64,000 nt of DNA from Anaerolineales bacterium (GCA_025056175.1 JANWWK010000053.1:62001-126000); one strand, 5' to 3'. Positions 1 through 64,000 are shown, counted from the first letter of the stretch. Numbers and translations are program-made. The notes: generated by a model from the sequence alone, not told the origin.

Positions 1-47
1 TTCTCATACACTTGTATCGTGGATACACAACCGTAAAGGAGACCAAT

Positions 48-992
48 ATGTCACTCTCGCAAGTTCTGGAAGTTGCCCTGGGGCTGGCGCTCACCTATTA
101 TTTGATGAGCATGGTTGTTTCGTGGATGTGTCAGTTCGTGATGACCACCTTCGAGACGCGCGGACGGACTCTGGAAAGTGTTCTCCGGCGCATTGTGGGC
201 GGCAAAGCGTTGGGACAACTGTTGAGTATGCCGCAGATTCGCTCGCTGGCTCCTGTGCGGTATCAGGATTGGCGCAGTCTGTTCTCCCGGAATGTGCAGT
301 TGGTGGAAAAGCGGGTGGAACGCATTCCGGTCTCGAACCTGCTGGATGCGTTCTTCGACCTGGCAAAGCTCGATATTGCCGCCAACAGCGAGGAACTTGT
401 GGAACTCATCAACAAATTGCCCCCCTCCGAAGGGAAGACGGAACTGTTGCGGCTGGTGAACAGCGGTGTGAGCAGTGTGCTGGAACTGCGCGCCAAGATG
501 GCGTTGTGGTTCGAGGGCCTGATGCAACAGGCTTCGGAGATGTTTGCGGCGATGGCAAAGCGCTATGTCGTGTTCTTTTCGCTCGCACTGACGCTGCTCT
601 TGGGAGTAGATAGCATTGACCTCTTCCGCCAACTGTGGGCGACGCCCGATATGCGCGCGATTGCTTCGGTCAAAGCACAGGCGTACATTGCACAATACGG
701 CTACGACGCCGACACCGAACCCCTGTTGGCCGACCTGGAGCAATTGACCATTCACATCGGCTGGAGTTCGGTGCTGAAGAATGCGCCTTCGCTGGAAAGG
801 CCCGACGCGTTTGTACGTTTTTGGTTCTTGAAACTGCTCGGCCTGTTGATGACAACCATAGCGGTCGCCCAGGGCGCGCCGTTCTGGTATGATTTGCTCC
901 GCAAGATGACCAGCGTCAAATCGCCTGGCTCGAACCCATCACGGAGCGAAGAGACAGCCTCTTCTGAAGCGGCCACGCGCGCATACGGATGA
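48..992 (+). CDS. Membrane protein of unknown function
   Basis: Predicted 314-residue membrane protein. The start is the ATG at 48, which has AAAGGA seven bases upstream; an in-frame start at 12 would add residues with no ribosome-binding site. One hydrophobic segment lies near residues 5-27 (LEVALGLALTYYLMSM), a second near 180-200 and a third near 265-285, followed by the motif GAPFWYDLL. That motif occurs in a widespread bacterial family of uncharacterised membrane proteins, which is recalled rather than searched. The middle third is soluble, helical and charged. The tail is rich in Ser and Glu and ends in a low-complexity stretch. It is followed convergently by the next gene. No function can be given. 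Confidence 0.8.
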   Translation: MSLSQVLEVALGLALTYYLMSMVVSWMCQFVMTTFETRGRTLESVLRRIVGGKALGQLLSMPQIRSLAPVRYQDWRSLFSRNVQLVEKRVERIPVSNLLDAFFDLAKLDIAANSEELVELINKLPPSEGKTELLRLVNSGVSSVLELRAKMALWFEGLMQQASEMFAAMAKRYVVFFSLALTLLLGVDSIDLFRQLWATPDMRAIASVKAQAYIAQYGYDADTEPLLADLEQLTIHIGWSSVLKNAPSLERPDAFVRFWFLKLLGLLMTTIAVAQGAPFWYDLLRKMTSVKSPGSNPSRSEETASSEAATRAYG

Positions 993-1033
993 AATGGGGA
1001 CGCGCGAGAGGTTTTCTCTCGCGCGCCCGATTG

Positions 1034-2125
1034 CTATCTGCCTTCCAGCACTTTCAACTCACGGTAGGTGAGAGTCCACACGCTCGATTGGTAGATGTAG
1101 AACCAGCCGCTCACCAGGAAAATGGGAGCGAACGCGATGGTAAAGAAAATGGGAGCGGCAGTGATGGCGGCAAAAATCCACGGCCAATAATCGGGCGCAG
1201 AGAAGAGCGCGGCAGCGCCGGCTGTCAACAACGCCGGGAAGAGCGCCGTCAGGAAACCTGCCACTGCTGTCAGTATCGAAACCGCCAGGAGTGGCCAAAT
1301 CAGGATGAAGAAGGCCAGCGCCCAGGCGATGCTCACGCCAATCATCACCAGCCACATCAGCCCCACGTTCTTCCACTGCCGTTTGGCTAACTCAAACGCG
1401 CTGCGGAGCGAATCCAGGGTGCTTTGCTGCTCCAGCACGATGAAACGCCAGGCCAGATACCCCAGCACACGCAGCAGAGCCAGTATCACCACCAGCACAA
1501 TGACCGTGACAAACACCAGGCCAATTCCGCCAATCAGGGCAGTGACCAGGCTGGCGCGCACGCCGCTCAACGCCGCCGAGAAAATCCACCAAATCACCAG
1601 CAAGATGACCAGCACCAGCAGAAGCGCAGGCAGGTTGACCACAACATCCACCAGGAACACCCGCCAGGCAGTGCGCGACCAGCCATAGCGCCACCCTTGC
1701 CAGAAGCCTACTTTCGTCTCGCTCTGTTCGTACTCATCGACCATGCGGATAACGGCAGTTTCGGCCACATACCGCAAAACGGTCAGCGCCAGACCGAAGA
1801 GAGAAAAGACAATCAACGCAAAGACAATCGCCGCCAGCCCCATCTGGAACTCAACCGGATACTGTGCCTGCAATTGACGCAGGGCCTCACCCGCCAGCCG
1901 CAGCAATTCATCAAAGACCTGACGCGGAGTAGCGCCCTGAAGCTTCTCCAGGCCGCTCCAGGTTTGGAAATGCGCGCCTTCTTCCCGGCCCGAATAGCCG
2001 CCACTGTTGCCGCCACCGCCTCCAGAGCCAGTCGCCAGTGCAAGCATGAAGCCAAACACCCACAAAATACGGTAGTTCCACAAAATGTTCCAGGAACGTG
2101 CGAGTATCTTTTTTACATCTAACAT
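1034..2125 (-). CDS. Polytopic membrane protein, unknown
   Basis: Predicted 363-residue integral membrane protein. The start MLDVKKIL at 2125 is chosen because AAAGGAG lies eight bases upstream; the open frame runs on far upstream but there overlaps the anti-sigma gene. After the first helix (residues 15-33) comes a glycine-rich loop (GSGGGGGNSGG). Further helices lie near 95-120, 155-190, 200-230, 265-300 and 310-345. The architecture resembles proteins carrying the membrane domain found beside glycerophosphodiester phosphodiesterases, but no catalytic domain is visible, so this is only a resemblance. It sits 32 bases after the sigma/anti-sigma pair on the same strand and may be transcribed with them, perhaps as part of an envelope stress regulon. 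Confidence 0.75.
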   Translation of the reverse strand: MLDVKKILARSWNILWNYRILWVFGFMLALATGSGGGGGNSGGYSGREEGAHFQTWSGLEKLQGATPRQVFDELLRLAGEALRQLQAQYPVEFQMGLAAIVFALIVFSLFGLALTVLRYVAETAVIRMVDEYEQSETKVGFWQGWRYGWSRTAWRVFLVDVVVNLPALLLVLVILLVIWWIFSAALSGVRASLVTALIGGIGLVFVTVIVLVVILALLRVLGYLAWRFIVLEQQSTLDSLRSAFELAKRQWKNVGLMWLVMIGVSIAWALAFFILIWPLLAVSILTAVAGFLTALFPALLTAGAAALFSAPDYWPWIFAAITAAPIFFTIAFAPIFLVSGWFYIYQSSVWTLTYRELKVLEGR

Positions 2126-2157
2126 GTTACACACTCCTTTCGAGAGAGAATCCGCTC

Positions 2158-2769
2158 TCAGGCGGAAAAAGACGATTTCGACTGGCGCAGCCACCACAGT
2201 GCCAGCCCGCCAAGATAAAGCAACATGAGAAGCAGTTCCGAAAACAACATTCCCTGCGAGCGAATGACAAACAGGTGAACATCGTTCAACAACGAAAGCA
2301 CCAACTGTCCAGGCAGACCAAGCTGGTCTCCCCATACAAACGTCAGAGCAGCAACCCAGTTCATCTGAAGCGGCAGGGGTTGCAGACCAGGGAGGTTTGC
2401 CAGCAGGCCGGCATCCAGCGCCAGCAAAAACGCAGAACGCACCCAAACTGTGATATTCAGAAACAACCAGACCGCCAACGCACCCAGCGTCGCCAGCCAA
2501 CCGCCCAGTTCGAGCCAGACGTTGCGGGCAGGAACGAGCCCGGCATGGCGCGGCAAACGCAACGCCAGCCTGGCGGCAAAGTGTTCGGCAGAAGGGAACA
2601 CGGCTTCTGGCGGCGTCTGCCGCAGGAGCGCGGAGAGCGCGCGGAGTTCCTCCAACGCTACACGGCATTCGGCACACGCGGTCAGATGAGATTCGACCCT
2701 CTGCAAGCCCATGCCGCGCAGTTCGCCATCGTGATACGCATTCAACCAGTCCGTAACATGTTCAGACAT
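2158..2769 (-). CDS. Anti-sigma factor with zinc-finger (ZAS/zf-HC2) domain
   Basis: Predicted 203-residue membrane-bound anti-sigma factor for the sigma factor encoded just upstream. The start MSEHVTDW at 2769 overlaps the sigma stop codon by eight bases and has GGAG before it, so translation is probably coupled. The N-terminal 50 residues carry the zinc-binding HLTACAEC pattern (His-x3-Cys-x2-Cys) typical of ZAS domains that clamp ECF sigma factors in the cytoplasm. Two hydrophobic segments follow near residues 80-125, and another near 165-190, so the rest is membrane embedded rather than a large sensor domain. The signal it senses cannot be read from sequence. Confidence 0.88.
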   Translation of the reverse strand: MSEHVTDWLNAYHDGELRGMGLQRVESHLTACAECRVALEELRALSALLRQTPPEAVFPSAEHFAARLALRLPRHAGLVPARNVWLELGGWLATLGALAVWLFLNITVWVRSAFLLALDAGLLANLPGLQPLPLQMNWVAALTFVWGDQLGLPGQLVLSLLNDVHLFVIRSQGMLFSELLLMLLYLGGLALWWLRQSKSSFSA

Positions 2770-3337
2770 ATTCCATCTCCAGACTCCATCGTTGCGCTTC
2801 GAGCAAACGCTTGAGTTGCGCACGCGCCGAATTCAACCGTGACATGACCGTGCCAATCGGAATCTCCAGAACAGTAGCAATTTCTTGATAGGAAAGTTCA
2901 CCATATTCGCGCAAGACCAGGACAGCGCGGGAGGCTTCCGGCAAGGACAGAAGAGCGCCCCGAACCAGGTGGACGCGTTCGCGTTGTAACAGTTCGCATT
3001 CAGGGCCGTTTGCCGGGTCGGTCAGCGGTAAGTCATCAGGCGCGGCTTCGATGGTCTTCCGCTCACGCCGCAGAGCATCCAGCGCGGCGTTGACGGCAAT
3101 GCGATACAGCCAGTTTCGCAGAGACGTACCAGGACGAAAGGAGGGCAAATTCAGCCAGGCCTTGAGAAAGGCCTCCTGAGTGGCATCTTGCGCCTGGTCG
3201 GAATCACCACATAATCGGTAAGCCACGTTCACCACGCTGGCGTAATACTGCCGGACGAGTTCACCATAGGCTTGCCGGTCGCCACGCTGGGCCTGGGCAA
3301 TCAGCGCCGCTTCCAACTCAGAGGAAGAGAGGGTCAC
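2762..3337 (-). CDS. ECF-family RNA polymerase sigma factor
   Basis: 191-residue sigma-70 family extracytoplasmic-function sigma factor. The start is GTG at 3337, preceded by GAAAGGA. Region 2 spans about residues 22-90 (YGELVRQYYASVVNVAYRLC, then DATQEAFLKAW and LRNWLYRIAVNAALD). Region 4 spans about 125-178 and ends in the helix-turn-helix LSYQEIATVLEIPIGTVMSR. It would direct RNA polymerase to a small regulon and is held inactive by the anti-sigma factor encoded immediately downstream, with overlapping reading frames. The length and lack of region 3 are normal for the family. Target promoters cannot be identified here. Confidence 0.93.
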   Translation of the reverse strand: MTLSSSELEAALIAQAQRGDRQAYGELVRQYYASVVNVAYRLCGDSDQAQDATQEAFLKAWLNLPSFRPGTSLRNWLYRIAVNAALDALRRERKTIEAAPDDLPLTDPANGPECELLQRERVHLVRGALLSLPEASRAVLVLREYGELSYQEIATVLEIPIGTVMSRLNSARAQLKRLLEAQRWSLEMEYV

Positions 3338-3496
3338 TGGCGTTTCCTTTCATCAAGTCTCAAAAGATTAACGTAGCATCCCCCGCTTTTATTCGCGCCG
3401 CAGGCCAAAGCGCCCACGCGCAGCCATCGTTAAGACGGCCGATAAATGCCCCGTCCAGACATTCAGAATTTATCCAAATGTATTCTTTCGCCATTC

Positions 3497-3520
3497 CGCC
3501 CGGACATGCATGTCCGGGCG
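3497..3520. repeat. Perfect 24-bp palindrome
   Basis: The 24 bases are identical to their own reverse complement, each half being CGCCCGGACATG. It lies 160 bases upstream of the ECF sigma gene and 31 bases past the end of the degV operon. There is no T-tract on either side, so a simple intrinsic terminator is unlikely. It may be an operator or a cruciform-forming terminator. The rest of 3338-3550 holds no gene. Confidence 0.7.
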
Positions 3521-3550
3521 AAGTGGGCAGAACACGAATGTTCGGATAGG

Positions 3551-4417
3551 CTATTCTATGCGGGCCGGGCTCACCACACCGACCACCACCACCGTCCCTG
3601 CGCCCGTGTGAATGGACAGGCCAGGTAAAATTTCGCCGCGGGTTATCTCGGCGGGGCAGGGCAACACCGCGCACAGCATCCGCTCTACTTCCTGCGCACC
3701 CGCCGGGTCGTTAACATGCAAAATGGAAAGTTTTTCCAGCCGTTTAGCCCCGACCTGTTCCTGGCACAATTCCACCATGCGCGCCCATGATTTCTTCTGG
3801 GTGCGAACGCGCTCTAACAATTCCAATTTATCGTTCCGCAGGGTGAGCAACGGCTTGATGTCCAGCAAACCGGCCATGCCCGCCGCCAGCGAACTGACCC
3901 GCCCGCTCATGGCGATATATTTCAGCGTTGCCAGTGAACCGAACAAAAAAGTGCGCGTGCGAATCTCTTCGGCAGCAGCCTTTGCTTCTTCGAGAGTCGC
4001 CCCACATGCCACCGCCTGAGCAGCGGCCAAGGCCATATAGCCCTGCCCCATGCTGAGCGTGCGCGTATCGAGAACTTCGATGCGCCTTCCGGGAAAAAGT
4101 TCCACTGCCTGGCAGGCGGCGGTATACGTCGCGCTCATGGCGCTGCTGATGGTCAGGCACAAAATTTCTTCCGCGCCAGCGGCAAACGCACGCTCAAAGG
4201 CCTGCGCAAATTGTCCGGGCGCAGGTGCGGCGGTCTTTGGAAGACGCTTCTCGCGGTCTATGCGCTCAAACACGGCGCGGCTGTCTATCTCGTAGCCATC
4301 CTGAAACGACTCTTCGCCGAACTGAATCATAATAGGCACCTGCGCGATACGATTCTGTTCAGCCAAATCGAACGGGAGGCTGGAATCGGTATCGGTGATA
4401 ACAGCAATGTGAGTCAT
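3551..4417 (-). CDS. DegV family fatty-acid-binding protein (first copy)
   Basis: 288-residue DegV family protein. Known members bind a fatty acid between two domains, and in Firmicutes the related FakB proteins present fatty acids to a kinase FakA. The N terminus has the family signature DTDSSLP (residues 9-15). The central FGSLATLKYIAMSGRVS and the C-terminal IHTGAGTVVVVGV are also typical. It is the last gene of a four-gene minus-strand operon, six bases after the M50 protease gene. No fakA-like kinase is present in the window, so a role in fatty-acid activation is inference. A second copy lies at 14574-15440. Confidence 0.92.
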   Translation of the reverse strand: MTHIAVITDTDSSLPFDLAEQNRIAQVPIMIQFGEESFQDGYEIDSRAVFERIDREKRLPKTAAPAPGQFAQAFERAFAAGAEEILCLTISSAMSATYTAACQAVELFPGRRIEVLDTRTLSMGQGYMALAAAQAVACGATLEEAKAAAEEIRTRTFLFGSLATLKYIAMSGRVSSLAAGMAGLLDIKPLLTLRNDKLELLERVRTQKKSWARMVELCQEQVGAKRLEKLSILHVNDPAGAQEVERMLCAVLPCPAEITRGEILPGLSIHTGAGTVVVVGVVSPARIE

Positions 4418-4423
4418 GATGAT

Positions 4424-5080
4424 TTACCTCCAGAACAGGAATAGCGACTGTCCAAGAATTGCCAGGTCTAAGGGAATACCAATCAGCCGGGCGAGTAAGC
4501 CCACGGCTCCCCAAAACGCCCTGCCAACGAAAGGCAGGTACCAGAACGCCAACAGAACGATGAAGAGTGAAACCTGTCCAAAGCGGTCCATGTTTTCGCG
4601 CACATTCCAGGCCAGGTGAGGTCGAAGCGCGCCATAGCCATCAAACGGCGGGATGGGCAACAGGTTGAACAGAAACGCCGTCACCTGCAAGAGCGCCAGA
4701 AAGGCCAACCCCGGCCAGATGCCACTCATGGAGACCGGTAAAACCTGCAGGAGCAGACCAAGGGCAACCGCCACCAGTAAATTGGAGAGCGGCCCGGCCA
4801 GAGAGACCGCCGTCTCCCAGCGTTTGGAGCGTAACAGGCTGGTTTGGATATACACCGCCCCACCCGGCAGCCCAATGCCGCCCAACACCAGAAAGAGGAG
4901 GGGTAACGCAATCGAATAGAGCGGATGGGTGTACTTGAGAGGGTTGAAGGTCAGATAGCCTTTCTCGCGCACCGTCCAATCGCCGCCGCGATAAGCCATC
5001 CACGCGTGGGCAAATTCGTGCAAAGTGAGCGAGAAAACCCATCCCGCAAGCACAACCAGGAAGGTAAAAACGCCATCCAT
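4424..5080 (-). CDS. M50 (site-2 protease type) membrane metalloprotease
   Basis: 218-residue integral membrane zinc metallopeptidase of family M50. The zinc motif HEFAH is at residues 21-25 inside the first helix, and the second conserved site, LLPIPPFDG with its Asp near residue 147, lies in a later helix. Other helices are at about 55-75, 90-115, 125-145 and 165-190. It is the short type without PDZ or CBS domains. Such enzymes cleave membrane-embedded substrates, sometimes releasing regulators; the substrate here is unknown. It lies three bases after the AAC(3)-family gene and six bases before degV, which makes co-transcription very likely. Confidence 0.9.
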   Translation of the reverse strand: MDGVFTFLVVLAGWVFSLTLHEFAHAWMAYRGGDWTVREKGYLTFNPLKYTHPLYSIALPLLFLVLGGIGLPGGAVYIQTSLLRSKRWETAVSLAGPLSNLLVAVALGLLLQVLPVSMSGIWPGLAFLALLQVTAFLFNLLPIPPFDGYGALRPHLAWNVRENMDRFGQVSLFIVLLAFWYLPFVGRAFWGAVGLLARLIGIPLDLAILGQSLFLFWR

Positions 5081-5083
5081 GCG

Positions 5084-5881
5084 CTATTTCCGCAATTCGT
5101 TACAACGCTCACAGGTCAGGTCGCTGCACAACAAATCGCGCGGATTGCGCGCCAAACGGTTACGAACGACCTCGATGATGGCGCTCATCGGCATCGCCCG
5201 TACACGCGCCTCGCCCACCTGAATTTCGCGCGTGAAGGGCGCCAGGTCACGCTCCAGTGGCTTGAAGCCCGCTGAGCAGCCCGGAAAGTTGGGGCAATCA
5301 ATAATTCCCTGTTCGGTCAGCGCCCAGCGGATGAACTGCCGCCGTCCGGCCAATTTTTCGGCGTAATGCACAGTCGTGTTTACGGTGTGGTCTACGCCGA
5401 GCAATAAGACCCAGCCATCGTTTTCAGCCAGCATCCGAATGGGTGCAAACGGCTCTTCGAGCGTCTGTGATTTGAGTGCGCGGTCTACATTAATGCCGGT
5501 GAACGACAGGATGGGGTGCATTGAGCGCTTTGCGCCTGGCCGTTGACGCAGGGTTTCAGGGACAATGCCCATCAGCCGGTCAGCAGGCATGTTGGGGGAG
5601 AATGGTTCGGCCATGCGGTTCTGGTCTTGCCGCCGCCCGTAAATCATCCCATTGTTGGCCGGGCCGGCCAGGGGCGTAATCATGGTCACGTAAGTATGCG
5701 CGGGCATCATCAGCGCGGCCACGTTGGGCAAGAGCGCCGAAATCAGCGTGTCCGCGCCGCCTTCCACCCATCCAAAAGAACGCAGCGAAGCGTGCGCCAG
5801 CACCGGCACGTCTCGCAGGTCGAGCTGCGCAAAGGCATCTACCAGCGCGTAATATCCCAAAGAAATTCGTTGATAGTTCAC
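5084..5881 (-). CDS. AAC(3)-family N-acetyltransferase
   Basis: 265-residue member of the antibiotic acetyltransferase family AAC(3), which transfers acetyl from acetyl-CoA to an amine. Family features are the early VLAHASLRSFGWVEGG, the conserved catalytic His in SMHPILSF (residue 122), and LLLGVDHTVNTTVHYAE. The C-terminal part carries five cysteines (CPNFPGC, then CSDLTCERC), which may form a metal site. It is embedded in a chromosomal operon, three and six bases from its neighbours, with base composition like the rest. It is therefore more likely an ancestral metabolic acetyltransferase than an acquired resistance gene. The native substrate is unknown. Confidence 0.85.
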   Translation of the reverse strand: MNYQRISLGYYALVDAFAQLDLRDVPVLAHASLRSFGWVEGGADTLISALLPNVAALMMPAHTYVTMITPLAGPANNGMIYGRRQDQNRMAEPFSPNMPADRLMGIVPETLRQRPGAKRSMHPILSFTGINVDRALKSQTLEEPFAPIRMLAENDGWVLLLGVDHTVNTTVHYAEKLAGRRQFIRWALTEQGIIDCPNFPGCSAGFKPLERDLAPFTREIQVGEARVRAMPMSAIIEVVRNRLARNPRDLLCSDLTCERCNELRK

Positions 5882-5887
5882 AGCCGG

Positions 5888-6661
5888 TCACTTTCCTTTC
5901 CATTCGGGTTTGCGTTTTTCCAGGAAGGCCTTCATCCCCTCTTTCTGGTCTTCGGTCGAGAACAGGCGGTAGAACAGGTCACGTTCTTCAGTCAAACCTT
6001 CCGAAAGCGACCCCTCGAACGCCTGATTGACGGCCTGTTTGGCCGCACGCACCGCCAGTGGCGCGCGCTCTGCCAGGCTTTGGGCCAGAGCCAGGCTTTC
6101 GTCCAGCAGGCGCTCCACCGGCAACACGCGGTTCACCAGTCCAAACTGTGCTGCTTCTGTTGCCGTGAGATGACGGTTATTCAGAATCATCTCCATTGCC
6201 AGGTATTTGCCAACGATATGCGTCAGCCGCTGGGTACCCCCTGCGCCGGGGATGACGCCGATGGTCACTTCTGGCAGGCCAAACCGTGCGGTCTCGCTCG
6301 CCAGAATGATGTCACACGCCAGCGCCAGTTCGCAACCGCCGCCCAACGCATATCCGCTGACCGCCGCAACCACCGGCTTACGGACGCGCCGCAGGCTGTC
6401 GAACAATTCCACGAATCCATTGCGGCGCATCTCTTCCTCGCTGGCTTCAGCCATATCACGGATGTCGGCGCCGGCGGCAAAGACGCGCTCACCGCCAGTG
6501 ATAACCACCGCCCCCACCGTCTCATCTGCCTCGAAATCGGTCAGCGCTTGCGACAATTCCGCCAGCAGCGTGCGGTTGAGGGCATTCAGTGCTTGCGGAC
6601 GGTTGAGCATCACCAAACCGACCCGTCCGCGCCGTTCGACCAGAATTGCTGTATACTCCAT
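5888..6661 (-). CDS. Enoyl-CoA hydratase/isomerase (crotonase family)
   Basis: 257-residue crotonase-fold enzyme. Enoyl-CoA hydratases add water to trans-2-enoyl-CoA in beta-oxidation and related acyl-CoA pathways. The oxyanion hole regions AAGADIRDMA and ALGGGCELALACD are present. Both catalytic glutamates of the classic hydratase are visible: one in GGCELA and one in FGLPEVTIGVIPGAGG. The start at 6661 has AGGAGG five bases upstream. It is the first gene of a four-gene operon with AAC(3), M50 protease and DegV. Exact substrate chain length cannot be inferred, but both glutamates favour a true hydratase over isomerase-type paralogues. Confidence 0.92.
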   Translation of the reverse strand: MEYTAILVERRGRVGLVMLNRPQALNALNRTLLAELSQALTDFEADETVGAVVITGGERVFAAGADIRDMAEASEEEMRRNGFVELFDSLRRVRKPVVAAVSGYALGGGCELALACDIILASETARFGLPEVTIGVIPGAGGTQRLTHIVGKYLAMEMILNNRHLTATEAAQFGLVNRVLPVERLLDESLALAQSLAERAPLAVRAAKQAVNQAFEGSLSEGLTEERDLFYRLFSTEDQKEGMKAFLEKRKPEWKGK

Positions 6662-6678
6662 GCAGGCCTCCTGACCCG

Positions 6679-6706
6679 ATTATAATCCGCACTGTGCCAT
6701 CTTCAA
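6679..6706 (-). promoter_or_regulatory. Promoter of the enoyl-CoA hydratase operon
   Basis: On the minus strand TTGAAG is followed by a 16-base spacer and a perfect TATAAT at 6684-6679. Transcription would start about seven bases on, leaving a very short leader that begins at the AGGAGG. The same AT core reads TATAAT on the plus strand (6681-6686) and could also serve the divergent gene at 6720. No good plus-strand -35 box was seen. Confidence 0.5.
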
Positions 6707-6719
6707 CAAAGGATACGTT

Positions 6720-7463
6720 ATGATTTTTCCCGAATGGAACACGTTCAACATCGCTCTGTATAGCGGGCTGGCTTTGCTCTCACTGGGAATGGGCCTTGGC
6801 GAAGCGCTGGGGCTGAAGATGATGAAATACAGCAAATTTCGCCCCTCCGCTGGCTGGAATCCCCGTGCAGGGATGTTTTTTCTGTACTTCCTGCCGATTC
6901 TTGCAGCGCTGGCGTTTGCCCTGCCCTACCTGCCCACTGCCAGCCTGGCGCAGGTCATTGTGCTGACAGCGGTGCTGGGGCATTTCGCCAAACGCTGTCT
7001 CGAAGTCCTGTTCCTGCACAAATACTCTGGGCCAATAGACCCTTTCACCACCCTGGCAATTGCCTCGTTCTACACGCTGGTGGCAGGGTTTCTGAGCGCG
7101 CTCAACCGTCAGCCGCTGCCCGCGCCCGATGGCCTGTTCTGGCTGGGTCTGTTCTTGTTTGTTTTCGGAGAAAGCGCCAACTTTGTTCATCACAAACTGC
7201 TGGCCGACCTGCGGCGTGAAACGGACGGCTACGTCATTCCGCGCGGAGGATGGTTCGAGCATGTCGCCTGCCCGCACTACTTCTTCGAGATTATCGCGTG
7301 GATAGGCATTGCCCTGCTCTCTCGTCACCTGTTTGCATGGATTGCACTGGTGGGCATGGCAGGCTATTTAATAGCGCGCAGCCACAACACCCTGACCTGG
7401 TATCGGCAAAAATTTCCCGATTTTCCCAAACACCGTAAAGCGCTCATTCCCTTCCTGCTCTAA
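6720..7463 (+). CDS. Steroid 5-alpha-reductase-like membrane enzyme
   Basis: 247-residue polytopic membrane protein. The C-terminal half matches the pattern of the steroid 5-alpha-reductase/isoprenylcysteine methyltransferase superfamily: GESANFVHHKLLADLR, a Gly-rich IPRGGWFEHVACPHYFFEI, and RSHNTLTWYRQKFPDFPKHR at the end. Eukaryotic relatives (SRD5A, polyprenol reductase, trans-2-enoyl-CoA reductase) reduce double bonds with NADPH in a lipid substrate. About six helices are predicted. AAAGGA lies seven bases before the ATG. It is divergent from the enoyl-CoA hydratase operon. A reductase of isoprenoid or enoyl lipids is plausible but the substrate is inference. A DUF1295 member of the same superfamily lies at 39903. 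Confidence 0.75.
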   Translation: MIFPEWNTFNIALYSGLALLSLGMGLGEALGLKMMKYSKFRPSAGWNPRAGMFFLYFLPILAALAFALPYLPTASLAQVIVLTAVLGHFAKRCLEVLFLHKYSGPIDPFTTLAIASFYTLVAGFLSALNRQPLPAPDGLFWLGLFLFVFGESANFVHHKLLADLRRETDGYVIPRGGWFEHVACPHYFFEIIAWIGIALLSRHLFAWIALVGMAGYLIARSHNTLTWYRQKFPDFPKHRKALIPFLL

Positions 7464-7516
7464 CGAAACTGCCCTTCCCCCTTCCCGCGTCTGAATGGGA
7501 CAGGTACAATCCAGTT

Positions 7517-8335
7517 ATGCTCTCCGAACGCCGTCATCTTCCCGACTCTAACCGCCTGAGCGTCCTGCTGGCAGCAGTTTTGCTCTCGTATGTGATGACG
7601 CAGGTATTGGAACGCGAACGATATGCCGTTTTTCTGCGTTTGTTCGGGATTGATTACTCGTTTGATTTTGAGCCAGTTTCGCTGGCGGCCTGGCTGGCCG
7701 CCGGCCTGACCGCAACGGGCATGGACTGGTTGTTACGCGGACACCCCGAATACGATGGCCGCCGTACCGTATCGCATTGGATTTTGCCTGCCCTCACCGC
7801 CTTGGTATTGGGCATTCCGCTGTATAATCTGCCGCTCGGAGCGCTGTGGTGGGTGGGTTTTACACTCAGTGGATTACTGCTGTTTCTGGTGTTGACAGCA
7901 GAATACATCGCCCTCGATTCGTCCGACGTGCGCCACCCCGCGGCTTCTGCGGGCCTGATGGCGCTCTCGTTTGCCTTGTTCGTCATCCTGGCTTCAGCGC
8001 TCTCCTACGCCGGGGTTCGTCTGACCGCGCTGGCCCTGGCAATCTTTCCCGCCGCTGCACTGGTCACCCTGCGCGCCATTCACCTGCAAACCGGCGAATG
8101 GGATTTCCTGTGGCCGCTCACCAACGCCTTTGTGTTGACCCAGTTCGCCGCTGCCTTTCATTATTGGCCGTTGACCCCGGCGCAATTTGGGCTGGCCCTG
8201 CTTGGGCCACTCTATGCCCTGACCGGGCTTGCACTCAGCCTGCGTGAACAGGTCTCCCCTCGACGGGCAGGCATCGAGGCCCTCACCGGGCTGGGCATTT
8301 TTTGGGCGGCAGCCTTCTTCTTAGGACGCGGATGA
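7517..8335 (+). CDS. Polytopic membrane protein, unknown
   Basis: 272-residue protein with about eight hydrophobic segments spread from residue 15 to the C terminus (for example LSVLLAAVLLSYVMTQVL, WILPALTALVLGIPLYNLPL, LALAIFPAAALVTL). No catalytic motif was recognised. Its TGA overlaps the ATG of the JAMM peptidase gene (ATGA), so the two are translationally coupled. This suggests a shared function, possibly membrane anchoring or substrate delivery. Fifty-three bases separate it from the upstream reductase gene. Confidence 0.75.
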   Translation: MLSERRHLPDSNRLSVLLAAVLLSYVMTQVLERERYAVFLRLFGIDYSFDFEPVSLAAWLAAGLTATGMDWLLRGHPEYDGRRTVSHWILPALTALVLGIPLYNLPLGALWWVGFTLSGLLLFLVLTAEYIALDSSDVRHPAASAGLMALSFALFVILASALSYAGVRLTALALAIFPAAALVTLRAIHLQTGEWDFLWPLTNAFVLTQFAAAFHYWPLTPAQFGLALLGPLYALTGLALSLREQVSPRRAGIEALTGLGIFWAAAFFLGRG

Positions 8336-8739
8336 AGCGCAGCCTGACCCTCTCACGCGCGCAATGGGAACAAATGCGCGACTACGTGGAGACGCAAGCT
8401 CCGCTCGAAGCCTGCGGCCTGCTTGGCGGCCGCAATGGGCACGTCGAAGTGGTCATCCCTATCCGAAACGCCGAAAACAGTCCTGTGCGCTTTCGGATGG
8501 AACCGCTCGAACAATTGCGCGCCTTTGAGCAGATAGAATCCGCCGGCATGGAGTTGCTGGCAATTTTCCACTCACACCCCCACGGCCCGGCCGTTCCCTC
8601 CCCGACCGACATCGCAGAAGCCTATTACCAGGTCATTCAGGTAATTTGGTGCCCAGGCGAGGGCGAATGGCTGGCACACGCCTTCTGGATAGAAGCCGGC
8701 CACGCTGCTGAAGTTCCCCTTTGGATAACCGGCGTGTAA
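8332..8739 (+). CDS. M67-family JAMM/MPN metallopeptidase
   Basis: 135-residue zinc isopeptidase of the JAB1/MPN/Mov34 type. The start at 8332 overlaps the previous stop. All JAMM ligands are present: a Glu in LEACGLLGG, then HSHPHG and the Ser/Asp of SPTD. Bacterial relatives such as Mec remove the sulfur-carrier protein CysO from cysteine or process MoaD/ThiS-type ubiquitin-like proteins. No ubiquitin-like, E1-like or cysteine synthase gene is nearby, so the substrate is unknown. The length is normal for the stand-alone bacterial form. Confidence 0.88.
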   Translation: MKRSLTLSRAQWEQMRDYVETQAPLEACGLLGGRNGHVEVVIPIRNAENSPVRFRMEPLEQLRAFEQIESAGMELLAIFHSHPHGPAVPSPTDIAEAYYQVIQVIWCPGEGEWLAHAFWIEAGHAAEVPLWITGV

Positions 8740-8841
8740 CTCTAATGACCGACGCGTGTTACTTTCCGTGTAAACAACCATTTGAAAGGCAAAGGCGCAA
8801 CGCGCCTGTCCTGAACCAACAGACCAACTGGAGGATAAAAC

Positions 8842-9522
8842 ATGCAACTGCTGATTGATGGCGGGCTGATACTGCTTGGCTATCTGCTTGGCTCCATCCC
8901 ATCGGGGCTGATATTGGTCAAACTGATGACAGGAAAAGACATCCGCACCATCGAAAGCGGACGCACCGGCGGCACGAATGCCTTCCGCGCCGCCGGCTTT
9001 GGCGCCGGTTTTCTCACCGCCATTTTCGACATATTCAAAGGCACGCTGGCGACCTGGATTGCCATCGCAGCCACACCTGATGCCCACTGGGTGCACATCC
9101 TGGCTCCCTTAGCCGCCATTTTGGGACATAACTATTCGATTTACCTGCCAGAGTTCGACCAAAATGGGCGCTTCGTGCGCCTGCGCGGCGGCGCAGGAGG
9201 CGCACCTGCCCTGGGCGGCGCCATCGGCCTGTGGTGGCCTTCCGCGCTGATTATCTTGCCGCTGGGAGCGCTGGTGTTCTTCACCCTGGGCTACGCTTCC
9301 GTCACCACGTTGAGCGTGGCTTTTTTTGCGATTGTCGTATTCCTGATACGAGTGCTGACGCAAGCCCCTGGCGCCTCCTGGTTAGATGTCATATATGGCG
9401 TAGTGACCCTGTTGTTGCTGGCCTGGTCGTTGCGTCCCAACATTCAAAAGCTCATCAACGGCACCGAACGCGTCGTCAGCATCAGTCTGCACGGCAAACT
9501 ACGTACACGCCAGCAAAAGTAG
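8842..9522 (+). CDS. plsY: Glycerol-3-phosphate acyltransferase PlsY
   Basis: 226-residue membrane acyltransferase that moves the acyl group of acyl phosphate onto glycerol-3-phosphate, the first step of phospholipid synthesis. The three cytoplasmic signature loops are present: LLGSIPSGLIL near residue 16, SGRTGGTNAFRAAG near 38-52, and GHNYSIY followed by the glycine-rich RGGAGGAPALGG. Five or so helices fit the family. The C terminus (SISLHGKLRTRQQK) extends past the usual end. GGAGG lies before the ATG. It is the last gene of its block and is followed by a strong hairpin terminator. Confidence 0.9.
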   Translation: MQLLIDGGLILLGYLLGSIPSGLILVKLMTGKDIRTIESGRTGGTNAFRAAGFGAGFLTAIFDIFKGTLATWIAIAATPDAHWVHILAPLAAILGHNYSIYLPEFDQNGRFVRLRGGAGGAPALGGAIGLWWPSALIILPLGALVFFTLGYASVTTLSVAFFAIVVFLIRVLTQAPGASWLDVIYGVVTLLLLAWSLRPNIQKLINGTERVVSISLHGKLRTRQQK

Positions 9523-9545
9523 GGCAAACCACAATTTCTCATGGT

Positions 9546-9591
9546 CTTTTCTACGCAACATCCAGCATGGACGTTGTAGAGAAAAGTTTTT
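9546..9591 (+). terminator. Intrinsic terminator after plsY
   Basis: Imperfect 19-base arms (CTTTTCTACGCAACATCCA and its near complement) enclose a GCA loop and are followed directly by TTTTT. It lies 23 bases after the plsY stop codon and fits a rho-independent terminator for the plus-strand block. Confidence 0.7.
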
Positions 9592-9619
9592 GAGCCAGAC
9601 CCCCAGGCCAGAAAAACCA

Positions 9620-9651
9620 AAACGGCGACCGGTCTCTCGCGGTCGCCGTTT
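9620..9651 (-). terminator. Terminator of the metallo-beta-lactamase gene
   Basis: Perfect 11-base stem AAACGGCGACC/GGTCGCCGTTT with a 10-base loop. Read on the minus strand it is followed by a T-rich run (TTTTGGTTTTT), 18 bases after the stop of the gene at 9669. It may also stop readthrough from the plus strand. Confidence 0.75.
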
Positions 9652-9668
9652 GCGTTCACAGCGTTTCC

Positions 9669-10523
9669 CTATTCCTCTTCCATCGTATTATCTTTGTTTT
9701 CCAGAAAATGCCGATAGAGCGCGCGCAAATTGCGCTGATGCAAGGCCGGGGCCAGCCCTCCCAAATGCACGCGGCTCTTGCCGCATTCCTCAATCGTCAC
9801 TTCATCGAGATATTCCAACGGCGATTTGCGCTTGAGCGCAGCACGTGCCGCTTTGCGAATAGCAGAGAGATAGGCCAGATTTTCCTTGACGGCAGCATCA
9901 ATTTCACCACGCAAGATAATATCGCCGTGTCCCTGCACGATGTTTTCCAGCCCCATACGTCCAATTTTCTTGATGGAAGCGGTCAGGTCGTTGATGTTAC
10001 CATCCACCACATACGGCAGGGGCATGAAAGCATCCCCCGCAAACAAAATTTTATCTTCTTCCACAAAAACCGAGATGCCATCGTAACTGTGACCGAGCGC
10101 GGGCGCGAGAATCAGATTCTTCTTCCCCACCCGCAGGTTGAGTTCACCGTCATCGAAAGTCAAATGCGGAAGGACGATTTTGACCTGTCGCAAGGTGTTA
10201 TTCTGTTTCTTGGCCGCTTCCAGCGAGGGAATCCCCTTTTCTATCATCAATTTGCGGCAATTGGCATGAGCAACCACCGTTGCGCCTGGAAAGAAACAAT
10301 TCCCCCAGGTGTGGTCGGCGTGATAATGTGTGTTGATAACATAGCGAATTTGCAGGCCGAGTTCATGTTCGACGTATTCGCGCATGCTGAGCGTTTCTTC
10401 AGGGGTCGCCAGGGTATCAATCACAACCGCCCATTGTGGGCCGGCAATCACCCCCGCTGTCACCTGAGCATAGACCTCGCTTTGAAACCAGTAGACGTTT
10501 TCGGAGACGCGTTCGCGGAGCAT
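9669..10523 (-). CDS. Metallo-beta-lactamase-fold hydrolase
   Basis: 284-residue metallo-beta-lactamase superfamily hydrolase. The start at 10523 (MLRERVSENV) has AAAAGGA upstream. The metal site is complete: THYHADHTWGN (HxHxDH), a later LGHSYDGIS, the FAGDAF Asp and GHGD near residue 205. The C-terminal 70 residues are helical and do not resemble a known accessory domain. Members include lactonases, glyoxalases and quorum-quenching enzymes, so the substrate is open. It is followed by its own terminator and starts 66 bases after the end of the aldo-keto reductase gene. Confidence 0.88.
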   Translation of the reverse strand: MLRERVSENVYWFQSEVYAQVTAGVIAGPQWAVVIDTLATPEETLSMREYVEHELGLQIRYVINTHYHADHTWGNCFFPGATVVAHANCRKLMIEKGIPSLEAAKKQNNTLRQVKIVLPHLTFDDGELNLRVGKKNLILAPALGHSYDGISVFVEEDKILFAGDAFMPLPYVVDGNINDLTASIKKIGRMGLENIVQGHGDIILRGEIDAAVKENLAYLSAIRKAARAALKRKSPLEYLDEVTIEECGKSRVHLGGLAPALHQRNLRALYRHFLENKDNTMEEE

Positions 10524-10588
10524 AGAAATCCTTTTTGGAAGATTTCCCCTATAAATAGCACAAACGCGAGTCAAAATCAAGGAAACGT

Positions 10589-11554
10589 CTAATCTTCATC
10601 AGGATAGTTCCCCAGAATCTGCTCAATGCGCTCCAACACGTCATCGTGCAGAAACTCGATGGCTTCAGCAGCTTCCAAATTATTTTGCAATTGCGCGACA
10701 TTGGTTGCGCCGGTGATGACACTGCTGACTTCCTTGCGCCGCAACAACCAGGCAATTGCCAGCTGGGCAGTGTTGATGTGCAAATCGGCAGCCACTTCTC
10801 CCAATTGACGCACAATTGCCACCCGTTCGGGCGTGATTCGGTCTCGAATCCAGGCCATGCTTTCCATCGAGGCGCGGCTGCCGGCGGGAATGCCATCGTT
10901 ATACTTACCGGTCAGGATGCCGTAATACAGCGGGCTCCAGGTAGTCAGCCCCAGTCCGTATTCTTTGCACACCGGCGCCAGCTCAATTTCCACACGGCGG
11001 CGATGGAACATGTTGTATTGCGGCTGTTCGACCACCGGCGGGACGAGGTGATTTTGCTGCGCCGCCGCAATCGCAGCCGTTACCTGCCAGGCGCGCCATT
11101 CGGAAGTTCCCCAATAGAGAATTTTCCCCTGCCGCACCAGAGTATCCATCGTAAACACCACTTCTTCGATGGGGGTATCCGGGTCAAAGCGGTGACAGAA
11201 ATACAGGTCGAGATAGTCGGTACCCAGCCGTTTGAGCGAAGCGTGAATCGATTCGGTGATGTGTTTGCGCGAGAGGCCGCGCCCATTCGGCCCCGGCATG
11301 GTCGGCCAGAAGACTTTGGAAGAAAGCACCAGCGCCGAACGCGGAATCTCCCGGATGGCTTTGCCCATCACCACTTCTGCCTGCCCGTTTGCATAAATAT
11401 CGGCATTATCGAAAAAATTGACACCCAAATCATACGCGGCGTGAATCAATTCGATGGACGACTGTTCATCTACCTGGTCTCCTAGCGTGACCCAGGAACC
11501 GAGCGAAATTTCACTGACCTTCAGGCCAGAGCGTCCCAAGCGGCGATAGTGCAT
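10589..11554 (-). CDS. Aldo/keto reductase (potassium-channel beta-subunit-like)
   Basis: 321-residue NADPH-dependent aldo/keto reductase. The catalytic tetrad is readable: Asp and Tyr in DNADIYANGQAE, Lys in LSSKVFWP and His in YFCHRFDPDTP. The C-terminal cofactor site ITGATNVAQLQNNLEAAE fits NADPH binding. The sequence MHYRRLGRSGLKVSEISLG at the start and the overall layout resemble the AKR6/YghZ type related to voltage-gated K+ channel beta subunits. It acts in the cytoplasm on carbonyl compounds; the physiological substrate cannot be deduced. Confidence 0.93.
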   Translation of the reverse strand: MHYRRLGRSGLKVSEISLGSWVTLGDQVDEQSSIELIHAAYDLGVNFFDNADIYANGQAEVVMGKAIREIPRSALVLSSKVFWPTMPGPNGRGLSRKHITESIHASLKRLGTDYLDLYFCHRFDPDTPIEEVVFTMDTLVRQGKILYWGTSEWRAWQVTAAIAAAQQNHLVPPVVEQPQYNMFHRRRVEIELAPVCKEYGLGLTTWSPLYYGILTGKYNDGIPAGSRASMESMAWIRDRITPERVAIVRQLGEVAADLHINTAQLAIAWLLRRKEVSSVITGATNVAQLQNNLEAAEAIEFLHDDVLERIEQILGNYPDED

Positions 11555-11581
11555 ACAACCTCCTCGAGGCAGGGCATTGGT

Positions 11582-12310
11582 TTATTTTTTGACAATAATA
11601 TTGAGCGTAAAGAAGCAAAAGTGTCGTCCGGTGCGGGTTACCCGCAAACCCCATGTCGTCAGATACGTTCCTTCATCGGGTGGGGTTTTGATTTCAATTC
11701 GCAGACGCAAACTCTCACCGGGTTTAGGTTCAGAAGGCAACTCGTAGAAGCGGTCTTCGGAGAGTTTCATGCCTTCCACCAGCGAGGCCAACACCACACC
11801 GCTTTGCCATTTCTTACGGCCTACGTTGCGAATATCCCACCAGGCAGTAAAGCGATAACCGGGCTTGAAGACCGTCAAATCAGCAATCCGCCTGGCCGTC
11901 ACCACGCAAGCATACTCCGAGCCAGGCGGGTCACCCGAAGAGAGCGGAGTGAGCGCCATTTGGGTCAGCGTCTCTTGGGGAACATCACTCCCCAGCGTGG
12001 CGACTTGCACCGGCACGGGCGTAAGCGTAATGCTGGGAGTAATGGTTGCGGTAGGCAACGGCGTGATGGTGGGGAAAAAGGTAGGCGTAAACGACGGGGT
12101 AAATGTAGGCGCCGGTGTATCCGTCAACACGAGCGTAAATGTGGGAATCAGCGCCCCGGGGGAAGTCAGAGGAGAGAATTGGGTGGGGCTGCCTGGCGAA
12201 GGCACCGAAGCAGGCGGCTCGAAACCAGGAACGGGTATCGTCAGCACGCAGGCTGACGATACCAGCATGGCAACAATCACAATCGAAAGAGCAAGGTTCT
12301 TTTTAGCCAT
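11582..12310 (-). CDS. Lipoprotein with S/T/P linker and NBR1-like Ig domain
   Basis: 242-residue predicted lipoprotein. The signal peptide ends in a lipobox (LVSSAC, Cys at 21). A linker of about 80 residues rich in Thr, Pro and Ser follows (PTFTLVLTDTPAPTFTPSF), typical of Chloroflexota surface proteins. The C-terminal 105 residues form a beta-rich domain with YRFTAWWDIRNVGRKKW and TYLTTWGLR, which fits the NBR1-like immunoglobulin domain (Trp pair, N-x-G-x-x-x-W). The family is seen in extracellular bacterial proteins with unclear binding roles. It lies 22 bases after a related secreted protein and is probably co-transcribed with it. Confidence 0.82.
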   Translation of the reverse strand: MAKKNLALSIVIVAMLVSSACVLTIPVPGFEPPASVPSPGSPTQFSPLTSPGALIPTFTLVLTDTPAPTFTPSFTPTFFPTITPLPTATITPSITLTPVPVQVATLGSDVPQETLTQMALTPLSSGDPPGSEYACVVTARRIADLTVFKPGYRFTAWWDIRNVGRKKWQSGVVLASLVEGMKLSEDRFYELPSEPKPGESLRLRIEIKTPPDEGTYLTTWGLRVTRTGRHFCFFTLNIIVKK

Positions 12311-12332
12311 GACCTGCGCAGGATGTGCGCGT

Positions 12333-12872
12333 TTAACGATTTACATTGATGGTGATAGACAGCTTGCAGAACGATTTACTGCCGCGGAACAAGCCCCAGA
12401 CGGCGGTGTAGTAGCCCTTTTCTTTGGGCGAAATCATATCTACAATCAGTGTAATGCTCTGCCCGGAGCCAACATCATTCGCCAGGTCATAAGCATCCCC
12501 GTAAGTGTGCATCTTCGTGCCGCTGATGTATTTGAAATCAATGCCGTTTTTGCCCCAGTTCTTACTGCCGGTATTCCGCACCGTCCAGGTCGCATCAAAG
12601 ATGTGGCGGCGCTGCATTTTGGTCCAATCTTTGGGTTTTTGCGAAAGCAGTTTGCAGGCATAATCGGGGGTGGAGGCAGCAGGTTCGACCGAAATAGTGA
12701 GCAGCGGAGCGGAAGCGATGCTGATTGGGGCGAGCAGGTGCGGGTCGAAGGCATCTGCAAACGACACAAGGGAAGAGGGCGCGGCCACCGCTTGTGTTGC
12801 TGGCGGCAAAAGCGCTGCCAGAGCAAAGAGCGTGACCGCCAGGAAAGTAATTGCAAAACGAACCGGTTTCAT
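12333..12872 (-). CDS. Secreted NBR1-like Ig-domain protein
   Basis: 179-residue exported protein. The start at 12872 (MKPVRF) has AAGGAG eight bases upstream. A Sec signal peptide runs to about residue 30 (LAALLPPATQAVAA) without a lipobox. The mature part carries the same domain type as the next gene: FDATWTVRNTGSKNWGKNG and YYTAVWGLFRG. Two cysteines, in YACKLL and SFCKLS, match the pair in the neighbouring lipoprotein (YACVVT, HFCFFT) and may form a disulfide. The two look like a tandem duplication with one copy lipid-anchored and one released. Confidence 0.82.
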   Translation of the reverse strand: MKPVRFAITFLAVTLFALAALLPPATQAVAAPSSLVSFADAFDPHLLAPISIASAPLLTISVEPAASTPDYACKLLSQKPKDWTKMQRRHIFDATWTVRNTGSKNWGKNGIDFKYISGTKMHTYGDAYDLANDVGSGQSITLIVDMISPKEKGYYTAVWGLFRGSKSFCKLSITINVNR

Positions 12873-12956
12873 GAAGTTTCTCCTTTTCTGGTTTCGCGGT
12901 TGGCGCGGGCGGGCACCCGATGCTACGCCCGCGCCACGCAATTTCACTGCAAAAAA

Positions 12957-14279
12957 TCAATCATCCGCCTGCCCGATTCCGAGCGGTTTCCACTTGTTTT
13001 CATCTTTGAGACGATGCTGAATGCCGCCACGGTCGTGCAACTGGTCGAATCCTTCGGGCTTGATGAACATCTCCTCGCCATCGAGCAGACCGGTGATGCC
13101 CGTCTGACCTGGTTCAGGGCGCTTGAGACCTTTGAATTTCGCGCTGCGCGCCGGGGTGTAATCAGTCGGTTCTTCGTAGGTGGTAATGTAACCCTCGTAG
13201 TTTCTGAGGATGATTTTGTGGTCCGACATGCTCAACAGGTAATTGGGCATGAGCGGAATTTTACCGCCGCCGCCAGGCGCATCTACGATATATTGCGGAA
13301 TGGCATAACCGCTGGTATGGCCGCGTAATCCTTCCATGATTTCGATGCCCTTGGCAACCGGCGTGCGGAAGTGACCAGCGCCTTCTACCAGGTCGCACTG
13401 GTACAGGTAGTACGGACGCACCCGAATCCGCACCAGTTTATGCACCAGTTCGCGTTGAATGTGAACGTTGTCGTTGACACCGGCCAACAAAACCGACTGA
13501 TTGCCAAGCGGAATGCCTGCTCTGGTAAGACGGTCGCATGCCTCCGCCAGTTCCAGCGAAATTTCGTTGGGATGGTTGACGTGAATGTTCATCCACAGGG
13601 GGTGATATTTTTGCAGCATATCGCAGAGTTCCTGCGTAACACGCATAGGCATAAAGACCGGCACACGCGAGCCAATGCGGATGATTTCGATATGCGGAAT
13701 TTCGCGCAGGCGGGAGAGCAATTCTTCCAGAATTTTTGGCGCCAGCACCAGCGGGTCACCACCAGAAAGTAACACGTCACGCACTTGCGGCGTGCGCTTG
13801 AGATATTCGATTTGCATCTCGAACTCTTCGCGCTTGAAGGTTTGCGCCGGGTCGCCAACGATGCGCGAACGCGTGCAATAACGGCAGTAGGAAGCACACT
13901 GTGTGGTAACCAGCATCAGCACCCGGTCAGGGTAACGGTGAACCAGACCCGGCACCGGTGAGTGGCGGTCTTCGGCCAGCGAGTCTTCCATCATAGCGGT
14001 AAAAGCTTGCATTTCTTCGGAGCGAGGGATGACCTGTAAGCGGATCGGGTCTTCGGGGTCTTCGGCGTCAATCAGCGAGATGAAGTAAGGGGTAATATCC
14101 ACCCGAAACAGGCCTTGCGTTTGCAAGGCTTTACGCTCACTTTCGGTCAGGGGAATCACCTTTTCAATTTCTTCAGCGGTGTTGAGACGGTTGCTCAATT
14201 GCCACCGCCAGTCATTCCACTTTTCATCGGGAACATCACGATAAAGCGGGGCGCGCCGGGAAACAAACGGTGCAGGCAT
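12957..14279 (-). CDS. kamA: L-lysine 2,3-aminomutase
   Basis: 440-residue radical SAM, PLP-dependent enzyme that converts L-lysine to L-beta-lysine. The start at 14279 (MPAPFVSRR) has AAGGAG upstream. The [4Fe-4S] cysteines are at 128, 132 and 135 (CASYCRYC), and the PLP lysine is in PGGGGK (340). The residues that hold the lysine epsilon-amino group in the clostridial enzyme (Asp293, Asp330) correspond to Asp296 here (YQCDL) and Asp333 (VDAPG), with a constant offset of three. This favours lysine over glutamate as substrate. No beta-lysine mutase genes are nearby, so the product may serve as an osmolyte precursor or a tRNA/EF-P substrate instead of fermentation. Confidence 0.92.
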   Translation of the reverse strand: MPAPFVSRRAPLYRDVPDEKWNDWRWQLSNRLNTAEEIEKVIPLTESERKALQTQGLFRVDITPYFISLIDAEDPEDPIRLQVIPRSEEMQAFTAMMEDSLAEDRHSPVPGLVHRYPDRVLMLVTTQCASYCRYCTRSRIVGDPAQTFKREEFEMQIEYLKRTPQVRDVLLSGGDPLVLAPKILEELLSRLREIPHIEIIRIGSRVPVFMPMRVTQELCDMLQKYHPLWMNIHVNHPNEISLELAEACDRLTRAGIPLGNQSVLLAGVNDNVHIQRELVHKLVRIRVRPYYLYQCDLVEGAGHFRTPVAKGIEIMEGLRGHTSGYAIPQYIVDAPGGGGKIPLMPNYLLSMSDHKIILRNYEGYITTYEEPTDYTPARSAKFKGLKRPEPGQTGITGLLDGEEMFIKPEGFDQLHDRGGIQHRLKDENKWKPLGIGQADD

Positions 14280-14573
14280 AGGAAACTCCTTTTCGTGAAA
14301 ATTCAGAAGGCACGGTAGAGAAGAAAAAGGAAAAAGAGAGGGAGTCCCGTTCCTGCGGCGGGTCATGGTCGGGGCGAAAGAAGCCGCCATAGTAGGGAGA
14401 ACTGCCGGCCTGAAAGGGCGAGCAAAGAGTCATAAAAGTATTGTAAGAGGAAACCAGATGCGGGTCAATAATCAAACGGAGAAAACGGATGATAACAGAT
14501 GGAAATACATAGCAGCAGACAAAATCTGGCGTAGAATAGCATTGTTTCCACATTCCCAGAGAGGAGCTCGACT
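14280..14573. other. Divergent intergenic region kamA/degV
   Basis: 294 bases with no gene. The first part has a purine-rich plus strand (14309-14340, AAGAAAAAGGAAAAAGAGAG), which gives a pyrimidine tract in the kamA 5' flank. The second DegV gene has a good GGAG. No convincing -35/-10 pair was identified for either gene. Confidence 0.6.
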
Positions 14574-15440
14574 ATGTCAGTCCCGGTTGCCGTCGTTACC
14601 GATAGTTGCGCCAGTATTCCCGAAGCGCTCATCCGTCAGTTAAACATTCACACGGTGGCTTATTACATCCATCGGGGGCAAGAAGTGTTGCGCGATTTGG
14701 TCACCATTCAGCGTGAAGAGTTTTTGCGCTGGCTTCCAACGGCAACACAGCTGCCAACCACCGCCAGTCCAGGACCAGGAGATTACCTGGACATGTACCG
14801 CGCCCTGGCCAGACAGGGCGTTCGAGAAATCATCAGCATTCACATGACCTCGCGCGGCTCTGGTGCATATCAGGCGGCAACGGTCGCGCAATCTATGATG
14901 GCAGAACAAGCGCCTGAAGTCACCATCGAGGTCGTTGATACACGCAATGTTTCGCTGTGTCAGGGCTGGATGGTCATCGAAGCGGCACGCGCGGCGATAG
15001 CAGGTGCAAATTTGGCCGAAGTGAGCGCCAAAGTGCGGCGCATGATTCCGATTACGCAGATGATACAAACTGCCGATACGCTCAGGTATCTCTACATGGG
15101 CGGAAGAATTGGCCTGGCGCAGAACCTGGTCGGCAGCTTGCTGAACATCAAACCACTCATTGGGATGAAAGACGGCGTCATCGTTGCGCTGGGCAAAGCC
15201 CGCTCACGCCTGCAAGCGTATGCCCAAATGGCCGATTACGTGTCTGCAGCGGTCGGAGAGGGCAAAGCACGTGTTGCTTACGTCCATGCCGGGGCGCTGC
15301 AGGAAATTGAAAAACTCAAACAACTGGTCGAGGACAAAGTCAGCGTGGTCGAATCGCTGGTTGCCGAGCTTTCCCCCGCATTGGCGGTGCATACAGGCCC
15401 CGGCACAGCCGGTTTGTGCTTCTACCCCGTCGAAAGTTAA
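14574..15440 (+). CDS. DegV family fatty-acid-binding protein (second copy)
   Basis: 288-residue DegV family protein, the same length as the copy at 3551-4417 but clearly divergent. The signature is DSCASIPEAL near residue 11, with PTTASPGPGDYLDMY for the fatty-acid carboxylate loop and YLYMGGRIGLAQNLVG in the middle. It ends with VHTGPGTAGLCFYP. GAGGAG precedes the ATG. It stands alone, transcribed away from kamA, so it is probably regulated differently from the first copy. Two or more DegV paralogues with different chain-length preferences are common in bacteria that take up fatty acids. Confidence 0.92.
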   Translation: MSVPVAVVTDSCASIPEALIRQLNIHTVAYYIHRGQEVLRDLVTIQREEFLRWLPTATQLPTTASPGPGDYLDMYRALARQGVREIISIHMTSRGSGAYQAATVAQSMMAEQAPEVTIEVVDTRNVSLCQGWMVIEAARAAIAGANLAEVSAKVRRMIPITQMIQTADTLRYLYMGGRIGLAQNLVGSLLNIKPLIGMKDGVIVALGKARSRLQAYAQMADYVSAAVGEGKARVAYVHAGALQEIEKLKQLVEDKVSVVESLVAELSPALAVHTGPGTAGLCFYPVES

Positions 15441-15598
15441 CCCATTCGGGTAATTTGCAATTCATCCTCCAGGGGTATAGTATTTCATCAAAATTTGGAT
15501 ATGCTGGGTAGAAATCCATCCTGCGTCCCCGTATCTTTTTGGCTCGCAACGGGTTTTCTACCCCAAATTCCAATCAATGGTTTCTCCTGGAGGTAATT

Positions 15599-15889
15599 AT
15601 GATGACCGCTGAATTGACCGTCCAGCACAACCCTGAACGCAACCGTTTTGAGATTCGGATTGGCGAGTACCTGGCTGAACTGGTATACACTCTCAAAGAT
15701 GGCGTCATTACGTTTACACACACGGGCGTACCGCCAGCGCTGGAAGGACGCGGACTGGGCAGCAAGCTGGCGCGCGCCGGGCTGGAATATGCTCGTCAGC
15801 ACGGCCTGAAGGTGGTTTCGACCTGCTGGTTCATCAACGGCTACCTGGACCGCAACCTGGAATATCAGGATTTGTTGAAGAAAAATTGA
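15599..15889 (+). CDS. GNAT-like N-acetyltransferase (YidJ/GTNAT type)
   Basis: 96-residue small acyl-CoA N-acyltransferase-fold protein. Two adjacent ATG codons are present; the first (15599) has GGAGG five bases upstream. The core motif FTHTGVPPALEGRGLGSKLA is the acetyl-CoA pyrophosphate loop (R/Q-x-x-G-x-G/A), preceded by the beta strands AELVYTLKDGVITF. The length of about 95 residues fits the minimal Gcn5-related family related to human GTNA1/NATD1 and E. coli YjdJ. The substrate is unknown. It is separated from degV by 158 bases and convergent with the Memo-like gene three bases on. Confidence 0.85.
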   Translation: MMTAELTVQHNPERNRFEIRIGEYLAELVYTLKDGVITFTHTGVPPALEGRGLGSKLARAGLEYARQHGLKVVSTCWFINGYLDRNLEYQDLLKKN

Positions 15890-15892
15890 CCC

Positions 15893-16735
15893 TTACGGTC
15901 GCAATACCACCGCTGCGCCATAGCCAACGACACTGCGATAGTCACCCGTCACATCCCCCGATGTGGCATGATGCAGGGTTTTGACCATCTGCCCTCCCAG
16001 GGCTTTGGCCGCCCATAAGACGGATGCCAGCGCCCCCAGACCACAGGCCTCGCCTTTACCCTGCGCTTCGACCTCGAACAGACCCTCTGGTGAGAAAGCC
16101 TCCACCTGCGCCAGCATGGCCGCATCCAGCCGCCGGGCTGTTTCGGCATCGTAAAAATGCGAGAAATCGGTGGAGGCCACCAGAAGGACATCTTTTTCCG
16201 CCAGCGTCTCTGCCAGGGTTTCTCCCAAAATGCGGCAGGTGGTGCTATCGTGGGTTCTTACCATCACCGGCAGCAGCGTGAACGTGGAACGGAGGGCGCG
16301 CTGCAGAAAGGGCAGTTCAATTTCAAGCGAATGTTCCGGGTCATTTGCCACAGGGGTCAGGCCAAACCCCAGACGGCGCTTCAAGGTTTCGTCGAGCCTG
16401 TTTAGCAGGGCACGCTCAACCGATAAGACACCCAACGGGGTGCCGTAGGCTGTATGCGCCGTTGTCAGCAGCGAGTAAGGATAAGGGTGATGCATGGGCG
16501 AAACGACCGCCACCACCGCAGGGGACAAACCGCGCACGGCGGCAAACGCGTAACCGGCGACCGCCCCGGAATAACGATGCCCGGCATGGGGGGCAACGAT
16601 AGCGACAGGCGTTCCAACCAGAGGGGGCAAAACAGCAGCATCGATGAATCCATCCACCAGACGAGCCAGCCGCTGGGGGTTGGCATCATACCAGGTTCCA
16701 GCAATCGGTGAAGGGCGAACTTCCGCAACTGACAT
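15893..16735 (-). CDS. Memo-like protein (AmmeMemoRadiSam system protein B)
   Basis: 280-residue member of the MEMO1 family, related to extradiol dioxygenases. The metal and active-site positions are recognisable: APHAGHRYSG, SPMHH, STDFSHFY and GEACGLGA. In many prokaryotes the gene neighbours an AMMECR1-domain gene and a radical SAM gene. Neither partner is present here, so the protein acts alone or with partners elsewhere. The start at 16735 is supported by GGAGG five bases before it. The leader contains a perfect 14-base tandem duplication that includes this ribosome-binding site. Its biochemical role in bacteria is unsettled. Confidence 0.88.
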   Translation of the reverse strand: MSVAEVRPSPIAGTWYDANPQRLARLVDGFIDAAVLPPLVGTPVAIVAPHAGHRYSGAVAGYAFAAVRGLSPAVVAVVSPMHHPYPYSLLTTAHTAYGTPLGVLSVERALLNRLDETLKRRLGFGLTPVANDPEHSLEIELPFLQRALRSTFTLLPVMVRTHDSTTCRILGETLAETLAEKDVLLVASTDFSHFYDAETARRLDAAMLAQVEAFSPEGLFEVEAQGKGEACGLGALASVLWAAKALGGQMVKTLHHATSGDVTGDYRSVVGYGAAVVLRP

Positions 16736-16737
16736 AG

Positions 16738-16765
16738 GTACCTCCGCTTTTGTACCTCCGCTTTT
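16738..16765. repeat. Tandem 14-bp duplication containing the ribosome-binding site
   Basis: GTACCTCCGCTTTT occurs twice without a gap. On the minus strand each unit reads AAAAGCGGAGGTAC, so the Memo-like gene has two consecutive GGAGG sites, at 5 and 19 bases from its ATG. Confidence 0.9.
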
Positions 16766-16789
16766 ATTGTAGCACCCCTGGCAAGCGCT

Positions 16790-17317
16790 TCAGAATGATT
16801 TGCTGATGTTCTCCACGTGAGAAGAATGACGCGCGAGGATGTACCTGGTCGATTGAAAAGCGAGTTCGGGCAGGCCGTTGATGGCAAACCACGCTGCGGC
16901 ATCAGCGTCGTCGCCCGCCCGGAGCAGGCCGCCTCGTACCTGTCCTCGATAGAAGATAACGAAATCGGCTCCGCGCTCGTGTTCTCGCCCGTGACGAATA
17001 TCCAGGATACCGCACAAGGTAACTTCCAGCCCGGTTTCTTCCAGGCACTCGCGGATGGCGGCTTCGGCGGGGTCTTCCTCAGCGTTGACAAAACCCGCTG
17101 GGAGAGTCCACAGGCCGCGAAACGGTTCATTGACGCGCCGTACCAGCAAGACTTTCCCGTCCTGCTCCACCAGCACAGCCGCGGCCACTTTGGGGTCAGC
17201 AAAGAAAATCCAGCCGCAGGATGGGCAAACCGGTCGCTCACGGCCAAATTTGACCTGCAAGACGACCGGTGCGGCGCAACGAGGACAGTAGTGAACGTCT
17301 TCGGCTCTCATGGGCAT
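16790..17317 (-). CDS. Nudix hydrolase with N-terminal zinc ribbon
   Basis: 175-residue Nudix hydrolase. Residues 10-35 form a zinc ribbon with two Cys-x2-Cys knuckles (CPRCAA and CPSCGW). The Nudix box follows the rule G-x5-E-x7-REUXEEXG: GFVNAEED, then IRECLEETGLEV. This layout is shared by NADH pyrophosphatase-like and ADP-ribose pyrophosphatase-like proteins, which hydrolyse nucleoside diphosphate-X compounds with Mg2+. The NudC-specific signature was not recognised, so the substrate is open. No strong ribosome-binding site is seen. It follows the anti-sigma gene by 21 bases and may be a member of the same operon. Confidence 0.88.
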   Translation of the reverse strand: MPMRAEDVHYCPRCAAPVVLQVKFGRERPVCPSCGWIFFADPKVAAAVLVEQDGKVLLVRRVNEPFRGLWTLPAGFVNAEEDPAEAAIRECLEETGLEVTLCGILDIRHGREHERGADFVIFYRGQVRGGLLRAGDDADAAAWFAINGLPELAFQSTRYILARHSSHVENISKSF

Positions 17318-17338
17318 CGAATCGGGCTTTCACCTGCC

Positions 17339-18055
17339 CTATCGTTTGTTCTTTCGCTCGAAATCGGCCTGCGCCTGTCGCTGAACAAACCAGGCGGAGA
17401 CTGCCATCAGCAGGGCGGTGACCAGCAGAGCCGCTTGCAGCCAGCCGGGAACCTGCCAGGACTGGCTCGCTGGGGTTTGGGCAACACGATGTTCCTCACC
17501 GGTTGTCTTGGCGAGCGGCTGTTCGACTGTTTCAGTCGGTAAGGCGGCCATGCTGCGCATGGTTTCTTCGGTGGGCGCGGCGGAATCGTCTGTGGAAGCG
17601 GCCACAGTAGCCTGTGGGACGAGAGCCTCCTGCGTGCCGGCAGCCTGCGGTAAGGCTTCGGGCGCAGCAGGCGCTTCCAGCATTGGCCCTCCGCCCACGC
17701 CGTAGGCGGGCGCCGAGTCCGGAGTGGCCGCCGTCAGTCCTCCCAGTCCATTGAGAGCAAACGTCAACACCAGGAGCAGACTTGCAAAGGCCGAGGCCAG
17801 GCGAAAGAACGAAAAGCTACGCGGCACAGGCGCCCTGACACCAGCCATCTGCGGCGTCAACGTGAAATTGCGCGGCGCGCGCCGGACGGGCATCTGGCGC
17901 AACAAGGTACGCGATTGGCTTAATTGCCGATAAATGGCCTGTAATTCCGCGTCTGCCGCCAGGCGTTCCTGCAAACGGACGGCTTCCTGTGGATGAAGCT
18001 GTCCATCCAGCAGGGCAGAGAGTTGTTCGACGTCACGGAAAGAGGGGGAAGTCAT
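17339..18055 (-). CDS. Membrane anti-sigma factor without zinc motif
   Basis: 238-residue predicted anti-sigma factor paired with the upstream ECF sigma gene by an ATGA overlap. The N-terminal 60 residues (LSALLDGQLHPQEAVRLQER) have the helical layout of anti-sigma domains but no cysteine, so this one lacks the ZAS zinc site that the pair at 2158-2769 has. A first helix lies at about 84-105 (FFRLASAFASLLLVLTFAL) and a second at about 203-223. Between them is an Ala/Pro/Thr-rich loop of about 95 residues that would be extracytoplasmic. The loop could be a sensor or cleavage region, which is inference. Confidence 0.82.
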   Translation of the reverse strand: MTSPSFRDVEQLSALLDGQLHPQEAVRLQERLAADAELQAIYRQLSQSRTLLRQMPVRRAPRNFTLTPQMAGVRAPVPRSFSFFRLASAFASLLLVLTFALNGLGGLTAATPDSAPAYGVGGGPMLEAPAAPEALPQAAGTQEALVPQATVAASTDDSAAPTEETMRSMAALPTETVEQPLAKTTGEEHRVAQTPASQSWQVPGWLQAALLVTALLMAVSAWFVQRQAQADFERKNKR

Positions 18056-18660
18056 AGTGCGGCCTCACTTTCCAGACGGAAGGCAGCGGGCAAAAGTTCC
18101 ACAAACGCTTGCAAACACTCGCGCAAACGCAAGCGGGCGCGCGCCAGACGGCTTTTGACGGTCCCAAGCGGGGTGCGGACGATGGCTGCCACCTCGGCGT
18201 AATCCATGCCCTGAACATCGGCCAGAACCACCACAGCACGAAAATCGGTCGGCAAGGCGTTCAGGCATTCCTGAATGGCGCGCTCCAGTTCGGCAGTTTC
18301 AGCGCGCTGCTCCGGGGTCATTGCACCATCGGCCAGCCAGCGCGGCGATTCAATTTCCTCGTCGTCCTCGGTTTCCGGTTCGAGCGGGGTCGAGGGTCGG
18401 CGCTTCTGGCGGCGCAGCTCGTCGTAGCAGGCATTTGTCACCGTGCGTAAAAGCCAGGCCTTGAACGAGCCACCGCGGTAACTGTTGATGGCACGGAAGG
18501 CCGAGATGAAGGCTTCCTGCGTGGCGTCAGCGGCCTGGTCTTCATCGCCCAAAATCCGCAAGGCGGTGTTGTAGAGCGCATCCTGGTAGGCCAGCACCAG
18601 CCGGTTGAAGGCCTCCAGGTCGCCGCGCTGGGCATCCTGAATCAGGGCAGATTCGTTCAT
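18052..18660 (-). CDS. ECF-family RNA polymerase sigma factor (second)
   Basis: 202-residue ECF sigma factor. Region 2 spans about residues 14-85 (FNRLVLAYQDALYNTALRIL, DATQEAFISAFRAI, KAWLLRTVTNACYDELRR). A charged linker (ETEDDEEIESPRW) separates it from region 4 (residues 130-185, MDYAEVAAIVRTPLGTVKSR). The start ATG at 18660 has no Shine-Dalgarno sequence; a TACAAT box seven bases upstream would place transcription start at the ATG itself. Its stop overlaps the anti-sigma start. It resembles the SigW/RpoE-like group in length and spacing. Confidence 0.93.
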   Translation of the reverse strand: MNESALIQDAQRGDLEAFNRLVLAYQDALYNTALRILGDEDQAADATQEAFISAFRAINSYRGGSFKAWLLRTVTNACYDELRRQKRRPSTPLEPETEDDEEIESPRWLADGAMTPEQRAETAELERAIQECLNALPTDFRAVVVLADVQGMDYAEVAAIVRTPLGTVKSRLARARLRLRECLQAFVELLPAAFRLESEAAL

Positions 18661-18666
18661 GGGGGT

Positions 18667-18698
18667 ATTGTATCATTAGAGACGGAGTCCGAAGTCTC
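18667..18698 (-). promoter_or_regulatory. Putative leaderless promoter and operator of the second ECF sigma gene
   Basis: TACAAT at 18672-18667 ends seven bases before the ATG, and no ribosome-binding site is present, which fits a leaderless transcript. An inverted repeat (18679-18698, arms GAGAC/GTCTC around GGAGTCC) lies where a -35 element or operator would be. No TTGACA-like box is visible. Confidence 0.35.
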
Positions 18699-18714
18699 CT
18701 GGCTTCGGGGGTCT

Positions 18715-18895
18715 TTCCGAGTTTCCATGATAGGCACTTTTTTGTACACAGAAAACGCGGAAAACACGGAGCAATACGGAAAAATTGTTACTCAACCTGC
18801 TGTTTCCGTACGTTTCCGTCAATTCTGTGTACCGGTTTTCACGGGAAATCCGAGAGAGTCGACTGCGGACAAAATCGGAAGATTTTGGACTGCAT
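18715..18895. repeat. Dispersed-type intergenic repeat
   Basis: About 180 bases between the sigma gene and the DUF2817 gene are built of short related phrases such as AGAAAACGCGGAAAACACGG and TACGGAAAAATTG, with GTACACAGAAAA near 18743 and ACAGAATTGACGG on the other strand. Such ACACGGA-type repeats are familiar non-coding sequences in several phyla and give spurious ORFs of the kind VFRVFCVQ. No gene is supported here. Confidence 0.5.
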
Positions 18896-18896
18896 A

Positions 18897-19997
18897 TCAA
18901 ACAAAAAAAGCCTCGAAGGTCTGACGCGCATCGGACATGGCTTTTGCGAGCCAGGCGGGTTCGGAAGGCAGGTATAGCTCGCGGTATTCGGCATTCACCC
19001 AGCCGGCGGCGGCGCTGCTTGCGCCATGCTGGTTGACCTGGTTCTTGAAAATTGTCACCCGCAGGCTGCGCGCCCCGGCCAGAATGCCCTCGCCAAAGGT
19101 GCCGAACTCGCAGGCCGCGCCGAAAAACTTCGCGCTGGGGAATTCCCGTTCGACCAGCTGGTATTCCCAATCGGTCATATCGCCCTGCATGGTATAGAAC
19201 TCATCCGGGTTGGCGGCGGCCACGCGCGGCAATCCCCAGCGAGCGCGGATTTCGGCAGCCGTCCGTTTCTCATGCGGCGAAGTGACCAATGTCATCTGGA
19301 AACGCGGCCCATAGCCGGTGTGCATATCCAGGTGGATGATTTCCGCATACCCGGCAAAGCAGGAGCGGTAGAGTTCCATCATCGCGCGCGTTTCGGGCTG
19401 GAGCGCGGCGCCGCCAAAGTAAATGCCTTCCGGTTGATGGTATTGCCCCATCAGCGCGGCCTCGCGGATGCGACGCGCGCCAAAGGTCAGCAATTTGTGA
19501 ACGGTCTGCGCGGCGAAGCGAAGTTTCTCTACCAACAGGTGGTTCAACGGACGCCGGGGATTGAGAAATGGCGAGAGCGCGGGGTAATCGGGGTTGAAGC
19601 GGCGCAGGGCAGCGAAATCGCCCTCAATGAAATTGCGGTTCAAATCCACGTTTTGGGGGTTGTTGCGCTGCCAGTGCTTCATGCCCCAGGGGTTAATGGC
19701 ATGAATCAGCAGCAGCCCGGTCGTCTGTGGGTCAAGACGGCGCAGGTATTCCTCGAAGAAGAGTTCCAGCGCGGCAGAGCCGAGGTAGCCCTCAATGCCG
19801 TGCAGGCCGGTGGAGAGGACGATGAGCCGGTCGCGCCGGTCGCGCGGCGCGGCGGTCAGGACATCGGTGGTCAGGTCATCTTCCCAGGGGTGGGCGATGC
19901 TTGTCAGGCGAGCCGAAGGCCACAGCGGGCGGAGCGTCTCCAGCCGGGCGCGAAAGCGGGCGCGGGAGGTCTGGTAGGAATCGGGCAGGGTAGTCAT
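18897..19997 (-). CDS. DUF2817 (M14-like zinc carboxypeptidase family) protein
   Basis: 366-residue cytoplasmic protein of the DUF2817 group, related to M14 zinc carboxypeptidases and AstE/aspartoacylases. The start MTTLPDSYQ at 19997 is chosen because longer frames run into the neighbouring gene. The zinc pattern is readable: His and Glu in STGLHGIEGYLG, and His in HLDMHTGYG. A downstream CEFGTFGE may carry the catalytic Glu. DLNRNF near residue 123 matches the Asn-Arg substrate-binding pair of M14 enzymes. The likely reaction is hydrolysis of an amide or peptide bond, with unknown substrate. It is the third gene of an operon with a zinc ribbon protein and a glycosidase lipoprotein. Confidence 0.82.
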   Translation of the reverse strand: MTTLPDSYQTSRARFRARLETLRPLWPSARLTSIAHPWEDDLTTDVLTAAPRDRRDRLIVLSTGLHGIEGYLGSAALELFFEEYLRRLDPQTTGLLLIHAINPWGMKHWQRNNPQNVDLNRNFIEGDFAALRRFNPDYPALSPFLNPRRPLNHLLVEKLRFAAQTVHKLLTFGARRIREAALMGQYHQPEGIYFGGAALQPETRAMMELYRSCFAGYAEIIHLDMHTGYGPRFQMTLVTSPHEKRTAAEIRARWGLPRVAAANPDEFYTMQGDMTDWEYQLVEREFPSAKFFGAACEFGTFGEGILAGARSLRVTIFKNQVNQHGASSAAAGWVNAEYRELYLPSEPAWLAKAMSDARQTFEAFFV

Positions 19998-20004
19998 CGT
20001 TTGG

Positions 20005-20280
20005 TCATCTTTCCAGAACTTGAATGACAATACCGCCAAGGCGGGCTTCATCGGCATAACAGCGCACTCCGCCAATAAAGCATTCATGAAAAGGATAGGG
20101 TTGGCCGCTGCCGCGCAAAACAGCGCGGAAGCCGCCACTCATGTCTTCGTTATAAAAATCGAGCGGGTGGCCTTGAGAATCGCAGGCCTGGGCGGCGCAC
20201 TGCGGACAAACGGCGCGCGGATAACGCGGGTCGAAGCGCATCGGCGCGCCGCAGAGTGGACAGGCACAATATTCGTTCAT
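20005..20280 (-). CDS. Small zinc-ribbon protein, unknown
   Basis: 91-residue protein with an N-terminal zinc ribbon: CPLCGAPM near residue 8 and CPQCAAQAC near 26. The second half (GGFRAVLRGSGQPYPFHECFIGGVRCYADEARLGG) is compact and not recognised. The start at 20280 lies five bases after the stop of the upstream gene, with no clear ribosome-binding site, so translation is probably coupled. Its stop lies seven bases before the DUF2817 start. Confidence 0.75.
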   Translation of the reverse strand: MNEYCACPLCGAPMRFDPRYPRAVCPQCAAQACDSQGHPLDFYNEDMSGGFRAVLRGSGQPYPFHECFIGGVRCYADEARLGGIVIQVLER

Positions 20281-20285
20281 GATGT

Positions 20286-21770
20286 TCAGCGCAGCAGGAT
20301 GGGAATTTCGGTCAATCGAATGTTTTTGCCTGGTACGACAGGCTGCCAGGTATATCCACCCTGCTCCTCGGGAACAACGCTGACTTGCTCGCTCAAGCCA
20401 GATGGAACGGTGAATTGCCCTGTCCCCCAAACGATGTACCGTTCCCGCCCATCTTGACGGACGAAGCGAAAAACATTCGCGCCGCGTCCATCGCAAGAGA
20501 GCGCTTCGGCTTGCTGGAAAGGAATCAGTTCTCGGATGAACAGTTGGAGAGCATAGTAGGCAGGCTGGGGTTCGCTGTCGTGAGCGCGGAGGCCGTAGCC
20601 GCGCCAGTTGTTACCGGGCAGGTCAGACGAATCCAGGTAGGTGTGCCATAGAACCAGGTCATCCCCTAGGGCGTAGGCCGGAACCAGACGACGGAAGATT
20701 TCGGCAGCCTGGGCTTGCGGACTGTTGGGGTAGTTGGTTCGCAGGGTCAGGCTGGCGTCGCGGGTAGCGCCGCTTTCGGTCATCCAAACGGGTTTGTCAG
20801 CCAGACCGTGCCGCTCCAGGAAGGTTTGCAGGGCTTCGCGCTGGCGGCAGTAGCCCTGCCAGTTGCCGTAGTAGTGATAGTTGACTACATCGAACCAATC
20901 TTTGCCGCCGCCCTCCAGGACGCCAGCAAACCAGACTTCTAACGGGTAATCGGCTGGAGCGCTCATGCCAGGCAGAATGATGACTGCATCGGGGTCGCGC
21001 TCGCGGAGAAAGGCAGCGGCTTCGGCCAGAAAAACGCCCTGTTCCTGAGGACTGAACCCATCACGCGGGGCCAACGGAATGCGTTCGGCACCGCCAGGCT
21101 GTTTTTCGCCGGGGTCGGCGGCGCGCCAATGGTCCATCTCATTACCCAGTTCCCAGTAACGGATGTATGGCCCGTAACGGGCAATCACTTTTTCCAGGTA
21201 GTCCCGTGCTTCAACACCAAGAGTCTTTTGAAAACGCGCTGGGGCGCGTTCCCAGGGAGGCGTGGGTGAAGCGTATTGCATCGCAAACAAGGTGACAATC
21301 GGCTCGAAATCGGAAACGGTCAGAACAGCATCGGCTTCGGTGAAACGCCATTGGCCCTGCTGCGGCTCGACAACATCCCAAAACAGGTCGGCGAGCGGGG
21401 ACTGGCGGAAGGCATGAATGCCCAAGGCGCGAAAATCATCAAAAATCCAGGCGGGCTGGAGGTAAGGGGTGCGGGTATCTATTGCGCCACGGCGGGAATC
21501 ATCCACATAGAAGCGAATAAAGTTCAGCCCAATTTGAATCTGCTTTGGACGGAGCAAAGCGGGCGAGGTTGGGCTTTCTGCCAACGCAGGAGAGGCTGTT
21601 GGTTCAGCAGGAGCAGGCAAAGGAGGTGGAAACGTTGGCGGCAGGAGAGATGGACGGGCAGGCGGGGCTGAGGTTGGCGCAGGTGGAGCAGCAGGAGGCG
21701 GGGAAACGCCCAAATTGCAGGCTGCCAGGAAGAACAATAGGCCTGCCCAAAACAAGACTCTGGTTTTCAT
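20286..21770 (-). CDS. Glycoside hydrolase-like lipoprotein (clan GH-A fold)
   Basis: 494-residue predicted lipoprotein. The lipobox is FFLAAC (Cys 18), followed by a Pro/Ala/Thr linker to about residue 75. The rest fits a (beta/alpha)8 barrel glycosidase of the GH5/GH39 type: GLNFIRFY at the first strand, YWELGNEMDHW with the acid/base Glu near 210, and VWMTESGAT with the nucleophile Glu near 330. It would act at the cell surface on a polysaccharide or glycoside; the substrate is not evident. It is the first gene of the operon with the zinc ribbon and DUF2817 proteins. Retention of both glutamates suggests an active enzyme. Confidence 0.8.
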   Translation of the reverse strand: MKTRVLFWAGLLFFLAACNLGVSPPPAAPPAPTSAPPARPSLLPPTFPPPLPAPAEPTASPALAESPTSPALLRPKQIQIGLNFIRFYVDDSRRGAIDTRTPYLQPAWIFDDFRALGIHAFRQSPLADLFWDVVEPQQGQWRFTEADAVLTVSDFEPIVTLFAMQYASPTPPWERAPARFQKTLGVEARDYLEKVIARYGPYIRYWELGNEMDHWRAADPGEKQPGGAERIPLAPRDGFSPQEQGVFLAEAAAFLRERDPDAVIILPGMSAPADYPLEVWFAGVLEGGGKDWFDVVNYHYYGNWQGYCRQREALQTFLERHGLADKPVWMTESGATRDASLTLRTNYPNSPQAQAAEIFRRLVPAYALGDDLVLWHTYLDSSDLPGNNWRGYGLRAHDSEPQPAYYALQLFIRELIPFQQAEALSCDGRGANVFRFVRQDGRERYIVWGTGQFTVPSGLSEQVSVVPEEQGGYTWQPVVPGKNIRLTEIPILLR

Positions 21771-21952
21771 CTTGACCTCCTGCTTACTGAATTTTCGGCC
21801 TCAGACCGCTGACATGGAATTTGGAATCCACACATTCGCGTTCTGCCCGCTCGCAGGTATAAAGTCTGCTGAAGCGGACTGAATCACCAGGTAATGGATA
21901 GCCCCGATATTGACGCGTGCTGTGAAGTGGTTATGTCGGGGCGGGCTGGCGC

Positions 21953-23407
21953 CTAAAACGGCCCGTAATTGATGGCAACAGCCACTGCCAGAAAAACGAC
22001 CGTGGACAGGAGCACCCAGACCCACAACCCCAGTACCCAGCGCAGCCATTTGGGATACGAGATGACCGTCAGGCTGAGGGTGATGAGCAGCGCTGCGTTG
22101 GTGGGGTAGGCCATATTCGAGAAGCCATCGCCAAAGGTGTAGGCGCTGACGGCAATCTGCCGGTTGACGCCCACCAGGTCGGCCAGCGGCATGAGGATGG
22201 GGATGAGCAGGAAGGCTTTGGCCGAGCCGGATGTGATGAAGAGTTCCAGGACAAGCGTGAGGGCATAAATGAGCAGGGCGGCAGCAAAGGGGGTGGTGCC
22301 GGTGAGCGCGTTGTTGGCCCAGTGCAGGACAGTATCCAGGATGCCGCCAGAAGCGATGATGTGCCGGACGCTGGCGGCCATCATCAGGAGTGGCACGGCA
22401 GGCAGGATGCCCACGAAGCCCTCCCAGGCGGCTTTCCAGGCGTTTTTGCCGGCCCCGGCAAGCAATCCTGCGCCGATGCCGCCGATGACGAACAGCAGAC
22501 CGGTGAGCGGCAGGGCAATATCACGCAGGAACTCGACCACCGGCAAGGCCACCAGCACGGCCAAAATCAGGCCAAAGAAAATCCCCAGAAAAATCGCGCC
22601 GCGTTTCATGCGCGGGTCGCGCTCCAAGGCGTCCTCGACCTGAAAGGCGGCGTATTTGGCTTTTTCGGCCTGGTCTTCGTTATAGACGAGCGAGGCCTGA
22701 GGCCGCTGTTCGATTTTACGAGCATACTGGACCAGGAAAACGGCCAGGATGATGTAGGCGACCACGAACAAGACCAGGCGCGGGCCGGCTCCGGAGTAAA
22801 GCGGCAGGCCAGAGAGTTGATGGGCGATTCCGATGGTGAACGGGTTGAAGATGGCGGTGGAAAAGCCGACATTGGTCGCCAGCACCGACATCCCCAGGCC
22901 GGTGAGCGAATCCCAGCCGAGAAAGTAGGCCAGCCCAATCATGAGCGGCACGAGCGGGATGACTTCCTCGAAGATGCCGAAGAAAGCGCCGAGCGACATG
23001 AAGAAAAAGGTAATGACCGGCAGCAGGACGTATTTGCGCCCGCCAAAGACCCGAACGATACGCGACAGCACTGCCCGCAGAATGCCGCTCCTATCCATGA
23101 TACCGAAGGCCGTGCCGACCAGCAGGATGAAGACGATAATTGGCACAACTTTGGTGAGGCCATCGGGGGTGACAAGCACCTCGAAAGGGGCCGTGAACCA
23201 GCGCCACAGGGGATACTCAGGGCGTTCGACAAAGCGGAAAGAGGCCGGGTCAATCGCCTCGCGCCCATCTACCTCGAGGCGGGCATATTCCCCAGCCGGG
23301 ATGACCCGCGTCAGGACGCCCGAAATCATCATCAGGACGAACAGGATGAGAACGGCCTGGACGAATGCCTTTGTGCTGATTTGCGCGCCGGATTTTTGTT
23401 CGCTCAT
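21953..23407 (-). CDS. YfcC family transporter
   Basis: 484-residue membrane carrier of the YfcC group in the dicarboxylate/basic amino acid (DcuC/ArgP-like) superfamily. The start MSEQKSGAQ at 23407 has GGAGG five bases upstream. About 12 helices are predicted. Features are LTRVIPAGEYARLEVDGRE near residue 33, a Glu pair in FFGIFEEVIPLVPLMIG, and FITSGSAKAFLLIPILMPLADL, whose SGSAKA is the conserved hairpin motif. Members move arginine, ornithine or other amino and organic acids; the substrate here is unassigned. It is a single gene; the 182 bases after it hold nothing recognised. Confidence 0.85.
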   Translation of the reverse strand: MSEQKSGAQISTKAFVQAVLILFVLMMISGVLTRVIPAGEYARLEVDGREAIDPASFRFVERPEYPLWRWFTAPFEVLVTPDGLTKVVPIIVFILLVGTAFGIMDRSGILRAVLSRIVRVFGGRKYVLLPVITFFFMSLGAFFGIFEEVIPLVPLMIGLAYFLGWDSLTGLGMSVLATNVGFSTAIFNPFTIGIAHQLSGLPLYSGAGPRLVLFVVAYIILAVFLVQYARKIEQRPQASLVYNEDQAEKAKYAAFQVEDALERDPRMKRGAIFLGIFFGLILAVLVALPVVEFLRDIALPLTGLLFVIGGIGAGLLAGAGKNAWKAAWEGFVGILPAVPLLMMAASVRHIIASGGILDTVLHWANNALTGTTPFAAALLIYALTLVLELFITSGSAKAFLLIPILMPLADLVGVNRQIAVSAYTFGDGFSNMAYPTNAALLITLSLTVISYPKWLRWVLGLWVWVLLSTVVFLAVAVAINYGPF

Positions 23408-23545
23408 GCGGCCTCCCAATAAAATATCAAAATGACCCATCTTTTGAAAAGAGCAGGATGGGCTGATTTTACTTCAAAACCTGTAGCAGGGAGAACACAG
23501 GAAAACCAGATTCGACTTTCCTGCCCCTTTGTCTTACAATCAAAC

Positions 23546-23692
23546 CGTAAACGTAAGAAAGGAGCAGCTGATGCGTTTGCCGCCGCCACCGCCGAGAAAC
23601 TGGGGGCGGTGCTGGTCACCGGCGACCCGGAACTGACGGCGCTGCAAGGCGTTTTGGCAATCGAAGCGCTGGAACGAAAAGGAGGAACATGA
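23546..23692 (+). pseudogene. VapC-type PIN-domain remnant
   Basis: The last 45 or so codons of a PIN-domain toxin are readable, from about KRKKGAADAFAAATAEKLG through AVLVTGDPELTAL to IEALERKGGT and TGA. This is the C-terminal third of a VapC RNase: the ADAF Asp and the TGDPE Asp are catalytic positions of the family. The N-terminal part with the first Asp and the antitoxin gene are missing, so it cannot be functional. The decay is consistent with loss of an old toxin-antitoxin locus. Confidence 0.7.
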
Positions 23693-23693
23693 G

Positions 23694-23727
23694 AAAGACC
23701 GCAGGTATTCGCCTGCGGTCTTTTTTT
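23694..23727 (+). terminator. Intrinsic terminator, possibly bidirectional
   Basis: Stem AAAGACCGCAGG/CCTGCGGTCTTT with loop TATTCG, followed on the plus strand by a run of seven T from 23721. It sits between the VapC remnant and the end of the complex III operon; on the minus strand the T-tract is short (TTTCTC). Confidence 0.85.
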
Positions 23728-23750
23728 GCGAAAGAAATTCCGCGTTACGT

Positions 23751-24422
23751 TTACTGCGCCTGTTCGGGCGGCGTTCCGGCGGAGATGATAGGGCCTTTAT
23801 CCGGCACGCTGGCGGGGCGTCCTAGCGGCATGGCCGGGCGGTTGATGGTGGTCTGTCCGCCGGGGGCGTAGAGCATCAGGTAGAGCAGGGCTTTCTGCGA
23901 ATCGCCGCCGCCCAAAATGTCATCGCCTTTTTGCGCCTTTTCGCCCACGCGGTTGGAGCCAGCCAGGATACCGGCATAACTGCTCAAATCCATGTTCTTC
24001 TGGTTATTGGCAATATCGGCATTATGGCAGGTGGTGCAGGCGGGCGCGCCATCGTACCACAGGTTGGCTTCCAGGAACAATCGCTGCACATCTGCTTTGA
24101 AGGTGGCTGTGCAGGTCTGGCCTTTGACATCGGTAAACGGGAAGGGGTCAGTTTCGGGGTAACCGGCATCAATCCAGGCGGCCACCAGGTCAGCGGCGGC
24201 CACACGGCATTTGGGAACCGCCGCCACAGCCGCCGCGCCGACTTTGGGGGCGGGCAACGTCGCCGGAATCAGCGTTGGGATGGGTGTGGTGACGGGCAGA
24301 GCAATGCCGGTGCAGGTGTTGTTGGTGCGGCAGCCAAAGAAGTACAGCCCAAAAGCGAACACCACCACCAGCGCAGGCAAACCCGCCAGAATGCCCAAAA
24401 CAATTCCTTTCAAATCTTTCAT
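23751..24422 (-). CDS. Mono-heme membrane-anchored cytochrome c
   Basis: 223-residue protein with an N-terminal transmembrane helix (residues 8-30) and one heme-binding CTTCH near residue 133. Between them is a Pro/Thr/Ala linker and a region with three more cysteines (FFGCRTNNTC, KCRVA). The last 35 residues are Pro-rich (MPLGRPASVP). It follows ActE by 62 bases and is the last gene of the respiratory cluster, in the place where many alternative complex III operons have ActF. It is not similar to the NrfD-like ActF. Its role as an extra electron carrier or complex subunit is inferred from position. Confidence 0.8.
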   Translation of the reverse strand: MKDLKGIVLGILAGLPALVVVFAFGLYFFGCRTNNTCTGIALPVTTPIPTLIPATLPAPKVGAAAVAAVPKCRVAAADLVAAWIDAGYPETDPFPFTDVKGQTCTATFKADVQRLFLEANLWYDGAPACTTCHNADIANNQKNMDLSSYAGILAGSNRVGEKAQKGDDILGGGDSQKALLYLMLYAPGGQTTINRPAMPLGRPASVPDKGPIISAGTPPEQAQ

Positions 24423-24484
24423 TTGCAGCCTCGTTTGTCTCGTTCAGCAATTGGAGCAGGGCAGAAGCCTGCAAGAGTTTTCTC

Positions 24485-25009
24485 TCAGGGAGCGGCTTTC
24501 AGGGTGCGGATGTAGTTGACCACGTCCCAGCGGTCGCGCACGGTCAGGTTTTCGTTCAGGGCCGGCATGCGAATCTGGCCGTTTGCGCCCAAAATGCCGT
24601 TGGAAATGGTCAGGAAGAGCGCGCCATCGGCTTTGGTTTGCACCACGTCACTGGTCAGGTTGGCGGGCGGGTTAACCAGCGCGCCGCCGATGATGCCGTT
24701 GCCCTCGCCCGTCGCGCCATGACATTGAGCGCAGTTGATTTGATACAGCACCCGCCCGCGTTCGATGGAGACTTCATCGGCTGGCACGGGGTTGACGGGC
24801 GCGCCCTGCCCCGGAATGTAGGCCGCCCCTTCAATCGGGATAGAGCGGACAGCCACCGGCAGGGGCTTTTCCATCGGCTTGTAAGAAGGCTGAATTTCCA
24901 TGAAGGAAATCCACTCGATTTTGATGATGTCATAGGTAAAAGTCAGCACCACGCCGAGCAACAATGCAGCGGCAGAGATGACCACCATCAAACGTTGAAA
25001 CAGACTCAT
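24485..25009 (-). CDS. actE: Alternative complex III subunit ActE (cytochrome c)
   Basis: 174-residue mono-heme cytochrome c with an N-terminal membrane anchor (residues 7-27). The heme motif is CAQCH near residue 93, and the axial Met is probably in IRMPAL near residue 147, as in class I cytochromes. In alternative complex III the ActE subunit accepts electrons from the iron-sulfur and pentaheme subunits and passes them to the oxidase. It starts with an ATGA overlap with actD. Length and order (after ActD) fit the standard ActABCDE arrangement. Confidence 0.88.
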   Translation of the reverse strand: MSLFQRLMVVISAAALLLGVVLTFTYDIIKIEWISFMEIQPSYKPMEKPLPVAVRSIPIEGAAYIPGQGAPVNPVPADEVSIERGRVLYQINCAQCHGATGEGNGIIGGALVNPPANLTSDVVQTKADGALFLTISNGILGANGQIRMPALNENLTVRDRWDVVNYIRTLKAAP

Positions 25010-25527
25010 AGGGCCTCCGCCTGGGCGCGCTTAACCGATTCGGCGCCGATGGATTTCATGGCTGCTTCGACCGCCGCTTCCAACTCTCCGCCGCATTCGA
25101 TGAGCAACGCAATGCGCCCATCGCTGATTTCCGGCACATATTCGGTGGGGGTGTAGTTCGGAAAGCGGCTGTCGAGAAACACACCGAGAAAGGTGCTAAT
25201 CAGCATGAGCAGCATCGTCAACTCGAACATCACCACAATGGTGGGGGGGACGCCAATCCAGCGCGCATTGACCACGATGGGATACAGTTGCGGCGTGCCA
25301 TAGGCCAGGAAAATGCCCACACACAACCCCACGAAGGCGCCGCCCAGTGCAAAGCGGGTGACGTTGCTCCACTGCGGTTTGCGTCCCAGCATGGCTTCGG
25401 TAATCGGCGTGCCAGAGATGACGGTGACATGTTCATCGGTCACGCCGAGTTCACGCAATTTATCTACCGCGTGCGCCGCCGGGTCAATATCTTCAAAAAT
25501 GGCGAGAAGAAGGTTTTTTTCCGTCAT
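25006..25527 (-). CDS. actD: Alternative complex III subunit ActD (DUF3341)
   Basis: 173-residue DUF3341 membrane protein. The N-terminal domain (residues 1-50, LLAIFEDIDPAAHAVDKLRE) is soluble. Two helices follow at about 58-78 and 95-117, with a short C-terminal soluble part. ActD is a conserved membrane subunit of alternative complex III without cofactors. It is packed between ActC (two bases away) and ActE (ATGA overlap), so all are expected to be made at comparable levels. Confidence 0.9.
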   Translation of the reverse strand: MTEKNLLLAIFEDIDPAAHAVDKLRELGVTDEHVTVISGTPITEAMLGRKPQWSNVTRFALGGAFVGLCVGIFLAYGTPQLYPIVVNARWIGVPPTIVVMFELTMLLMLISTFLGVFLDSRFPNYTPTEYVPEISDGRIALLIECGGELEAAVEAAMKSIGAESVKRAQAEAL

Positions 25528-25529
25528 GC

Positions 25530-26984
25530 TTACTCCAGTTCTGCCACCGTCACCACCGGCTCTTTACCGTACTTGCGGATGGAGTGCGCCATCTGGCCTT
25601 CCTGTACTTCCCACACCGGCACAAGCGGCAGGAAGCGCGAGGCCAGCATGTAGAGGAGGATAAAGAAGGCTACCGTGCCGATGAAAATAGGCACTTCGAT
25701 ACCGGGGCGGAAATCTTGCCCCCAAAGGAAGGGCATGCGGTTGATTTGCAGAGAAACCGGCACGATAATGTAACGTTCAGCCCACATACCAACGTTGATG
25801 AGCAGGCCAACCGAGAAGAGAATGACCGGATTTCGCCGCCAGGCGCGATTCCACAACACCAGCCAGGGAATGGCGACGTTGGTAATCAGCATCATGAACC
25901 AAATCCAGCCGCCGGGGCCGGCCTCGTGGAAGTGGAGCAAGGCATCGGTGAACGAGTCGCCGCCATACCACTGAATCATGTAATCGTTAAAGAAGAAGTA
26001 GGCCCAACCCATCGAAATGACCAGCATCAGTTTGCCAATCGCGTCGAAATGTTCCTTGCGGATGAAGTAATCCATGTGTTTCATGGTGTAACGGATGACG
26101 ATGACCACCATCCCCACCGCCGCTACGCCCGATTGCAGCGCGCCGATGACGAAGTAAGGCCCGAAAATGGTGGAACTCCAACCAGGACGCATGGCAACTG
26201 CGAAGTCCCACGAAACGATGGTGTGAACCGAGAACATGACCGGCAGGATGGCAAAGGCAAAGATGTTGAGCGCAATCCGCAAATGCGTCCACTCCGCTTC
26301 GGTGCCGCGGAAGCCGAGCGCCAGAATGCGGTACACCGACTTGCGCCACCCGGTCGAGCGGTCACGCGCCATCGCCAGGTCGGGGATGAGCGGCAGGAAC
26401 AGGTACATGGTGGACGCCAGCAGGTACGTGTTGATTGCCAGAAAGTCCCACATTAATGGCGACTGAAAGTTGACCCATAGCTGGCGCTGGTTGGGGATGG
26501 GGAACATCCAGTAGGCCAGCCACACACGCCCCATGTGCGCGAAAATCTGGATACCGGCCTGCGCCAGCGCAAAAGTGGTCATCAATTCAGCAGCGCGGGT
26601 GAACGGCCGGCGAAATTCCACCTTGAAGACCCGCAGCAGAGCCGAAACAAAGGTTCCAGCGTGGCTGATGCCCACCCAGAACACGGTATGCACCAGGAAC
26701 AAACTCCAATAACCGGGGCGGTTCTTGCCCGAAAGGTACAGGCCTTCGGAAATCATATAGCCCCAGGCGCCAAAGAGTGCCACCGCCACAATCAGCGCCA
26801 GGATACCGGCCACCACCCAGAACTTCCACGAGGTGGTGGTCATGGATTCCATCACCATCGCGTTCATTTCGCCGCGCGGCTTGGGGTCGAGCATCAGGTG
26901 TTCGCGGCGCAGTTCGGCCTCGTGGTCGTGATGCGCGTGCGATTCTGCGTGTGCGTGCGGCAGGGCGCTAGCCGAGATTGCCAT
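25530..26984 (-). CDS. actC: Alternative complex III subunit ActC (NrfD/PsrC-like)
   Basis: 484-residue integral membrane protein of the NrfD/PsrC family, with about ten helices. It binds the menaquinol to be oxidised. Helix-end charges such as HTVFWVGISHAGTFVSALLR near residue 95-115 are typical. The soluble N terminus is unusually His-rich (HAHAESHAHHDHE, residues 10-22), perhaps a metal-binding tail. The 5' end overlaps the actB2 stop by 17 bases. Only one NrfD-like subunit is present in the cluster, whereas many complexes also have ActF. Confidence 0.9.
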   Translation of the reverse strand: MAISASALPHAHAESHAHHDHEAELRREHLMLDPKPRGEMNAMVMESMTTTSWKFWVVAGILALIVAVALFGAWGYMISEGLYLSGKNRPGYWSLFLVHTVFWVGISHAGTFVSALLRVFKVEFRRPFTRAAELMTTFALAQAGIQIFAHMGRVWLAYWMFPIPNQRQLWVNFQSPLMWDFLAINTYLLASTMYLFLPLIPDLAMARDRSTGWRKSVYRILALGFRGTEAEWTHLRIALNIFAFAILPVMFSVHTIVSWDFAVAMRPGWSSTIFGPYFVIGALQSGVAAVGMVVIVIRYTMKHMDYFIRKEHFDAIGKLMLVISMGWAYFFFNDYMIQWYGGDSFTDALLHFHEAGPGGWIWFMMLITNVAIPWLVLWNRAWRRNPVILFSVGLLINVGMWAERYIIVPVSLQINRMPFLWGQDFRPGIEVPIFIGTVAFFILLYMLASRFLPLVPVWEVQEGQMAHSIRKYGKEPVVTVAELE

Positions 26985-27729
26985 GATAGCCTCCTTTGAG
27001 ATAGGTCACGCGCGGCTGCGTGCCGAGGTCTTCGAGCAGTTTCACAGAGCGTTTGTCTTTTGAGAGTTTGCTCACGCGGCTTTCGGGGTCATCCAGGCGG
27101 CCAAAGACAATGGCCTCTGCCGGGCAGGCCTGCGCACAGGCAGGCTGTACTTCACCATCGCGCACTTCACGGCCTTCGGCTTTGGCCTGGTCGGTGGCCT
27201 TGTGAATGCGCTGAATACAGAAGGTGCATTTCTCCATCACACCGCGCCGCCGCACGGTCACATCGGGGTTGAATTGGTTGGCAAGCGGTTCAGGATAGTT
27301 GGAATAATCGGCCCAGTTGAAGACGCGCGCCACATACGGGCAGTTATTGGCGCAATAGCGCGTGCCAACACAGCGGTTATAAACCTGGAGATTGATTTGT
27401 TCGGCCTGGCTGTGGACGGTGGCAAACACCGGGCAAACCGCCTCGCACGGAGCTGCACCGCACTGCTGGCACATCACTGGCTGGAAGGGTGTCGCTCGCA
27501 CTTCAGGATATTCACCCTCCCACAGGCGTTCCACGCGAATCCAGGCCATTTGCCGACCATAACCAGCATCGTGTTCGCCCACGAAGGGTACGTTGTTCTC
27601 CATCGAACAGGCTGCCACGCAGGCCTGGCAGCCGGTGCATAAATCCATATCAATCGCAATGCCCCAGCGGCCTTCTTCGCCTTCAGCCCATTCGGCTTTA
27701 TACTCGGGTATTTTGGGTAAAATCGCCAT
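26968..27729 (-). CDS. Alternative complex III iron-sulfur subunit ActB2
   Basis: 253-residue polyferredoxin. Four cluster motifs are visible: CTGCQACVAAC, CQQCGAAPCEAVC, CVGTRYCANNC with only three cysteines, and CTFC paired with a later CAQAC. This gives three [4Fe-4S] and one [3Fe-4S] centre, as in the ActB2 half of the alternative complex III ActB subunit. In many organisms ActB1 and ActB2 are one polypeptide; here they are two genes, two bases apart. It relays electrons from ActC towards the heme subunits. Confidence 0.9.
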   Translation of the reverse strand: MAILPKIPEYKAEWAEGEEGRWGIAIDMDLCTGCQACVAACSMENNVPFVGEHDAGYGRQMAWIRVERLWEGEYPEVRATPFQPVMCQQCGAAPCEAVCPVFATVHSQAEQINLQVYNRCVGTRYCANNCPYVARVFNWADYSNYPEPLANQFNPDVTVRRRGVMEKCTFCIQRIHKATDQAKAEGREVRDGEVQPACAQACPAEAIVFGRLDDPESRVSKLSKDKRSVKLLEDLGTQPRVTYLKGGYHGNLG

Positions 27730-27731
27730 TT

Positions 27732-29897
27732 CTAATGCTCCTCCATGCCTTCGCCATACACGCCCAATTTGCTCTCCAGGCGCGAGAGCTCGCGCTTCTT
27801 ACCGGTCTTTTCGATGCGGACTTTGACATCGGCAAAAGCCAGGTCTCCTGCAGCGTTGAAGCGCGGACCGAACAAATCGGCAGGGTTTACGCCCCGTTGT
27901 TGGGCATACCGCCCATACGCGGTGTGCCCCTGTCCGAAAGGAATGGCAACTGCATCCGGACGGATGGCGGGGTATTCGTACACCGAAACTTCCACCGCAC
28001 CATACGGAGAGACCACCCGCACCACATCGTCGTTATGCAGGCCGAGTTTTTTGGCCGTCTTGGGGTTGATTTCAATCCACGAATTCCACATCACGGTCGT
28101 CATCGGGTCGGGCGTTTCTTGCAGCCAGGGTTTGTTGGCACCGGCTTCGGCCAGAATGGGAGAGGGATAAACGAGCAAATCGAACTCGTCATACGAGGCA
28201 GATTTTTCGCCTGTCTTCAGGTTGAGTTTCTTTTCTAACACACCTGCCACACCTGGCACGCCCAGACCAGGGTCGTTCTTCCACCAGCCGCCAAACTGTT
28301 GGAACAGCGCCCAAAAGGAAGGCAGGTCGGGGGCGCTATAAAAGCCACCGCTCTGCTCCACCAGCGCAGCCACCTGGTTTTGCAAATACTCCACTTCGTC
28401 CTTGAAGGGTAAATTGGCAGCAGCCAGCAAGACATCCACCGTAGATTTGGTGTTGTAGAACGGCGCAACCACCGGCTGGGCGCCAGAGAGCATAGATTGC
28501 CCCGTCCCATCGGTCACACGCTGATACCCCCACGATTCCAGGCCGTGATGGTCAGGGAAGATGTAATGGGCGGCCATCGCGGTTTCATCGGGGAAGGTCG
28601 CAAAAGAAATGACGGTCGGCACTTTGGCAAGTGCGGCCTCGAATCCCAGGGCTTTTGGCAACTCGAAGACCGGATTGACGCCATGCACCAGAAGGGTTTT
28701 GATTTGACCGGCGTTCATCCGCTCCACCAGGTCGGCCATCTCCTTGAGAGAAGCCGGGCGGCGATATTCCTCGCCCAGCGGAGAGACAGGGGTGTGATAG
28801 ACCCCACCCGGCTTACCCGGATTGCCCAACAAGACGTTGAGCGCCAGGATGGCTTTGGCGGTCTCCAGGCCGTTTTCATGCGCCAGCGCTGCGCCACCGG
28901 GCAAAACAAGCGGACGGTCGGCATCCAGCAGCAAAGCCGTGAGTTTTTCCAGGGCTTCCACTTCCAGCCCGGCGGCTTCGGCGGCAGCAGTCACATCCAC
29001 ACCCTCGAAGGCGACGGGAGCCACGCCCAGCTTTTCCTCCGCATACAGTTTGCCCAACGCGGCGGCCACCAATCCCTCGCTGCCCGGTTTGATGGGGTAC
29101 CACAGGTCGGCTTTGGCGGCGGTCTGGCTCAGGCGCGGTTCTAACTGGATGAGAATGCCGCGCGCACGCTGTTTTCGCATGCGTGCATAGCCGCGCGTGA
29201 AGGCGACGGGGGAAATCCACGTTTCCAGGAAGTTCGCGCCAAAGGAGATGACCAGGTCAGCATTGGCCAGGTCGAAGAACAACGTATCCGGACGTCCAAA
29301 CACAGCGCGGGCAGCTTCACCCAGCGTGACGCGCGCCTCGAACATGCTTAAAGCCCCGTAGCGGATGGGAGCAGGCGCGCCAAGTGACTTGCACAAATCA
29401 CTCACCAGGTCGAACAGATGGTCGGGCGCCAGTCCCAGCAAGAACTGTACTCCGGCTGGCGCTTTCAATGCTTCGGCCACCACACCAATGGCGGCATCCC
29501 AGCTCATTTCCGTCCAATCCCGTTCGCCGGCAGGATTGCTCTCGCCGCGCGAGTTGCGCAAGGGATTCTTCACCCGGTCGGGGTTATACAGGCCTTGCAG
29601 GGTCGCCTGCCCACGCGCGCAGGTCTTGCCCAAATTGACGGGGTTGTACGGATTGCCCTCCGTCTTGATGGCGCGCCCCTGCATGGTGCGGACGACCAGG
29701 CCGCAACCCGCCGCACACTCACGGCACGTGGTGGCAAAGTAAGTGCTTTGCCCGTTGTAGTTATACTCCGGCATTTTTGTATAGGGTTCGCGCGTCACAT
29801 AGCGGGAGGCCGGGCCGCATCCGGTCAGGACTGCCGCCGTTGCTGCGCCCGCGCCCACCACTTTGAGAAAATCGCGCCGGGAAAGTTTTTCGGTCAT
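27732..29897 (-). CDS. Alternative complex III subunit ActB1 (molybdopterin-oxidoreductase-like)
   Basis: 721-residue protein related to the catalytic subunit of molybdenum oxidoreductases. A Tat signal is visible (SRRDFLK near residue 5, then TGCG). The N-terminal domain keeps CRECAAGC and a further Cys (KTCARGQ), and the C-terminal part has the aspartate decarboxylase-like barrel. In studied complexes this subunit carries no molybdopterin and is structural, with the redox centres in ActB2, so it should not be annotated as an active reductase. It is translated with actB2, two bases apart. Confidence 0.88.
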   Translation of the reverse strand: MTEKLSRRDFLKVVGAGAATAAVLTGCGPASRYVTREPYTKMPEYNYNGQSTYFATTCRECAAGCGLVVRTMQGRAIKTEGNPYNPVNLGKTCARGQATLQGLYNPDRVKNPLRNSRGESNPAGERDWTEMSWDAAIGVVAEALKAPAGVQFLLGLAPDHLFDLVSDLCKSLGAPAPIRYGALSMFEARVTLGEAARAVFGRPDTLFFDLANADLVISFGANFLETWISPVAFTRGYARMRKQRARGILIQLEPRLSQTAAKADLWYPIKPGSEGLVAAALGKLYAEEKLGVAPVAFEGVDVTAAAEAAGLEVEALEKLTALLLDADRPLVLPGGAALAHENGLETAKAILALNVLLGNPGKPGGVYHTPVSPLGEEYRRPASLKEMADLVERMNAGQIKTLLVHGVNPVFELPKALGFEAALAKVPTVISFATFPDETAMAAHYIFPDHHGLESWGYQRVTDGTGQSMLSGAQPVVAPFYNTKSTVDVLLAAANLPFKDEVEYLQNQVAALVEQSGGFYSAPDLPSFWALFQQFGGWWKNDPGLGVPGVAGVLEKKLNLKTGEKSASYDEFDLLVYPSPILAEAGANKPWLQETPDPMTTVMWNSWIEINPKTAKKLGLHNDDVVRVVSPYGAVEVSVYEYPAIRPDAVAIPFGQGHTAYGRYAQQRGVNPADLFGPRFNAAGDLAFADVKVRIEKTGKKRELSRLESKLGVYGEGMEEH

Positions 29898-29915
29898 TCG
29901 ATGCGCTCCTGATTC

Positions 29916-30497
29916 CTAGTAATGGCACGTTCCGCAGTCAATGAGTTTGATGCGCTTCTGCGGGTCATCTACCGAATTTTGCTGATGGCAGGTGATGCAC
30001 CACCCCATGTTGATGGTTTGCTGGAGTTCGGCCACCTTCTGCTTGCTCATATCGCCGTGACACTGCTCACAGGCAAACCCGGCAGCGATGTGCGGACGGT
30101 GATTGAAATGTACGTGGTCGGGAACGATGTAAACCGGCACCCAGGGAATCGGCTCATTGCGCTCCACGTAGCCAGCCAGTTTTTGCAGTTCCACCGGCCA
30201 CTGCTCCAGCGGAACAGGGGCGGCAGGGTCCCAGTATTTTTTCAACTGACCATGACAGGCCCAACATTTTTGCTGCGTCGGCAGGCCAGCCGAGGCCTGT
30301 CGCTGCGCGCCGGGGTGACAATACAGGCATTGAATCTGTAACTGCACGTGAATATCGTGCGGGAACAGGATAGGCTGTTCCGGCGGGATCTGGGTCTGAT
30401 AAAGCGCCCACGCCCCACCGCTGATGACGACCATGAAGGCAATCAACAAGAGCAGCTGAATCTCTTTCTTTTTAAGTAACTCGAACACTCTCTGCAT
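29916..30497 (-). CDS. actA: Alternative complex III subunit ActA (pentaheme cytochrome c)
   Basis: 193-residue membrane-anchored multiheme cytochrome. The start MQRVFELLKKK at 30497 has GGAG eight bases upstream. One transmembrane helix lies at residues 15-33. Five CxxCH motifs are present: CLYCH, CWACH, CEQCH, CITCH and CGTCH. This matches the five hemes of ActA in characterised complexes. The third to fifth hemes are grouped in the C-terminal half. It passes electrons towards the cytochrome c subunit and sits next to the diheme cytochrome gene. Confidence 0.92.
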   Translation of the reverse strand: MQRVFELLKKKEIQLLLLIAFMVVISGGAWALYQTQIPPEQPILFPHDIHVQLQIQCLYCHPGAQRQASAGLPTQQKCWACHGQLKKYWDPAAPVPLEQWPVELQKLAGYVERNEPIPWVPVYIVPDHVHFNHRPHIAAGFACEQCHGDMSKQKVAELQQTINMGWCITCHQQNSVDDPQKRIKLIDCGTCHY

Positions 30498-30548
30498 TGA
30501 TTTTCTCCTCGAAAATGGCTTCAAGCAACCAGGCGCCTGACTCCACGG

Positions 30549-31493
30549 CTAATTTCTCTTGCGTAAAGCCCACACCACCAGGAAACCCAGCACCACCAGC
30601 CCAAACAGGAAGAAGGCGCTGACTCCAAACGTTCCAAGAAAAGCCAGGATACCGGTCAAAATGCCACCTGCCACACCCGCCGGCGGGCCGCCTACCTGCG
30701 GCGAAGCCCCTGAACCTTCGCCCACGTTGCCGGGCTGTTGCGGTTCGTTGCCGGTCGGAAGGGTCTGAACATAAGCCAGCACATCCACGCCATCTTTGGG
30801 CGTCCAGCCCAATTCACGGCCAATCGGCATCTGCGTGCCGGCGACGCCAAAGCGCGTGCGATGCAGGAAGCGGTACGGGTCGCGATTGGCAACCGCGCCA
30901 AGCGTTTCGTTGATGCCTTCGGTCCGAAAGATAATTTTTGCGCCATCGGCGCCATGACAGGTAGCGCAGTGCGCGTCGTAAAGCGCCTGACCGTTGGCAG
31001 GGTCGCCGCCTTTGGTTTTCAATGTGACCGTATCAATATATTGGGAGTCATCAATCAGCCCTTCTCTAAGGAAGGCTGCCAGCTGCTTTCGGCTGGTTTC
31101 ATCGAGATAAGCCGAAAAATCGTGCGCGGGGTTGGTTTTGCCTTCGAGAACCGCAAGGACATCGGCTTGCGTGCCAAAGACGCCCGGAAAACCGGTGTAG
31201 TGTGACCCACTACCATAGGCGCCGTCTTTGCCTTTATAGTCCCAGCCGTGACATTCCACACAGCGCCACGTTTCTGGGCCAGAGCGGGTGTTGGTGGTCT
31301 GTGCACTCCAGAGGGGCATATCACCTGCGGGCGCTGGCTGACCGAGCGCAGCATACCACTTGTCGTACAAGAGCGCACCGCGTGTGACGTCATCAACAGC
31401 GGGAGCCATCGCCCCCAATGCCTGAACCGCACTCACGCCTAAAAAGAGCAGTGCGGCAGTTACAGAGAAAAAAAAGCGAAAGGAATTTCGCAT
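30549..31493 (-). CDS. Diheme cytochrome c, membrane-anchored
   Basis: 314-residue exported cytochrome with two c-type heme sites, CVECH near residue 78 and CATCH near residue 179. The start MRNSFRFFF at 31493 begins a Sec signal peptide; upstream codons in frame lack support. A C-terminal helix (residues 286-308, followed by RKRN) anchors it to the membrane after a Gly/Pro linker. It is the first gene of the respiratory cluster, 51 bases before actA. It is probably an electron donor or acceptor linked to complex III or the terminal oxidase, which is inference from position. Confidence 0.8.
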   Translation of the reverse strand: MRNSFRFFFSVTAALLFLGVSAVQALGAMAPAVDDVTRGALLYDKWYAALGQPAPAGDMPLWSAQTTNTRSGPETWRCVECHGWDYKGKDGAYGSGSHYTGFPGVFGTQADVLAVLEGKTNPAHDFSAYLDETSRKQLAAFLREGLIDDSQYIDTVTLKTKGGDPANGQALYDAHCATCHGADGAKIIFRTEGINETLGAVANRDPYRFLHRTRFGVAGTQMPIGRELGWTPKDGVDVLAYVQTLPTGNEPQQPGNVGEGSGASPQVGGPPAGVAGGILTGILAFLGTFGVSAFFLFGLVVLGFLVVWALRKRN

Positions 31494-31586
31494 ACTGGCA
31501 TCTCTCCTCATCCGATTGGGCTTCCAGGCCGCGAAGATTATACAAGACATCTTAACATTTGATAAGAACAGGCTTAATTCACAACA

Positions 31587-31616
31587 TGTTATACTAGGGT
31601 GAAACTTTATCACCCT
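31587..31616 (+). promoter_or_regulatory. Extended -10 promoter and inverted repeat
   Basis: TGTTATACT (31587-31595) is an extended -10 element. An inverted repeat AGGGTGA-AACTTTA-TCACCCT (31596-31616) follows directly and would surround the transcription start, a good place for an operator or a 5' mRNA hairpin. The ATG of the small membrane protein lies 17 bases later. No -35 box of standard spacing is present. Confidence 0.4.
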
Positions 31617-31632
31617 TTGTGATGAAAAAGAA

Positions 31633-31878
31633 ATGAAACTTTCGTTTCCTTCGCTGACAGCCGCTCTGGCCTTTGGTCTGCTGGTTTTGATGAACAGCGC
31701 GGCCCGGCTGAGTGCTCCTTTGATTCAATCGGCTTCTCCCACTCCAACAATCACGCCTGCGCAGGTTGCGCCTGGTCCCGCTGGCGATACAAATGGCATT
31801 GCCTTCCTTGGCATCTTCATTTTTGTGGTGATTGTGGCCGCCATTTTCGTCCGCCTGCGCGAAGCGCAGGCGCATTAG
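31633..31878 (+). CDS. Small membrane protein, unknown
   Basis: 81-residue peptide. A signal-like helix occupies residues 6-30, followed by a Thr/Pro/Ala-rich segment (SPTPTITPAQVAPGPAG) and a C-terminal helix (GIAFLGIFIFVVIVAAIFV) ending in charged residues. The layout of a membrane-anchored Thr/Pro linker is common among small Chloroflexota membrane proteins. No ribosome-binding site is clear (GATGAAAAAGAAATG), so expression is uncertain, but a promoter-like element lies just upstream. It is divergent from the respiratory cluster and may belong to it, by position only. Confidence 0.5.
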   Translation: MKLSFPSLTAALAFGLLVLMNSAARLSAPLIQSASPTPTITPAQVAPGPAGDTNGIAFLGIFIFVVIVAAIFVRLREAQAH

Positions 31879-31942
31879 CACTGCACTCCATTCCTGAAAA
31901 ACGCAACTCATCACGTACAAACGCATCTAAAAGATATTCGGC

Positions 31943-32680
31943 ATGTGTCGAGCCAGCCTGTTCCTTTTCGGTATTCTTGTTGGTACACTCGGTTGCAGCC
32001 TGCCAGCCCTGACCGCGTCAACAACAGCCGCATCCGAAGGAATGCCGGTCGAAACCGCCGTTGCACGCCAAACGCAAGCCGCTGTAGATGCGACTGCGCT
32101 CTCCTGCGCCCCTGACGTCGTTTTAGAACAGGCACTGGTGAACGAAGTAATCGACGGCGACACCATCGAAGTTGTTCTGAATGGGCAGACCTTGCGCGTG
32201 CGGTACATCGGCATAGACACCCCTGAAAGAGATGAATATTTTTACCACCAGGCAACCCTGGCGAACCAGTCTTTCGTTGCTGGCAAAACCGTGATGCTCT
32301 TCAAAGACGTTTCGGATACTGACCGCTATGGCCGCTTGTTACGATACGTGTTTGTGGATACAATTTTTGTCAACTACGAGCTGGTACGGCAGGGATACGC
32401 TCTCGCTTCAACCTACCCGCCAGACGTTGCCTGTGCAGAAGTCTTTGCCGAAGCGCAACATCTGGCGCGTTCCGAACAGGCAGGATTCTGGTCGCCGCTG
32501 AATCTGACAGGCCGGTTCGAGAACACATCAAACTGCCACCCTTCTTACCCGACAGTTTGCATCGCCGCTTCTCCACCCGATTTGGATTGCAAAGACGTTC
32601 CGCACCGCAACTTTATTGTTTTGGGTGAAGACCCGCACCGCTTCGATGGAGATAACGACGGCATTGGATGCGAGAAATAG
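31943..32680 (+). CDS. Secreted thermonuclease-like lipoprotein with excalibur domain
   Basis: 245-residue secreted nuclease. The signal peptide ends in a lipobox (VGTLGC, Cys 18). The staphylococcal nuclease domain spans about residues 65-185: VIDGDTIEV, VRYIGIDTPER with active-site Arg, Asp and Glu, and DRYGRLLRY with the second catalytic Arg. The C-terminal excalibur motif (DGDNDGIGCE) is a calcium-binding-type signature. It would degrade extracellular DNA and RNA, probably for phosphate or nutrient supply. The ribosome-binding site is weak. Nothing else lies in 32681-32914 except a TATAAA-like box near 32816. Confidence 0.88.
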   Translation: MCRASLFLFGILVGTLGCSLPALTASTTAASEGMPVETAVARQTQAAVDATALSCAPDVVLEQALVNEVIDGDTIEVVLNGQTLRVRYIGIDTPERDEYFYHQATLANQSFVAGKTVMLFKDVSDTDRYGRLLRYVFVDTIFVNYELVRQGYALASTYPPDVACAEVFAEAQHLARSEQAGFWSPLNLTGRFENTSNCHPSYPTVCIAASPPDLDCKDVPHRNFIVLGEDPHRFDGDNDGIGCEK

Positions 32681-32914
32681 ACCGCAATGCGCGCCAGTCA
32701 AACAAACGACAACTTGATTATCTAGCCGCCCTCATCCCACCTTGTGCCACATTCCCCGGCGCCAATGCTTCTGCACACTTTGCGCTTCCAATGGGTCAGG
32801 GTCAGGGAAAATCGTTATAAAACCGTCCGAAACGGCAGTGCCTTCTGCTGAGGATATACGCCTGCACCACACGCGGGCTATCAAACCTGGAACGCCAGAG
32901 AAGGAGAGTTGACC

Positions 32915-33466
32915 ATGATGAAATTTGCGCGCTGGATGGATTCGGTCTCGATATGGCTGGGAAAGATTGCGGCATTTTTGGTCATTTTGACGGTCGCAAT
33001 CGGCTTTTACAACGTCGTTGCCCGCTATTTGGGTCGGTTTGTGGGGGTGAAATTGACCACAAACATGCTTATCGAGCTGCAGTGGTATCTCTTTTCGCTC
33101 ACATTTTTGTTTGGCTTTCCATACATTCTGAAGATCGGTGAAAATGTGCGGGTAGATTTTCTCTATGCCAACTGGAGCATGAAGCGGAAGGCGTGGGTCA
33201 ATCTGATTGGACATCTCTTCCTGCTGATATTTTGCGTCATCGGTATTTGGGTCACATACTACCCGGTCTTGCAATCCTGGGGATTGTTACCCGATGGGAC
33301 GTTTGGAACCTGGGAGGTTTCACCAGACCCGGATGGCCTGCCGCGTGCGCCCATCAAAACGATGATGCCGATAGGGTTTGCGTTGCTCTTTCTGCAAGGA
33401 TTGGCTGAAATCTTCAAGAACATTGCCCGCATTCGTGGGGAAGAAATTCCGTTCGAGGGCAAGTAA
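32915..33466 (+). CDS. TRAP transporter small permease (DctQ)
   Basis: 183-residue small membrane subunit of a TRAP transporter, with four helices (about residues 15-40, 60-80, 102-125 and 147-165). The ATG at 32915 is preferred over an in-frame TTG because AAGGAG lies eight bases before it. The family feature ELQWYLFSLTFLFGFPYIL is present. A loop PDPDGLPRAPIKTMMP lies between helices 3 and 4, as in the mannitol/chloroaromatic type DctQ. It forms the transport complex with the large permease encoded 21 bases downstream; the binding protein is encoded on the opposite strand. Confidence 0.9.
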   Translation: MMKFARWMDSVSIWLGKIAAFLVILTVAIGFYNVVARYLGRFVGVKLTTNMLIELQWYLFSLTFLFGFPYILKIGENVRVDFLYANWSMKRKAWVNLIGHLFLLIFCVIGIWVTYYPVLQSWGLLPDGTFGTWEVSPDPDGLPRAPIKTMMPIGFALLFLQGLAEIFKNIARIRGEEIPFEGK

Positions 33467-33487
33467 ACTTAAAGAAAGGTGGCAGCG

Positions 33488-34834
33488 ATGTCTCACTATG
33501 AATGGCTTGCCCTGGTGATGTTCTTCGGGTTCTTCGTCATCATCATGAGCGGGTACCCGGTTGGGTACTCGTTTGCGGCGACGGCGATTTTGTTCGGGAC
33601 GATTGGTTATTTCACCGGCTCGTTTAATCTCAACCTGGTCAAAATGATGCCCAGTCGGTGGTTCGGCACAATGTCCGATTTCACCTTGCTGGCAATTCCG
33701 TTTTTTATCTTCATGGGAGCGGTATTCGAGCGTTCGGGGCTGGCTGAACGGCTGCTGGAAACCATCGGCAAGATGATGGGGCGCACACGCGGCGGCCTGG
33801 CGTTGGCAGTGGTGATGGTTGGCACCCTGCTGGCGGCCACCACAGGCGTCGTGGCCGCAACAATTATCATGATGGGCATGATTACCCTGCCGACCATGCT
33901 CAAATACGGCTACGACAAGCGCCTGGCAACCGGAGTCATCGTCTCTTCGGGAACGCTGGCGCAGATGATTCCGCCCAGCCTGGTGCTGGTGGTGTTGAGT
34001 GACCAGATTGGCGTTTCGGTCGGCGATTTGTTCATCGGGTCGGTCATCCCCGGTCTGCTGCTGGCAGGGCTGTATTTCTTATACGTCTTCATCATCACCC
34101 GGTTAAAACCCTCCCTCGCGCCAGATTTACCGCCCAATGTGATGACCTTCAGCCGGGCCGAATTAATGCGCGAAGTGCTGACGGTGGTTGTGCCGCCGGG
34201 GTTGCTGGTATTCTTTGTGTTGGGGAGCATTTTCTTTGGGCTGGCTTCACCCACCGAAGCCGGGAGTATTGGCGCGGTGGGAGCGGTGCTGCTGGCATGG
34301 GCCAACAAACGCTTAAACAGGCAAATGATTTTTGAGGCCGCGCTGGCAACCGCGCGCGTCACAGCGCTGGTCATGACCATTTTGTTCGCCTCGTCTCTTT
34401 TCAGCCTGGTGTTTACCGAAATGGGCGGGAAACGGGTGATTACCGAATTCCTGACGAACATTCCAGGCGGAAAATGGGGCTTTCTCATCGTTGCCAACAT
34501 CGCCATCTTCTTGATGGGCATTCCGCTGGAGTTCATCGAAATCAGCTTTATTGCCATGCCCATTTTTGTTCCGGCAGCCCAGGCGCTAGGGTTAGATATG
34601 GTCTGGCTGGCGGTGGTGTTTGCCATCAATCTGCAAACGGCTTTCATCTCTCCGCCGGTTGGGTTTTCGTTGTTCTATTTGCAAAGCGCCGCGCCAAAAG
34701 AAGTCCGCACCATTGATATTCACCGCGGGGCGTTGCCTTTTGTGGGCTTGCAGGTGTTGGCGCTGCTGATTGTTATCTTTTTCCCGGAGACGGTAACCTG
34801 GTTGATTGGCCTGGCAGCCCGGAGCGGGCCATGA
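33488..34834 (+). CDS. TRAP transporter large permease (DctM)
   Basis: 448-residue large membrane subunit of a TRAP transporter that imports organic acids with sodium. Twelve or so helices are predicted. Conserved features are [13 protein letters not shown] near residue 20, [19 protein letters not shown] in the middle, [22 protein letters not shown], and the C-terminal [14 protein letters not shown]. The start at 33488 has AAGGTGG upstream. Substrate type is usually keto acids, C4-dicarboxylates or uronates, to be read from the binding protein. The gene ends 12 bases before a bidirectional terminator. Confidence 0.93.
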
Positions 34835-34845
34835 GGTGGAAGCAT

Positions 34846-34888
34846 AAAAAACAGAGTGACCGCCCGGTTGGGCGGCCATTCTGTTTTT
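34846..34888. terminator. Bidirectional terminator between TRAP genes
   Basis: AAAAACAGAGTGACCGCCC and its near complement (with GU pairs and a GGTT loop) are followed by TTTTT on the plus strand and by a T-run on the minus strand. It ends both dctQM and the convergent binding-protein gene. Confidence 0.85.
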
Positions 34889-34919
34889 GAGTTTGGGAGA
34901 ATTGGAAAACCGCTCGTTT

Positions 34920-36038
34920 TTACTGAGAAGCGCGCAGGGCTTCGAGCATGACAAACTCGTTGGTAAAGTTCCAACTCTGCACACGGCTGCGAAATTCGAG
35001 CCACTGGTCGTAAACCGCCTTGAATTCTGCGTCTTCGGCGGCTTTGGCTTCGTACAACTCAAAGGCCGCCTTGCGGGCCGCTTCCAAAATTTCTTTGCCG
35101 TAGGGCATCAGTTTGACACCACCCGCCACCAGACGCTTGAGCGCCTCGCCGTTGACCGATTCGTATTCAGCCAGCATCTTCAGGTTGCTCTCAGCCGCAG
35201 CAACTTCAATCGCCTTCTGGTACAGAGTCGGCAGTTTGTTCCATTCGTTCAGGTTAATTTCCACTTCCAGTGTAGTACCGGGTTCCCACCAGCCAGGGAA
35301 GCCGTAATATTGCGCCACCTTGTTCAGGCCGAGTTTTTCATCATCATACGGTCCAACCCATTCGGCAGCGTCAATCGCGCCGGTTTCCAGGGCCTGGTAA
35401 ATTTCACCCCCCGGCAGATTTTGCACCTGCACACCCAGTTTGGACATCACCTGCCCGCCCAATCCGGGAATGCGCATTTTGAGACCTTGCAAATCGGCCA
35501 CGGTGCGAATTTCTTTACGGAACCAACCACCCATCTGTGCGCCAGTGTTACCTGCCGGAAATTGGATGACGCCAAACTTTTTGGCGTAAAAGTCCTGAAG
35601 GATTTTCAGGCCACCGCCGTGATACAGCCAGGTGTTCTGTTGCGAGGCGCTCAGACCAAACGGCACACTGGAGCCAAAGCCCATCACCCAACTTTTGCCC
35701 AGATAGTAATAGGATGCGGTATGACCAATCGGCACTGCGCCAGTCGAAACCACATCCAGCACTTCGGTAGCCTTTGCCAGTTCGCCTCCGGCACGCGGCA
35801 CAATTTTGAAGCGTCCGCTGGTCAATTCAGCCACCCGGTCGGCAAACTTCTGCGCGCCACCGAACAAGACTCCCAGCCCCGGCGACCAGCTGGTTGCCAT
35901 CTGCCATTCGAGTTGAGGCAGGTCACTGCCACTCGAAGCCGCCGGCGCTTCGGTGGCAGCAGCCGGACCGGAGCAGGCAACAAGCGCACTGGCGGCAGCG
36001 CCCATTCCTGCAACTTTAAGGAAATCTCTGCGGTTCAT
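34920..36038 (-). CDS. TRAP transporter substrate-binding protein (DctP family)
   Basis: 372-residue periplasmic binding protein of the DctP/TakP type. The N terminus has both a twin-arginine motif (NRRDFLK) and a lipobox (ALVACS), so it is a Tat-exported lipoprotein. Ser/Ala linker residues follow. The mature part includes [32 protein letters not shown], and [21 protein letters not shown] with the conserved Arg (KMRIPG) that binds the carboxylate. The similarity to TakP-type proteins suggests a 2-oxo acid or monocarboxylate substrate. Unusually it faces the permease genes instead of heading them, so binding protein and permeases have separate transcripts. Confidence 0.9.
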
Positions 36039-36347
36039 AAATCATCCTCCTTGGGTGAAATAGGGGTTGGCGTCTCTCACGCCGTCTTCCCAACCGGCCT
36101 GGCCGCAAGAGTATGGCAGTGTAGAATGTAATGTTTTTGCGCCGTACCGCTGAAAACGGCGCGAGCAGATTAAGGTAATTATAATCTTGGATGACCAAAA
36201 AACGATTTGGTTGCAAAAATCGGCAAAACCAAAAACAAGTGACAATCTTCACTACGCGCGCAGATGTCTGACATGTTATAGTAAACGATGGATTCGCTTA
36301 TGCCCTGTGCGGGCAAACATTCTTCTCAACTGGAAAGGATTGGAACC
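36039..36347. other. Divergent regulatory region between two solute-binding protein genes
   Basis: 309 bases with no gene. A hairpin GCGCCGT/ACGGCGC lies at 36139-36162. A perfect TATAAT occurs on the plus strand at 36180-36185 and on the minus strand at 36183-36178. An extended -10 TGTTATAGT (36274-36282) lies 65 bases before the ABC binding-protein ATG; it shares ACATGTTATA with the promoter at 31587. Good -35 boxes were not found. Confidence 0.5.
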
Positions 36348-37139
36348 ATGAAACGCTTTTGGTTGTGGCTCTCTCTCGTTTTGGTCGTGAGCCTGCTGCT
36401 CACTGCCTGCGGAGGCGCAGGTGGAAGCCGGCTCGACGCCATCAAAAAAGCGGGGGTCATCAAAGTCGGCACCAGCGCCGATTACCCACCGTTCGAGTTC
36501 GTAGATGCAAGCGGCAACACAACCGGTTTCGATGTCGAGCTGATGAACGAAATCGGCAAGCGGCTGGGGGTGAAGGTGGAATGGGTCGATATGCCCTTCG
36601 ATAGCCTGATTGCCGGCGTGCAGGAAGGAAAAATTGACGCTGCCATCGCCGCTTTCAACTACAGCGAAGACCGCGACAAAGTGGTAGATTTCTCGGAGGT
36701 ATATTACACTTCCGAAGACGCCTTCACGGTAGTGGAAAGCTCAAGCCTGGCCATTAACGACCCCGCCAGCGATATTTTGAACCTGAAAATTGGCGTGCAG
36801 ACCGGCACCACGCAAGACGACTGGTTGACCGCGCTGGTGGACGAGGGCAAACTGCCTGCCGGGAATCTCTCCCGCTACGACCGTGTGGACCAGATTGCGC
36901 TCGACCTGAAAAACGGACGCATTGAGGTCATGATGTCTGACGCTGTGCCAGCCGAAGCCCTGGCGCGGCAATTGGGCGGGCTGAAAGTTATCTATAAAGG
37001 CGTGCTTTCCAGCGGGCCGATGAACATCGTGCTTCCCGAAGGCGATGCTGAACTGGCGAAAGCCATCAACGAAGTGCTGGCGCAGTTGAAGGCTGAAGGG
37101 TTCATCGACCGTCTGGCAGTGAAATACTTTGCCGAATAA
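36348..37139 (+). CDS. Polar amino acid ABC transporter substrate-binding lipoprotein
   Basis: 263-residue lipoprotein with lipobox LLTACG (Cys 20). The start MKRFWLWL at 36348 follows AAAGGA. The fold is that of family 3 solute-binding proteins (His/Gln/Arg/Glu type): SADYPPFEFVDASGNTTGFD near residue 45, EGKIDAAIAAFNYSEDR, and the FSEVYYTSEDAF hinge region. It captures a polar amino acid outside the membrane and feeds the permeases encoded at 37198 and 38620. The substrate is probably glutamine, glutamate or arginine, which cannot be told apart here. Confidence 0.92.
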   Translation: MKRFWLWLSLVLVVSLLLTACGGAGGSRLDAIKKAGVIKVGTSADYPPFEFVDASGNTTGFDVELMNEIGKRLGVKVEWVDMPFDSLIAGVQEGKIDAAIAAFNYSEDRDKVVDFSEVYYTSEDAFTVVESSSLAINDPASDILNLKIGVQTGTTQDDWLTALVDEGKLPAGNLSRYDRVDQIALDLKNGRIEVMMSDAVPAEALARQLGGLKVIYKGVLSSGPMNIVLPEGDAELAKAINEVLAQLKAEGFIDRLAVKYFAE

Positions 37140-37146
37140 TGTGTTC

Positions 37147-37177
37147 GGCCTGGCAGGTTCTTACTCCCTGCCAGGCC
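37147..37177 (+). terminator. Intra-operon hairpin after the binding-protein gene
   Basis: Perfect 11-base stem GGCCTGGCAGG/CCTGCCAGGCC with a nine-base loop, followed by GTTTCCTTT. It lies between the binding-protein stop and the first permease, and could act as a partial terminator or mRNA stabiliser that raises binding protein relative to permeases. Confidence 0.65.
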
Positions 37178-37197
37178 GTTTCCTTTCACTGAAACGT

Positions 37198-37845
37198 ATG
37201 CTCACCGATTTCTTTCTCTACATTGCACAAGGCACAGCGGTCACCATAGGCGTCACACTGGTGGCGCTGCCCTTTGGGCTGGCGGTTGGGTTGTTGCTGG
37301 CCCTGCTCTACAATTACGGCGGCCGGTGGGTTTCGCGCGCGGCAGGGTTATATAGCCTGCTGATGCGCGGTGTACCGCCGGTTGTGCTGTTGTTCATTCT
37401 GTATTTCATTCTGTCCGGGCGGCTAATTAATCTCTCGCCGTTTTGGGCCGGTTCGCTCTCGCTGGGGTTGGTCAGCAGTGCGTACCAGATGGAAATCCTG
37501 CGTGGGGCGCTGGCTGCGGTAGGCGCCGGGCAAATGACTGCTGCGCGTGCCATCGGCCTGACCCGTCTGCAAGCCATCCGCTTCGTCATCCTGCCACAGG
37601 CCATCCGGCTTGCCATCCCGCCCTGGTCAAACGAGGCTTCCATCGTCCTCAAAGATTCCTCGCTCGTATATGCGCTGGGTGTGCCAGAGATTTTGCGCCG
37701 CGCGCAACAACTGAGCGCCACCACCGGGCAGCCCTTTCTGGCTTTTGGTGCAGCAGCACTGATTTACTTCGCGCTGGTGTTTCTCACCAATCGCGCCCTG
37801 GATTCTCTTGCCGAACGAACAAAACTCCCCACACAACCCGTTTAG
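37198..37845 (+). CDS. Amino acid ABC transporter permease (first)
   Basis: 215-residue membrane permease of the polar amino acid family with five helices. The start [10 protein letters not shown] at 37198 avoids the hairpin region. The EAA loop is visible near residues 120-145: [21 protein letters not shown]. The N-terminal [20 protein letters not shown] is typical. It forms a heteromeric channel with the second permease. The next gene (ATPase) follows by 13 bases. Confidence 0.92.
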
Positions 37846-37858
37846 GAGCGCAACCGCT

Positions 37859-38623
37859 ATGGATTCTGCCCTCATTCTGCAAGCCAGGAACCTGACCAAA
37901 CGCTACGGTGCAAACATCATCTTTCAGGATATTTCGCTCGACGTGCAAAAAGGGGAAACGATTGTCATCATTGGACCTTCCGGCACAGGCAAAAGTACCC
38001 TGTTGCGCTGTTTGAACCTGTTGACCCACGTGGACAGCGGCCAGATTTTTCTGGAAGGAGAGGAAATCACTGCTCCTGGCATCAACGAAGACCGCGTTCG
38101 ACAGCAAATTGGCATGGTGTTCCAGAATTTCCTCTTGTTCAACCACCTGACCGCACTCGATAATGTGATGCTCGGCCTGACAAAGGTGAGGAAACTGCCC
38201 AAACCACAGGCACACGAAAAAGCCATGCACGAACTGGCGCGCGTAGGATTGGCCGACCGCGCCGGACATTATCCCGGGCAACTCTCAGGCGGTCAACAAC
38301 AACGGGTTGCCATCGCCCGCGCCCTGGCGATGGACCCCAAAGTGATGCTATTTGACGAACCGACTTCCGCGCTCGACCCGGAATTGATTGGCGAGGTATT
38401 GGGCGTGATGGCACAACTGGCAAGAGAGAACATGACCATGCTGGTCGTGACCCATGAAATGGGCTTTGCGCGCGAAGTGGCCGACCGAATCGTATTCATG
38501 GAAAAAGGCCATATCGTAGAACAAGGTGCACCCGATGACCTCTTCGAGCGGCCTCAACACGCCCGCACGCGCGAATTTCTCTGGAAAATCACCGAACTGT
38601 ACGGGAAGAAAGAGAAAAAATGA
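37859..38623 (+). CDS. Amino acid ABC transporter ATP-binding protein
   Basis: 254-residue ATPase of the polar amino acid type. Walker A is GPSGTGKST near residue 39, the signature [15 protein letters not shown] is near residue 143, and Walker B with catalytic Glu is [14 protein letters not shown]. The D-loop and the switch His (THEMGFA) are intact. The start ATG at 37859 has AGGAG twelve bases upstream. It provides the energy for both permeases, and its stop overlaps the second permease start by four bases (ATGA). Confidence 0.95.
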
Positions 38624-39288
38624 GCGCTTTCATCGAACTCTTCCTGCGCTTTTTGCCCGATTTGTTGAGCGGCGCCGCCATGACGCTTTTGCTTACTGCC
38701 GAGGGCCTGGCCGCCGGGTTCGTATTGGGGTTATTGGCCGCACTGGGACGCACGTATGGCAGCAAGGTCTGGCATGCGCTTGCAACAGCCTACATTGAAC
38801 TGTTTCGCGGCACACCGCTTTTGATGCAAATCTTTCTGCTCTACTATGGCCTGCCAGGGTTCGGAATCACGCTCAGCCGCGAATGGGCGGCTTTTCTGGC
38901 GTTGGGTCTCAACTCCGGTGCCTATCAGGCTGAATATCTGCGCGGCTCAATTCTGGCTATTGGCGAAGGCCAGATGATTGCTGGCCGCGCCATTGGCCTT
39001 TCCAGATGGAAAACGATTTGGCACATTATTTTGCCGCAAGCCCTGCGCCTGGCGATTCCGGCCTGGGCCAACGAACCGGTCTCCCTGCTTAAATCTACGG
39101 CAGTCGTGTTTTTGATTGCCGTGCCGGAACTGATGGCAAAGGCCAAAGCCATCGCCGCAAAGACGTATGACCCCATCGGTGCGTATCTGGCGGCGGCAGT
39201 GCTTTACCTGGTGATGGTCTATCTGCTCGACGCGTTCATGAAGTGGATGGAGCGCAAAAGCCTGATTCCCGGCCTGGAAACAAAATAG
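38620..39288 (+). CDS. Amino acid ABC transporter permease (second)
   Basis: 222-residue permease paired with the one at 37198. Its ATG overlaps the ATPase TGA. The EAA loop is [21 protein letters not shown], and [20 protein letters not shown] lies before it. Helix pattern and length match. The gene order binding protein-permease-ATPase-permease is one of the common layouts for this transporter family. It is the last gene of the operon. Confidence 0.92.
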
Positions 39289-39333
39289 CGCGAGAGCAAT
39301 CCCTCGCGCTCATGCACAGGCATCCAATGCAGG

Positions 39334-39753
39334 TTACGAAACCAGTCTGGCCGTCAGGCGAATTTCCGGCCCGGCCAACGCCTTAGAGACAGGACAATTC
39401 GCTTTGGCGGCAGCAGCCTTTTCCTGGAAGGTGGTTTCGCTTAAACCCGGCACTTCGGCCTCACAGTTCAACTCAATCAGGCTGATGGTGGGGCCTTCGG
39501 TCAGATGAACGGTGGCGGTGGTGGCAATACGGGTCGGCGTAAAGCCCTCTTTGGTGAGCAGTGCCGAAAGAAACATCGAGAAACAGCCGGCATGTGCCGC
39601 GCCGATGAGTTCTTCCGGGTTGGTGCCAGGGCCGCTCTCGAAGCGGGAAGCGAACGTGAACGGGCCTTCGTAAGCGCCGCTGCCGAGTTTCATCGTGCCG
39701 GCGCCTTCTTTAAGTGTGCCTTTCCATTCTGCGGATGAAGTGCGGATGGTCAT
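39334..39753 (-). CDS. OsmC family peroxiredoxin
   Basis: 139-residue OsmC/Ohr family thiol peroxidase. The two redox cysteines are present, in AAHAGCFSMFL (near residue 56) and KANCPVSKAL (near residue 124). OsmC enzymes reduce organic hydroperoxides with lipoyl or thiol donors, and this subgroup (LTRxxSAxWxG type start: RTSSAEWKG) resembles OsmC more than Ohr. It stands alone, 45 bases convergent with the permease gene. Cytoplasmic. Confidence 0.92.
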   Translation of the reverse strand: MTIRTSSAEWKGTLKEGAGTMKLGSGAYEGPFTFASRFESGPGTNPEELIGAAHAGCFSMFLSALLTKEGFTPTRIATTATVHLTEGPTISLIELNCEAEVPGLSETTFQEKAAAAKANCPVSKALAGPEIRLTARLVS

Positions 39754-39902
39754 AGGGTCTCTCTCCGAATGAGTTTAGGGTCAACAAGACGGATAGATGT
39801 GCCGGTCTGTGTTAAAAAACGAGGGAGCAGGCCGGAGACGCAAAAAGTATAGCATGAATTTAGATAAAAAATATCAGAATTTGACTGGAAGATAGAAACC
39901 CT

Positions 39903-40772
39903 TCACCAAAGACGCGGAAACAAAACCGGCGTCTCGCGTTTGTAGGCTTCGTATTCCGGCTGACCGCCCCATCTGGCATCTGCTTTCTGCTCCAGCAGGG
40001 GAATGCCGCTGATGCGTGTGAGCAAGACCGCAACGAAGAATGGAGAGAGCAGGGTGAGCCAGCGCCAACCTGACAGAGTGGGGACCGCAATCAGCACAAT
40101 ACCAGCCCACAGAAGGATCTCACCGAAGTAGTTGGGATGGCGCGAGAGCCGCCATAAGCCGCTCTGAATGAACTTGCCGCGGTTGGCCGGGTCGGCCTGA
40201 AAACGGCGTTTTTGTTCATCGGCCACAACTTCGAAGAGAAAGCCCAATCCCCACAAGAAGAAGCCGGCAAATGCCCATCCATCAAGCGGGGAAGAGACGG
40301 GCGCGGTCATCGCTGCCCAGGCTGCACCTGCGGTAAACGACACCCACAGCCCCTGCAACGTCCAGACGTTGAGAAAGCGCCAGAAAAAGGGTTTCAGGGC
40401 ATCGAAGCGGTCATCTTTTCCGGCCCGCCGAATGCGCAGGAACAGGAAACTGCCCAGGCGCGCCGCCCAAATCACAATCAACGCAGCCAGCAACAGGGAG
40501 CGGGTATCGGGCGCAGGGGAGAGGAAAACAAGCAACAGTGTAATGGCAATGTAAGTGAAACTACCGGTCAGGTCAAAAAATTTCTCGGTTTGAAAACGAA
40601 AGGCGGGGAGAAAAGCCATCCACTGAATCAGATACGCCAGCCCCACCGCCAGCCCAAACAACGGCACGCCAGCAACCTTTACACTCCCCTGCGAGCCTGT
40701 CCAGGCCAGCGCCAGACCAACGGCTACGATGAGTGGGAAAAACCGTGCTGCCTGACGGTCGGCCTGGCTCAT
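39903..40772 (-). CDS. DUF1295 membrane protein (steroid 5-alpha-reductase superfamily)
   Basis: 289-residue integral membrane protein, about eight helices. The C-terminal reductase signature is clear: GLWRLSRHPNYFGEILLWAG near residues 200-225 and LEQKADARWGGQPEYEAYKR near 255. In eukaryotes this superfamily reduces steroid or fatty-acyl double bonds or methylates isoprenylcysteine; DUF1295 members are widespread in bacteria, with function unproved. It overlaps the next gene's stop by four bases, so it is co-transcribed with the epimerase. It is the second member of the superfamily in this window, after 6720. Confidence 0.85.
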   Translation of the reverse strand: MSQADRQAARFFPLIVAVGLALAWTGSQGSVKVAGVPLFGLAVGLAYLIQWMAFLPAFRFQTEKFFDLTGSFTYIAITLLLVFLSPAPDTRSLLLAALIVIWAARLGSFLFLRIRRAGKDDRFDALKPFFWRFLNVWTLQGLWVSFTAGAAWAAMTAPVSSPLDGWAFAGFFLWGLGFLFEVVADEQKRRFQADPANRGKFIQSGLWRLSRHPNYFGEILLWAGIVLIAVPTLSGWRWLTLLSPFFVAVLLTRISGIPLLEQKADARWGGQPEYEAYKRETPVLFPRLW

Positions 40773-41743
40773 TTTCCCTGCCTAGTGTGGTGTTTCCAGT
40801 AAGGAGACATTTTCAAAATCGAACGGCGCACAAAGGGACGCACGAAAGGCATAACGAAGCGCTTCCAACCGAGCAAAGCGCTGATTTCAGCCACAATGTC
40901 ATCGAAAGTGTGGCGCTGATATTGCAGAATGCGCTGGCTTTCTTCGGTATCCAGCCAGTCGGTGACGTATTCCTTGTCGGAGAAGGCTTCGTCTGGCAGC
41001 ATCCCGATTCCCATCGCAGTCAGCAGGCGGCTGAAAAAGTCGCGGTAGGTAATCTGGCAGCCGTGTTCCCGTCCACCGCCCACCAGCAACAAACGCCCGG
41101 TCCAAAGTTCAGGATGAGCAATGGCATTGACGACTGCCAGGGCACCATCTGCCGGGTGCATTGTCTCCATACGGTTATACAGGCCAATTTCAAACATGAT
41201 GGGGTGGGCATCGCGCAGGGCAATCAGCGGCATATCGCTGAAACGAAAGATGAGATAAGGCAGCCCCGATTCGCGCACCATCTGCTCGGCAGCGGCTTTG
41301 GTTTCGGTGTAGACATCGGAGATTTCGATGGGGTCTTCGGCCCGGCGCGGCGGCGGCAGTTTTTGGGTATGGCCAAACAAATCAAAGGTCGAGGCCAGGA
41401 AGAAGCGGGGGGCAGATTTTTGGGCTTTGGCAGCTTCTAACAGGTTGCGCGTGCCTTCAATGTTGACGGAGCGGGTCAGTTCGGGTTGCTCGTCACTCAG
41501 CGGAGGGATGATGGCCGCCAGATGCAGGATAACCTCCTGTCCTTCGACCACGCGCCGCACCAGTTCGGCGTTGCGAATATCGCCCCAGGCGACCTCCACC
41601 AGGCCCGGAAAATGCGCTGCTTTCTTTTCGGTTTGCGGCGTTCGGATGTCGAAACAGCGAACGACATGTCCCTGCCGGAGCAATTCCGCAGTGACGTAGT
41701 AGCCCACATTCCCAAAGGCGCCAGTGACCAGGACATTTGCCAT
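40769..41743 (-). CDS. NAD-dependent epimerase/dehydratase (SDR family)
   Basis: 324-residue extended short-chain dehydrogenase. The start ATG at 41743 (MANVLVTG) is seven bases after AGGG; the ATG at 41749 is closer but less well spaced. The NAD site is GAFGNVGYYV. The YxxxK catalytic pair appears as SDVYTETK near residue 156. LAAIIPPLSDEQPELTRSVN precedes it. Substrates in this broad family include nucleotide sugars and steroids. Its coupling with a DUF1295 gene, a family related to steroid 5-alpha-reductases, hints at lipid or isoprenoid metabolism; this is inference. Confidence 0.85.
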   Translation of the reverse strand: MANVLVTGAFGNVGYYVTAELLRQGHVVRCFDIRTPQTEKKAAHFPGLVEVAWGDIRNAELVRRVVEGQEVILHLAAIIPPLSDEQPELTRSVNIEGTRNLLEAAKAQKSAPRFFLASTFDLFGHTQKLPPPRRAEDPIEISDVYTETKAAAEQMVRESGLPYLIFRFSDMPLIALRDAHPIMFEIGLYNRMETMHPADGALAVVNAIAHPELWTGRLLLVGGGREHGCQITYRDFFSRLLTAMGIGMLPDEAFSDKEYVTDWLDTEESQRILQYQRHTFDDIVAEISALLGWKRFVMPFVRPFVRRSILKMSPYWKHHTRQGK

Positions 41744-41870
41744 ACTCATTCCCTCGCAGTGTGTTTAACTGGGTTTTTCAATGATGACTGGAGCAAACCT
41801 ATCTTTTCTCAACACAAAGGTTGCGAAGCTTTCAGGGTTTGTGCATCGAAATGATTGCGTCTGCTGTGGG

Positions 41871-42347
41871 TTAAGCCTTTTTTTCAGCAGCATCAACGAT
41901 GTTTCGTATATCGGCAGCGTGTTCTTCTTCGTGAGGCGCAAAGATACGGACAAGGTCTTCGAGGGTACCATAGCCGCCCCAAGGCAAAACATACGCGCGT
42001 GTAATTTCTTCTTCCGGCACCTGCAAGAGCAAATCGAGCAAGATGCGGCGCGTTTGCACGTACTCCCGATAAACCTGGTCATAACTCAGCCCTTCACGGG
42101 TGGAAACAGTGGCTGCGTTATACACATCTACCCCTTCTGCCGCAACGGTTAAACCGGGCTGTCCTCCCTCCAAAATCGTGCGAACAAACGAGATGACGGC
42201 ATCATCCCAACCAGAAAGATGCGCCAGAATTTCTCGAATGGTCCAAAGAGGGTAGATTTTTCGGTTTTTATCCACCTTGTCCAGATGCGCCAGCATGATT
42301 GCACGAGAGCGCTCCAGGCGGGTTATCAATTCCTGGCGTTTTTGCAT
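41871..42347 (-). CDS. DinB-like four-helix protein
   Basis: 158-residue protein of the DinB/YfiT superfamily. The usual metal histidines are suggested by LAHLSGWDDAV (near residue 43) and by the C-terminal HEEEHAADI (near residue 142). Members act as metal-dependent thiol transferases or are uncharacterised. It lies 45 bases before the HD-GYP gene on the same strand. No partner indicates a substrate. The region 41744-41870 holds nothing. Confidence 0.75.
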   Translation of the reverse strand: MQKRQELITRLERSRAIMLAHLDKVDKNRKIYPLWTIREILAHLSGWDDAVISFVRTILEGGQPGLTVAAEGVDVYNAATVSTREGLSYDQVYREYVQTRRILLDLLLQVPEEEITRAYVLPWGGYGTLEDLVRIFAPHEEEHAADIRNIVDAAEKKA

Positions 42348-42392
42348 TGAATGATTCTCCTGAAGTTCAATTTTACTTTACATTCGACGATT

Positions 42393-45300
42393 TCAAGCGA
42401 GTTTTCCCTCTTCCCATAATTTCAAAAAGGTTTCGACGACGTTCGGGTCAAAGAGCGTGCCTGCGTTCTTTTTGATGTATTCCAGCGTAGCCTGCTGACT
42501 CCAGGCCGGGCGGTAAGGACGGTTACTGGTCAGCGCGTCCCACACGTCTATCACCGCAAAAATGCGCGCGATAAGTGGAATCTCCTGACCTTTCAGCCCA
42601 CGCGGATAGCCGCTGCCATCCCAACGCTCATGATGAGAAAGCGGAATTTCCAGCGCCGGACGCAGGTATTCGATAGGAGAGAGCATCTGAAAGGCGTAGA
42701 GCGGATGCATCCGCATAATTTCCCACTCTTCGTCGGTCAATTTATCGGGTTTGAGCAAAATGCGGTCTGGCACGGCCAGTTTGCCCATATCGTGCAAAAG
42801 CGCACCGCGCCGGATGTGAACCCGCTCCTCCTCGCTGAAGCCCATGGCTTCGGCCACCTTAAGGGTCAGTTCAGTCACACGCAACGTGTGTCCTTCGGTT
42901 TCGCGGTCGCGCAGGTCGAGCGCGCGCGACCAGCCTTCGATGGTGGTTTCATAGGCCAGATTCAACTCGCGCAAAGATTTTTGAATCCCCTCAAACAGAC
43001 GAGCATTCTGAATAGCAATGGCCGCCTGGTTGACGAACGCCCGCGCCAGTTTCGCCTGTTCTTTGGAATACGCGGCGGGGGTGCGGCTATCGAGCGTGAT
43101 GTAGCCGAAGACTTCACCGCGTGCAATCAGCGGCACACCCATCCAACCGCGTACGTAAGAGGTTTCTCCCCAGCGGTTGAAGCGCGGGTCCTGGGAAGCA
43201 TCGTCCAGGATGAGCAGATGTCCGTTGCGAAGGGTATCGGCAAATAACGGGTCATTGGCCGGAAAGGTTTGATTCATCACCTGTTCCGCGTCCGGCAGGC
43301 CGCGCGTCAGCATGATGCGAAGGTGGTCTCCTTCAAGCAGGAAGATGCTGGCGCTATCGAACGGCACAACCTTTTCCAGCGAATCCAGGATAATTTCCAG
43401 CACCCGTTCCAGTTCGAGCGAGGTCGAAAGCGCGCTGACGGCTTCGATGAGCGTTTCGGCCTCGCGGCGGCGCCGGCTTTCAGATTCGAACAGGCGGAAG
43501 CGTTCAATGGCGTTCGCCAATTGCCCTGCAATCGTCATCATCAAACGTTCGTCCTCTTCCGTGAAGAAATCCAGCTGAGTGCTCTCGGCATTAATGATGC
43601 CAATGACCCGCTCATCGAGTGTAATTGGCACGCACAATTCGGAACGGATGGCCGGGTTGGTCATCAGGTAATCAGGCGTCTGCCGCACGTCGGGAACGCG
43701 GCGCGGCTTGCCTGTGAGAACGACTGAACCCGAGACACACCCGTTGACCGGAAAGCGTTCCCCAATATCCACATTCAAACCATAGTAAGAGGGGTGTGCC
43801 TGCAGAAATTGCCCGCTTTCATCGAGAAAGCCAAATCCGAAGTTATCGGGGTAAAACGATTTCACTGCTTCCTGGGTGACAAAGGTCAGAAGCTCATCCA
43901 GGCTGCGCGCACGAATTGCCATGCCGGCAATCGAATGAAGAAGAGTCAACTCCTGCACCTGACGGCGCAGCGCCTGTTCGGCGCGTTTTCGTTCGGTAAT
44001 ATCTACCGCCACACCAATTACGCCCTGAACTTGCCCATCTTCATCGAAGAACGGGGCGTAAGTGGAGTCGAACACAATTTTCCCAATGTGGTCTTCACTG
44101 CGCGCGGTTTGCCCTGTCAGAGCACGCTGAATGGACTGGATGATGCTGGGGTAGTCTCGATACAGTTCCAGCGCCGAAACGCCCACCACTTCACCAGGCG
44201 TGAGCCCCAATTGTGCCAGCCCTTTGCCCTCAGACAGGGTGAAGACACCATTCTTATCGAGCATAAAGGAAACAACATCGGCGCCGGTGACCACCGTGCG
44301 GTAACGCTGTTCACTCTCGCGCAAGGCAGCTTCGGCCTGACGGCGTTCAGCCAATTCGCGTTGCGCGGCTTCCAATAAATGTGCGTTTTCGACAGCGATG
44401 GCGGCCTGGTCGGCAATCAACTGCAACAACCGCAGTTCTTCAGGCGAGTAGGGGTCGGTGCGACGGTCATCGGTCACATCAATTACCCCAATCACCCGCT
44501 CTTTGACTATCAGCGGCACGCCCAGAACCCTGCGAAATTGCATTTGTTCATACACCGGCGCACGACCCTCCCACTGGCTATAATCGAACACCATCAGGGG
44601 TTTGCCGCTCTGGGCAACCCGTCCCGATAGCCCTTCCCCCAAACGCAGGCGTGTTCCCAAAAAACGTTCCGGGATGTGATATGCCACTACCAGTTCGAGT
44701 GTTTGTCCGTCTTCGTGCATCAGATACAAACCACCCATCGGCGCATTCAGCAAAAGCGCAGCCTGTTCGACAATCGTTTGCAGCAAGGGCATCAAAGCCA
44801 TCTGTGCATTGATTTTCAGAGACGTGGCATACAACCCTTCCAGTTCGCGGGCGCGGCGTTCCAGGGTGGCTTGTGCCTGCCGGCTTTCGGTGATGTCATG
44901 TGCAATCCCAAAGACGATATGGGAGTTGATAGGCACCGCCGTCACCCGTGCAATCCGCACAGAACCATCCGGGCGCACATACTCTACCTCTGCGAACTCG
45001 ATGGTCTCATCCGTTTCAGCCAGGCGTTCGAGACGTTCTTGCGCCCCCTTGGGGGTGATGTCGAAGATGGTCAATCGCTTGATTTCTTCAATACGCCGTC
45101 CAGTGAGACGCTCAGCGGCGCGGTTGGCATCCAGATACCGCCCTGTTTTCCGCTCCACCACAAAAATCGCATCGTTAGACCGTTCAAACAACATCCGAAA
45201 ACGGCTCTCGCTCTCACGCAGGGCGGCTTCGGCCTGGCGACGTTCAGCGCGCACTCGCGCTTCGCGGATTTCACGCCGTAAAGCTTCGGCCAGGCGGTTC

Positions 45301-45641
45301 AGGTTGTCTTTCATCAGGTAGTCATGCGCACCGGCGCGCATGATTTCTACCGCCGTGGCTTCGCCAATCGTCCCAGAGACGATGATAAACGGCAAATCCT
45401 GCCCGCTCTCGTGCAGAACGGCCAGCGCATCTGGTGCGCTGAACGAAGGCAGACGAAAATCCGAGATGACAACATCCCACTCCTGCCCGGTTAACGCCTG
45501 CCGCATTTCTTCTTCGGTTTCGACACGCCGCATTTGTACCTGGAAGCCCGCCTGCCGCAGTTCATACACCAGCAATTGCGCGTCCAGGTCACTATCTTCG
45601 ACGAGCAACAACCGCAACACCTCACCCGCACCCGTGTTCAT
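42393..45641 (-). CDS. Multi-sensor response regulator with C-terminal HD-GYP domain
   Basis: 1082-residue cytoplasmic regulator. Domains in order: receiver (about 9-125, LLLVEDSD and the phospho-Asp in VISDFRLPSF), PAS (145-262), GAF (285-430), PAS (445-560), GAF (580-725), GAF (745-890), HD-GYP (905-1078). The HD pair is in LLHDMGK near 949 and the GYP motif in HERWDGSGYPRG near 1013, so cyclic di-GMP hydrolysis is likely. No transmembrane helix is present. The ATG at 45641 has no ribosome-binding site; TATAAT ends seven bases before it, giving a leaderless message. It is divergent from the 45748 gene. Confidence 0.92.
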   Translation of the reverse strand: MNTGAGEVLRLLLVEDSDLDAQLLVYELRQAGFQVQMRRVETEEEMRQALTGQEWDVVISDFRLPSFSAPDALAVLHESGQDLPFIIVSGTIGEATAVEIMRAGAHDYLMKDNLNRLAEALRREIREARVRAERRQAEAALRESESRFRMLFERSNDAIFVVERKTGRYLDANRAAERLTGRRIEEIKRLTIFDITPKGAQERLERLAETDETIEFAEVEYVRPDGSVRIARVTAVPINSHIVFGIAHDITESRQAQATLERRARELEGLYATSLKINAQMALMPLLQTIVEQAALLLNAPMGGLYLMHEDGQTLELVVAYHIPERFLGTRLRLGEGLSGRVAQSGKPLMVFDYSQWEGRAPVYEQMQFRRVLGVPLIVKERVIGVIDVTDDRRTDPYSPEELRLLQLIADQAAIAVENAHLLEAAQRELAERRQAEAALRESEQRYRTVVTGADVVSFMLDKNGVFTLSEGKGLAQLGLTPGEVVGVSALELYRDYPSIIQSIQRALTGQTARSEDHIGKIVFDSTYAPFFDEDGQVQGVIGVAVDITERKRAEQALRRQVQELTLLHSIAGMAIRARSLDELLTFVTQEAVKSFYPDNFGFGFLDESGQFLQAHPSYYGLNVDIGERFPVNGCVSGSVVLTGKPRRVPDVRQTPDYLMTNPAIRSELCVPITLDERVIGIINAESTQLDFFTEEDERLMMTIAGQLANAIERFRLFESESRRRREAETLIEAVSALSTSLELERVLEIILDSLEKVVPFDSASIFLLEGDHLRIMLTRGLPDAEQVMNQTFPANDPLFADTLRNGHLLILDDASQDPRFNRWGETSYVRGWMGVPLIARGEVFGYITLDSRTPAAYSKEQAKLARAFVNQAAIAIQNARLFEGIQKSLRELNLAYETTIEGWSRALDLRDRETEGHTLRVTELTLKVAEAMGFSEEERVHIRRGALLHDMGKLAVPDRILLKPDKLTDEEWEIMRMHPLYAFQMLSPIEYLRPALEIPLSHHERWDGSGYPRGLKGQEIPLIARIFAVIDVWDALTSNRPYRPAWSQQATLEYIKKNAGTLFDPNVVETFLKLWEEGKLA

Positions 45642-45647
45642 ATTTAT

Positions 45648-45653
45648 ATTATA
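45648..45653 (-). promoter_or_regulatory. -10 box of a leaderless promoter (HD-GYP gene)
   Basis: TATAAT on the minus strand, its last base seven before the A of the ATG at 45641. No Shine-Dalgarno sequence lies between. No -35 match was found at standard distance. Confidence 0.4.
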
Positions 45654-45722
45654 TGCGGGGAAAGCAAAATCGCCACATGCTTAAGGGCGTTGCTATTGCG
45701 AAACGTATCGCACCGACTGTTG

Positions 45723-45728
45723 TATAAT
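45723..45728 (+). promoter_or_regulatory. -10 box before the 802-residue protein
   Basis: Perfect TATAAT, 19 bases before the ATG at 45748. A -35 element at normal spacing is not evident; TTGCGA lies at 21 bases. Confidence 0.35.
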
Positions 45729-45747
45729 TACAAACCAGGGAACTGCT

Positions 45748-48156
45748 ATGACCGATTCCAGAATCGAACGTGCTACCATCGAAACCGCTACCGACCTGAA
45801 ATCCATCGCGCAATCGCCATCGGTGCGCGACCTTTCGCGCCTGAGCCTGCCAGAAATTGAAGCGGTGGTAGAAGTCACTTCGCAAATCATCCCGGCCGGC
45901 AACATTCCGGGCATGATTCTCAACGGTCTCACACGTCTTTCGGGTCAACGTCTGCCTCAGCAGACCGTCCAAAAGCACATTACTGCTCTTTTCAGCGCGC
46001 TCGATTTTCTCTTCGCCCAGGTCACTTCCGGGGCGGTGCTGGTTGCGCCTGCCGCCGTCATCTGGGGTTATCAGAATCTGCTCAAACTGGCCGGCAAAGA
46101 CCCCGAATCGGCTTTTCCAGAAGGCATCTGGCAATTTTATGTGGATTATGCCCTGCGCGAAGACACTGCCCGGCATGTCATCGAAACACACGGGTTCGAT
46201 ACGCTCCTGTATCAGCACGGCATTCGCCTGAACGAACTCGACCGTCTGACGGCGTGGGTGATGGCCGCTATCAGCGTCTTGAACCAATACGATGCCTTGC
46301 TGGAAATCGAATGGCGTGAACGAGTCGCCACCGCCATCCTGCGCGAACTCACCCGTTCTCTACCCCAGGCGGCCCGCTATGCCCGCATCTACCGCGAATG
46401 GGAAATCCAGCGTCCCTACCGGCGCGGCGCCGAAGCAGCCAATTACGATTATCCCGATTATCGCCGCATCAAATTTCAACACTTTTTGCAAGAGGCCATG
46501 CGTCCCCTGCCTGCCGACCTGCGCGCCGAATGGCAGCGACGCATGAGCGAAGCCGAGCGCGAACTACCAGCCTATCAGCGGCAGATGTCTATCCTGGCCT
46601 ATCTTGAACCGGGACAGTACGGCGAAACACGCACGCCCTACAACTTCGAGCAAGCACACATCGGCATCATCTTGCGCGGCAACTACTACCTGCTGCCCGT
46701 GTGCGCGCCCGGCAGCGACCAGCCCCTCAATGCCGAAACCGTGCGCGCCCAGCTGGCAGCCCTGCTGGCCCTGCCTGGCGCTCAACCCGCCCGCCTGACC
46801 GAACTCGCACGCATCAAACGCTCAGCGCTGCCCGGTCTGTTCCGCAAACTTTCTCCAGCGGTAGTCGAAGAACTCTCCCGTCTGCGCTTTGCCCCCATCC
46901 TCATCAATGCCGATACCCGCCCCGCGCACCTGCCACTTACCGAACTGCGGCAGGCCGAACGCGGAATCGGCAGTCATGCCCTGACCCTGTTCCTGACCGA
47001 TTCGACTGCGGTGTTCGACCTTTCCCACATCTTCTTCGATGGCATCCTGGGCGCAGCGCTGGCCGAAATCCTGACGAACGAAGCCCTCTCGTGGGCAGCC
47101 TACCTGCACACCCTGCCTGCCACACGTCCAGCCGTACAACGCATCTTCCACGCCCTGGCCTTTCCGCTCACCCCCGCCGACCATGAACAAATTCGTGTTG
47201 CCCCGCGTGTCACCCCAGAAGCCGGGGCCGAATCGGACAAAATCAACCTGCGCGCCTGTCTGAATTTGCGGCATTACTTCAAACAACGCAACGATGCCCT
47301 GAAACTCACCGTCAATGACCTGCTGGTACTTTACCGCGCCATTCACGCAGCCAGGTACCAGCCCTCGCCCGAACTGGAAAAGAAACTCGAAAAACTGGCT
47401 GCCAACCGCACCACGCGCGCGCTGGCCGACCAAATCCGCGCCGCCATCGAAGAATCGCGCCGACAGAATCCCTCCATGCTGATTCCAATGGATGCCAGCC
47501 GCCAATCACCCCGCGACCGGCTATACCCCCTCAGCATGGAAGTTCCGCTGGCCGAGCTGGACTTGCTCAACCTGCACGCCCGCGCCATTCAGACACTGAA
47601 CGCCTACGAAGGCCATAAAGGCGACCGCAGCGCTCTCTACGCGCAATTCGACGAAGCCCAGCGCACCTATCTGGCTACGCTCGCTGGTTTCAGCGCGATT
47701 TTTGACCGTCTCAAAGAAATTGCCATTCGCGGTGAGAGCGCCAGCGTGGCTGCTATCAAAGCCCTGGCGCACATGCCACCAGCCCTGCAACACCTGCTGG
47801 ACCAGATTCCCAGCCGTTTCGAGCTGCTCAACAACGTCCTCAAAGGACGCGAAGTGTTCTCAAACGTTGGCGCTGTCGTCCCCTCCAGCACCCTGCGCCG
47901 CTTCGTCACCGCAAAAGATGACAACGAACAAAAACAACTGGTGTGGGGCGTCATCACCGATGCGCGCGGCGTTCTGCGCATCAGTCTGCGCGACTTTCGC
48001 CCCCACGTCGCCGCCCTGCAGGCCGCCGGACGTGCCGACCTGGCACACGACATCACCCAGGACTATCTCGACTCCTACGTCAACGGATTCAACAACTTCA
48101 TCTTTGACCTGCAACGCATCACCCTCGCCAGCCGCAAAACTCTGCCCGAACGCTGA
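45748..48156 (+). CDS. Divergent choline/carnitine acyltransferase-like protein
   Basis: 802-residue soluble protein without an obvious paralogue in the window. The middle third has features of CoA-dependent acyltransferases: HIGIILRGNYYLLPV (304-318), followed by LNAETVRAQLAALLAL, LTELARIKRSALPGL, then FDLSHIFFDG with H427, D431 and G432 in the HxxxDG pattern of the catalytic His, and LTVNDLLVLYRAIHA near 520. The order recalls choline/carnitine acyltransferases (FFKLDV, LEAQLQ, HSWADG), but the family's C-terminal Tyr-Gly and Arg-Thr-Glu motifs were not found. The N-terminal 280 residues and the last 200 are helical and unassigned. It is 47 bases before a receptor-like kinase gene. Confidence 0.5.
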   Translation: MTDSRIERATIETATDLKSIAQSPSVRDLSRLSLPEIEAVVEVTSQIIPAGNIPGMILNGLTRLSGQRLPQQTVQKHITALFSALDFLFAQVTSGAVLVAPAAVIWGYQNLLKLAGKDPESAFPEGIWQFYVDYALREDTARHVIETHGFDTLLYQHGIRLNELDRLTAWVMAAISVLNQYDALLEIEWRERVATAILRELTRSLPQAARYARIYREWEIQRPYRRGAEAANYDYPDYRRIKFQHFLQEAMRPLPADLRAEWQRRMSEAERELPAYQRQMSILAYLEPGQYGETRTPYNFEQAHIGIILRGNYYLLPVCAPGSDQPLNAETVRAQLAALLALPGAQPARLTELARIKRSALPGLFRKLSPAVVEELSRLRFAPILINADTRPAHLPLTELRQAERGIGSHALTLFLTDSTAVFDLSHIFFDGILGAALAEILTNEALSWAAYLHTLPATRPAVQRIFHALAFPLTPADHEQIRVAPRVTPEAGAESDKINLRACLNLRHYFKQRNDALKLTVNDLLVLYRAIHAARYQPSPELEKKLEKLAANRTTRALADQIRAAIEESRRQNPSMLIPMDASRQSPRDRLYPLSMEVPLAELDLLNLHARAIQTLNAYEGHKGDRSALYAQFDEAQRTYLATLAGFSAIFDRLKEIAIRGESASVAAIKALAHMPPALQHLLDQIPSRFELLNNVLKGREVFSNVGAVVPSSTLRRFVTAKDDNEQKQLVWGVITDARGVLRISLRDFRPHVAALQAAGRADLAHDITQDYLDSYVNGFNNFIFDLQRITLASRKTLPER

Positions 48157-48202
48157 CCCTTTCCTGCGCGCCCCTGCGCTTTCGCCTCCTGACTGATTTC
48201 CT

Positions 48203-49960
48203 ATGACCTTCACCGACCCTCTCATCGGCAAACAGCTTGCCAACTTCCGCATCGAGCGCGTTCTCGGTCGCGGCGGCATGGCGCAGGTCTACTACGGACA
48301 AGACATCAAACTCCAACGCCCGGTCGCCATCAAAGTCATAGATGCCCGCTACCGCGACAATCCACAATATGCCCGCCGCTTCGTCACCGAAGCACGCGCT
48401 GTGGCCCGCTGGCGACACGAAAATATCATCCAAATCTACTACGCCGATGACCAGGACGGTTTGTACTATTACGTCATGGAATACATAGACGGACCCGACC
48501 TGGCAAGCGTGCTGAATGCCTATGCCACACGCGGCGAAAAACTACCCCCCGCCGAAGTCCTGCGGATTGGCAAAGCTATTGCCTCTGCGCTCGACTACGC
48601 ACACAAACACGGCATCATCCACCGCGACGTTAAACCCTCCAACGTATTTCTCTCCAAAGACGGGCGCGTTGTGCTGGGCGATTTCGGCCTGGCGCTGGAC
48701 GTGAATCAAGGCTCCTCAGGGGAGGCCTTTGGCAGCCCCCACTACATTTCCCCTGAACAAGCGCGCCGCTCAACCGATGCCACCCCGCTTTCAGACCTGT
48801 ACTCGTTGGGGGTCATCCTCTACGAAATGCTGACCGGCGTCGTCCCCTTCGACGACCTCTCCCCCACCAGCGTTGCCCTACAACACCTCACGCAAGAGCC
48901 GCCCCCGCCGCGCAGCCTGAACCCGCAACTTAACGCTGCCACCGAAGCCGTTCTGCTCAAAGCACTCAGCAAAAACCCTCAGGAGCGCTACCCCAGCGGC
49001 GCCGCCCTGATGGAAGCACTTGAACAGGCTCTCGCGCAGCCTGCCTCCACCCAGGAACACATCCTGCCTCTGCCGCCGCTGCCCGCCGCCGTGCTGGGTG
49101 GAAAAACCCGCCCCGTCACACGCAAAATTCTACCCGCCACATCCCCGCCCAAACGCCGGCGCGGGCCGCTCTACCTGTTCTTATTGCTTCTTGCGCTCTT
49201 CGCGCTCCTCTTTTTTGGAAATCTCCAACGACAGGGCGGTTTCCCGGCTCTCTTCCCCTTCCTGGCCCCCAGCCCCACCCCTACCCCCACCTGGACGAGT
49301 CTCCCGACTGCAACCGCCTCGCCCAGCCCCAGCATGACCGCCTCTCAAACCGCCTCTCCCACTGCCACGCACACCCTCACCCCACGCCCCAGCGCCACCC
49401 TAACCGCCTCCGCCACGTCCACATCTGCCGCCACAACCACCTCTACCCCATCCCTGACCCTAACATCCACCACCCTGCCATCTGCCACCTCCATCACTGC
49501 CACCCCAACACCAGCCACCGCCCCACCCTCCACACCCGCCACACCCGCCACCCCCACCACCACCCCACCCTTCCCCAACCTCAAGCGGATGTGGTTGTAC
49601 TACGACGAATACGGCTTCTATATCTACAACGCCTCACCTGATAACCGCTCCATCTCCCCAATCGCCTTCGAGCGGCTGGATGGCAGTAACCGCTTCGGCG
49701 GCTTCCTGTGGGCCGAATTCTATGCCACCCTGCACCCCGGGCGTTGTATGCGCATTGAAATCCAAAAAAATCCCGGCAACTATCTCAACCCGCCCCTGTG
49801 CCGCAACTACTACCTGAGCACCCGCAGCATCACGCGCGATAGTGACCTCATCTTTTGGACAGCGCAACCCAACAACGACCGCTTCCGCGTCCTGTGGCAA
49901 AACCAGGAAGTCGGTCTCTGCACGATTGCAGACGGCTTCTGCGAGGTCTTCATCCCCTAA
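48203..49960 (+). CDS. Transmembrane Ser/Thr protein kinase with extracellular domain
   Basis: 585-residue receptor-like kinase. The Hanks-type kinase domain spans about 10-275: GRGGMAQVYYG, AIKVI with the ATP Lys, HRDVKPSNVF and GDFGLAL. A single helix lies at about 323-343 (GPLYLFLLLLALFALLFFG). It is followed by about 110 residues of almost pure Thr/Ser/Pro/Ala, a mucin-like spacer, and a C-terminal domain from about 465 (RMWLYYDEYGFYIYNASPDN) with several Cys, likely an extracellular sensor of unknown ligand. No PASTA repeats are present. The ATG has no clear ribosome-binding site. It is probably transcribed with the acyltransferase-like gene. Confidence 0.92.
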   Translation: MTFTDPLIGKQLANFRIERVLGRGGMAQVYYGQDIKLQRPVAIKVIDARYRDNPQYARRFVTEARAVARWRHENIIQIYYADDQDGLYYYVMEYIDGPDLASVLNAYATRGEKLPPAEVLRIGKAIASALDYAHKHGIIHRDVKPSNVFLSKDGRVVLGDFGLALDVNQGSSGEAFGSPHYISPEQARRSTDATPLSDLYSLGVILYEMLTGVVPFDDLSPTSVALQHLTQEPPPPRSLNPQLNAATEAVLLKALSKNPQERYPSGAALMEALEQALAQPASTQEHILPLPPLPAAVLGGKTRPVTRKILPATSPPKRRRGPLYLFLLLLALFALLFFGNLQRQGGFPALFPFLAPSPTPTPTWTSLPTATASPSPSMTASQTASPTATHTLTPRPSATLTASATSTSAATTTSTPSLTLTSTTLPSATSITATPTPATAPPSTPATPATPTTTPPFPNLKRMWLYYDEYGFYIYNASPDNRSISPIAFERLDGSNRFGGFLWAEFYATLHPGRCMRIEIQKNPGNYLNPPLCRNYYLSTRSITRDSDLIFWTAQPNNDRFRVLWQNQEVGLCTIADGFCEVFIP

Positions 49961-49984
49961 AGGCAGACATCCCACAAACGCATC

Positions 49985-50959
49985 TTAAGCCTGCGGCGGC
50001 ATCTTGAACCGATACCGCACCCGGAAAAAGGCATACAGCGGTTCCCCGGTCGAAGATGTCATTGCCGTCGGCCCTTCAGGGTTGCTCAAATCCAGCGTGA
50101 GCGCAATGCGGTCATCCCGCCCATAATTGGGGTCATACACAAACAACGTCACCTGGCTGCCCTGTGTATCGTAGCCATAGGCCAGCACCTGATGATTCTC
50201 CCCCAGCCGGCGCAAATCCGCCGAACGGACGCGCACCAGCCCCAACGGACAGGGCTGACCGGCATCGAGCAACGCCTTAATAGCTGGCCATTCCCGCCGC
50301 ACCGTGTGCCAGGCACGGCTAAAGTGCGCCCCCCAACCGGTGGAATAATCTGGCAAGGCAGGGCGCATCCACGCAATATATCCCCACACCCCAAACGGCA
50401 AATTGAAGCTATCGTAGAGCCGCCGAACGATATAGTCAAACAACGCATCGCCTGCGGGCGGTTGCGCCACGTCAGGAAGCGCACGCCCGGCATAAAAATA
50501 ATCCAGTGCGGCAAACACCATACCCCCACACAAGCCATTCTTCGCATCCCCAATCCGAATTCTGCCAAACGGCGTGAACAATTGAATGTGCGGATACGGT
50601 GGAAAAGCATTGATAAACCGAAAACCGTGACGATGGGGGTCAAAACCAGTCCGCACAGCAGAAGGAGCGCGTTGCCCGGAAGAAGAACCCGCCTGCCCTG
50701 CAAACGCCTCCAACCGATACTTGAACCGTCCACCACCGAATTGTTTCCATGCCACCACAATTTGCCCCACGCCGCTCTCGCCTGTAGCAGGTTGCGCTGC
50801 GACCGAAGCCCCCGCACCCGGCGACGCCTGCAACACCGTCAGACGGCAACTGTGAAAGAACTCACCCTCAGGCACGGTCAGAGAGAACACCTCCACGCCC
50901 TGTGTGTGCCTGGGCCATAGTGCGGTATGGGTTTGGGTCACATCCAAAATTCTTGACAT
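49985..50959 (-). CDS. Papain-like (C39-type) domain protein, putative
   Basis: 324-residue protein. The start MSRILDVTQTH at 50959 has GGAGAAAGA before it. The second half shows a cysteine-peptidase-like pattern: GDAKNGLCGGMVFAALDYF with a candidate catalytic Cys, and NHQVLAYGYDTQGSQVTLFVYDPNYG with His and the DPN Asp/Asn, as in C39-like peptidases. No signal peptide is seen, so it appears cytoplasmic. It is convergent with the kinase gene and divergent from the surface-protein gene. Peptidase activity is unproven; bile-acid or amide hydrolase relatives share the layout. Confidence 0.65.
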   Translation of the reverse strand: MSRILDVTQTHTALWPRHTQGVEVFSLTVPEGEFFHSCRLTVLQASPGAGASVAAQPATGESGVGQIVVAWKQFGGGRFKYRLEAFAGQAGSSSGQRAPSAVRTGFDPHRHGFRFINAFPPYPHIQLFTPFGRIRIGDAKNGLCGGMVFAALDYFYAGRALPDVAQPPAGDALFDYIVRRLYDSFNLPFGVWGYIAWMRPALPDYSTGWGAHFSRAWHTVRREWPAIKALLDAGQPCPLGLVRVRSADLRRLGENHQVLAYGYDTQGSQVTLFVYDPNYGRDDRIALTLDLSNPEGPTAMTSSTGEPLYAFFRVRYRFKMPPQA

Positions 50960-51178
50960 TCTTTCTCCAGATTGATTCCCTTTCATCATACTCATTCCCT
51001 GTTGCAAATGCAATCACCGAACGCCGCTCTCTCGCATTCATTTCAAATCCATTACTGCGTCCTTTCCCCGATTGAAAACGCGCCCCCAGCGTTCTATGAT
51101 AAAAACTGGGGGCTAAACAGCGGCCTTATTGCAGTCTTTCGTTCCAAGACTGCGGGTTGTTCTGGGAGGGACGAACCC

Positions 51179-54100
51179 ATGAAAACCAGATGGTTTGCTC
51201 TTACAAGCATGGTCTTGATGCTGGGGCTTCTGATTCTGCCCCGGCAGGTTTCCTTCGCTGGAATGCGGCCAACTAGCGATGACCTGGTCTTCGACTTCAC
51301 TGCAAACGCCCTGCTCGCCGAATGGCGCAGCGGCGCAGGAACATTGCCCTTTCCAGGTACCAGCGGTGACCATCGCGGTTATGCCCTGACGCTGGATGCC
51401 CCTGTTCAGGAAGATAGCACTGTCGGCGCGCCGGGTCTGCTCACCGTGCCACAAAACAAATACGATGGTTACATTCAAGGCATTTACCCCGAATTCACAG
51501 TACAGAAAGGTGACCGCTTTCAGGTCACGGTTGGCTGTGAAGCCGCAGCAAAGAACTGTTACGTCACCTACCGGCTCGATTACATCACGTCCTCCGGCGT
51601 CACAAAAATCTTCTGGAGCTGGAAAGAAAAGCACGAAGGGCGCACTTACCACGCAAACCTGGATTTGAGCCGCCTGGCAGGGCAAAAAGTGCGTTTTGTG
51701 CTGACCTTGCTGGCAAGCGGGCCAGCAGCCAACGACCGGGCGCTGTGGGTGTCCCCGCGCATTGTGCGCCCCGGCAACGGAAAGACCCCGCAACCCACGC
51801 TTACACCCACTGCCACCCCGTTCAACACCCCGCCACCCATCCCCCCTGCCGGATGCGACCGCGCCTCCTTCGTAGCAGATGTCACCGTGCGCGATGGCAC
51901 AGCCTTTGCGCCTCGCCAGACGTTCACAAAAACCTGGCGGCTCAAAAACACCGGGACATGCGCCTGGACACGCGATTACGCCCTGGTTTTCTACAGCGGT
52001 GAGTTGATGGGCGCGCCCACCCTGGTCAACCTGCCCTGGCGGGTAGAGCCCGGCGCAATGGTGGATGTCACCGTCAACGCCGTTGCCCCGGCTTCCCCTG
52101 GTCAATACCGCAGCGACTGGATTCTACGCAATGCCAGCGGGCAATTGTTCGGCATTGGCCCAAAAGCCGATAAACCCTTCTGGATGCTCATCAATGTTAT
52201 CGGCACTCCGCCGCAAGCCAGCAGTGGATACGACTTCGCTGCCAACCTGTGCGCAGCCGAGTGGCGCAGCGGCGCGGGTATCCTGGCCTGTCCCTTCTCC
52301 GAAGGGGATGCACGCGGTTTTGCTCTGACACGACCTGCCCGGATGGAAGACGGCACAACCACCGACCCGGCCATTCTCACCCACCCGCAAAACAAATACG
52401 ATGGCTATCTTCAGGGAACTTTCCCAACCTTCACCGTGCAGCCTGGTGACCGTTTTCAAGCCATCGTGGGATGTGAACACAACACCCGTTGCTACGTCAC
52501 CTTCCGGCTGGAATATCTGACACCCGGCGGCGCACCACGCATCTTCTGGAAATGGTCTGAAAAGAACGAAGGCAAAACCTACCGCGTTGACCTGGATTTA
52601 TCGCCCCTGGCCGGACAAAGTGTGCGCTTCGTACTGACCACGCTGGCTGCCGGCCCGGCAACCAATGACCGGGCTGTGTGGGGCGCGCCGCGCATTGTAC
52701 GGCCAGGTTTGCCTGTCGCCACACCCACCCCCCTTCCTTCACAAACCTGGCCGCTGTTCTTGCATGCACCTTACGCGTTTGAATTGCGCTACCCCCCAGA
52801 AGGGTACTTCACGGCACAACTCACGAACTTCGGCCACCTGGAATTGCCGAAACTCCAGAGCGGCACCAACCTGAGCAGCAAATACATGGAGTACCGGCTG
52901 GTCAACGGCAGCACCACCTGCACCGTCAACGACACCTTCGGCCCGCCCATCGGTGTCCTGTCCACACAGGAAGTGGTCGTTAACAGCCTGACCTTCACCC
53001 GCATAGATGGTCTGGAAGCCTCCATGAACCACACCTACCGTTACACGTACTACACTGCGCGCAGCGCCAAGACCTGCCTGACGCTTTTGTTCCTGCTGCG
53101 TGCAGGCACACCGGAAGTGTATGACCCGCCCCGCCCGCCATACGATTACACGTTGGAAGCCTCCACGTTCACGGAGATGATGAACACCTTCGCCTGGCCG
53201 GCTCTGCCATCAGGCCAGGTGACGAACGTCACCCTTTCGTCCACGCTCGCACCGGTTTCATGTACCACTGGCCTGGTACAGGCCGATTTGAACGGCATCA
53301 TCACCACCGACGGCGCGGCACGCGTGGTTTACCATTGGGAAATTCTCGGCGATTCAGTCAACCAGGTCACCCCAGACCAGCTTCTGCTCTTCGGTGAAGC
53401 CGCCTCGCAAGCCGTTACGACCACGTTCTCCCTGCCCTGTGGAAATCACGTCCTGCGGCTGGTGACAATTGCCCCAAACGAAAACGCCGCTCAGGTGAAC
53501 GCCCCGCTCAACCCACCCGAAGCGACGCCCCTGCCATCTTTTACATCCCCTTACGCCGTCATCGGCCTGCCGCCAGAAAGCGCCCTGAACCTATACGCCG
53601 CCCCCGGCACAGAGAATCCGATTGCAGGCAGTTTACCATCTAATGCCAGAAACATCGAGCGCGGCACAACCGTAGTGACGATAGGCAGTGAACGTTGGGT
53701 CGAAGCCCGTCTTCCGGGGCAGATTGCCGGCTGGGTGAAAGATTCTCACCTCACCGAAAGCATTGCTCCCGAAACCTTCGTGACCGATGCGCGCCCCATT
53801 CAACGCATTGTTGCGCTTGCCCAGGCCATGAATCAGTCTGATGGTAACCTGTTCGCCTCATTAATCAGCCCCAAACGCGGCGTGACGATTTACTATCACG
53901 GTACGTGGAGTAACCCCGTGACCTACGATTTCACTCGCGCACAGCAAGCCTTCACCAACCCGGAAATTATTCACTGGGGGCCCGAAGGCGCAAGCGGTTA
54001 CGAAGCCATCGGCACGTTTGCCGAAATCATCCGTCCAAAATTGCTGGATGCGCTCACTGCTCCCTACCAGATTCATGCCAATACCCCTCTGTATGCGGCT

Positions 54101-54271
54101 ATGTACGTTGAACCCTGGCCAGGTATCTACCAGAACCTGAACTACTATGCCATTCTCAAGCCACCCACGCCCGGCCTGGAACTGGATTGGCGCATTTGGC
54201 TGGCCGGTTTCGAGTATGTAGATGGTGTGCCATACCTGGCAGCACTGCTGCACTACGTGTGGGAACCGTAA
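51179..54271 (+). CDS. Large secreted protein with duplicated domain, NBR1-like Ig and SH3b domains
   Basis: 1030-residue exported protein. The start at 51179 has GGAGG. The signal peptide covers residues 1-27. Two homologous domains (about 38-195 and 350-500) share EWRSGAG, NKYDGY, QGIYPEF/QGTFPTF, KEKHEG/SEKNEG and VRFVLTLLA/VRFVLTTLA. Between them (226-335) is an NBR1-like Ig domain (TKTWRLKNTGTCAWTRDYAL). A Pro/Thr linker follows each domain. After residue 800 there is a bacterial SH3 domain (NLYAAPGTENPIAG to GWVKDSHLTE) and a C-terminal domain not recognised. Such surface proteins probably bind cell-wall or polysaccharide ligands. It is followed by mazG in opposite orientation. Confidence 0.85.
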   Translation: MKTRWFALTSMVLMLGLLILPRQVSFAGMRPTSDDLVFDFTANALLAEWRSGAGTLPFPGTSGDHRGYALTLDAPVQEDSTVGAPGLLTVPQNKYDGYIQGIYPEFTVQKGDRFQVTVGCEAAAKNCYVTYRLDYITSSGVTKIFWSWKEKHEGRTYHANLDLSRLAGQKVRFVLTLLASGPAANDRALWVSPRIVRPGNGKTPQPTLTPTATPFNTPPPIPPAGCDRASFVADVTVRDGTAFAPRQTFTKTWRLKNTGTCAWTRDYALVFYSGELMGAPTLVNLPWRVEPGAMVDVTVNAVAPASPGQYRSDWILRNASGQLFGIGPKADKPFWMLINVIGTPPQASSGYDFAANLCAAEWRSGAGILACPFSEGDARGFALTRPARMEDGTTTDPAILTHPQNKYDGYLQGTFPTFTVQPGDRFQAIVGCEHNTRCYVTFRLEYLTPGGAPRIFWKWSEKNEGKTYRVDLDLSPLAGQSVRFVLTTLAAGPATNDRAVWGAPRIVRPGLPVATPTPLPSQTWPLFLHAPYAFELRYPPEGYFTAQLTNFGHLELPKLQSGTNLSSKYMEYRLVNGSTTCTVNDTFGPPIGVLSTQEVVVNSLTFTRIDGLEASMNHTYRYTYYTARSAKTCLTLLFLLRAGTPEVYDPPRPPYDYTLEASTFTEMMNTFAWPALPSGQVTNVTLSSTLAPVSCTTGLVQADLNGIITTDGAARVVYHWEILGDSVNQVTPDQLLLFGEAASQAVTTTFSLPCGNHVLRLVTIAPNENAAQVNAPLNPPEATPLPSFTSPYAVIGLPPESALNLYAAPGTENPIAGSLPSNARNIERGTTVVTIGSERWVEARLPGQIAGWVKDSHLTESIAPETFVTDARPIQRIVALAQAMNQSDGNLFASLISPKRGVTIYYHGTWSNPVTYDFTRAQQAFTNPEIIHWGPEGASGYEAIGTFAEIIRPKLLDALTAPYQIHANTPLYAAMYVEPWPGIYQNLNYYAILKPPTPGLELDWRIWLAGFEYVDGVPYLAALLHYVWEP

Positions 54272-54304
54272 TCAACCGGTCAACACCATCACGCACGCTG
54301 GTTA

Positions 54305-55414
54305 CTAACGCATTGCGTTTTTGGCTTCGTCCCACAACGCATCCATTTCCTGTAAACTCATTTCTTTCAAGTCGCGTCCCATTTCACGCGCACGTTTTTC
54401 GATGTAACCAAAGCGATTGCGAAATTTCTGGTTGGTCTCGCGCAGAGCGGCTTCGGCGTCCACCTTCTTCCAGCGCGCCAGGTTGACCAGCGCAAACAAG
54501 AGGTCACCCAGCTCGGTCGTTAATTCCGCCAAAGTGGCCGAGCGGCGTATTTCTTCAATTTCCTCGCGAATTTTCTCCAGCACGCCCTCGATTTCCGGCC
54601 AATCGAAGCCGACGCGCGCGGCACGAGATTGATATTCCTGTGCCTGACTCAGCGCCGGAAGCGCAGCCGGAAGGCCATCAAGCAGCGATTTTTCCTCTTC
54701 GCCCCGTGTGCGGCGTTCCTCCTGCTTGATGCTCTCCCAATTTGCCAGCACCTGCCCCACCCCATCCACCTGCACCTGTCCAAACACGTGCGGATGACGA
54801 CGCACGAGTTTGTCGTGAATTTCTTTGAACACTTCGGTCATGTTGAAGGTGCCAGCCTCATAGCCAATCTGCGCGTTCAGCACAATTTGCAAGAGCAAAT
54901 CGCCGAACTCTTCGCGCATTTTGACCGGGTCATTCGCGTCCATCGCCGCCAGGGTTTCGTAACTTTCCTCCAGCAGATATTTACGCAGGGTCTGATGGGT
55001 TTGTTTACGGTCCCAGGGGCATCCATCCGGCGCGCGTAAATGCGCGATAATTTCCTGGAACGTCTCGAACGAACTGCCAACCGGAAGCGGCGACAGGTAA
55101 AGAGCGTATGGCAGGCCCTCCGTCACAAAGCCGTCCTGACTGAGCAACGCCCCCAACGTCTGCGCGGTCACATGGCTGGTTGGCAGACAAATCAGCCGGG
55201 CAGGATGTTCCAGGGGATAAACAGCGCGCAAGACCCCACAGACCTGTTTGAGCAAAGCGCCACTCTCAATGGACGTAACAAGCAAAGGCATATCCGCCGG
55301 AGAGGGCGGCACATGTCGAGTGGTAAACGCCTTTGCATGCACCATCGAAAGCGAAGGCAAAGAATCCACATCCAGCAGGCGGGAGAGAAGCGCAAAATGT
55401 TCGGCGGAGAGCAT
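54305..55414 (-). CDS. mazG: MazG nucleoside triphosphate pyrophosphohydrolase
   Basis: 369-residue protein. The start at 55414 (MLSAEHFALL) follows GGAG. Residues from about 120 carry the MazG tandem domains: LRAPDGCPWDRKQTHQTL, EESYETLAAMD and EEFGDLLLQ in the first, and EEIEEIRR with ELGDLLFALVN in the second. It hydrolyses NTPs to NMP and pyrophosphate, removing abnormal nucleotides. The first 120 residues resemble only the C-terminal lobe of the tetrapyrrole methylase found fused to MazG in YabN-type proteins (for example YALYLSPLP). The methyltransferase part with its SAM site is missing. It is 105 bases after rpsI on the same strand. Confidence 0.9.
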   Translation of the reverse strand: MLSAEHFALLSRLLDVDSLPSLSMVHAKAFTTRHVPPSPADMPLLVTSIESGALLKQVCGVLRAVYPLEHPARLICLPTSHVTAQTLGALLSQDGFVTEGLPYALYLSPLPVGSSFETFQEIIAHLRAPDGCPWDRKQTHQTLRKYLLEESYETLAAMDANDPVKMREEFGDLLLQIVLNAQIGYEAGTFNMTEVFKEIHDKLVRRHPHVFGQVQVDGVGQVLANWESIKQEERRTRGEEEKSLLDGLPAALPALSQAQEYQSRAARVGFDWPEIEGVLEKIREEIEEIRRSATLAELTTELGDLLFALVNLARWKKVDAEAALRETNQKFRNRFGYIEKRAREMGRDLKEMSLQEMDALWDEAKNAMR

Positions 55415-55430
55415 GTTCACTCCATAAAAT

Positions 55431-55492
55431 CATAATGCGTAACACGTAATCCGTAAGCGGTTTACGCATTACGGATTACGCATTACGCACTG
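55431..55492. repeat. Inverted repeat of TTACGCATTACGG type
   Basis: AATGCGTAACACGTAATCCGTAA and, after CGGTT, TTACGCATTACGGATTACGCATTACGC. The arms pair over TTACGGATTACG and more loosely beyond. It sits in the 105 bases between rpsI and mazG and could form a hairpin in the transcript. This phrase type is a common dispersed intergenic repeat. Confidence 0.7.
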
Positions 55493-55519
55493 AAATGCCA
55501 CACCCAAAAGGGCGTTGCC

Positions 55520-55912
55520 TTAACGCTTGGTGTAAGTAGGAGCCTTGCGGGCGCGCTTGAGGCCGGGTTTCTTGCGCTCTTTCACGCGGGCATCGCGAGT
55601 GAGCAGACCAGCCTTACGCATGGCCGACGTCCAATCGGCATTCATCTTCACCAGCGCACGCGCCAACCCAAGAGCAACAGCATCGGTCTGTCCGGTCACG
55701 CCGCCGCCCCGCACCAGAACGGTAATGTCGTAGGCAGTGGTCTCCTGACCGATAGCCGCAAGCGGGGAGAGAACGGTGTGCATGTCCCCAGGACGGGTAA
55801 AGAAGGCCGGGGCCTCCTTGTTGTTGACGATGAACTTGCCCGAACCGGGCGCAACACGCACCCGCGCGGTGCTTTCTTTGCGGCGTCCAATTCCTTCAAA
55901 GTACTGCGCCAT
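55520..55912 (-). CDS. rpsI: 30S ribosomal protein S9
   Basis: 130-residue ribosomal protein S9. The start MAQYFEGIGRRKESTARVR at 55912 follows GGAG; a longer frame is unsupported. The C-terminal tail KKPGLKRARKAPTYTKR reaches the decoding P site in the ribosome. It follows rplM by 14 bases, the usual L13-S9 pair. It is the last gene of the ribosomal cluster. Confidence 0.97.
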   Translation of the reverse strand: MAQYFEGIGRRKESTARVRVAPGSGKFIVNNKEAPAFFTRPGDMHTVLSPLAAIGQETTAYDITVLVRGGGVTGQTDAVALGLARALVKMNADWTSAMRKAGLLTRDARVKERKKPGLKRARKAPTYTKR

Positions 55913-55926
55913 ACGTCTCTTACTCC

Positions 55927-56370
55927 TTATTTCTTCACCTGGGCGCCGTGCGGGTGTTCCGGTCCGCCGTACACCTTGAGCCGCTTGATGATATGGCGGC
56001 TGAATTTGTTCTTGGGCAACATCCCCCACACCGCATCGCGGATGACGCGGTCGGGATGTTTCTGTAACTGGTCACGCAAAGAGATGGATTTCAACCCGCC
56101 CGGGTAGCCCGAGTGCTTGTGATACATCTTTTCGATGGCCTTGTCACCGGTGTAGGTGATTTGTGAGGCGTTGATAACGACCACATAATCACCCATCGGC
56201 ACACCGGGGGTAAAGGTCGGTTTGTGCTTGCCAAGCAGAAGCGCGGCGATACGCGCCGTCAGGCGGCCCAGATTCTGACCGGCGGCATCCACCACCACCC
56301 AGTCATTCTGAATTTCACTGGCTTTAGGATAGTACGATTTGTACACGGTTGTCTCTCCACTTACAGACAT
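55927..56370 (-). CDS. rplM: 50S ribosomal protein L13
   Basis: 147-residue L13, an early assembly protein of the large subunit. The core WVVVDAAGQNLGRLTARIAA, GDYVVVINA and the C-terminal VYGGPEHPHGAQ are typical. It lies 16 bases after truA and just before rpsI, as in many bacteria. Confidence 0.97.
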   Translation of the reverse strand: MSVSGETTVYKSYYPKASEIQNDWVVVDAAGQNLGRLTARIAALLLGKHKPTFTPGVPMGDYVVVINASQITYTGDKAIEKMYHKHSGYPGGLKSISLRDQLQKHPDRVIRDAVWGMLPKNKFSRHIIKRLKVYGGPEHPHGAQVKK

Positions 56371-56386
56371 TTCGGAAAATACCAGA

Positions 56387-57127
56387 TTATTCGGGATACG
56401 TTACCTCGACCAGGGTCAACCCACGCGCAGGAGCAAGGCCTGCCGGAGCAATCTCCCGCTGGCCCTCCAACAGGTCAGAAATGGCCTGCACAGGAAGTTT
56501 TCCCTGCCCGGCAACCACTTGCAGATAAACCATGCGGCGCACCATGCGGTAGAGAAAAGCATCGGCTTCGACCCGAAAAATCCATTCATCGCCTTGCTCA
56601 ACCCATTCGGCTTGCGTAACGGTGCGCACGGTACTACTTTCGGGCCGGGGCGGGGTTCCAAAAGCGGCAAAATCGTGCGTTCCACACAGACGCCGGGCTG
56701 CCTCGTGCAGAATTTCTGCTTTCGGGGCAGGCCATAACCGCCAGGCATAGCGGTCACGCAACGGGTCGCGTCCAGGCTGACAATACAGACGATAGTGATA
56801 GCGTCGAGAAAGGGCATCGAAGCGCGGATGAAACCCGGCCGCAACGACTTTCGCACCGCGCACAGCCAAATCGGCAGGCAAATGGGCATTCAGGGCATCC
56901 ACCAATTCTTCGAGGGGATGAGGCCACTCCAGGTCGAAGGCTGCTACCTGTCCGAGCGCGTGAACGCCGGTATCGGTACGCCCCGCCAGAAGAACAGAAC
57001 GTCCCTGCCAGCCCAGACGGCGCAGGGCGGTTTCCAATTCGCCTTGTGCGGTGCGTCGGTTGGCCTGTCGCTGACTGCCGTAAAGGTCAGTGCCGTCGTA
57101 GGCAAGAATAATCTGGTAACGTGCCAC
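56387..57127 (-). CDS. truA: tRNA pseudouridine(38-40) synthase TruA
   Basis: 246-residue pseudouridine synthase that modifies positions 38-40 in the tRNA anticodon stem. The catalytic Asp is in LAGRTDTGVHALGQ near residue 52. YRYHYRLYC and the C-terminal ARGLTLVEV are also characteristic. It sits between rplQ and rplM, the classic position. The 58-base gap to rplQ is filled with a GTTCAG-type repeat. Confidence 0.96.
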   Translation of the reverse strand: MARYQIILAYDGTDLYGSQRQANRRTAQGELETALRRLGWQGRSVLLAGRTDTGVHALGQVAAFDLEWPHPLEELVDALNAHLPADLAVRGAKVVAAGFHPRFDALSRRYHYRLYCQPGRDPLRDRYAWRLWPAPKAEILHEAARRLCGTHDFAAFGTPPRPESSTVRTVTQAEWVEQGDEWIFRVEADAFLYRMVRRMVYLQVVAGQGKLPVQAISDLLEGQREIAPAGLAPARGLTLVEVTYPE

Positions 57128-57185
57128 GTTCAGTGTTCAGGCATCAGTTTTCACTGTTCACTGCTGACTGATGACTGGTAACTGT
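57128..57185. repeat. CACTGTTCACTG-type short repeat
   Basis: The 58 bases between rplQ and truA consist of related units (TTCAGTGTTCAGG, TTTTCACTGTTCACTGCTGACTGATGACTGG). It is low complexity with partial inverted symmetry and fills the gap completely. Confidence 0.6.
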
Positions 57186-57569
57186 TTACTCTTCGACGAG
57201 TTCGAGCATCACCATTTCGGCGGCATCGCCCTGACGCGGGCCCAGCTTCAACATGCGCGTATAACCGCCGTTGCGGGAGGCAAAGCGAGGGGCAATGTCG
57301 TCGAACACCTTCTTGACCACTTCGCTGCCGCCGCCCAACCTGGCTGCCACCAGCCGACGGGCATGCACTTTCCGGGCCGCATCATCGGTCTGCGCCGAGT
57401 TGCGGGCAATGGTGATAATGCGTTCCGCTTCACCGCGCACCGATTCCGCTTTGGCGCGGGTGGTGGTGATGCGTTCGTGTGTAAACAATTGTTTGATGAG
57501 GTTACGCCGCAGGGCAATGCGCGCGCCCTTGCTGCGTCCCAGTTTATAACCTGCTACCTGATGTCGCAT
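57186..57569 (-). CDS. rplQ: 50S ribosomal protein L17
   Basis: 127-residue L17. The N-terminal RHQVAGYKLGRSKGARIALRR is highly typical, as is the C-terminal GPRQGDAAEMVMLELVE. It follows rpoA by six bases, the usual rpoA-rplQ pair, and shares its transcript. Confidence 0.97.
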   Translation of the reverse strand: MRHQVAGYKLGRSKGARIALRRNLIKQLFTHERITTTRAKAESVRGEAERIITIARNSAQTDDAARKVHARRLVAARLGGGSEVVKKVFDDIAPRFASRNGGYTRMLKLGPRQGDAAEMVMLELVEE

Positions 57570-57575
57570 GTTCGC

Positions 57576-58559
57576 TTACTCCGCGTTAATCGGTTGGTCT
57601 TTCGTCGGCTGCTCCTTGAGGAAGCCTTTCTCAATCATCTTCTGGCGCAATTCATCCAGGCTTTTCTCGCCAAAATTGCGGATGGACATCACCGCCTGTT
57701 CGCCTTTTTCCAGCAAATCCAGGACATCGCCGACCGTTGTAATGCCGGTGCGCTTGAGGGAATTGAACACCCGCACCGAAAGGTCGAGTGCTTCGACCGG
57801 TGTTTCCGCAATTTCGCTGCTCAGCCGTGTGCTGGAGATTTCCTTCTCCATCGTAACGGTGAGCGTTTCTTCGCTTACGCCAGCGACGAAGCGCAAGTGT
57901 TCGATAAGCGTCTTCGCCGCCGTGCTGAGCGCACGTTCCGGCGAGATTGTGCCATCCGTCCAGATTTCCAGCGTCAGGCGGTCATAATTGGTGCTTTGTC
58001 CAACACGGGCGCTGCCCACTTCCCAATTGACGCGCCGCACCGGGCTGAAAATGGCATCTACCGGCAATTCACCAATCGGCAAATGACCAGAGCGGTCGTT
58101 AGCCGGAGAATACCCGCGCCCACGCTCGACAGTAAATTCGATGTCCAGGCGGGTGTTGGGGTTATCCACGGTGAAGAGATACAAATCCGGGTTGATGACA
58201 TCCACTTCTGACGGCGCAATAATATCTGCCGCCGTCACCACGCCTTCACCGCGCACTTCCAGGTGCATGCGGGTTGAATCAACGCCGTTCAGTTTCAGGC
58301 GTAGCTGTTTGATTTGGAGCATGACCTGAATGACATCTTCCCGCACACCGGGAATGTCGCTGAATTCATGCAATACGTCCGAGATACGGATGGACGTAAC
58401 TGCCGCACCCTCCAACGAGGACAGCAGGACACGCCGCAAGGCATTGCCTATCGTCGCGCCGTAGCCGCGCTCCAGAGGGCTGACAACAAATTTTCCGTAA
58501 TTTCGAGCTTCAGCCTCGCGCTCGATTTTCGGCATCACCATGTTCGATAAGCCGGTCAC
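57576..58559 (-). CDS. rpoA: RNA polymerase alpha subunit
   Basis: 327-residue alpha subunit. The N-terminal domain (to about 230) includes FVVSPLERGYGATIGNALRR and the dimerisation region. The C-terminal domain (about 250-315) has TGITTVGDVLDLLEKG and SIRNFGEKSLDELRQ, the DNA- and activator-binding part. The GTG at 58559 is preferred because AGAGGTG precedes it; an ATG five codons later lacks a ribosome-binding site. It follows rpsD by 63 bases. Confidence 0.97.
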   Translation of the reverse strand: MTGLSNMVMPKIEREAEARNYGKFVVSPLERGYGATIGNALRRVLLSSLEGAAVTSIRISDVLHEFSDIPGVREDVIQVMLQIKQLRLKLNGVDSTRMHLEVRGEGVVTAADIIAPSEVDVINPDLYLFTVDNPNTRLDIEFTVERGRGYSPANDRSGHLPIGELPVDAIFSPVRRVNWEVGSARVGQSTNYDRLTLEIWTDGTISPERALSTAAKTLIEHLRFVAGVSEETLTVTMEKEISSTRLSSEIAETPVEALDLSVRVFNSLKRTGITTVGDVLDLLEKGEQAVMSIRNFGEKSLDELRQKMIEKGFLKEQPTKDQPINAE

Positions 58560-58622
58560 GGTTCACCTCTCCCTATGTGGAAAAACAGGCACGATATTGT
58601 CCCAGGGACATGCCGGAAGCGA

Positions 58623-59270
58623 TTAGCGCGAGTAGAATTCAACGATGAGCTGCTCTTCCAGGTTGCCATCAATTTCAGCGCGCTCCGGCAAACGTTGAAC
58701 GGTACCGGTCAAATTCTTCAAATCACGAGTCAGCCAGGCCGGGAAGGTGCGCTTTTCGGCCACATCACGCAGTTCTTTGAAATAGGTGCCATCCCGCGAG
58801 CCTTCACGCACCTGAATCGTATCTCCTGGATTGAGCAACATGGAGGGGACATCGGTGCGGCGGCCATTCACCGTAAAGTGACCATGCGTTACCAGCAAAC
58901 GCGCCTGCGCGCGGCTGGATGCAAAGCCCAGACGGAACACCACATTATCGAGACGCGATTCCAGGATTTGAAGCAGGTTCAAACCCGTCAGACCACGTCG
59001 TTTGAGTGCCACTTCGTAATAACGGCGGAACTGGCGTTCCATCATACCATAGACACGGCGCGCTTTCTGCTTGGCGCGCAACTGACGAGCGTAGTCGGAG
59101 GCGCGGCCTGTCGCGCTGCGCGAGCGACCACTCGTCTTCCCGTGCTGACCAGGGGCGAAGCTGCGGCGCTCGAATGCGCACTTGGGGCTAAAGCAGCGTT
59201 CGCCCTTCAAGAACAATTTTTCTCCTTCGCGCCGGCAAAGTTTGCAAGCCGGACCAAGATATTTCGCCAT
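58623..59270 (-). CDS. rpsD: 30S ribosomal protein S4 (zinc-binding type)
   Basis: 215-residue S4, which starts assembly of the 30S subunit. The N terminus has a zinc-binding form with CKLCRREG and CFSPKC, the C+ type lost in many bacteria. The S4 RNA-binding domain (residues 103-165, [21 protein letters not shown]) follows. It lies 18 bases after rpsK. The length is slightly above the 200-209 usual. Confidence 0.96.
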
Positions 59271-59288
59271 ATTGACTACCTCTCCAGA

Positions 59289-59693
59289 TTACACGCGGCG
59301 TTTCTTCGGGGGACGGCAACCGTTGTGCGGCACCGGGGTCTTATCAGCAATCGAACGGACTTTGATGCCCATTGCCTGAACGGCGCGAATGGCCGATTCA
59401 CGGCCTGGGCCAGGGCCTTTGACAATCAAATCGGCTTCCTGCAGACCCATTTGCTGTGCCGCTTTGATGGCCTGTTCGGCAGCCAAACGAGCCGCAAACG
59501 GCGTGCTTTTGCGCGAACCCTTGAAGCCCGCCGAGCCGGCGCTGCCCCACGTTACGGTATTGCCAGCCGAATCGGTCACGGTCACAATTGTATTGTTGAA
59601 CGATGCAAAGATATGCACCTGGCCCGAAGATAACGAGCGCTTGGCTTTCTTGGCGCCGGCAGAACGGCGCGCCTGGCGTACACTTTGTGCCAT
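59289..59693 (-). CDS. rpsK: 30S ribosomal protein S11
   Basis: 134-residue S11 of the small-subunit platform. [16 protein letters not shown] and the C-terminal [20 protein letters not shown] are typical. The N-terminal 25 residues are basic and Ala/Lys-rich, as usual. It follows rpsM by 21 bases. Confidence 0.97.
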
Positions 59694-59714
59694 AGTTGTT
59701 CACTTCCTCCAGAA

Positions 59715-60101
59715 TTACTTCTTGGCACCGCGGCGACGTCCGCGCCCGGCAACGGTCTTCTTCGGCCCCTTGCGGGTGCGCGCATTGGTGCGGGTGCGCT
59801 GTCCATGAACCGGCAAACTGCGGCGGTGACGCATGCCGCGATAACAGCCGATTTCAATCAGCCGCTTGATGTTCAATTGCTGTTCGCGGCGCAGGTCGCC
59901 CTCCACCACGAAGTGTTTGGCAATATAGTCACGCAAAGCAGAGACTTCGGCCTCCGATAAATCCTTGATGCGGGTATCGGGATTGATTTTGGTCTCTGCC
60001 AGAATCTGGCGCGAGCGGGTCAGGCCAATCCCATACAGATAGGTCAGGCCAATTTCGACGCGCTTGTTGCGGGGGAGGTCAATACCTTCGATACGTGCCA
60101 T
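59715..60101 (-). CDS. rpsM: 30S ribosomal protein S13
   Basis: 128-residue S13 of the 30S head. [20 protein letters not shown] at the start, [11 protein letters not shown], and the basic C-terminal [17 protein letters not shown] agree with the family. It follows rpmJ by six bases. Confidence 0.97.
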
Positions 60102-60107
60102 AGTCGT

Positions 60108-60221
60108 TTACCCTTGTCGCTGTTTGTGCTTGGGGTTTTCGCAGATGACATACAGCCTGCCACTGCGCTTGACAATTTTACACTTGGCGCAGCGCTTACG
60201 AATGGATGGTGAAACTCTCAT
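60108..60221 (-). CDS. rpmJ: 50S ribosomal protein L36 (zinc-binding type)
   Basis: 37-residue L36 starting [17 protein letters not shown] and ending [10 protein letters not shown], with the zinc ligands CAKC and CENPKH intact (C+ type). It is six bases before rpsM. The start ATG is at 60221, with AAGGAGAAAGGCACTT upstream. Confidence 0.96.
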
Positions 60222-60276
60222 AAGTGCCTTTCTCCTTCACAGACACGCTGCCATAAAACGTGCAGCCGAAGTTATG

Positions 60277-60305
60277 ATTATACTTGTTTCTTCGTCTTTC
60301 GTCCA
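60277..60305 (-). promoter_or_regulatory. Promoter of the rpmJ-to-rplQ transcript
   Basis: Minus-strand TATAAT (60282-60277) with TGGACG 17 bases upstream (4 of 6 matches to TTGACA). It lies 56 bases before rpmJ, in the gap where infA would normally be. Two adjacent hairpins, GCCGTC/GACGGC (60313-60328) and CAGGC/GCCTG (60333-60346), lie just upstream. Confidence 0.45.
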
Positions 60306-60396
60306 GAATTTCGCCGTCTTCAGACGGCCATACAGGCTAAGGCCTGCAACATGACGGCACCGCCTTCCGACGTCTTCAAAGACTTCCGCCAGAGAC

Positions 60397-61167
60397 TCAC
60401 AGGACAGTCAGGATGAGGGGGTCTCCTTCGGTGACGGCGACGCTATGCTCAAAATGTGCCGTCAGCGAGCCATCTGCGGATACTACAGTCCACTTATCTT
60501 TCAACACTTTTGTTTTATGCGTGCCTACCAGTACCATCGGTTCCAGCGCGATGACCATTCCAGGGCGCAACGGCAGTCCGGTGCCAGGTTTGCCGTAATT
60601 TGGCACCTGTGGGCCTTCGTGCATCTGGCGCCCAACGCCATGGCCGGTATATTCGCGCACAACATGAAAGCCATGGCTCTCCACGTATTGCTGTATCGCC
60701 GCTGAAACATCGCCGGTGCGATTACCAGAGCGCATGCGGGCAATGCCCTCATACAGCGCCTGTTCCGTCACTTCGAGGAGTTTCCGCGCTTTGGGGGAAA
60801 TCTCCCCCACGCCGGCGGTGAAGGCCGAATCGGCCACATAGCCCTCGAAGACCGTGCCACAGTCTATAGAAACGATGTCTCCTTCTTTGAGTTTTCGGCT
60901 GGCCGATGGAATGCCATGCACCAGTTCTTCATTGATGCTCACGGTGATGGAATTCGGAAACGGTGGATAGCCGTACCCTTTGAAGGGCGATACTGCACCG
61001 TGTTTCTTCAGCACGTCCTCGGCAGCCGCGTCGAGGTCTGCTGTCGAAACACCGGGTTGTAACATTTCACGGACGGTCGCTAAAACCAGTGCATTGATGC
61101 GTCCGGCTTCGCGCATGATGGCGATTTCAGCCGGCGTTTTGAGATTGATTTGACGCGCCCAGTCCAT
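60397..61167 (-). CDS. map: Methionine aminopeptidase, type I
   Basis: 256-residue metalloprotease that removes N-terminal Met from new proteins. The five metal ligands are present: two Asp in DCGTVFEGYVADSAF, His in GHGVGR, Glu in ALEPM and Glu in AVTEGD. The length is standard for the type Ia form. It lies 21 bases after adk and 175 bases before rpmJ. Confidence 0.96.
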   Translation of the reverse strand: MDWARQINLKTPAEIAIMREAGRINALVLATVREMLQPGVSTADLDAAAEDVLKKHGAVSPFKGYGYPPFPNSITVSINEELVHGIPSASRKLKEGDIVSIDCGTVFEGYVADSAFTAGVGEISPKARKLLEVTEQALYEGIARMRSGNRTGDVSAAIQQYVESHGFHVVREYTGHGVGRQMHEGPQVPNYGKPGTGLPLRPGMVIALEPMVLVGTHKTKVLKDKWTVVSADGSLTAHFEHSVAVTEGDPLILTVL

Positions 61168-61188
61168 AACTTCACGATGCCTGTACGA

Positions 61189-61839
61189 TTAATGTTTCAT
61201 CGCCGCCATCAACTGCGCGGAGACTTCTTCGATGGGTGCAAAGCCGTTGATTTCGGCCAGTACGCCGCGCTCTTTGTAATAATCAATCAGCGGCGCGGTT
61301 TGTTTCTGATAGACTTCAATGCGGTGAACGACCGTTTCGGCCTTGTCGTCTTCGCGCTGATACAGGTCACCGCCGTCTGCATCGCAAATTCCATGCTGTT
61401 TGGGAGGGTTGAAACGCTCGTGGTAAACACGCCCACACGTGCGGCAGGTCCAGCGTCCGGCCAGGCGTTCAATCAGCACTTCGACGGGTGCGGTAATGAA
61501 CGGTACGAGGTTAACCCGTCCATCGAATTCTTTGAGCATTTCACACAGTGCATCCGCTTGTGCGGGCGTGCGAGGGAAGCCATCCAGAATGGCGCCGTTC
61601 ACACAATCTGAGCGGGAGAACCGTTCGCGTATCATGGCAATCGTCACATCGTCTGGCACCAGCTCGCCTTGACTGATGTAGGTATTTGCCAGTTTTCCCA
61701 GCTCAGTTCCATTTTTAATGTTCTCGCGGAAGATGTCTCCCGATGAGATATGCGGCAGGTTGAATTTTTCTGCCAGCACCTTTGCCTGCGTTCCCTTTCC
61801 GGCCCCGGGAGGGCCCAGCAGAACGATATAAGTGGGCAT
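61189..61839 (-). CDS. adk: Adenylate kinase with zinc-type LID
   Basis: 216-residue adenylate kinase (ATP + AMP to 2 ADP). The P-loop is GPPGAGKGT near residue 8. The LID carries a zinc site, CRTCGRVYH and later CDADGG (three Cys and one Asp). The long-form LID fits the length. It follows secY by 21 bases. Confidence 0.96.
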   Translation of the reverse strand: MPTYIVLLGPPGAGKGTQAKVLAEKFNLPHISSGDIFRENIKNGTELGKLANTYISQGELVPDDVTIAMIRERFSRSDCVNGAILDGFPRTPAQADALCEMLKEFDGRVNLVPFITAPVEVLIERLAGRWTCRTCGRVYHERFNPPKQHGICDADGGDLYQREDDKAETVVHRIEVYQKQTAPLIDYYKERGVLAEINGFAPIEEVSAQLMAAMKH

Positions 61840-61860
61840 GTATTCACCTTTTGGACTGGA

Positions 61861-63237
61861 TTAGCGAACCAAGATAGAGTCCTGATAGCCGTGCAGTTTG
61901 AGTTCGGCGTCAATGGTGGCAAAGGTTTCACGAACGACACCAACTACAATGAGCAAGCCCGAAGAAGAAACCAGGAACAGGCCTGCATTCGAAGTCGCCG
62001 TGCCGATGTTGAAGGACTGCAATACCAGGCTCAACAGGAACGGCAAAATCGCAATCACACCCAGAAAGAGTGCGCCTGGCAGGGTGATACGGCGCTGGAC
62101 TTTGGTCAGGTATTTCTGGGTGGGTGCGCCACGGCTGACGCCAGGGATTTGTGCACCAACGCGTTTGAGATTTTCACCATAGTTCTGCTGCGTGAACAAG
62201 ACGTCAGTGTAGAAAAAGGTGAAAATCACCACCATGAAGAAGTACAGAATCCAGTACGTCGGTGAATTGCTGCCAAAGGTCTGCTGTACGCTGACGGCAA
62301 AGTTGTAATACGAGGCAGTTGGGTCGGTGGCAAAGTAACTGGCAAGAATGGCCGGGAACTGCAAAATGGCGCTGGCAAAAATGAGCGGAATCATGCCCGC
62401 CATGTTGACCATGAGGGGCAAAGAGGCCTTCACCGGCATAGACATCCGATTGCCTACGCGGCGGCCAGGGTACATCACCGGCACATTCCGCCGCCCTTGC
62501 TGGATATAGACGATGGCAAAAATGGTCAGGACAATGACGAACACCATCAAGGCCAGCATAATCCAGCGGTATTGTTCATCGGCCAAAATGCCCAGCAAAT
62601 TGGAGGGCATTTGCGCCACAATGCCGGCAAAAATGATGAGAGAAAGTCCCTGCCCACGAATGCCGTATTCGGAAATCAACTCGCCCAGCCAGATGGCGAA
62701 CATCGTGCCGGCCATCATCGTCAGCAAAGCAGCAGAAGAGCGTAAAATTTGCTCGCCGCCCGAAAAGCCGAAATCGAGAATGGTGCCGATGCCATATTGC
62801 AGGCCAATCGAGTTGAAGATGTTGATTTGTCCGATGGCCGAAAGCGCCGACATTGGCACGGCCAGATAGTACGTCCAACGCTCCATCCACTTACGGCCTT
62901 CGGTGGGGTTCTCCTCCATCCGCTTTTGCAGCGAGGGGATAATAGGAATGAGCAGTTGAAGGATAATTTGCGCCGTGATGTAGGGGTAAACGCCCATCGA
63001 AAGCAGAGAAAAGCGCGAAACGGTGCCGCCGGAAAGCAAATCCAGGAAGTTGAAGAAGTTGCCGCCGGTCTGATTCAAGCGCAGACGCAGGCTTTCCAAG
63101 GCGTCAACATTGATGCCCGGAACCGGGACATTCGACGCAAGGCGGTAAATGACCAGCAGAAGCAGGGTCACCAGCAACATGCGGCGAATGTCTTCCGATT
63201 TCCATAGATAACGCCAGGCCGACCAGGTGTTTTTCAT
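61861..63237 (-). CDS. secY: Protein translocase subunit SecY
   Basis: 458-residue channel subunit of the Sec translocon, ten transmembrane helices. Features are SNVPVPGINVDALE near residue 35, the plug helix region, SLLSMGVYPYITAQIILQLL, and the C-terminal GAPTQKYLTKVQRRITLPGA. It follows rplO by 24 bases within the ribosomal cluster. Confidence 0.97.
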   Translation of the reverse strand: MKNTWSAWRYLWKSEDIRRMLLVTLLLLVIYRLASNVPVPGINVDALESLRLRLNQTGGNFFNFLDLLSGGTVSRFSLLSMGVYPYITAQIILQLLIPIIPSLQKRMEENPTEGRKWMERWTYYLAVPMSALSAIGQINIFNSIGLQYGIGTILDFGFSGGEQILRSSAALLTMMAGTMFAIWLGELISEYGIRGQGLSLIIFAGIVAQMPSNLLGILADEQYRWIMLALMVFVIVLTIFAIVYIQQGRRNVPVMYPGRRVGNRMSMPVKASLPLMVNMAGMIPLIFASAILQFPAILASYFATDPTASYYNFAVSVQQTFGSNSPTYWILYFFMVVIFTFFYTDVLFTQQNYGENLKRVGAQIPGVSRGAPTQKYLTKVQRRITLPGALFLGVIAILPFLLSLVLQSFNIGTATSNAGLFLVSSSGLLIVVGVVRETFATIDAELKLHGYQDSILVR

Positions 63238-63261
63238 GGGTCAGGTCTCCTGAAAGGGAGT

Positions 63262-63717
63262 TTAGCCTTCGATAAGTTCGACTGAACCACCGGCGGCTTC
63301 AATTTTGCTCCGCGCGCCCGCCGAAACGCGGTGAACGCGCACTTTGAGCGGCACGTTGATTTCGCCGCGTCCAAGAATCACGACCGGATTGCGCGGGTCA
63401 CGCAGCAAGTTGGCACCGGCGAGGGCTTCGGGGGTAACGAGAGAGTCGGCCTTGAAGGCGGTCAACTGGTCGAGATTGACTTCGTTGTATTCCACCTGGA
63501 ACGGTGGGGTAAAGCCTTCGCCGCGCATGAAGGGCAGGCGGCGGAAGAAGGGCAGGTTACCGCCCTGGTGATACAGGTGACCATCTTCACCAGAGCGCGC
63601 ACCCGCGCCTTTGGTACCGCGCCCGGCAGTTTTTCCCTGCCCGGCAGAAATGCCACGCCCCACGCGCTTGCGTTCCTTTTTGGAACCCGGATTGGGGGTC
63701 AAATCGTGGAGTTTCAT
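63262..63717 (-). CDS. rplO: 50S ribosomal protein L15
   Basis: 151-residue L15. The glycine- and basic-rich N-terminal extension VGRGISAGQGKTAGRGTKG is family typical. Two ATG codons are adjacent (63720, 63717); the second has GGAG at five bases and is preferred. It follows rpmD by eight bases. Confidence 0.96.
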   Translation of the reverse strand: MKLHDLTPNPGSKKERKRVGRGISAGQGKTAGRGTKGAGARSGEDGHLYHQGGNLPFFRRLPFMRGEGFTPPFQVEYNEVNLDQLTAFKADSLVTPEALAGANLLRDPRNPVVILGRGEINVPLKVRVHRVSAGARSKIEAAGGSVELIEG

Positions 63718-63725
63718 CATCGCTC

Positions 63726-63920
63726 CTACTCTTCAATCTTGACAAGGTGAATCACAGCGTTGAGCATGCCGCGCACGGCAGGCGTATCCTGATGCTCAAC
63801 CGTCTGGTTCAGGCGGCGCAAACCGAGCGCCTTCACGGTGCGCTTCTGCGGTTCAGGAAAGCCAATCGGGCTTTTGACCAGCGTCACACGCAGGGTTTTG
63901 GTTTCAGCCTGTTTAGCCAT
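63726..63920 (-). CDS. rpmD: 50S ribosomal protein L30
   Basis: 64-residue L30. The pattern [20 protein letters not shown] and [19 protein letters not shown] is typical. GGAGGAAGC precedes the ATG, and the start overlaps the rpsE stop by eight bases, so translation is coupled. Confidence 0.95.
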
Positions 63921-64000
63921 GCTTCCTCCGTTCCCAGAAGGGCATGAGTTCTTCAACGGGTTTGCCGCGGCGTGCGGCTTCTTGCGCGGGCGATTTGAGC
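63913..64000 (-). CDS. rpsE: 30S ribosomal protein S5 (C-terminal end, cut by window)
   Basis: Only the last 28 residues are in the window, [18 protein letters not shown] to [10 protein letters not shown] and TAA, which match the C terminus of S5. The gene continues beyond 64000, upstream of rpmD as in the standard spc operon order. Confidence 0.88.

Follow-up and report, generated by a model that had tools for sequence, protein, structure and literature searches.

Genome comparison suggests that an acyltransferase-like protein of 802 residues and one type of Ser/Thr kinase are inherited together as an undescribed signalling unit. The pair was characterised in the window, i.e. the whole analysed stretch of 64,000 nucleotides from an Anaerolineales bacterium (GCA_025056175.1 JANWWK010000053.1:62001-126000), where the two open reading frames lie as an earlier note on this DNA had it, at 45748-48156 (+; 802 aa) and 48203-49960 (+; 585 aa), with a gap of 46 bases. 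The sequence features named in that note are also in place, namely HIGIILRGNYYLLPV from residue 304, LNAETVRAQLAALL from residue 327, HIFFDG from residue 427 and LTVNDLLVL from residue 520. The fold of the protein, the conservation of its motifs, the operon structure and the co-occurrence of the module were established by computation. In the literature searched, whose coverage largely left out subscription papers, no description of an acyltransferase-like/kinase pair was found. The features of the pair are as follows:

45748..48156 (+): acyltransferase-like gene, 802 aa (ORF, relatives, dN/dS)
45748..46029 (+): N-terminal helical extension, residues 1-94, pLDDT mostly 60-79, outside the matched fold
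46030..48126 (+): carnitine/choline acyltransferase-like fold, residues ~95-793 (Foldseek, VIA)
46657..46701 (+): strands 304-318, within the profile match in register with CPT2
47026..47043 (+): HIFFDG (H427-G432), presumed catalytic HxxxDG (conservation)
47305..47331 (+): LTVNDLLVL (520-528), superfamily-like helix start
47860..47871 (+): SNVG (705-708), C-terminal motif, near-invariant and presumed to correspond to STS (conservation, placed by hand)
48203..49960 (+): Ser/Thr kinase gene, 585 aa (ORF, Pfam)
48248..48994 (+): protein kinase domain, PF00069 E 5e-48, with HRDVKPSN and DFG
49172..49216 (+): single hydrophobic, presumably membrane-spanning stretch YLFLLLLALFALLFF, residues 324-338 (sequence)
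49265..49567 (+): Thr/Ser/Pro/Ala-rich linker, residues ~355-455 (sequence)
49577..49957 (+): extracellular 4-Cys beta domain, lamin-tail-like fold (tentative)

Distribution and predicted fold of the acyltransferase-like protein

Relatives of the 802-residue protein were found in 10 of 61 related genomes, in 20 of the 400 phylum genomes searched and, in one scan of genome contigs, on 155 stretches of DNA. The 80 of these 155 stretches that were listed all belong, by title, to Chloroflexota, mainly Anaerolineae with the addition of Herpetosiphonaceae, and on this basis the family is likely restricted to that phylum; the pair is carried by the complete genome of Herpetosiphon aurantiacus DSM 785 (CP000875). 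Compared with a same-genus genome (G003), two parts of the gene gave dN/dS values of 0.042 and 0.059. These low values, together with the relatives in genome contigs and phylum genomes, place the reading frame beyond chance: it is a real gene under strong purifying selection. Searches of viral contigs, plasmids and phages returned no relatives of the protein, and no CrAT relatives were found on the plasmids searched, so that a role as mobile-element cargo was left unsupported.

As to the surrounding genes, most of 22 loci have an oppositely oriented class IV aminotransferase gene (PF01063) next to the acyltransferase (e.g. L077:6-848), and 19 have a tyrosine recombinase (PF00589) on the upstream side; both were rejected as constant partners because these 22 and 19 loci are a minority. 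The divergent upstream gene of the window (42393-45641, -), which encodes a response regulator, PAS, three GAF and a C-terminal HD (HD-GYP-like) domain, also adjoins the acyltransferase in G003. On the other side, the gene at 51182-54271 (+), which likewise stands beside the module in G003, codes for a large protein containing an N_BRCA1_IG domain (PF16158, E 1.6e-23).

A structural model of the 802-residue protein, built with AlphaFold from a 76-sequence alignment, reached a pLDDT of 83.8 and a pTM of 0.82. When it was compared with the PDB by Foldseek, the best 24 matches all belonged to the carnitine/choline acyltransferase family, with E values from 2.8e-12 to 3.9e-9, followed by NRPS condensation domains (E 5e-5). 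VIA also returned CPT2, CrAT, ChAT and COT as the nearest folds, with rat CPT2 at Z 22.2 (510 residues aligned over model residues 103-792), ChAT and CrAT at Z 20-21 and the carnitine/choline acyltransferase family ranging over Z 19.7-22.2; outside this family, AzeD reached Z 16.2, and C domains and WS/DGAT enzymes Z 13-14. The acyltransferase-like core proposed in the earlier note is thus borne out by the predicted fold, which extends further than was then supposed: about 480 flanking residues had been called unassigned, whereas the fold spans residues ~95-793 and leaves only ~94 N-terminal residues outside. Two CAT-like lobes and an HxxxD(G) at a strand end, as in the CoA-dependent acyltransferase superfamily, are present in the model, with H427 following strand 421-426.

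Single-sequence searches with the window protein gave no match in Pfam, NCBIfam or PDB sequences, and no Pfam or NCBIfam profile recognises the family. A profile of the family matched CPT2 in register at profile positions 297-389, weakly (E 0.27), with two chance ribosomal matches ranking above it in the same search. In searches with PF00755, the window protein had no match, and two family members, the best in the runs that give bit scores, matched the corresponding region at 12.3 bits, below the gathering cut-off of 22.3; a search of 301 phylum genomes with this profile found none, but as the control genomes likewise gave no match, this outcome says nothing either way. The T-E/D-T-I-R and DRH head-group motifs of carnitine/choline acyltransferases, as read from CPT2 and CrAT (PDB chains), are absent from the window protein, as is the STS motif. 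The Pfam score below the cut-off and the missing STS and TETIR motifs keep the protein out of PF00755, and the family is a separate branch that has the carnitine/choline acyltransferase fold and probably works alike.

Putative active site and a divergent paralogue

The HxxxDG motif singled out in the earlier note proved to be strongly conserved, with histidine at position 427 in 74 of 76 sequences and aspartate at 431 in all 76; both residues are invariant in 17 more widely spread sequences. Glycine at 432 is kept in 74/76 sequences of the alignment, and so is each of S705, N706 and G708. Matching by hand (profile alignment gave no usable residue map) pairs HSWGDG of CPT2 with HIFFDG, and LSTST of CPT2 with FSNVG. 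The absence of the family's C-terminal motifs, as first supposed, holds for STS, but the near-invariant SNVG (705-708) stands at the apparently corresponding, hand-placed position, where LSTST or LSTSQ would be expected.

All exceptions to the conservation of H427 and G432 belong to one paralogue clade, comprising L141 and L143 (L141:8001-10355, L143:8001-10382) together with L139 and L142 (L139:4520-6886, L142:8001-10367), the latter two copies having a stop in the matched frame. In this clade SHIFFDG is replaced by SQIFFDA or SQIFFDS (H427Q, G432A/S) and SNVG is broken, H427, G432, S705, N706 and G708 having been lost together. This joint loss argues that HxxxDG and SNVG belong to one functional site, and the two motifs probably form the active site of the family, as far as conservation can tell. 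Among 119 near-invariant positions (at least 98% conserved in sequences other than the paralogue), the paralogue changed 14, with 14/67 after residue 420 vs 0/52 before it (P 1.7e-4). Half of these changes (7 of 14) fall within the two motif stretches; the first 420 residues, this suggests, may be kept for a reason other than the motif site. The clade would represent a natural pseudoenzyme with the remainder of the protein conserved, and the four loci with an otherwise conserved copy devoid of H427 point to a non-catalytic role for at least some members. At three of the four paralogue loci, the paralogue is separated from a pair of kinase genes by two genes, one of them for an MscS-like channel.

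The partner kinase and its linkage

The window kinase is of the Hanks type, with PF00069 and the HRD, DFG and activation-loop PE motifs all present, and its dN/dS against G003 is 0.120. Its C-terminal region, described as a novel extracellular domain in the earlier note, is a 4-Cys beta domain modelled with a pLDDT of 95.8. It gave no sequence match; its nearest solved folds are lamin tail domains (Foldseek E 9e-4; the top 11 VIA matches, at Z up to 7.5, where a Z under 8 may mean a mere common arrangement), and a lamin-tail-like fold is proposed tentatively. The four cysteines are invariant, which fits a location outside the cell. Upstream of the module, the same domain also occurs in two ORFs in which no kinase domain was detected (L098:1931-3214, L110:1937-3232).

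Partner architectures vary, most having a single membrane span and the 4-Cys domain, those of Herpetosiphon and others two kinase domains, and some an FGE domain. Two kinase domains in one chain were recorded at loci L127, L111, L119, L115, L102, L136 and L128, and partner kinases ending in an FGE-sulfatase (SUMF1-like) domain at L122:10486-12705 and L128:3591-6758. The 4-Cys domain was rejected as the constant link, since many partners lack it and have a second kinase or FGE domain instead; the constant elements of the module are the acyltransferase-like protein and the kinase domain.

The linkage with kinase genes is conserved across the phylum as well. A Ser/Thr kinase is found directly downstream, on the same strand, in 68 of the 78 testable loci (80 were surveyed, two contigs ending inside or at the acyltransferase-like gene). 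Among the 12 of 80 loci without an adjacent kinase, one contig ends 449 bases past the gene, six loci have room and no kinase within the fetched flank, and at the remaining three a kinase pair lies ~2.1 kb downstream. The stop-to-start distance is -4, a 4-base overlap, in 26/68 pairs, and the gene order is kept in five distant lineages. Since the window's own genome holds ~15 kinases, chance adjacency would be expected in <1% of cases.

In a tree of kinase domains, where long branches blur the details, the partner label requires 2 changes vs 17.7 in shuffles. Of the 61 related genomes, 10 have the acyltransferase, and 9 of these also have a partner-type kinase (E <= 1e-80); the other 51 genomes have neither (Fisher P 6e-10, a value that overstates independence because the genomes are related); the missing tenth genome is G007, where the contig ends inside the acyltransferase gene. 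Genome G041 has one acyltransferase copy without an adjoining kinase, and its best match to the partner-type kinases is encoded on a different contig (L163, G041:C146:3925-5759), which has no acyltransferase match and carries another, divergently oriented kinase gene.

Possible roles and comparison with known systems

On balance, we favour the reading that the 802-residue protein is a CoA-dependent acyltransferase controlled by its partner kinase, of which we infer the catalysis, the acceptor class and the direction of control. In a cytosolic acyltransferase of this kind, acyl-CoA and acceptor would enter the inter-lobe tunnel from opposite sides; by analogy with the superfamily, H427 of HxxxDG would deprotonate the acceptor and the SNVG strand would help to hold the intermediate. 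The membrane kinase, on a signal outside or inside the cell, would phosphorylate the acyltransferase or a complex holding it, and acyl transfer would thereby be switched on or off. A precedent from this superfamily is the acyltransferase PapA5, which PknB phosphorylates (PMC3709824). The acceptor is probably not carnitine, given that STS and TETIR are missing and that no BCCT carnitine/choline/betaine transporter was found in the window's genome, in a search whose controls worked. More tentatively, and with doubt prevailing, the Chloroflexota unit might be one in which the acyltransferase-fold protein reads or sets the acyl-CoA state and the membrane kinase converts this into phosphorylation, or the reverse, with an acceptor new to the enzyme family.

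The main rival, given the paralogue without the motif residues, is that the protein mainly serves as a sensor of acyl-CoA or acyl acceptor, or as a scaffold, that steers the kinase, a tunnel ligand altering its shape and catalysis being secondary or absent. In that paralogue none of the 52 near-invariant positions up to residue 420 has changed, a kinase pair lies within 2-4 kb at three of the four loci, and the C-terminal parts of the kinases vary (4-Cys, second kinase domain, FGE) while their partner is constant; but nearly every member of the family retains H427, D431 and G432, which would not be required of a pure sensor, and we consider this role unlikely overall. It is decidedly improbable that the acyltransferase acylates the kinase, another protein or a cell-envelope lipid near the membrane, the kinase being the target: translational coupling suits complex formation and the kinase has a membrane-spanning stretch, but no acylation-site motif is known, and the substrates of the fold's relatives are small molecules or carrier-bound acyl groups.

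An ordinary carnitine or choline acyltransferase with a chance kinase neighbour would agree with CPT2, CrAT, ChAT and COT as the closest folds, but is made very improbable by the adjacency (68/78), the co-occurrence (9/10 vs 0/51), the missing STS/TETIR and the lack of a BCCT transporter. We give scarcely any credence to a free-standing condensation, WS/DGAT or BAHD-type enzyme, whose likeness to carnitine acyltransferases would reflect the shared superfamily fold: C domains and WS/DGAT match at Z 13-14 and SNVG is more like the C-terminal motif of this group than STS, but carnitine/choline acyltransferases score far higher, with ~170 more residues aligned.

Under the favoured reading of a kinase-controlled acyltransferase, a large bacterial branch tied to one kinase type would supply something that is usually lacking, namely a concrete candidate substrate for a bacterial Ser/Thr kinase. 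The known carnitine/choline acyltransferases are mainly eukaryotic, and the bacterial branch offers a new place to seek the origin of their family.

With the PF00755 family (CPT2, CrAT, COT, ChAT) the 802-residue protein shares a two-lobed fold of ~490-530 residues and the HxxxDG motif, HSWGDG in CPT2, but it scores below the cut-off, lacks STS/TETIR, has extra N-terminal helices, is bacterial and is tied to a kinase. NRPS condensation domains and AzeD have the same chloramphenicol-acetyltransferase-like lobes, but match at Z 13-16 vs 22 with ~170 fewer residues aligned. The window kinase resembles PknB-type Hanks Ser/Thr kinases in its kinase domain with catalytic motifs, and differs in that no PASTA repeats were detected and the C-terminal parts are variable. 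PapA5 of Mycobacterium tuberculosis sits in a lipid/polyketide cluster and is not known to have a dedicated kinase gene as its partner. It matches the 802-residue model at Z 13 only (1q9j); the likeness of the PapA5/PknB system lies in an HxxxDG acyltransferase of the same superfamily being phosphorylated by a bacterial Ser/Thr kinase (PMC3709824).
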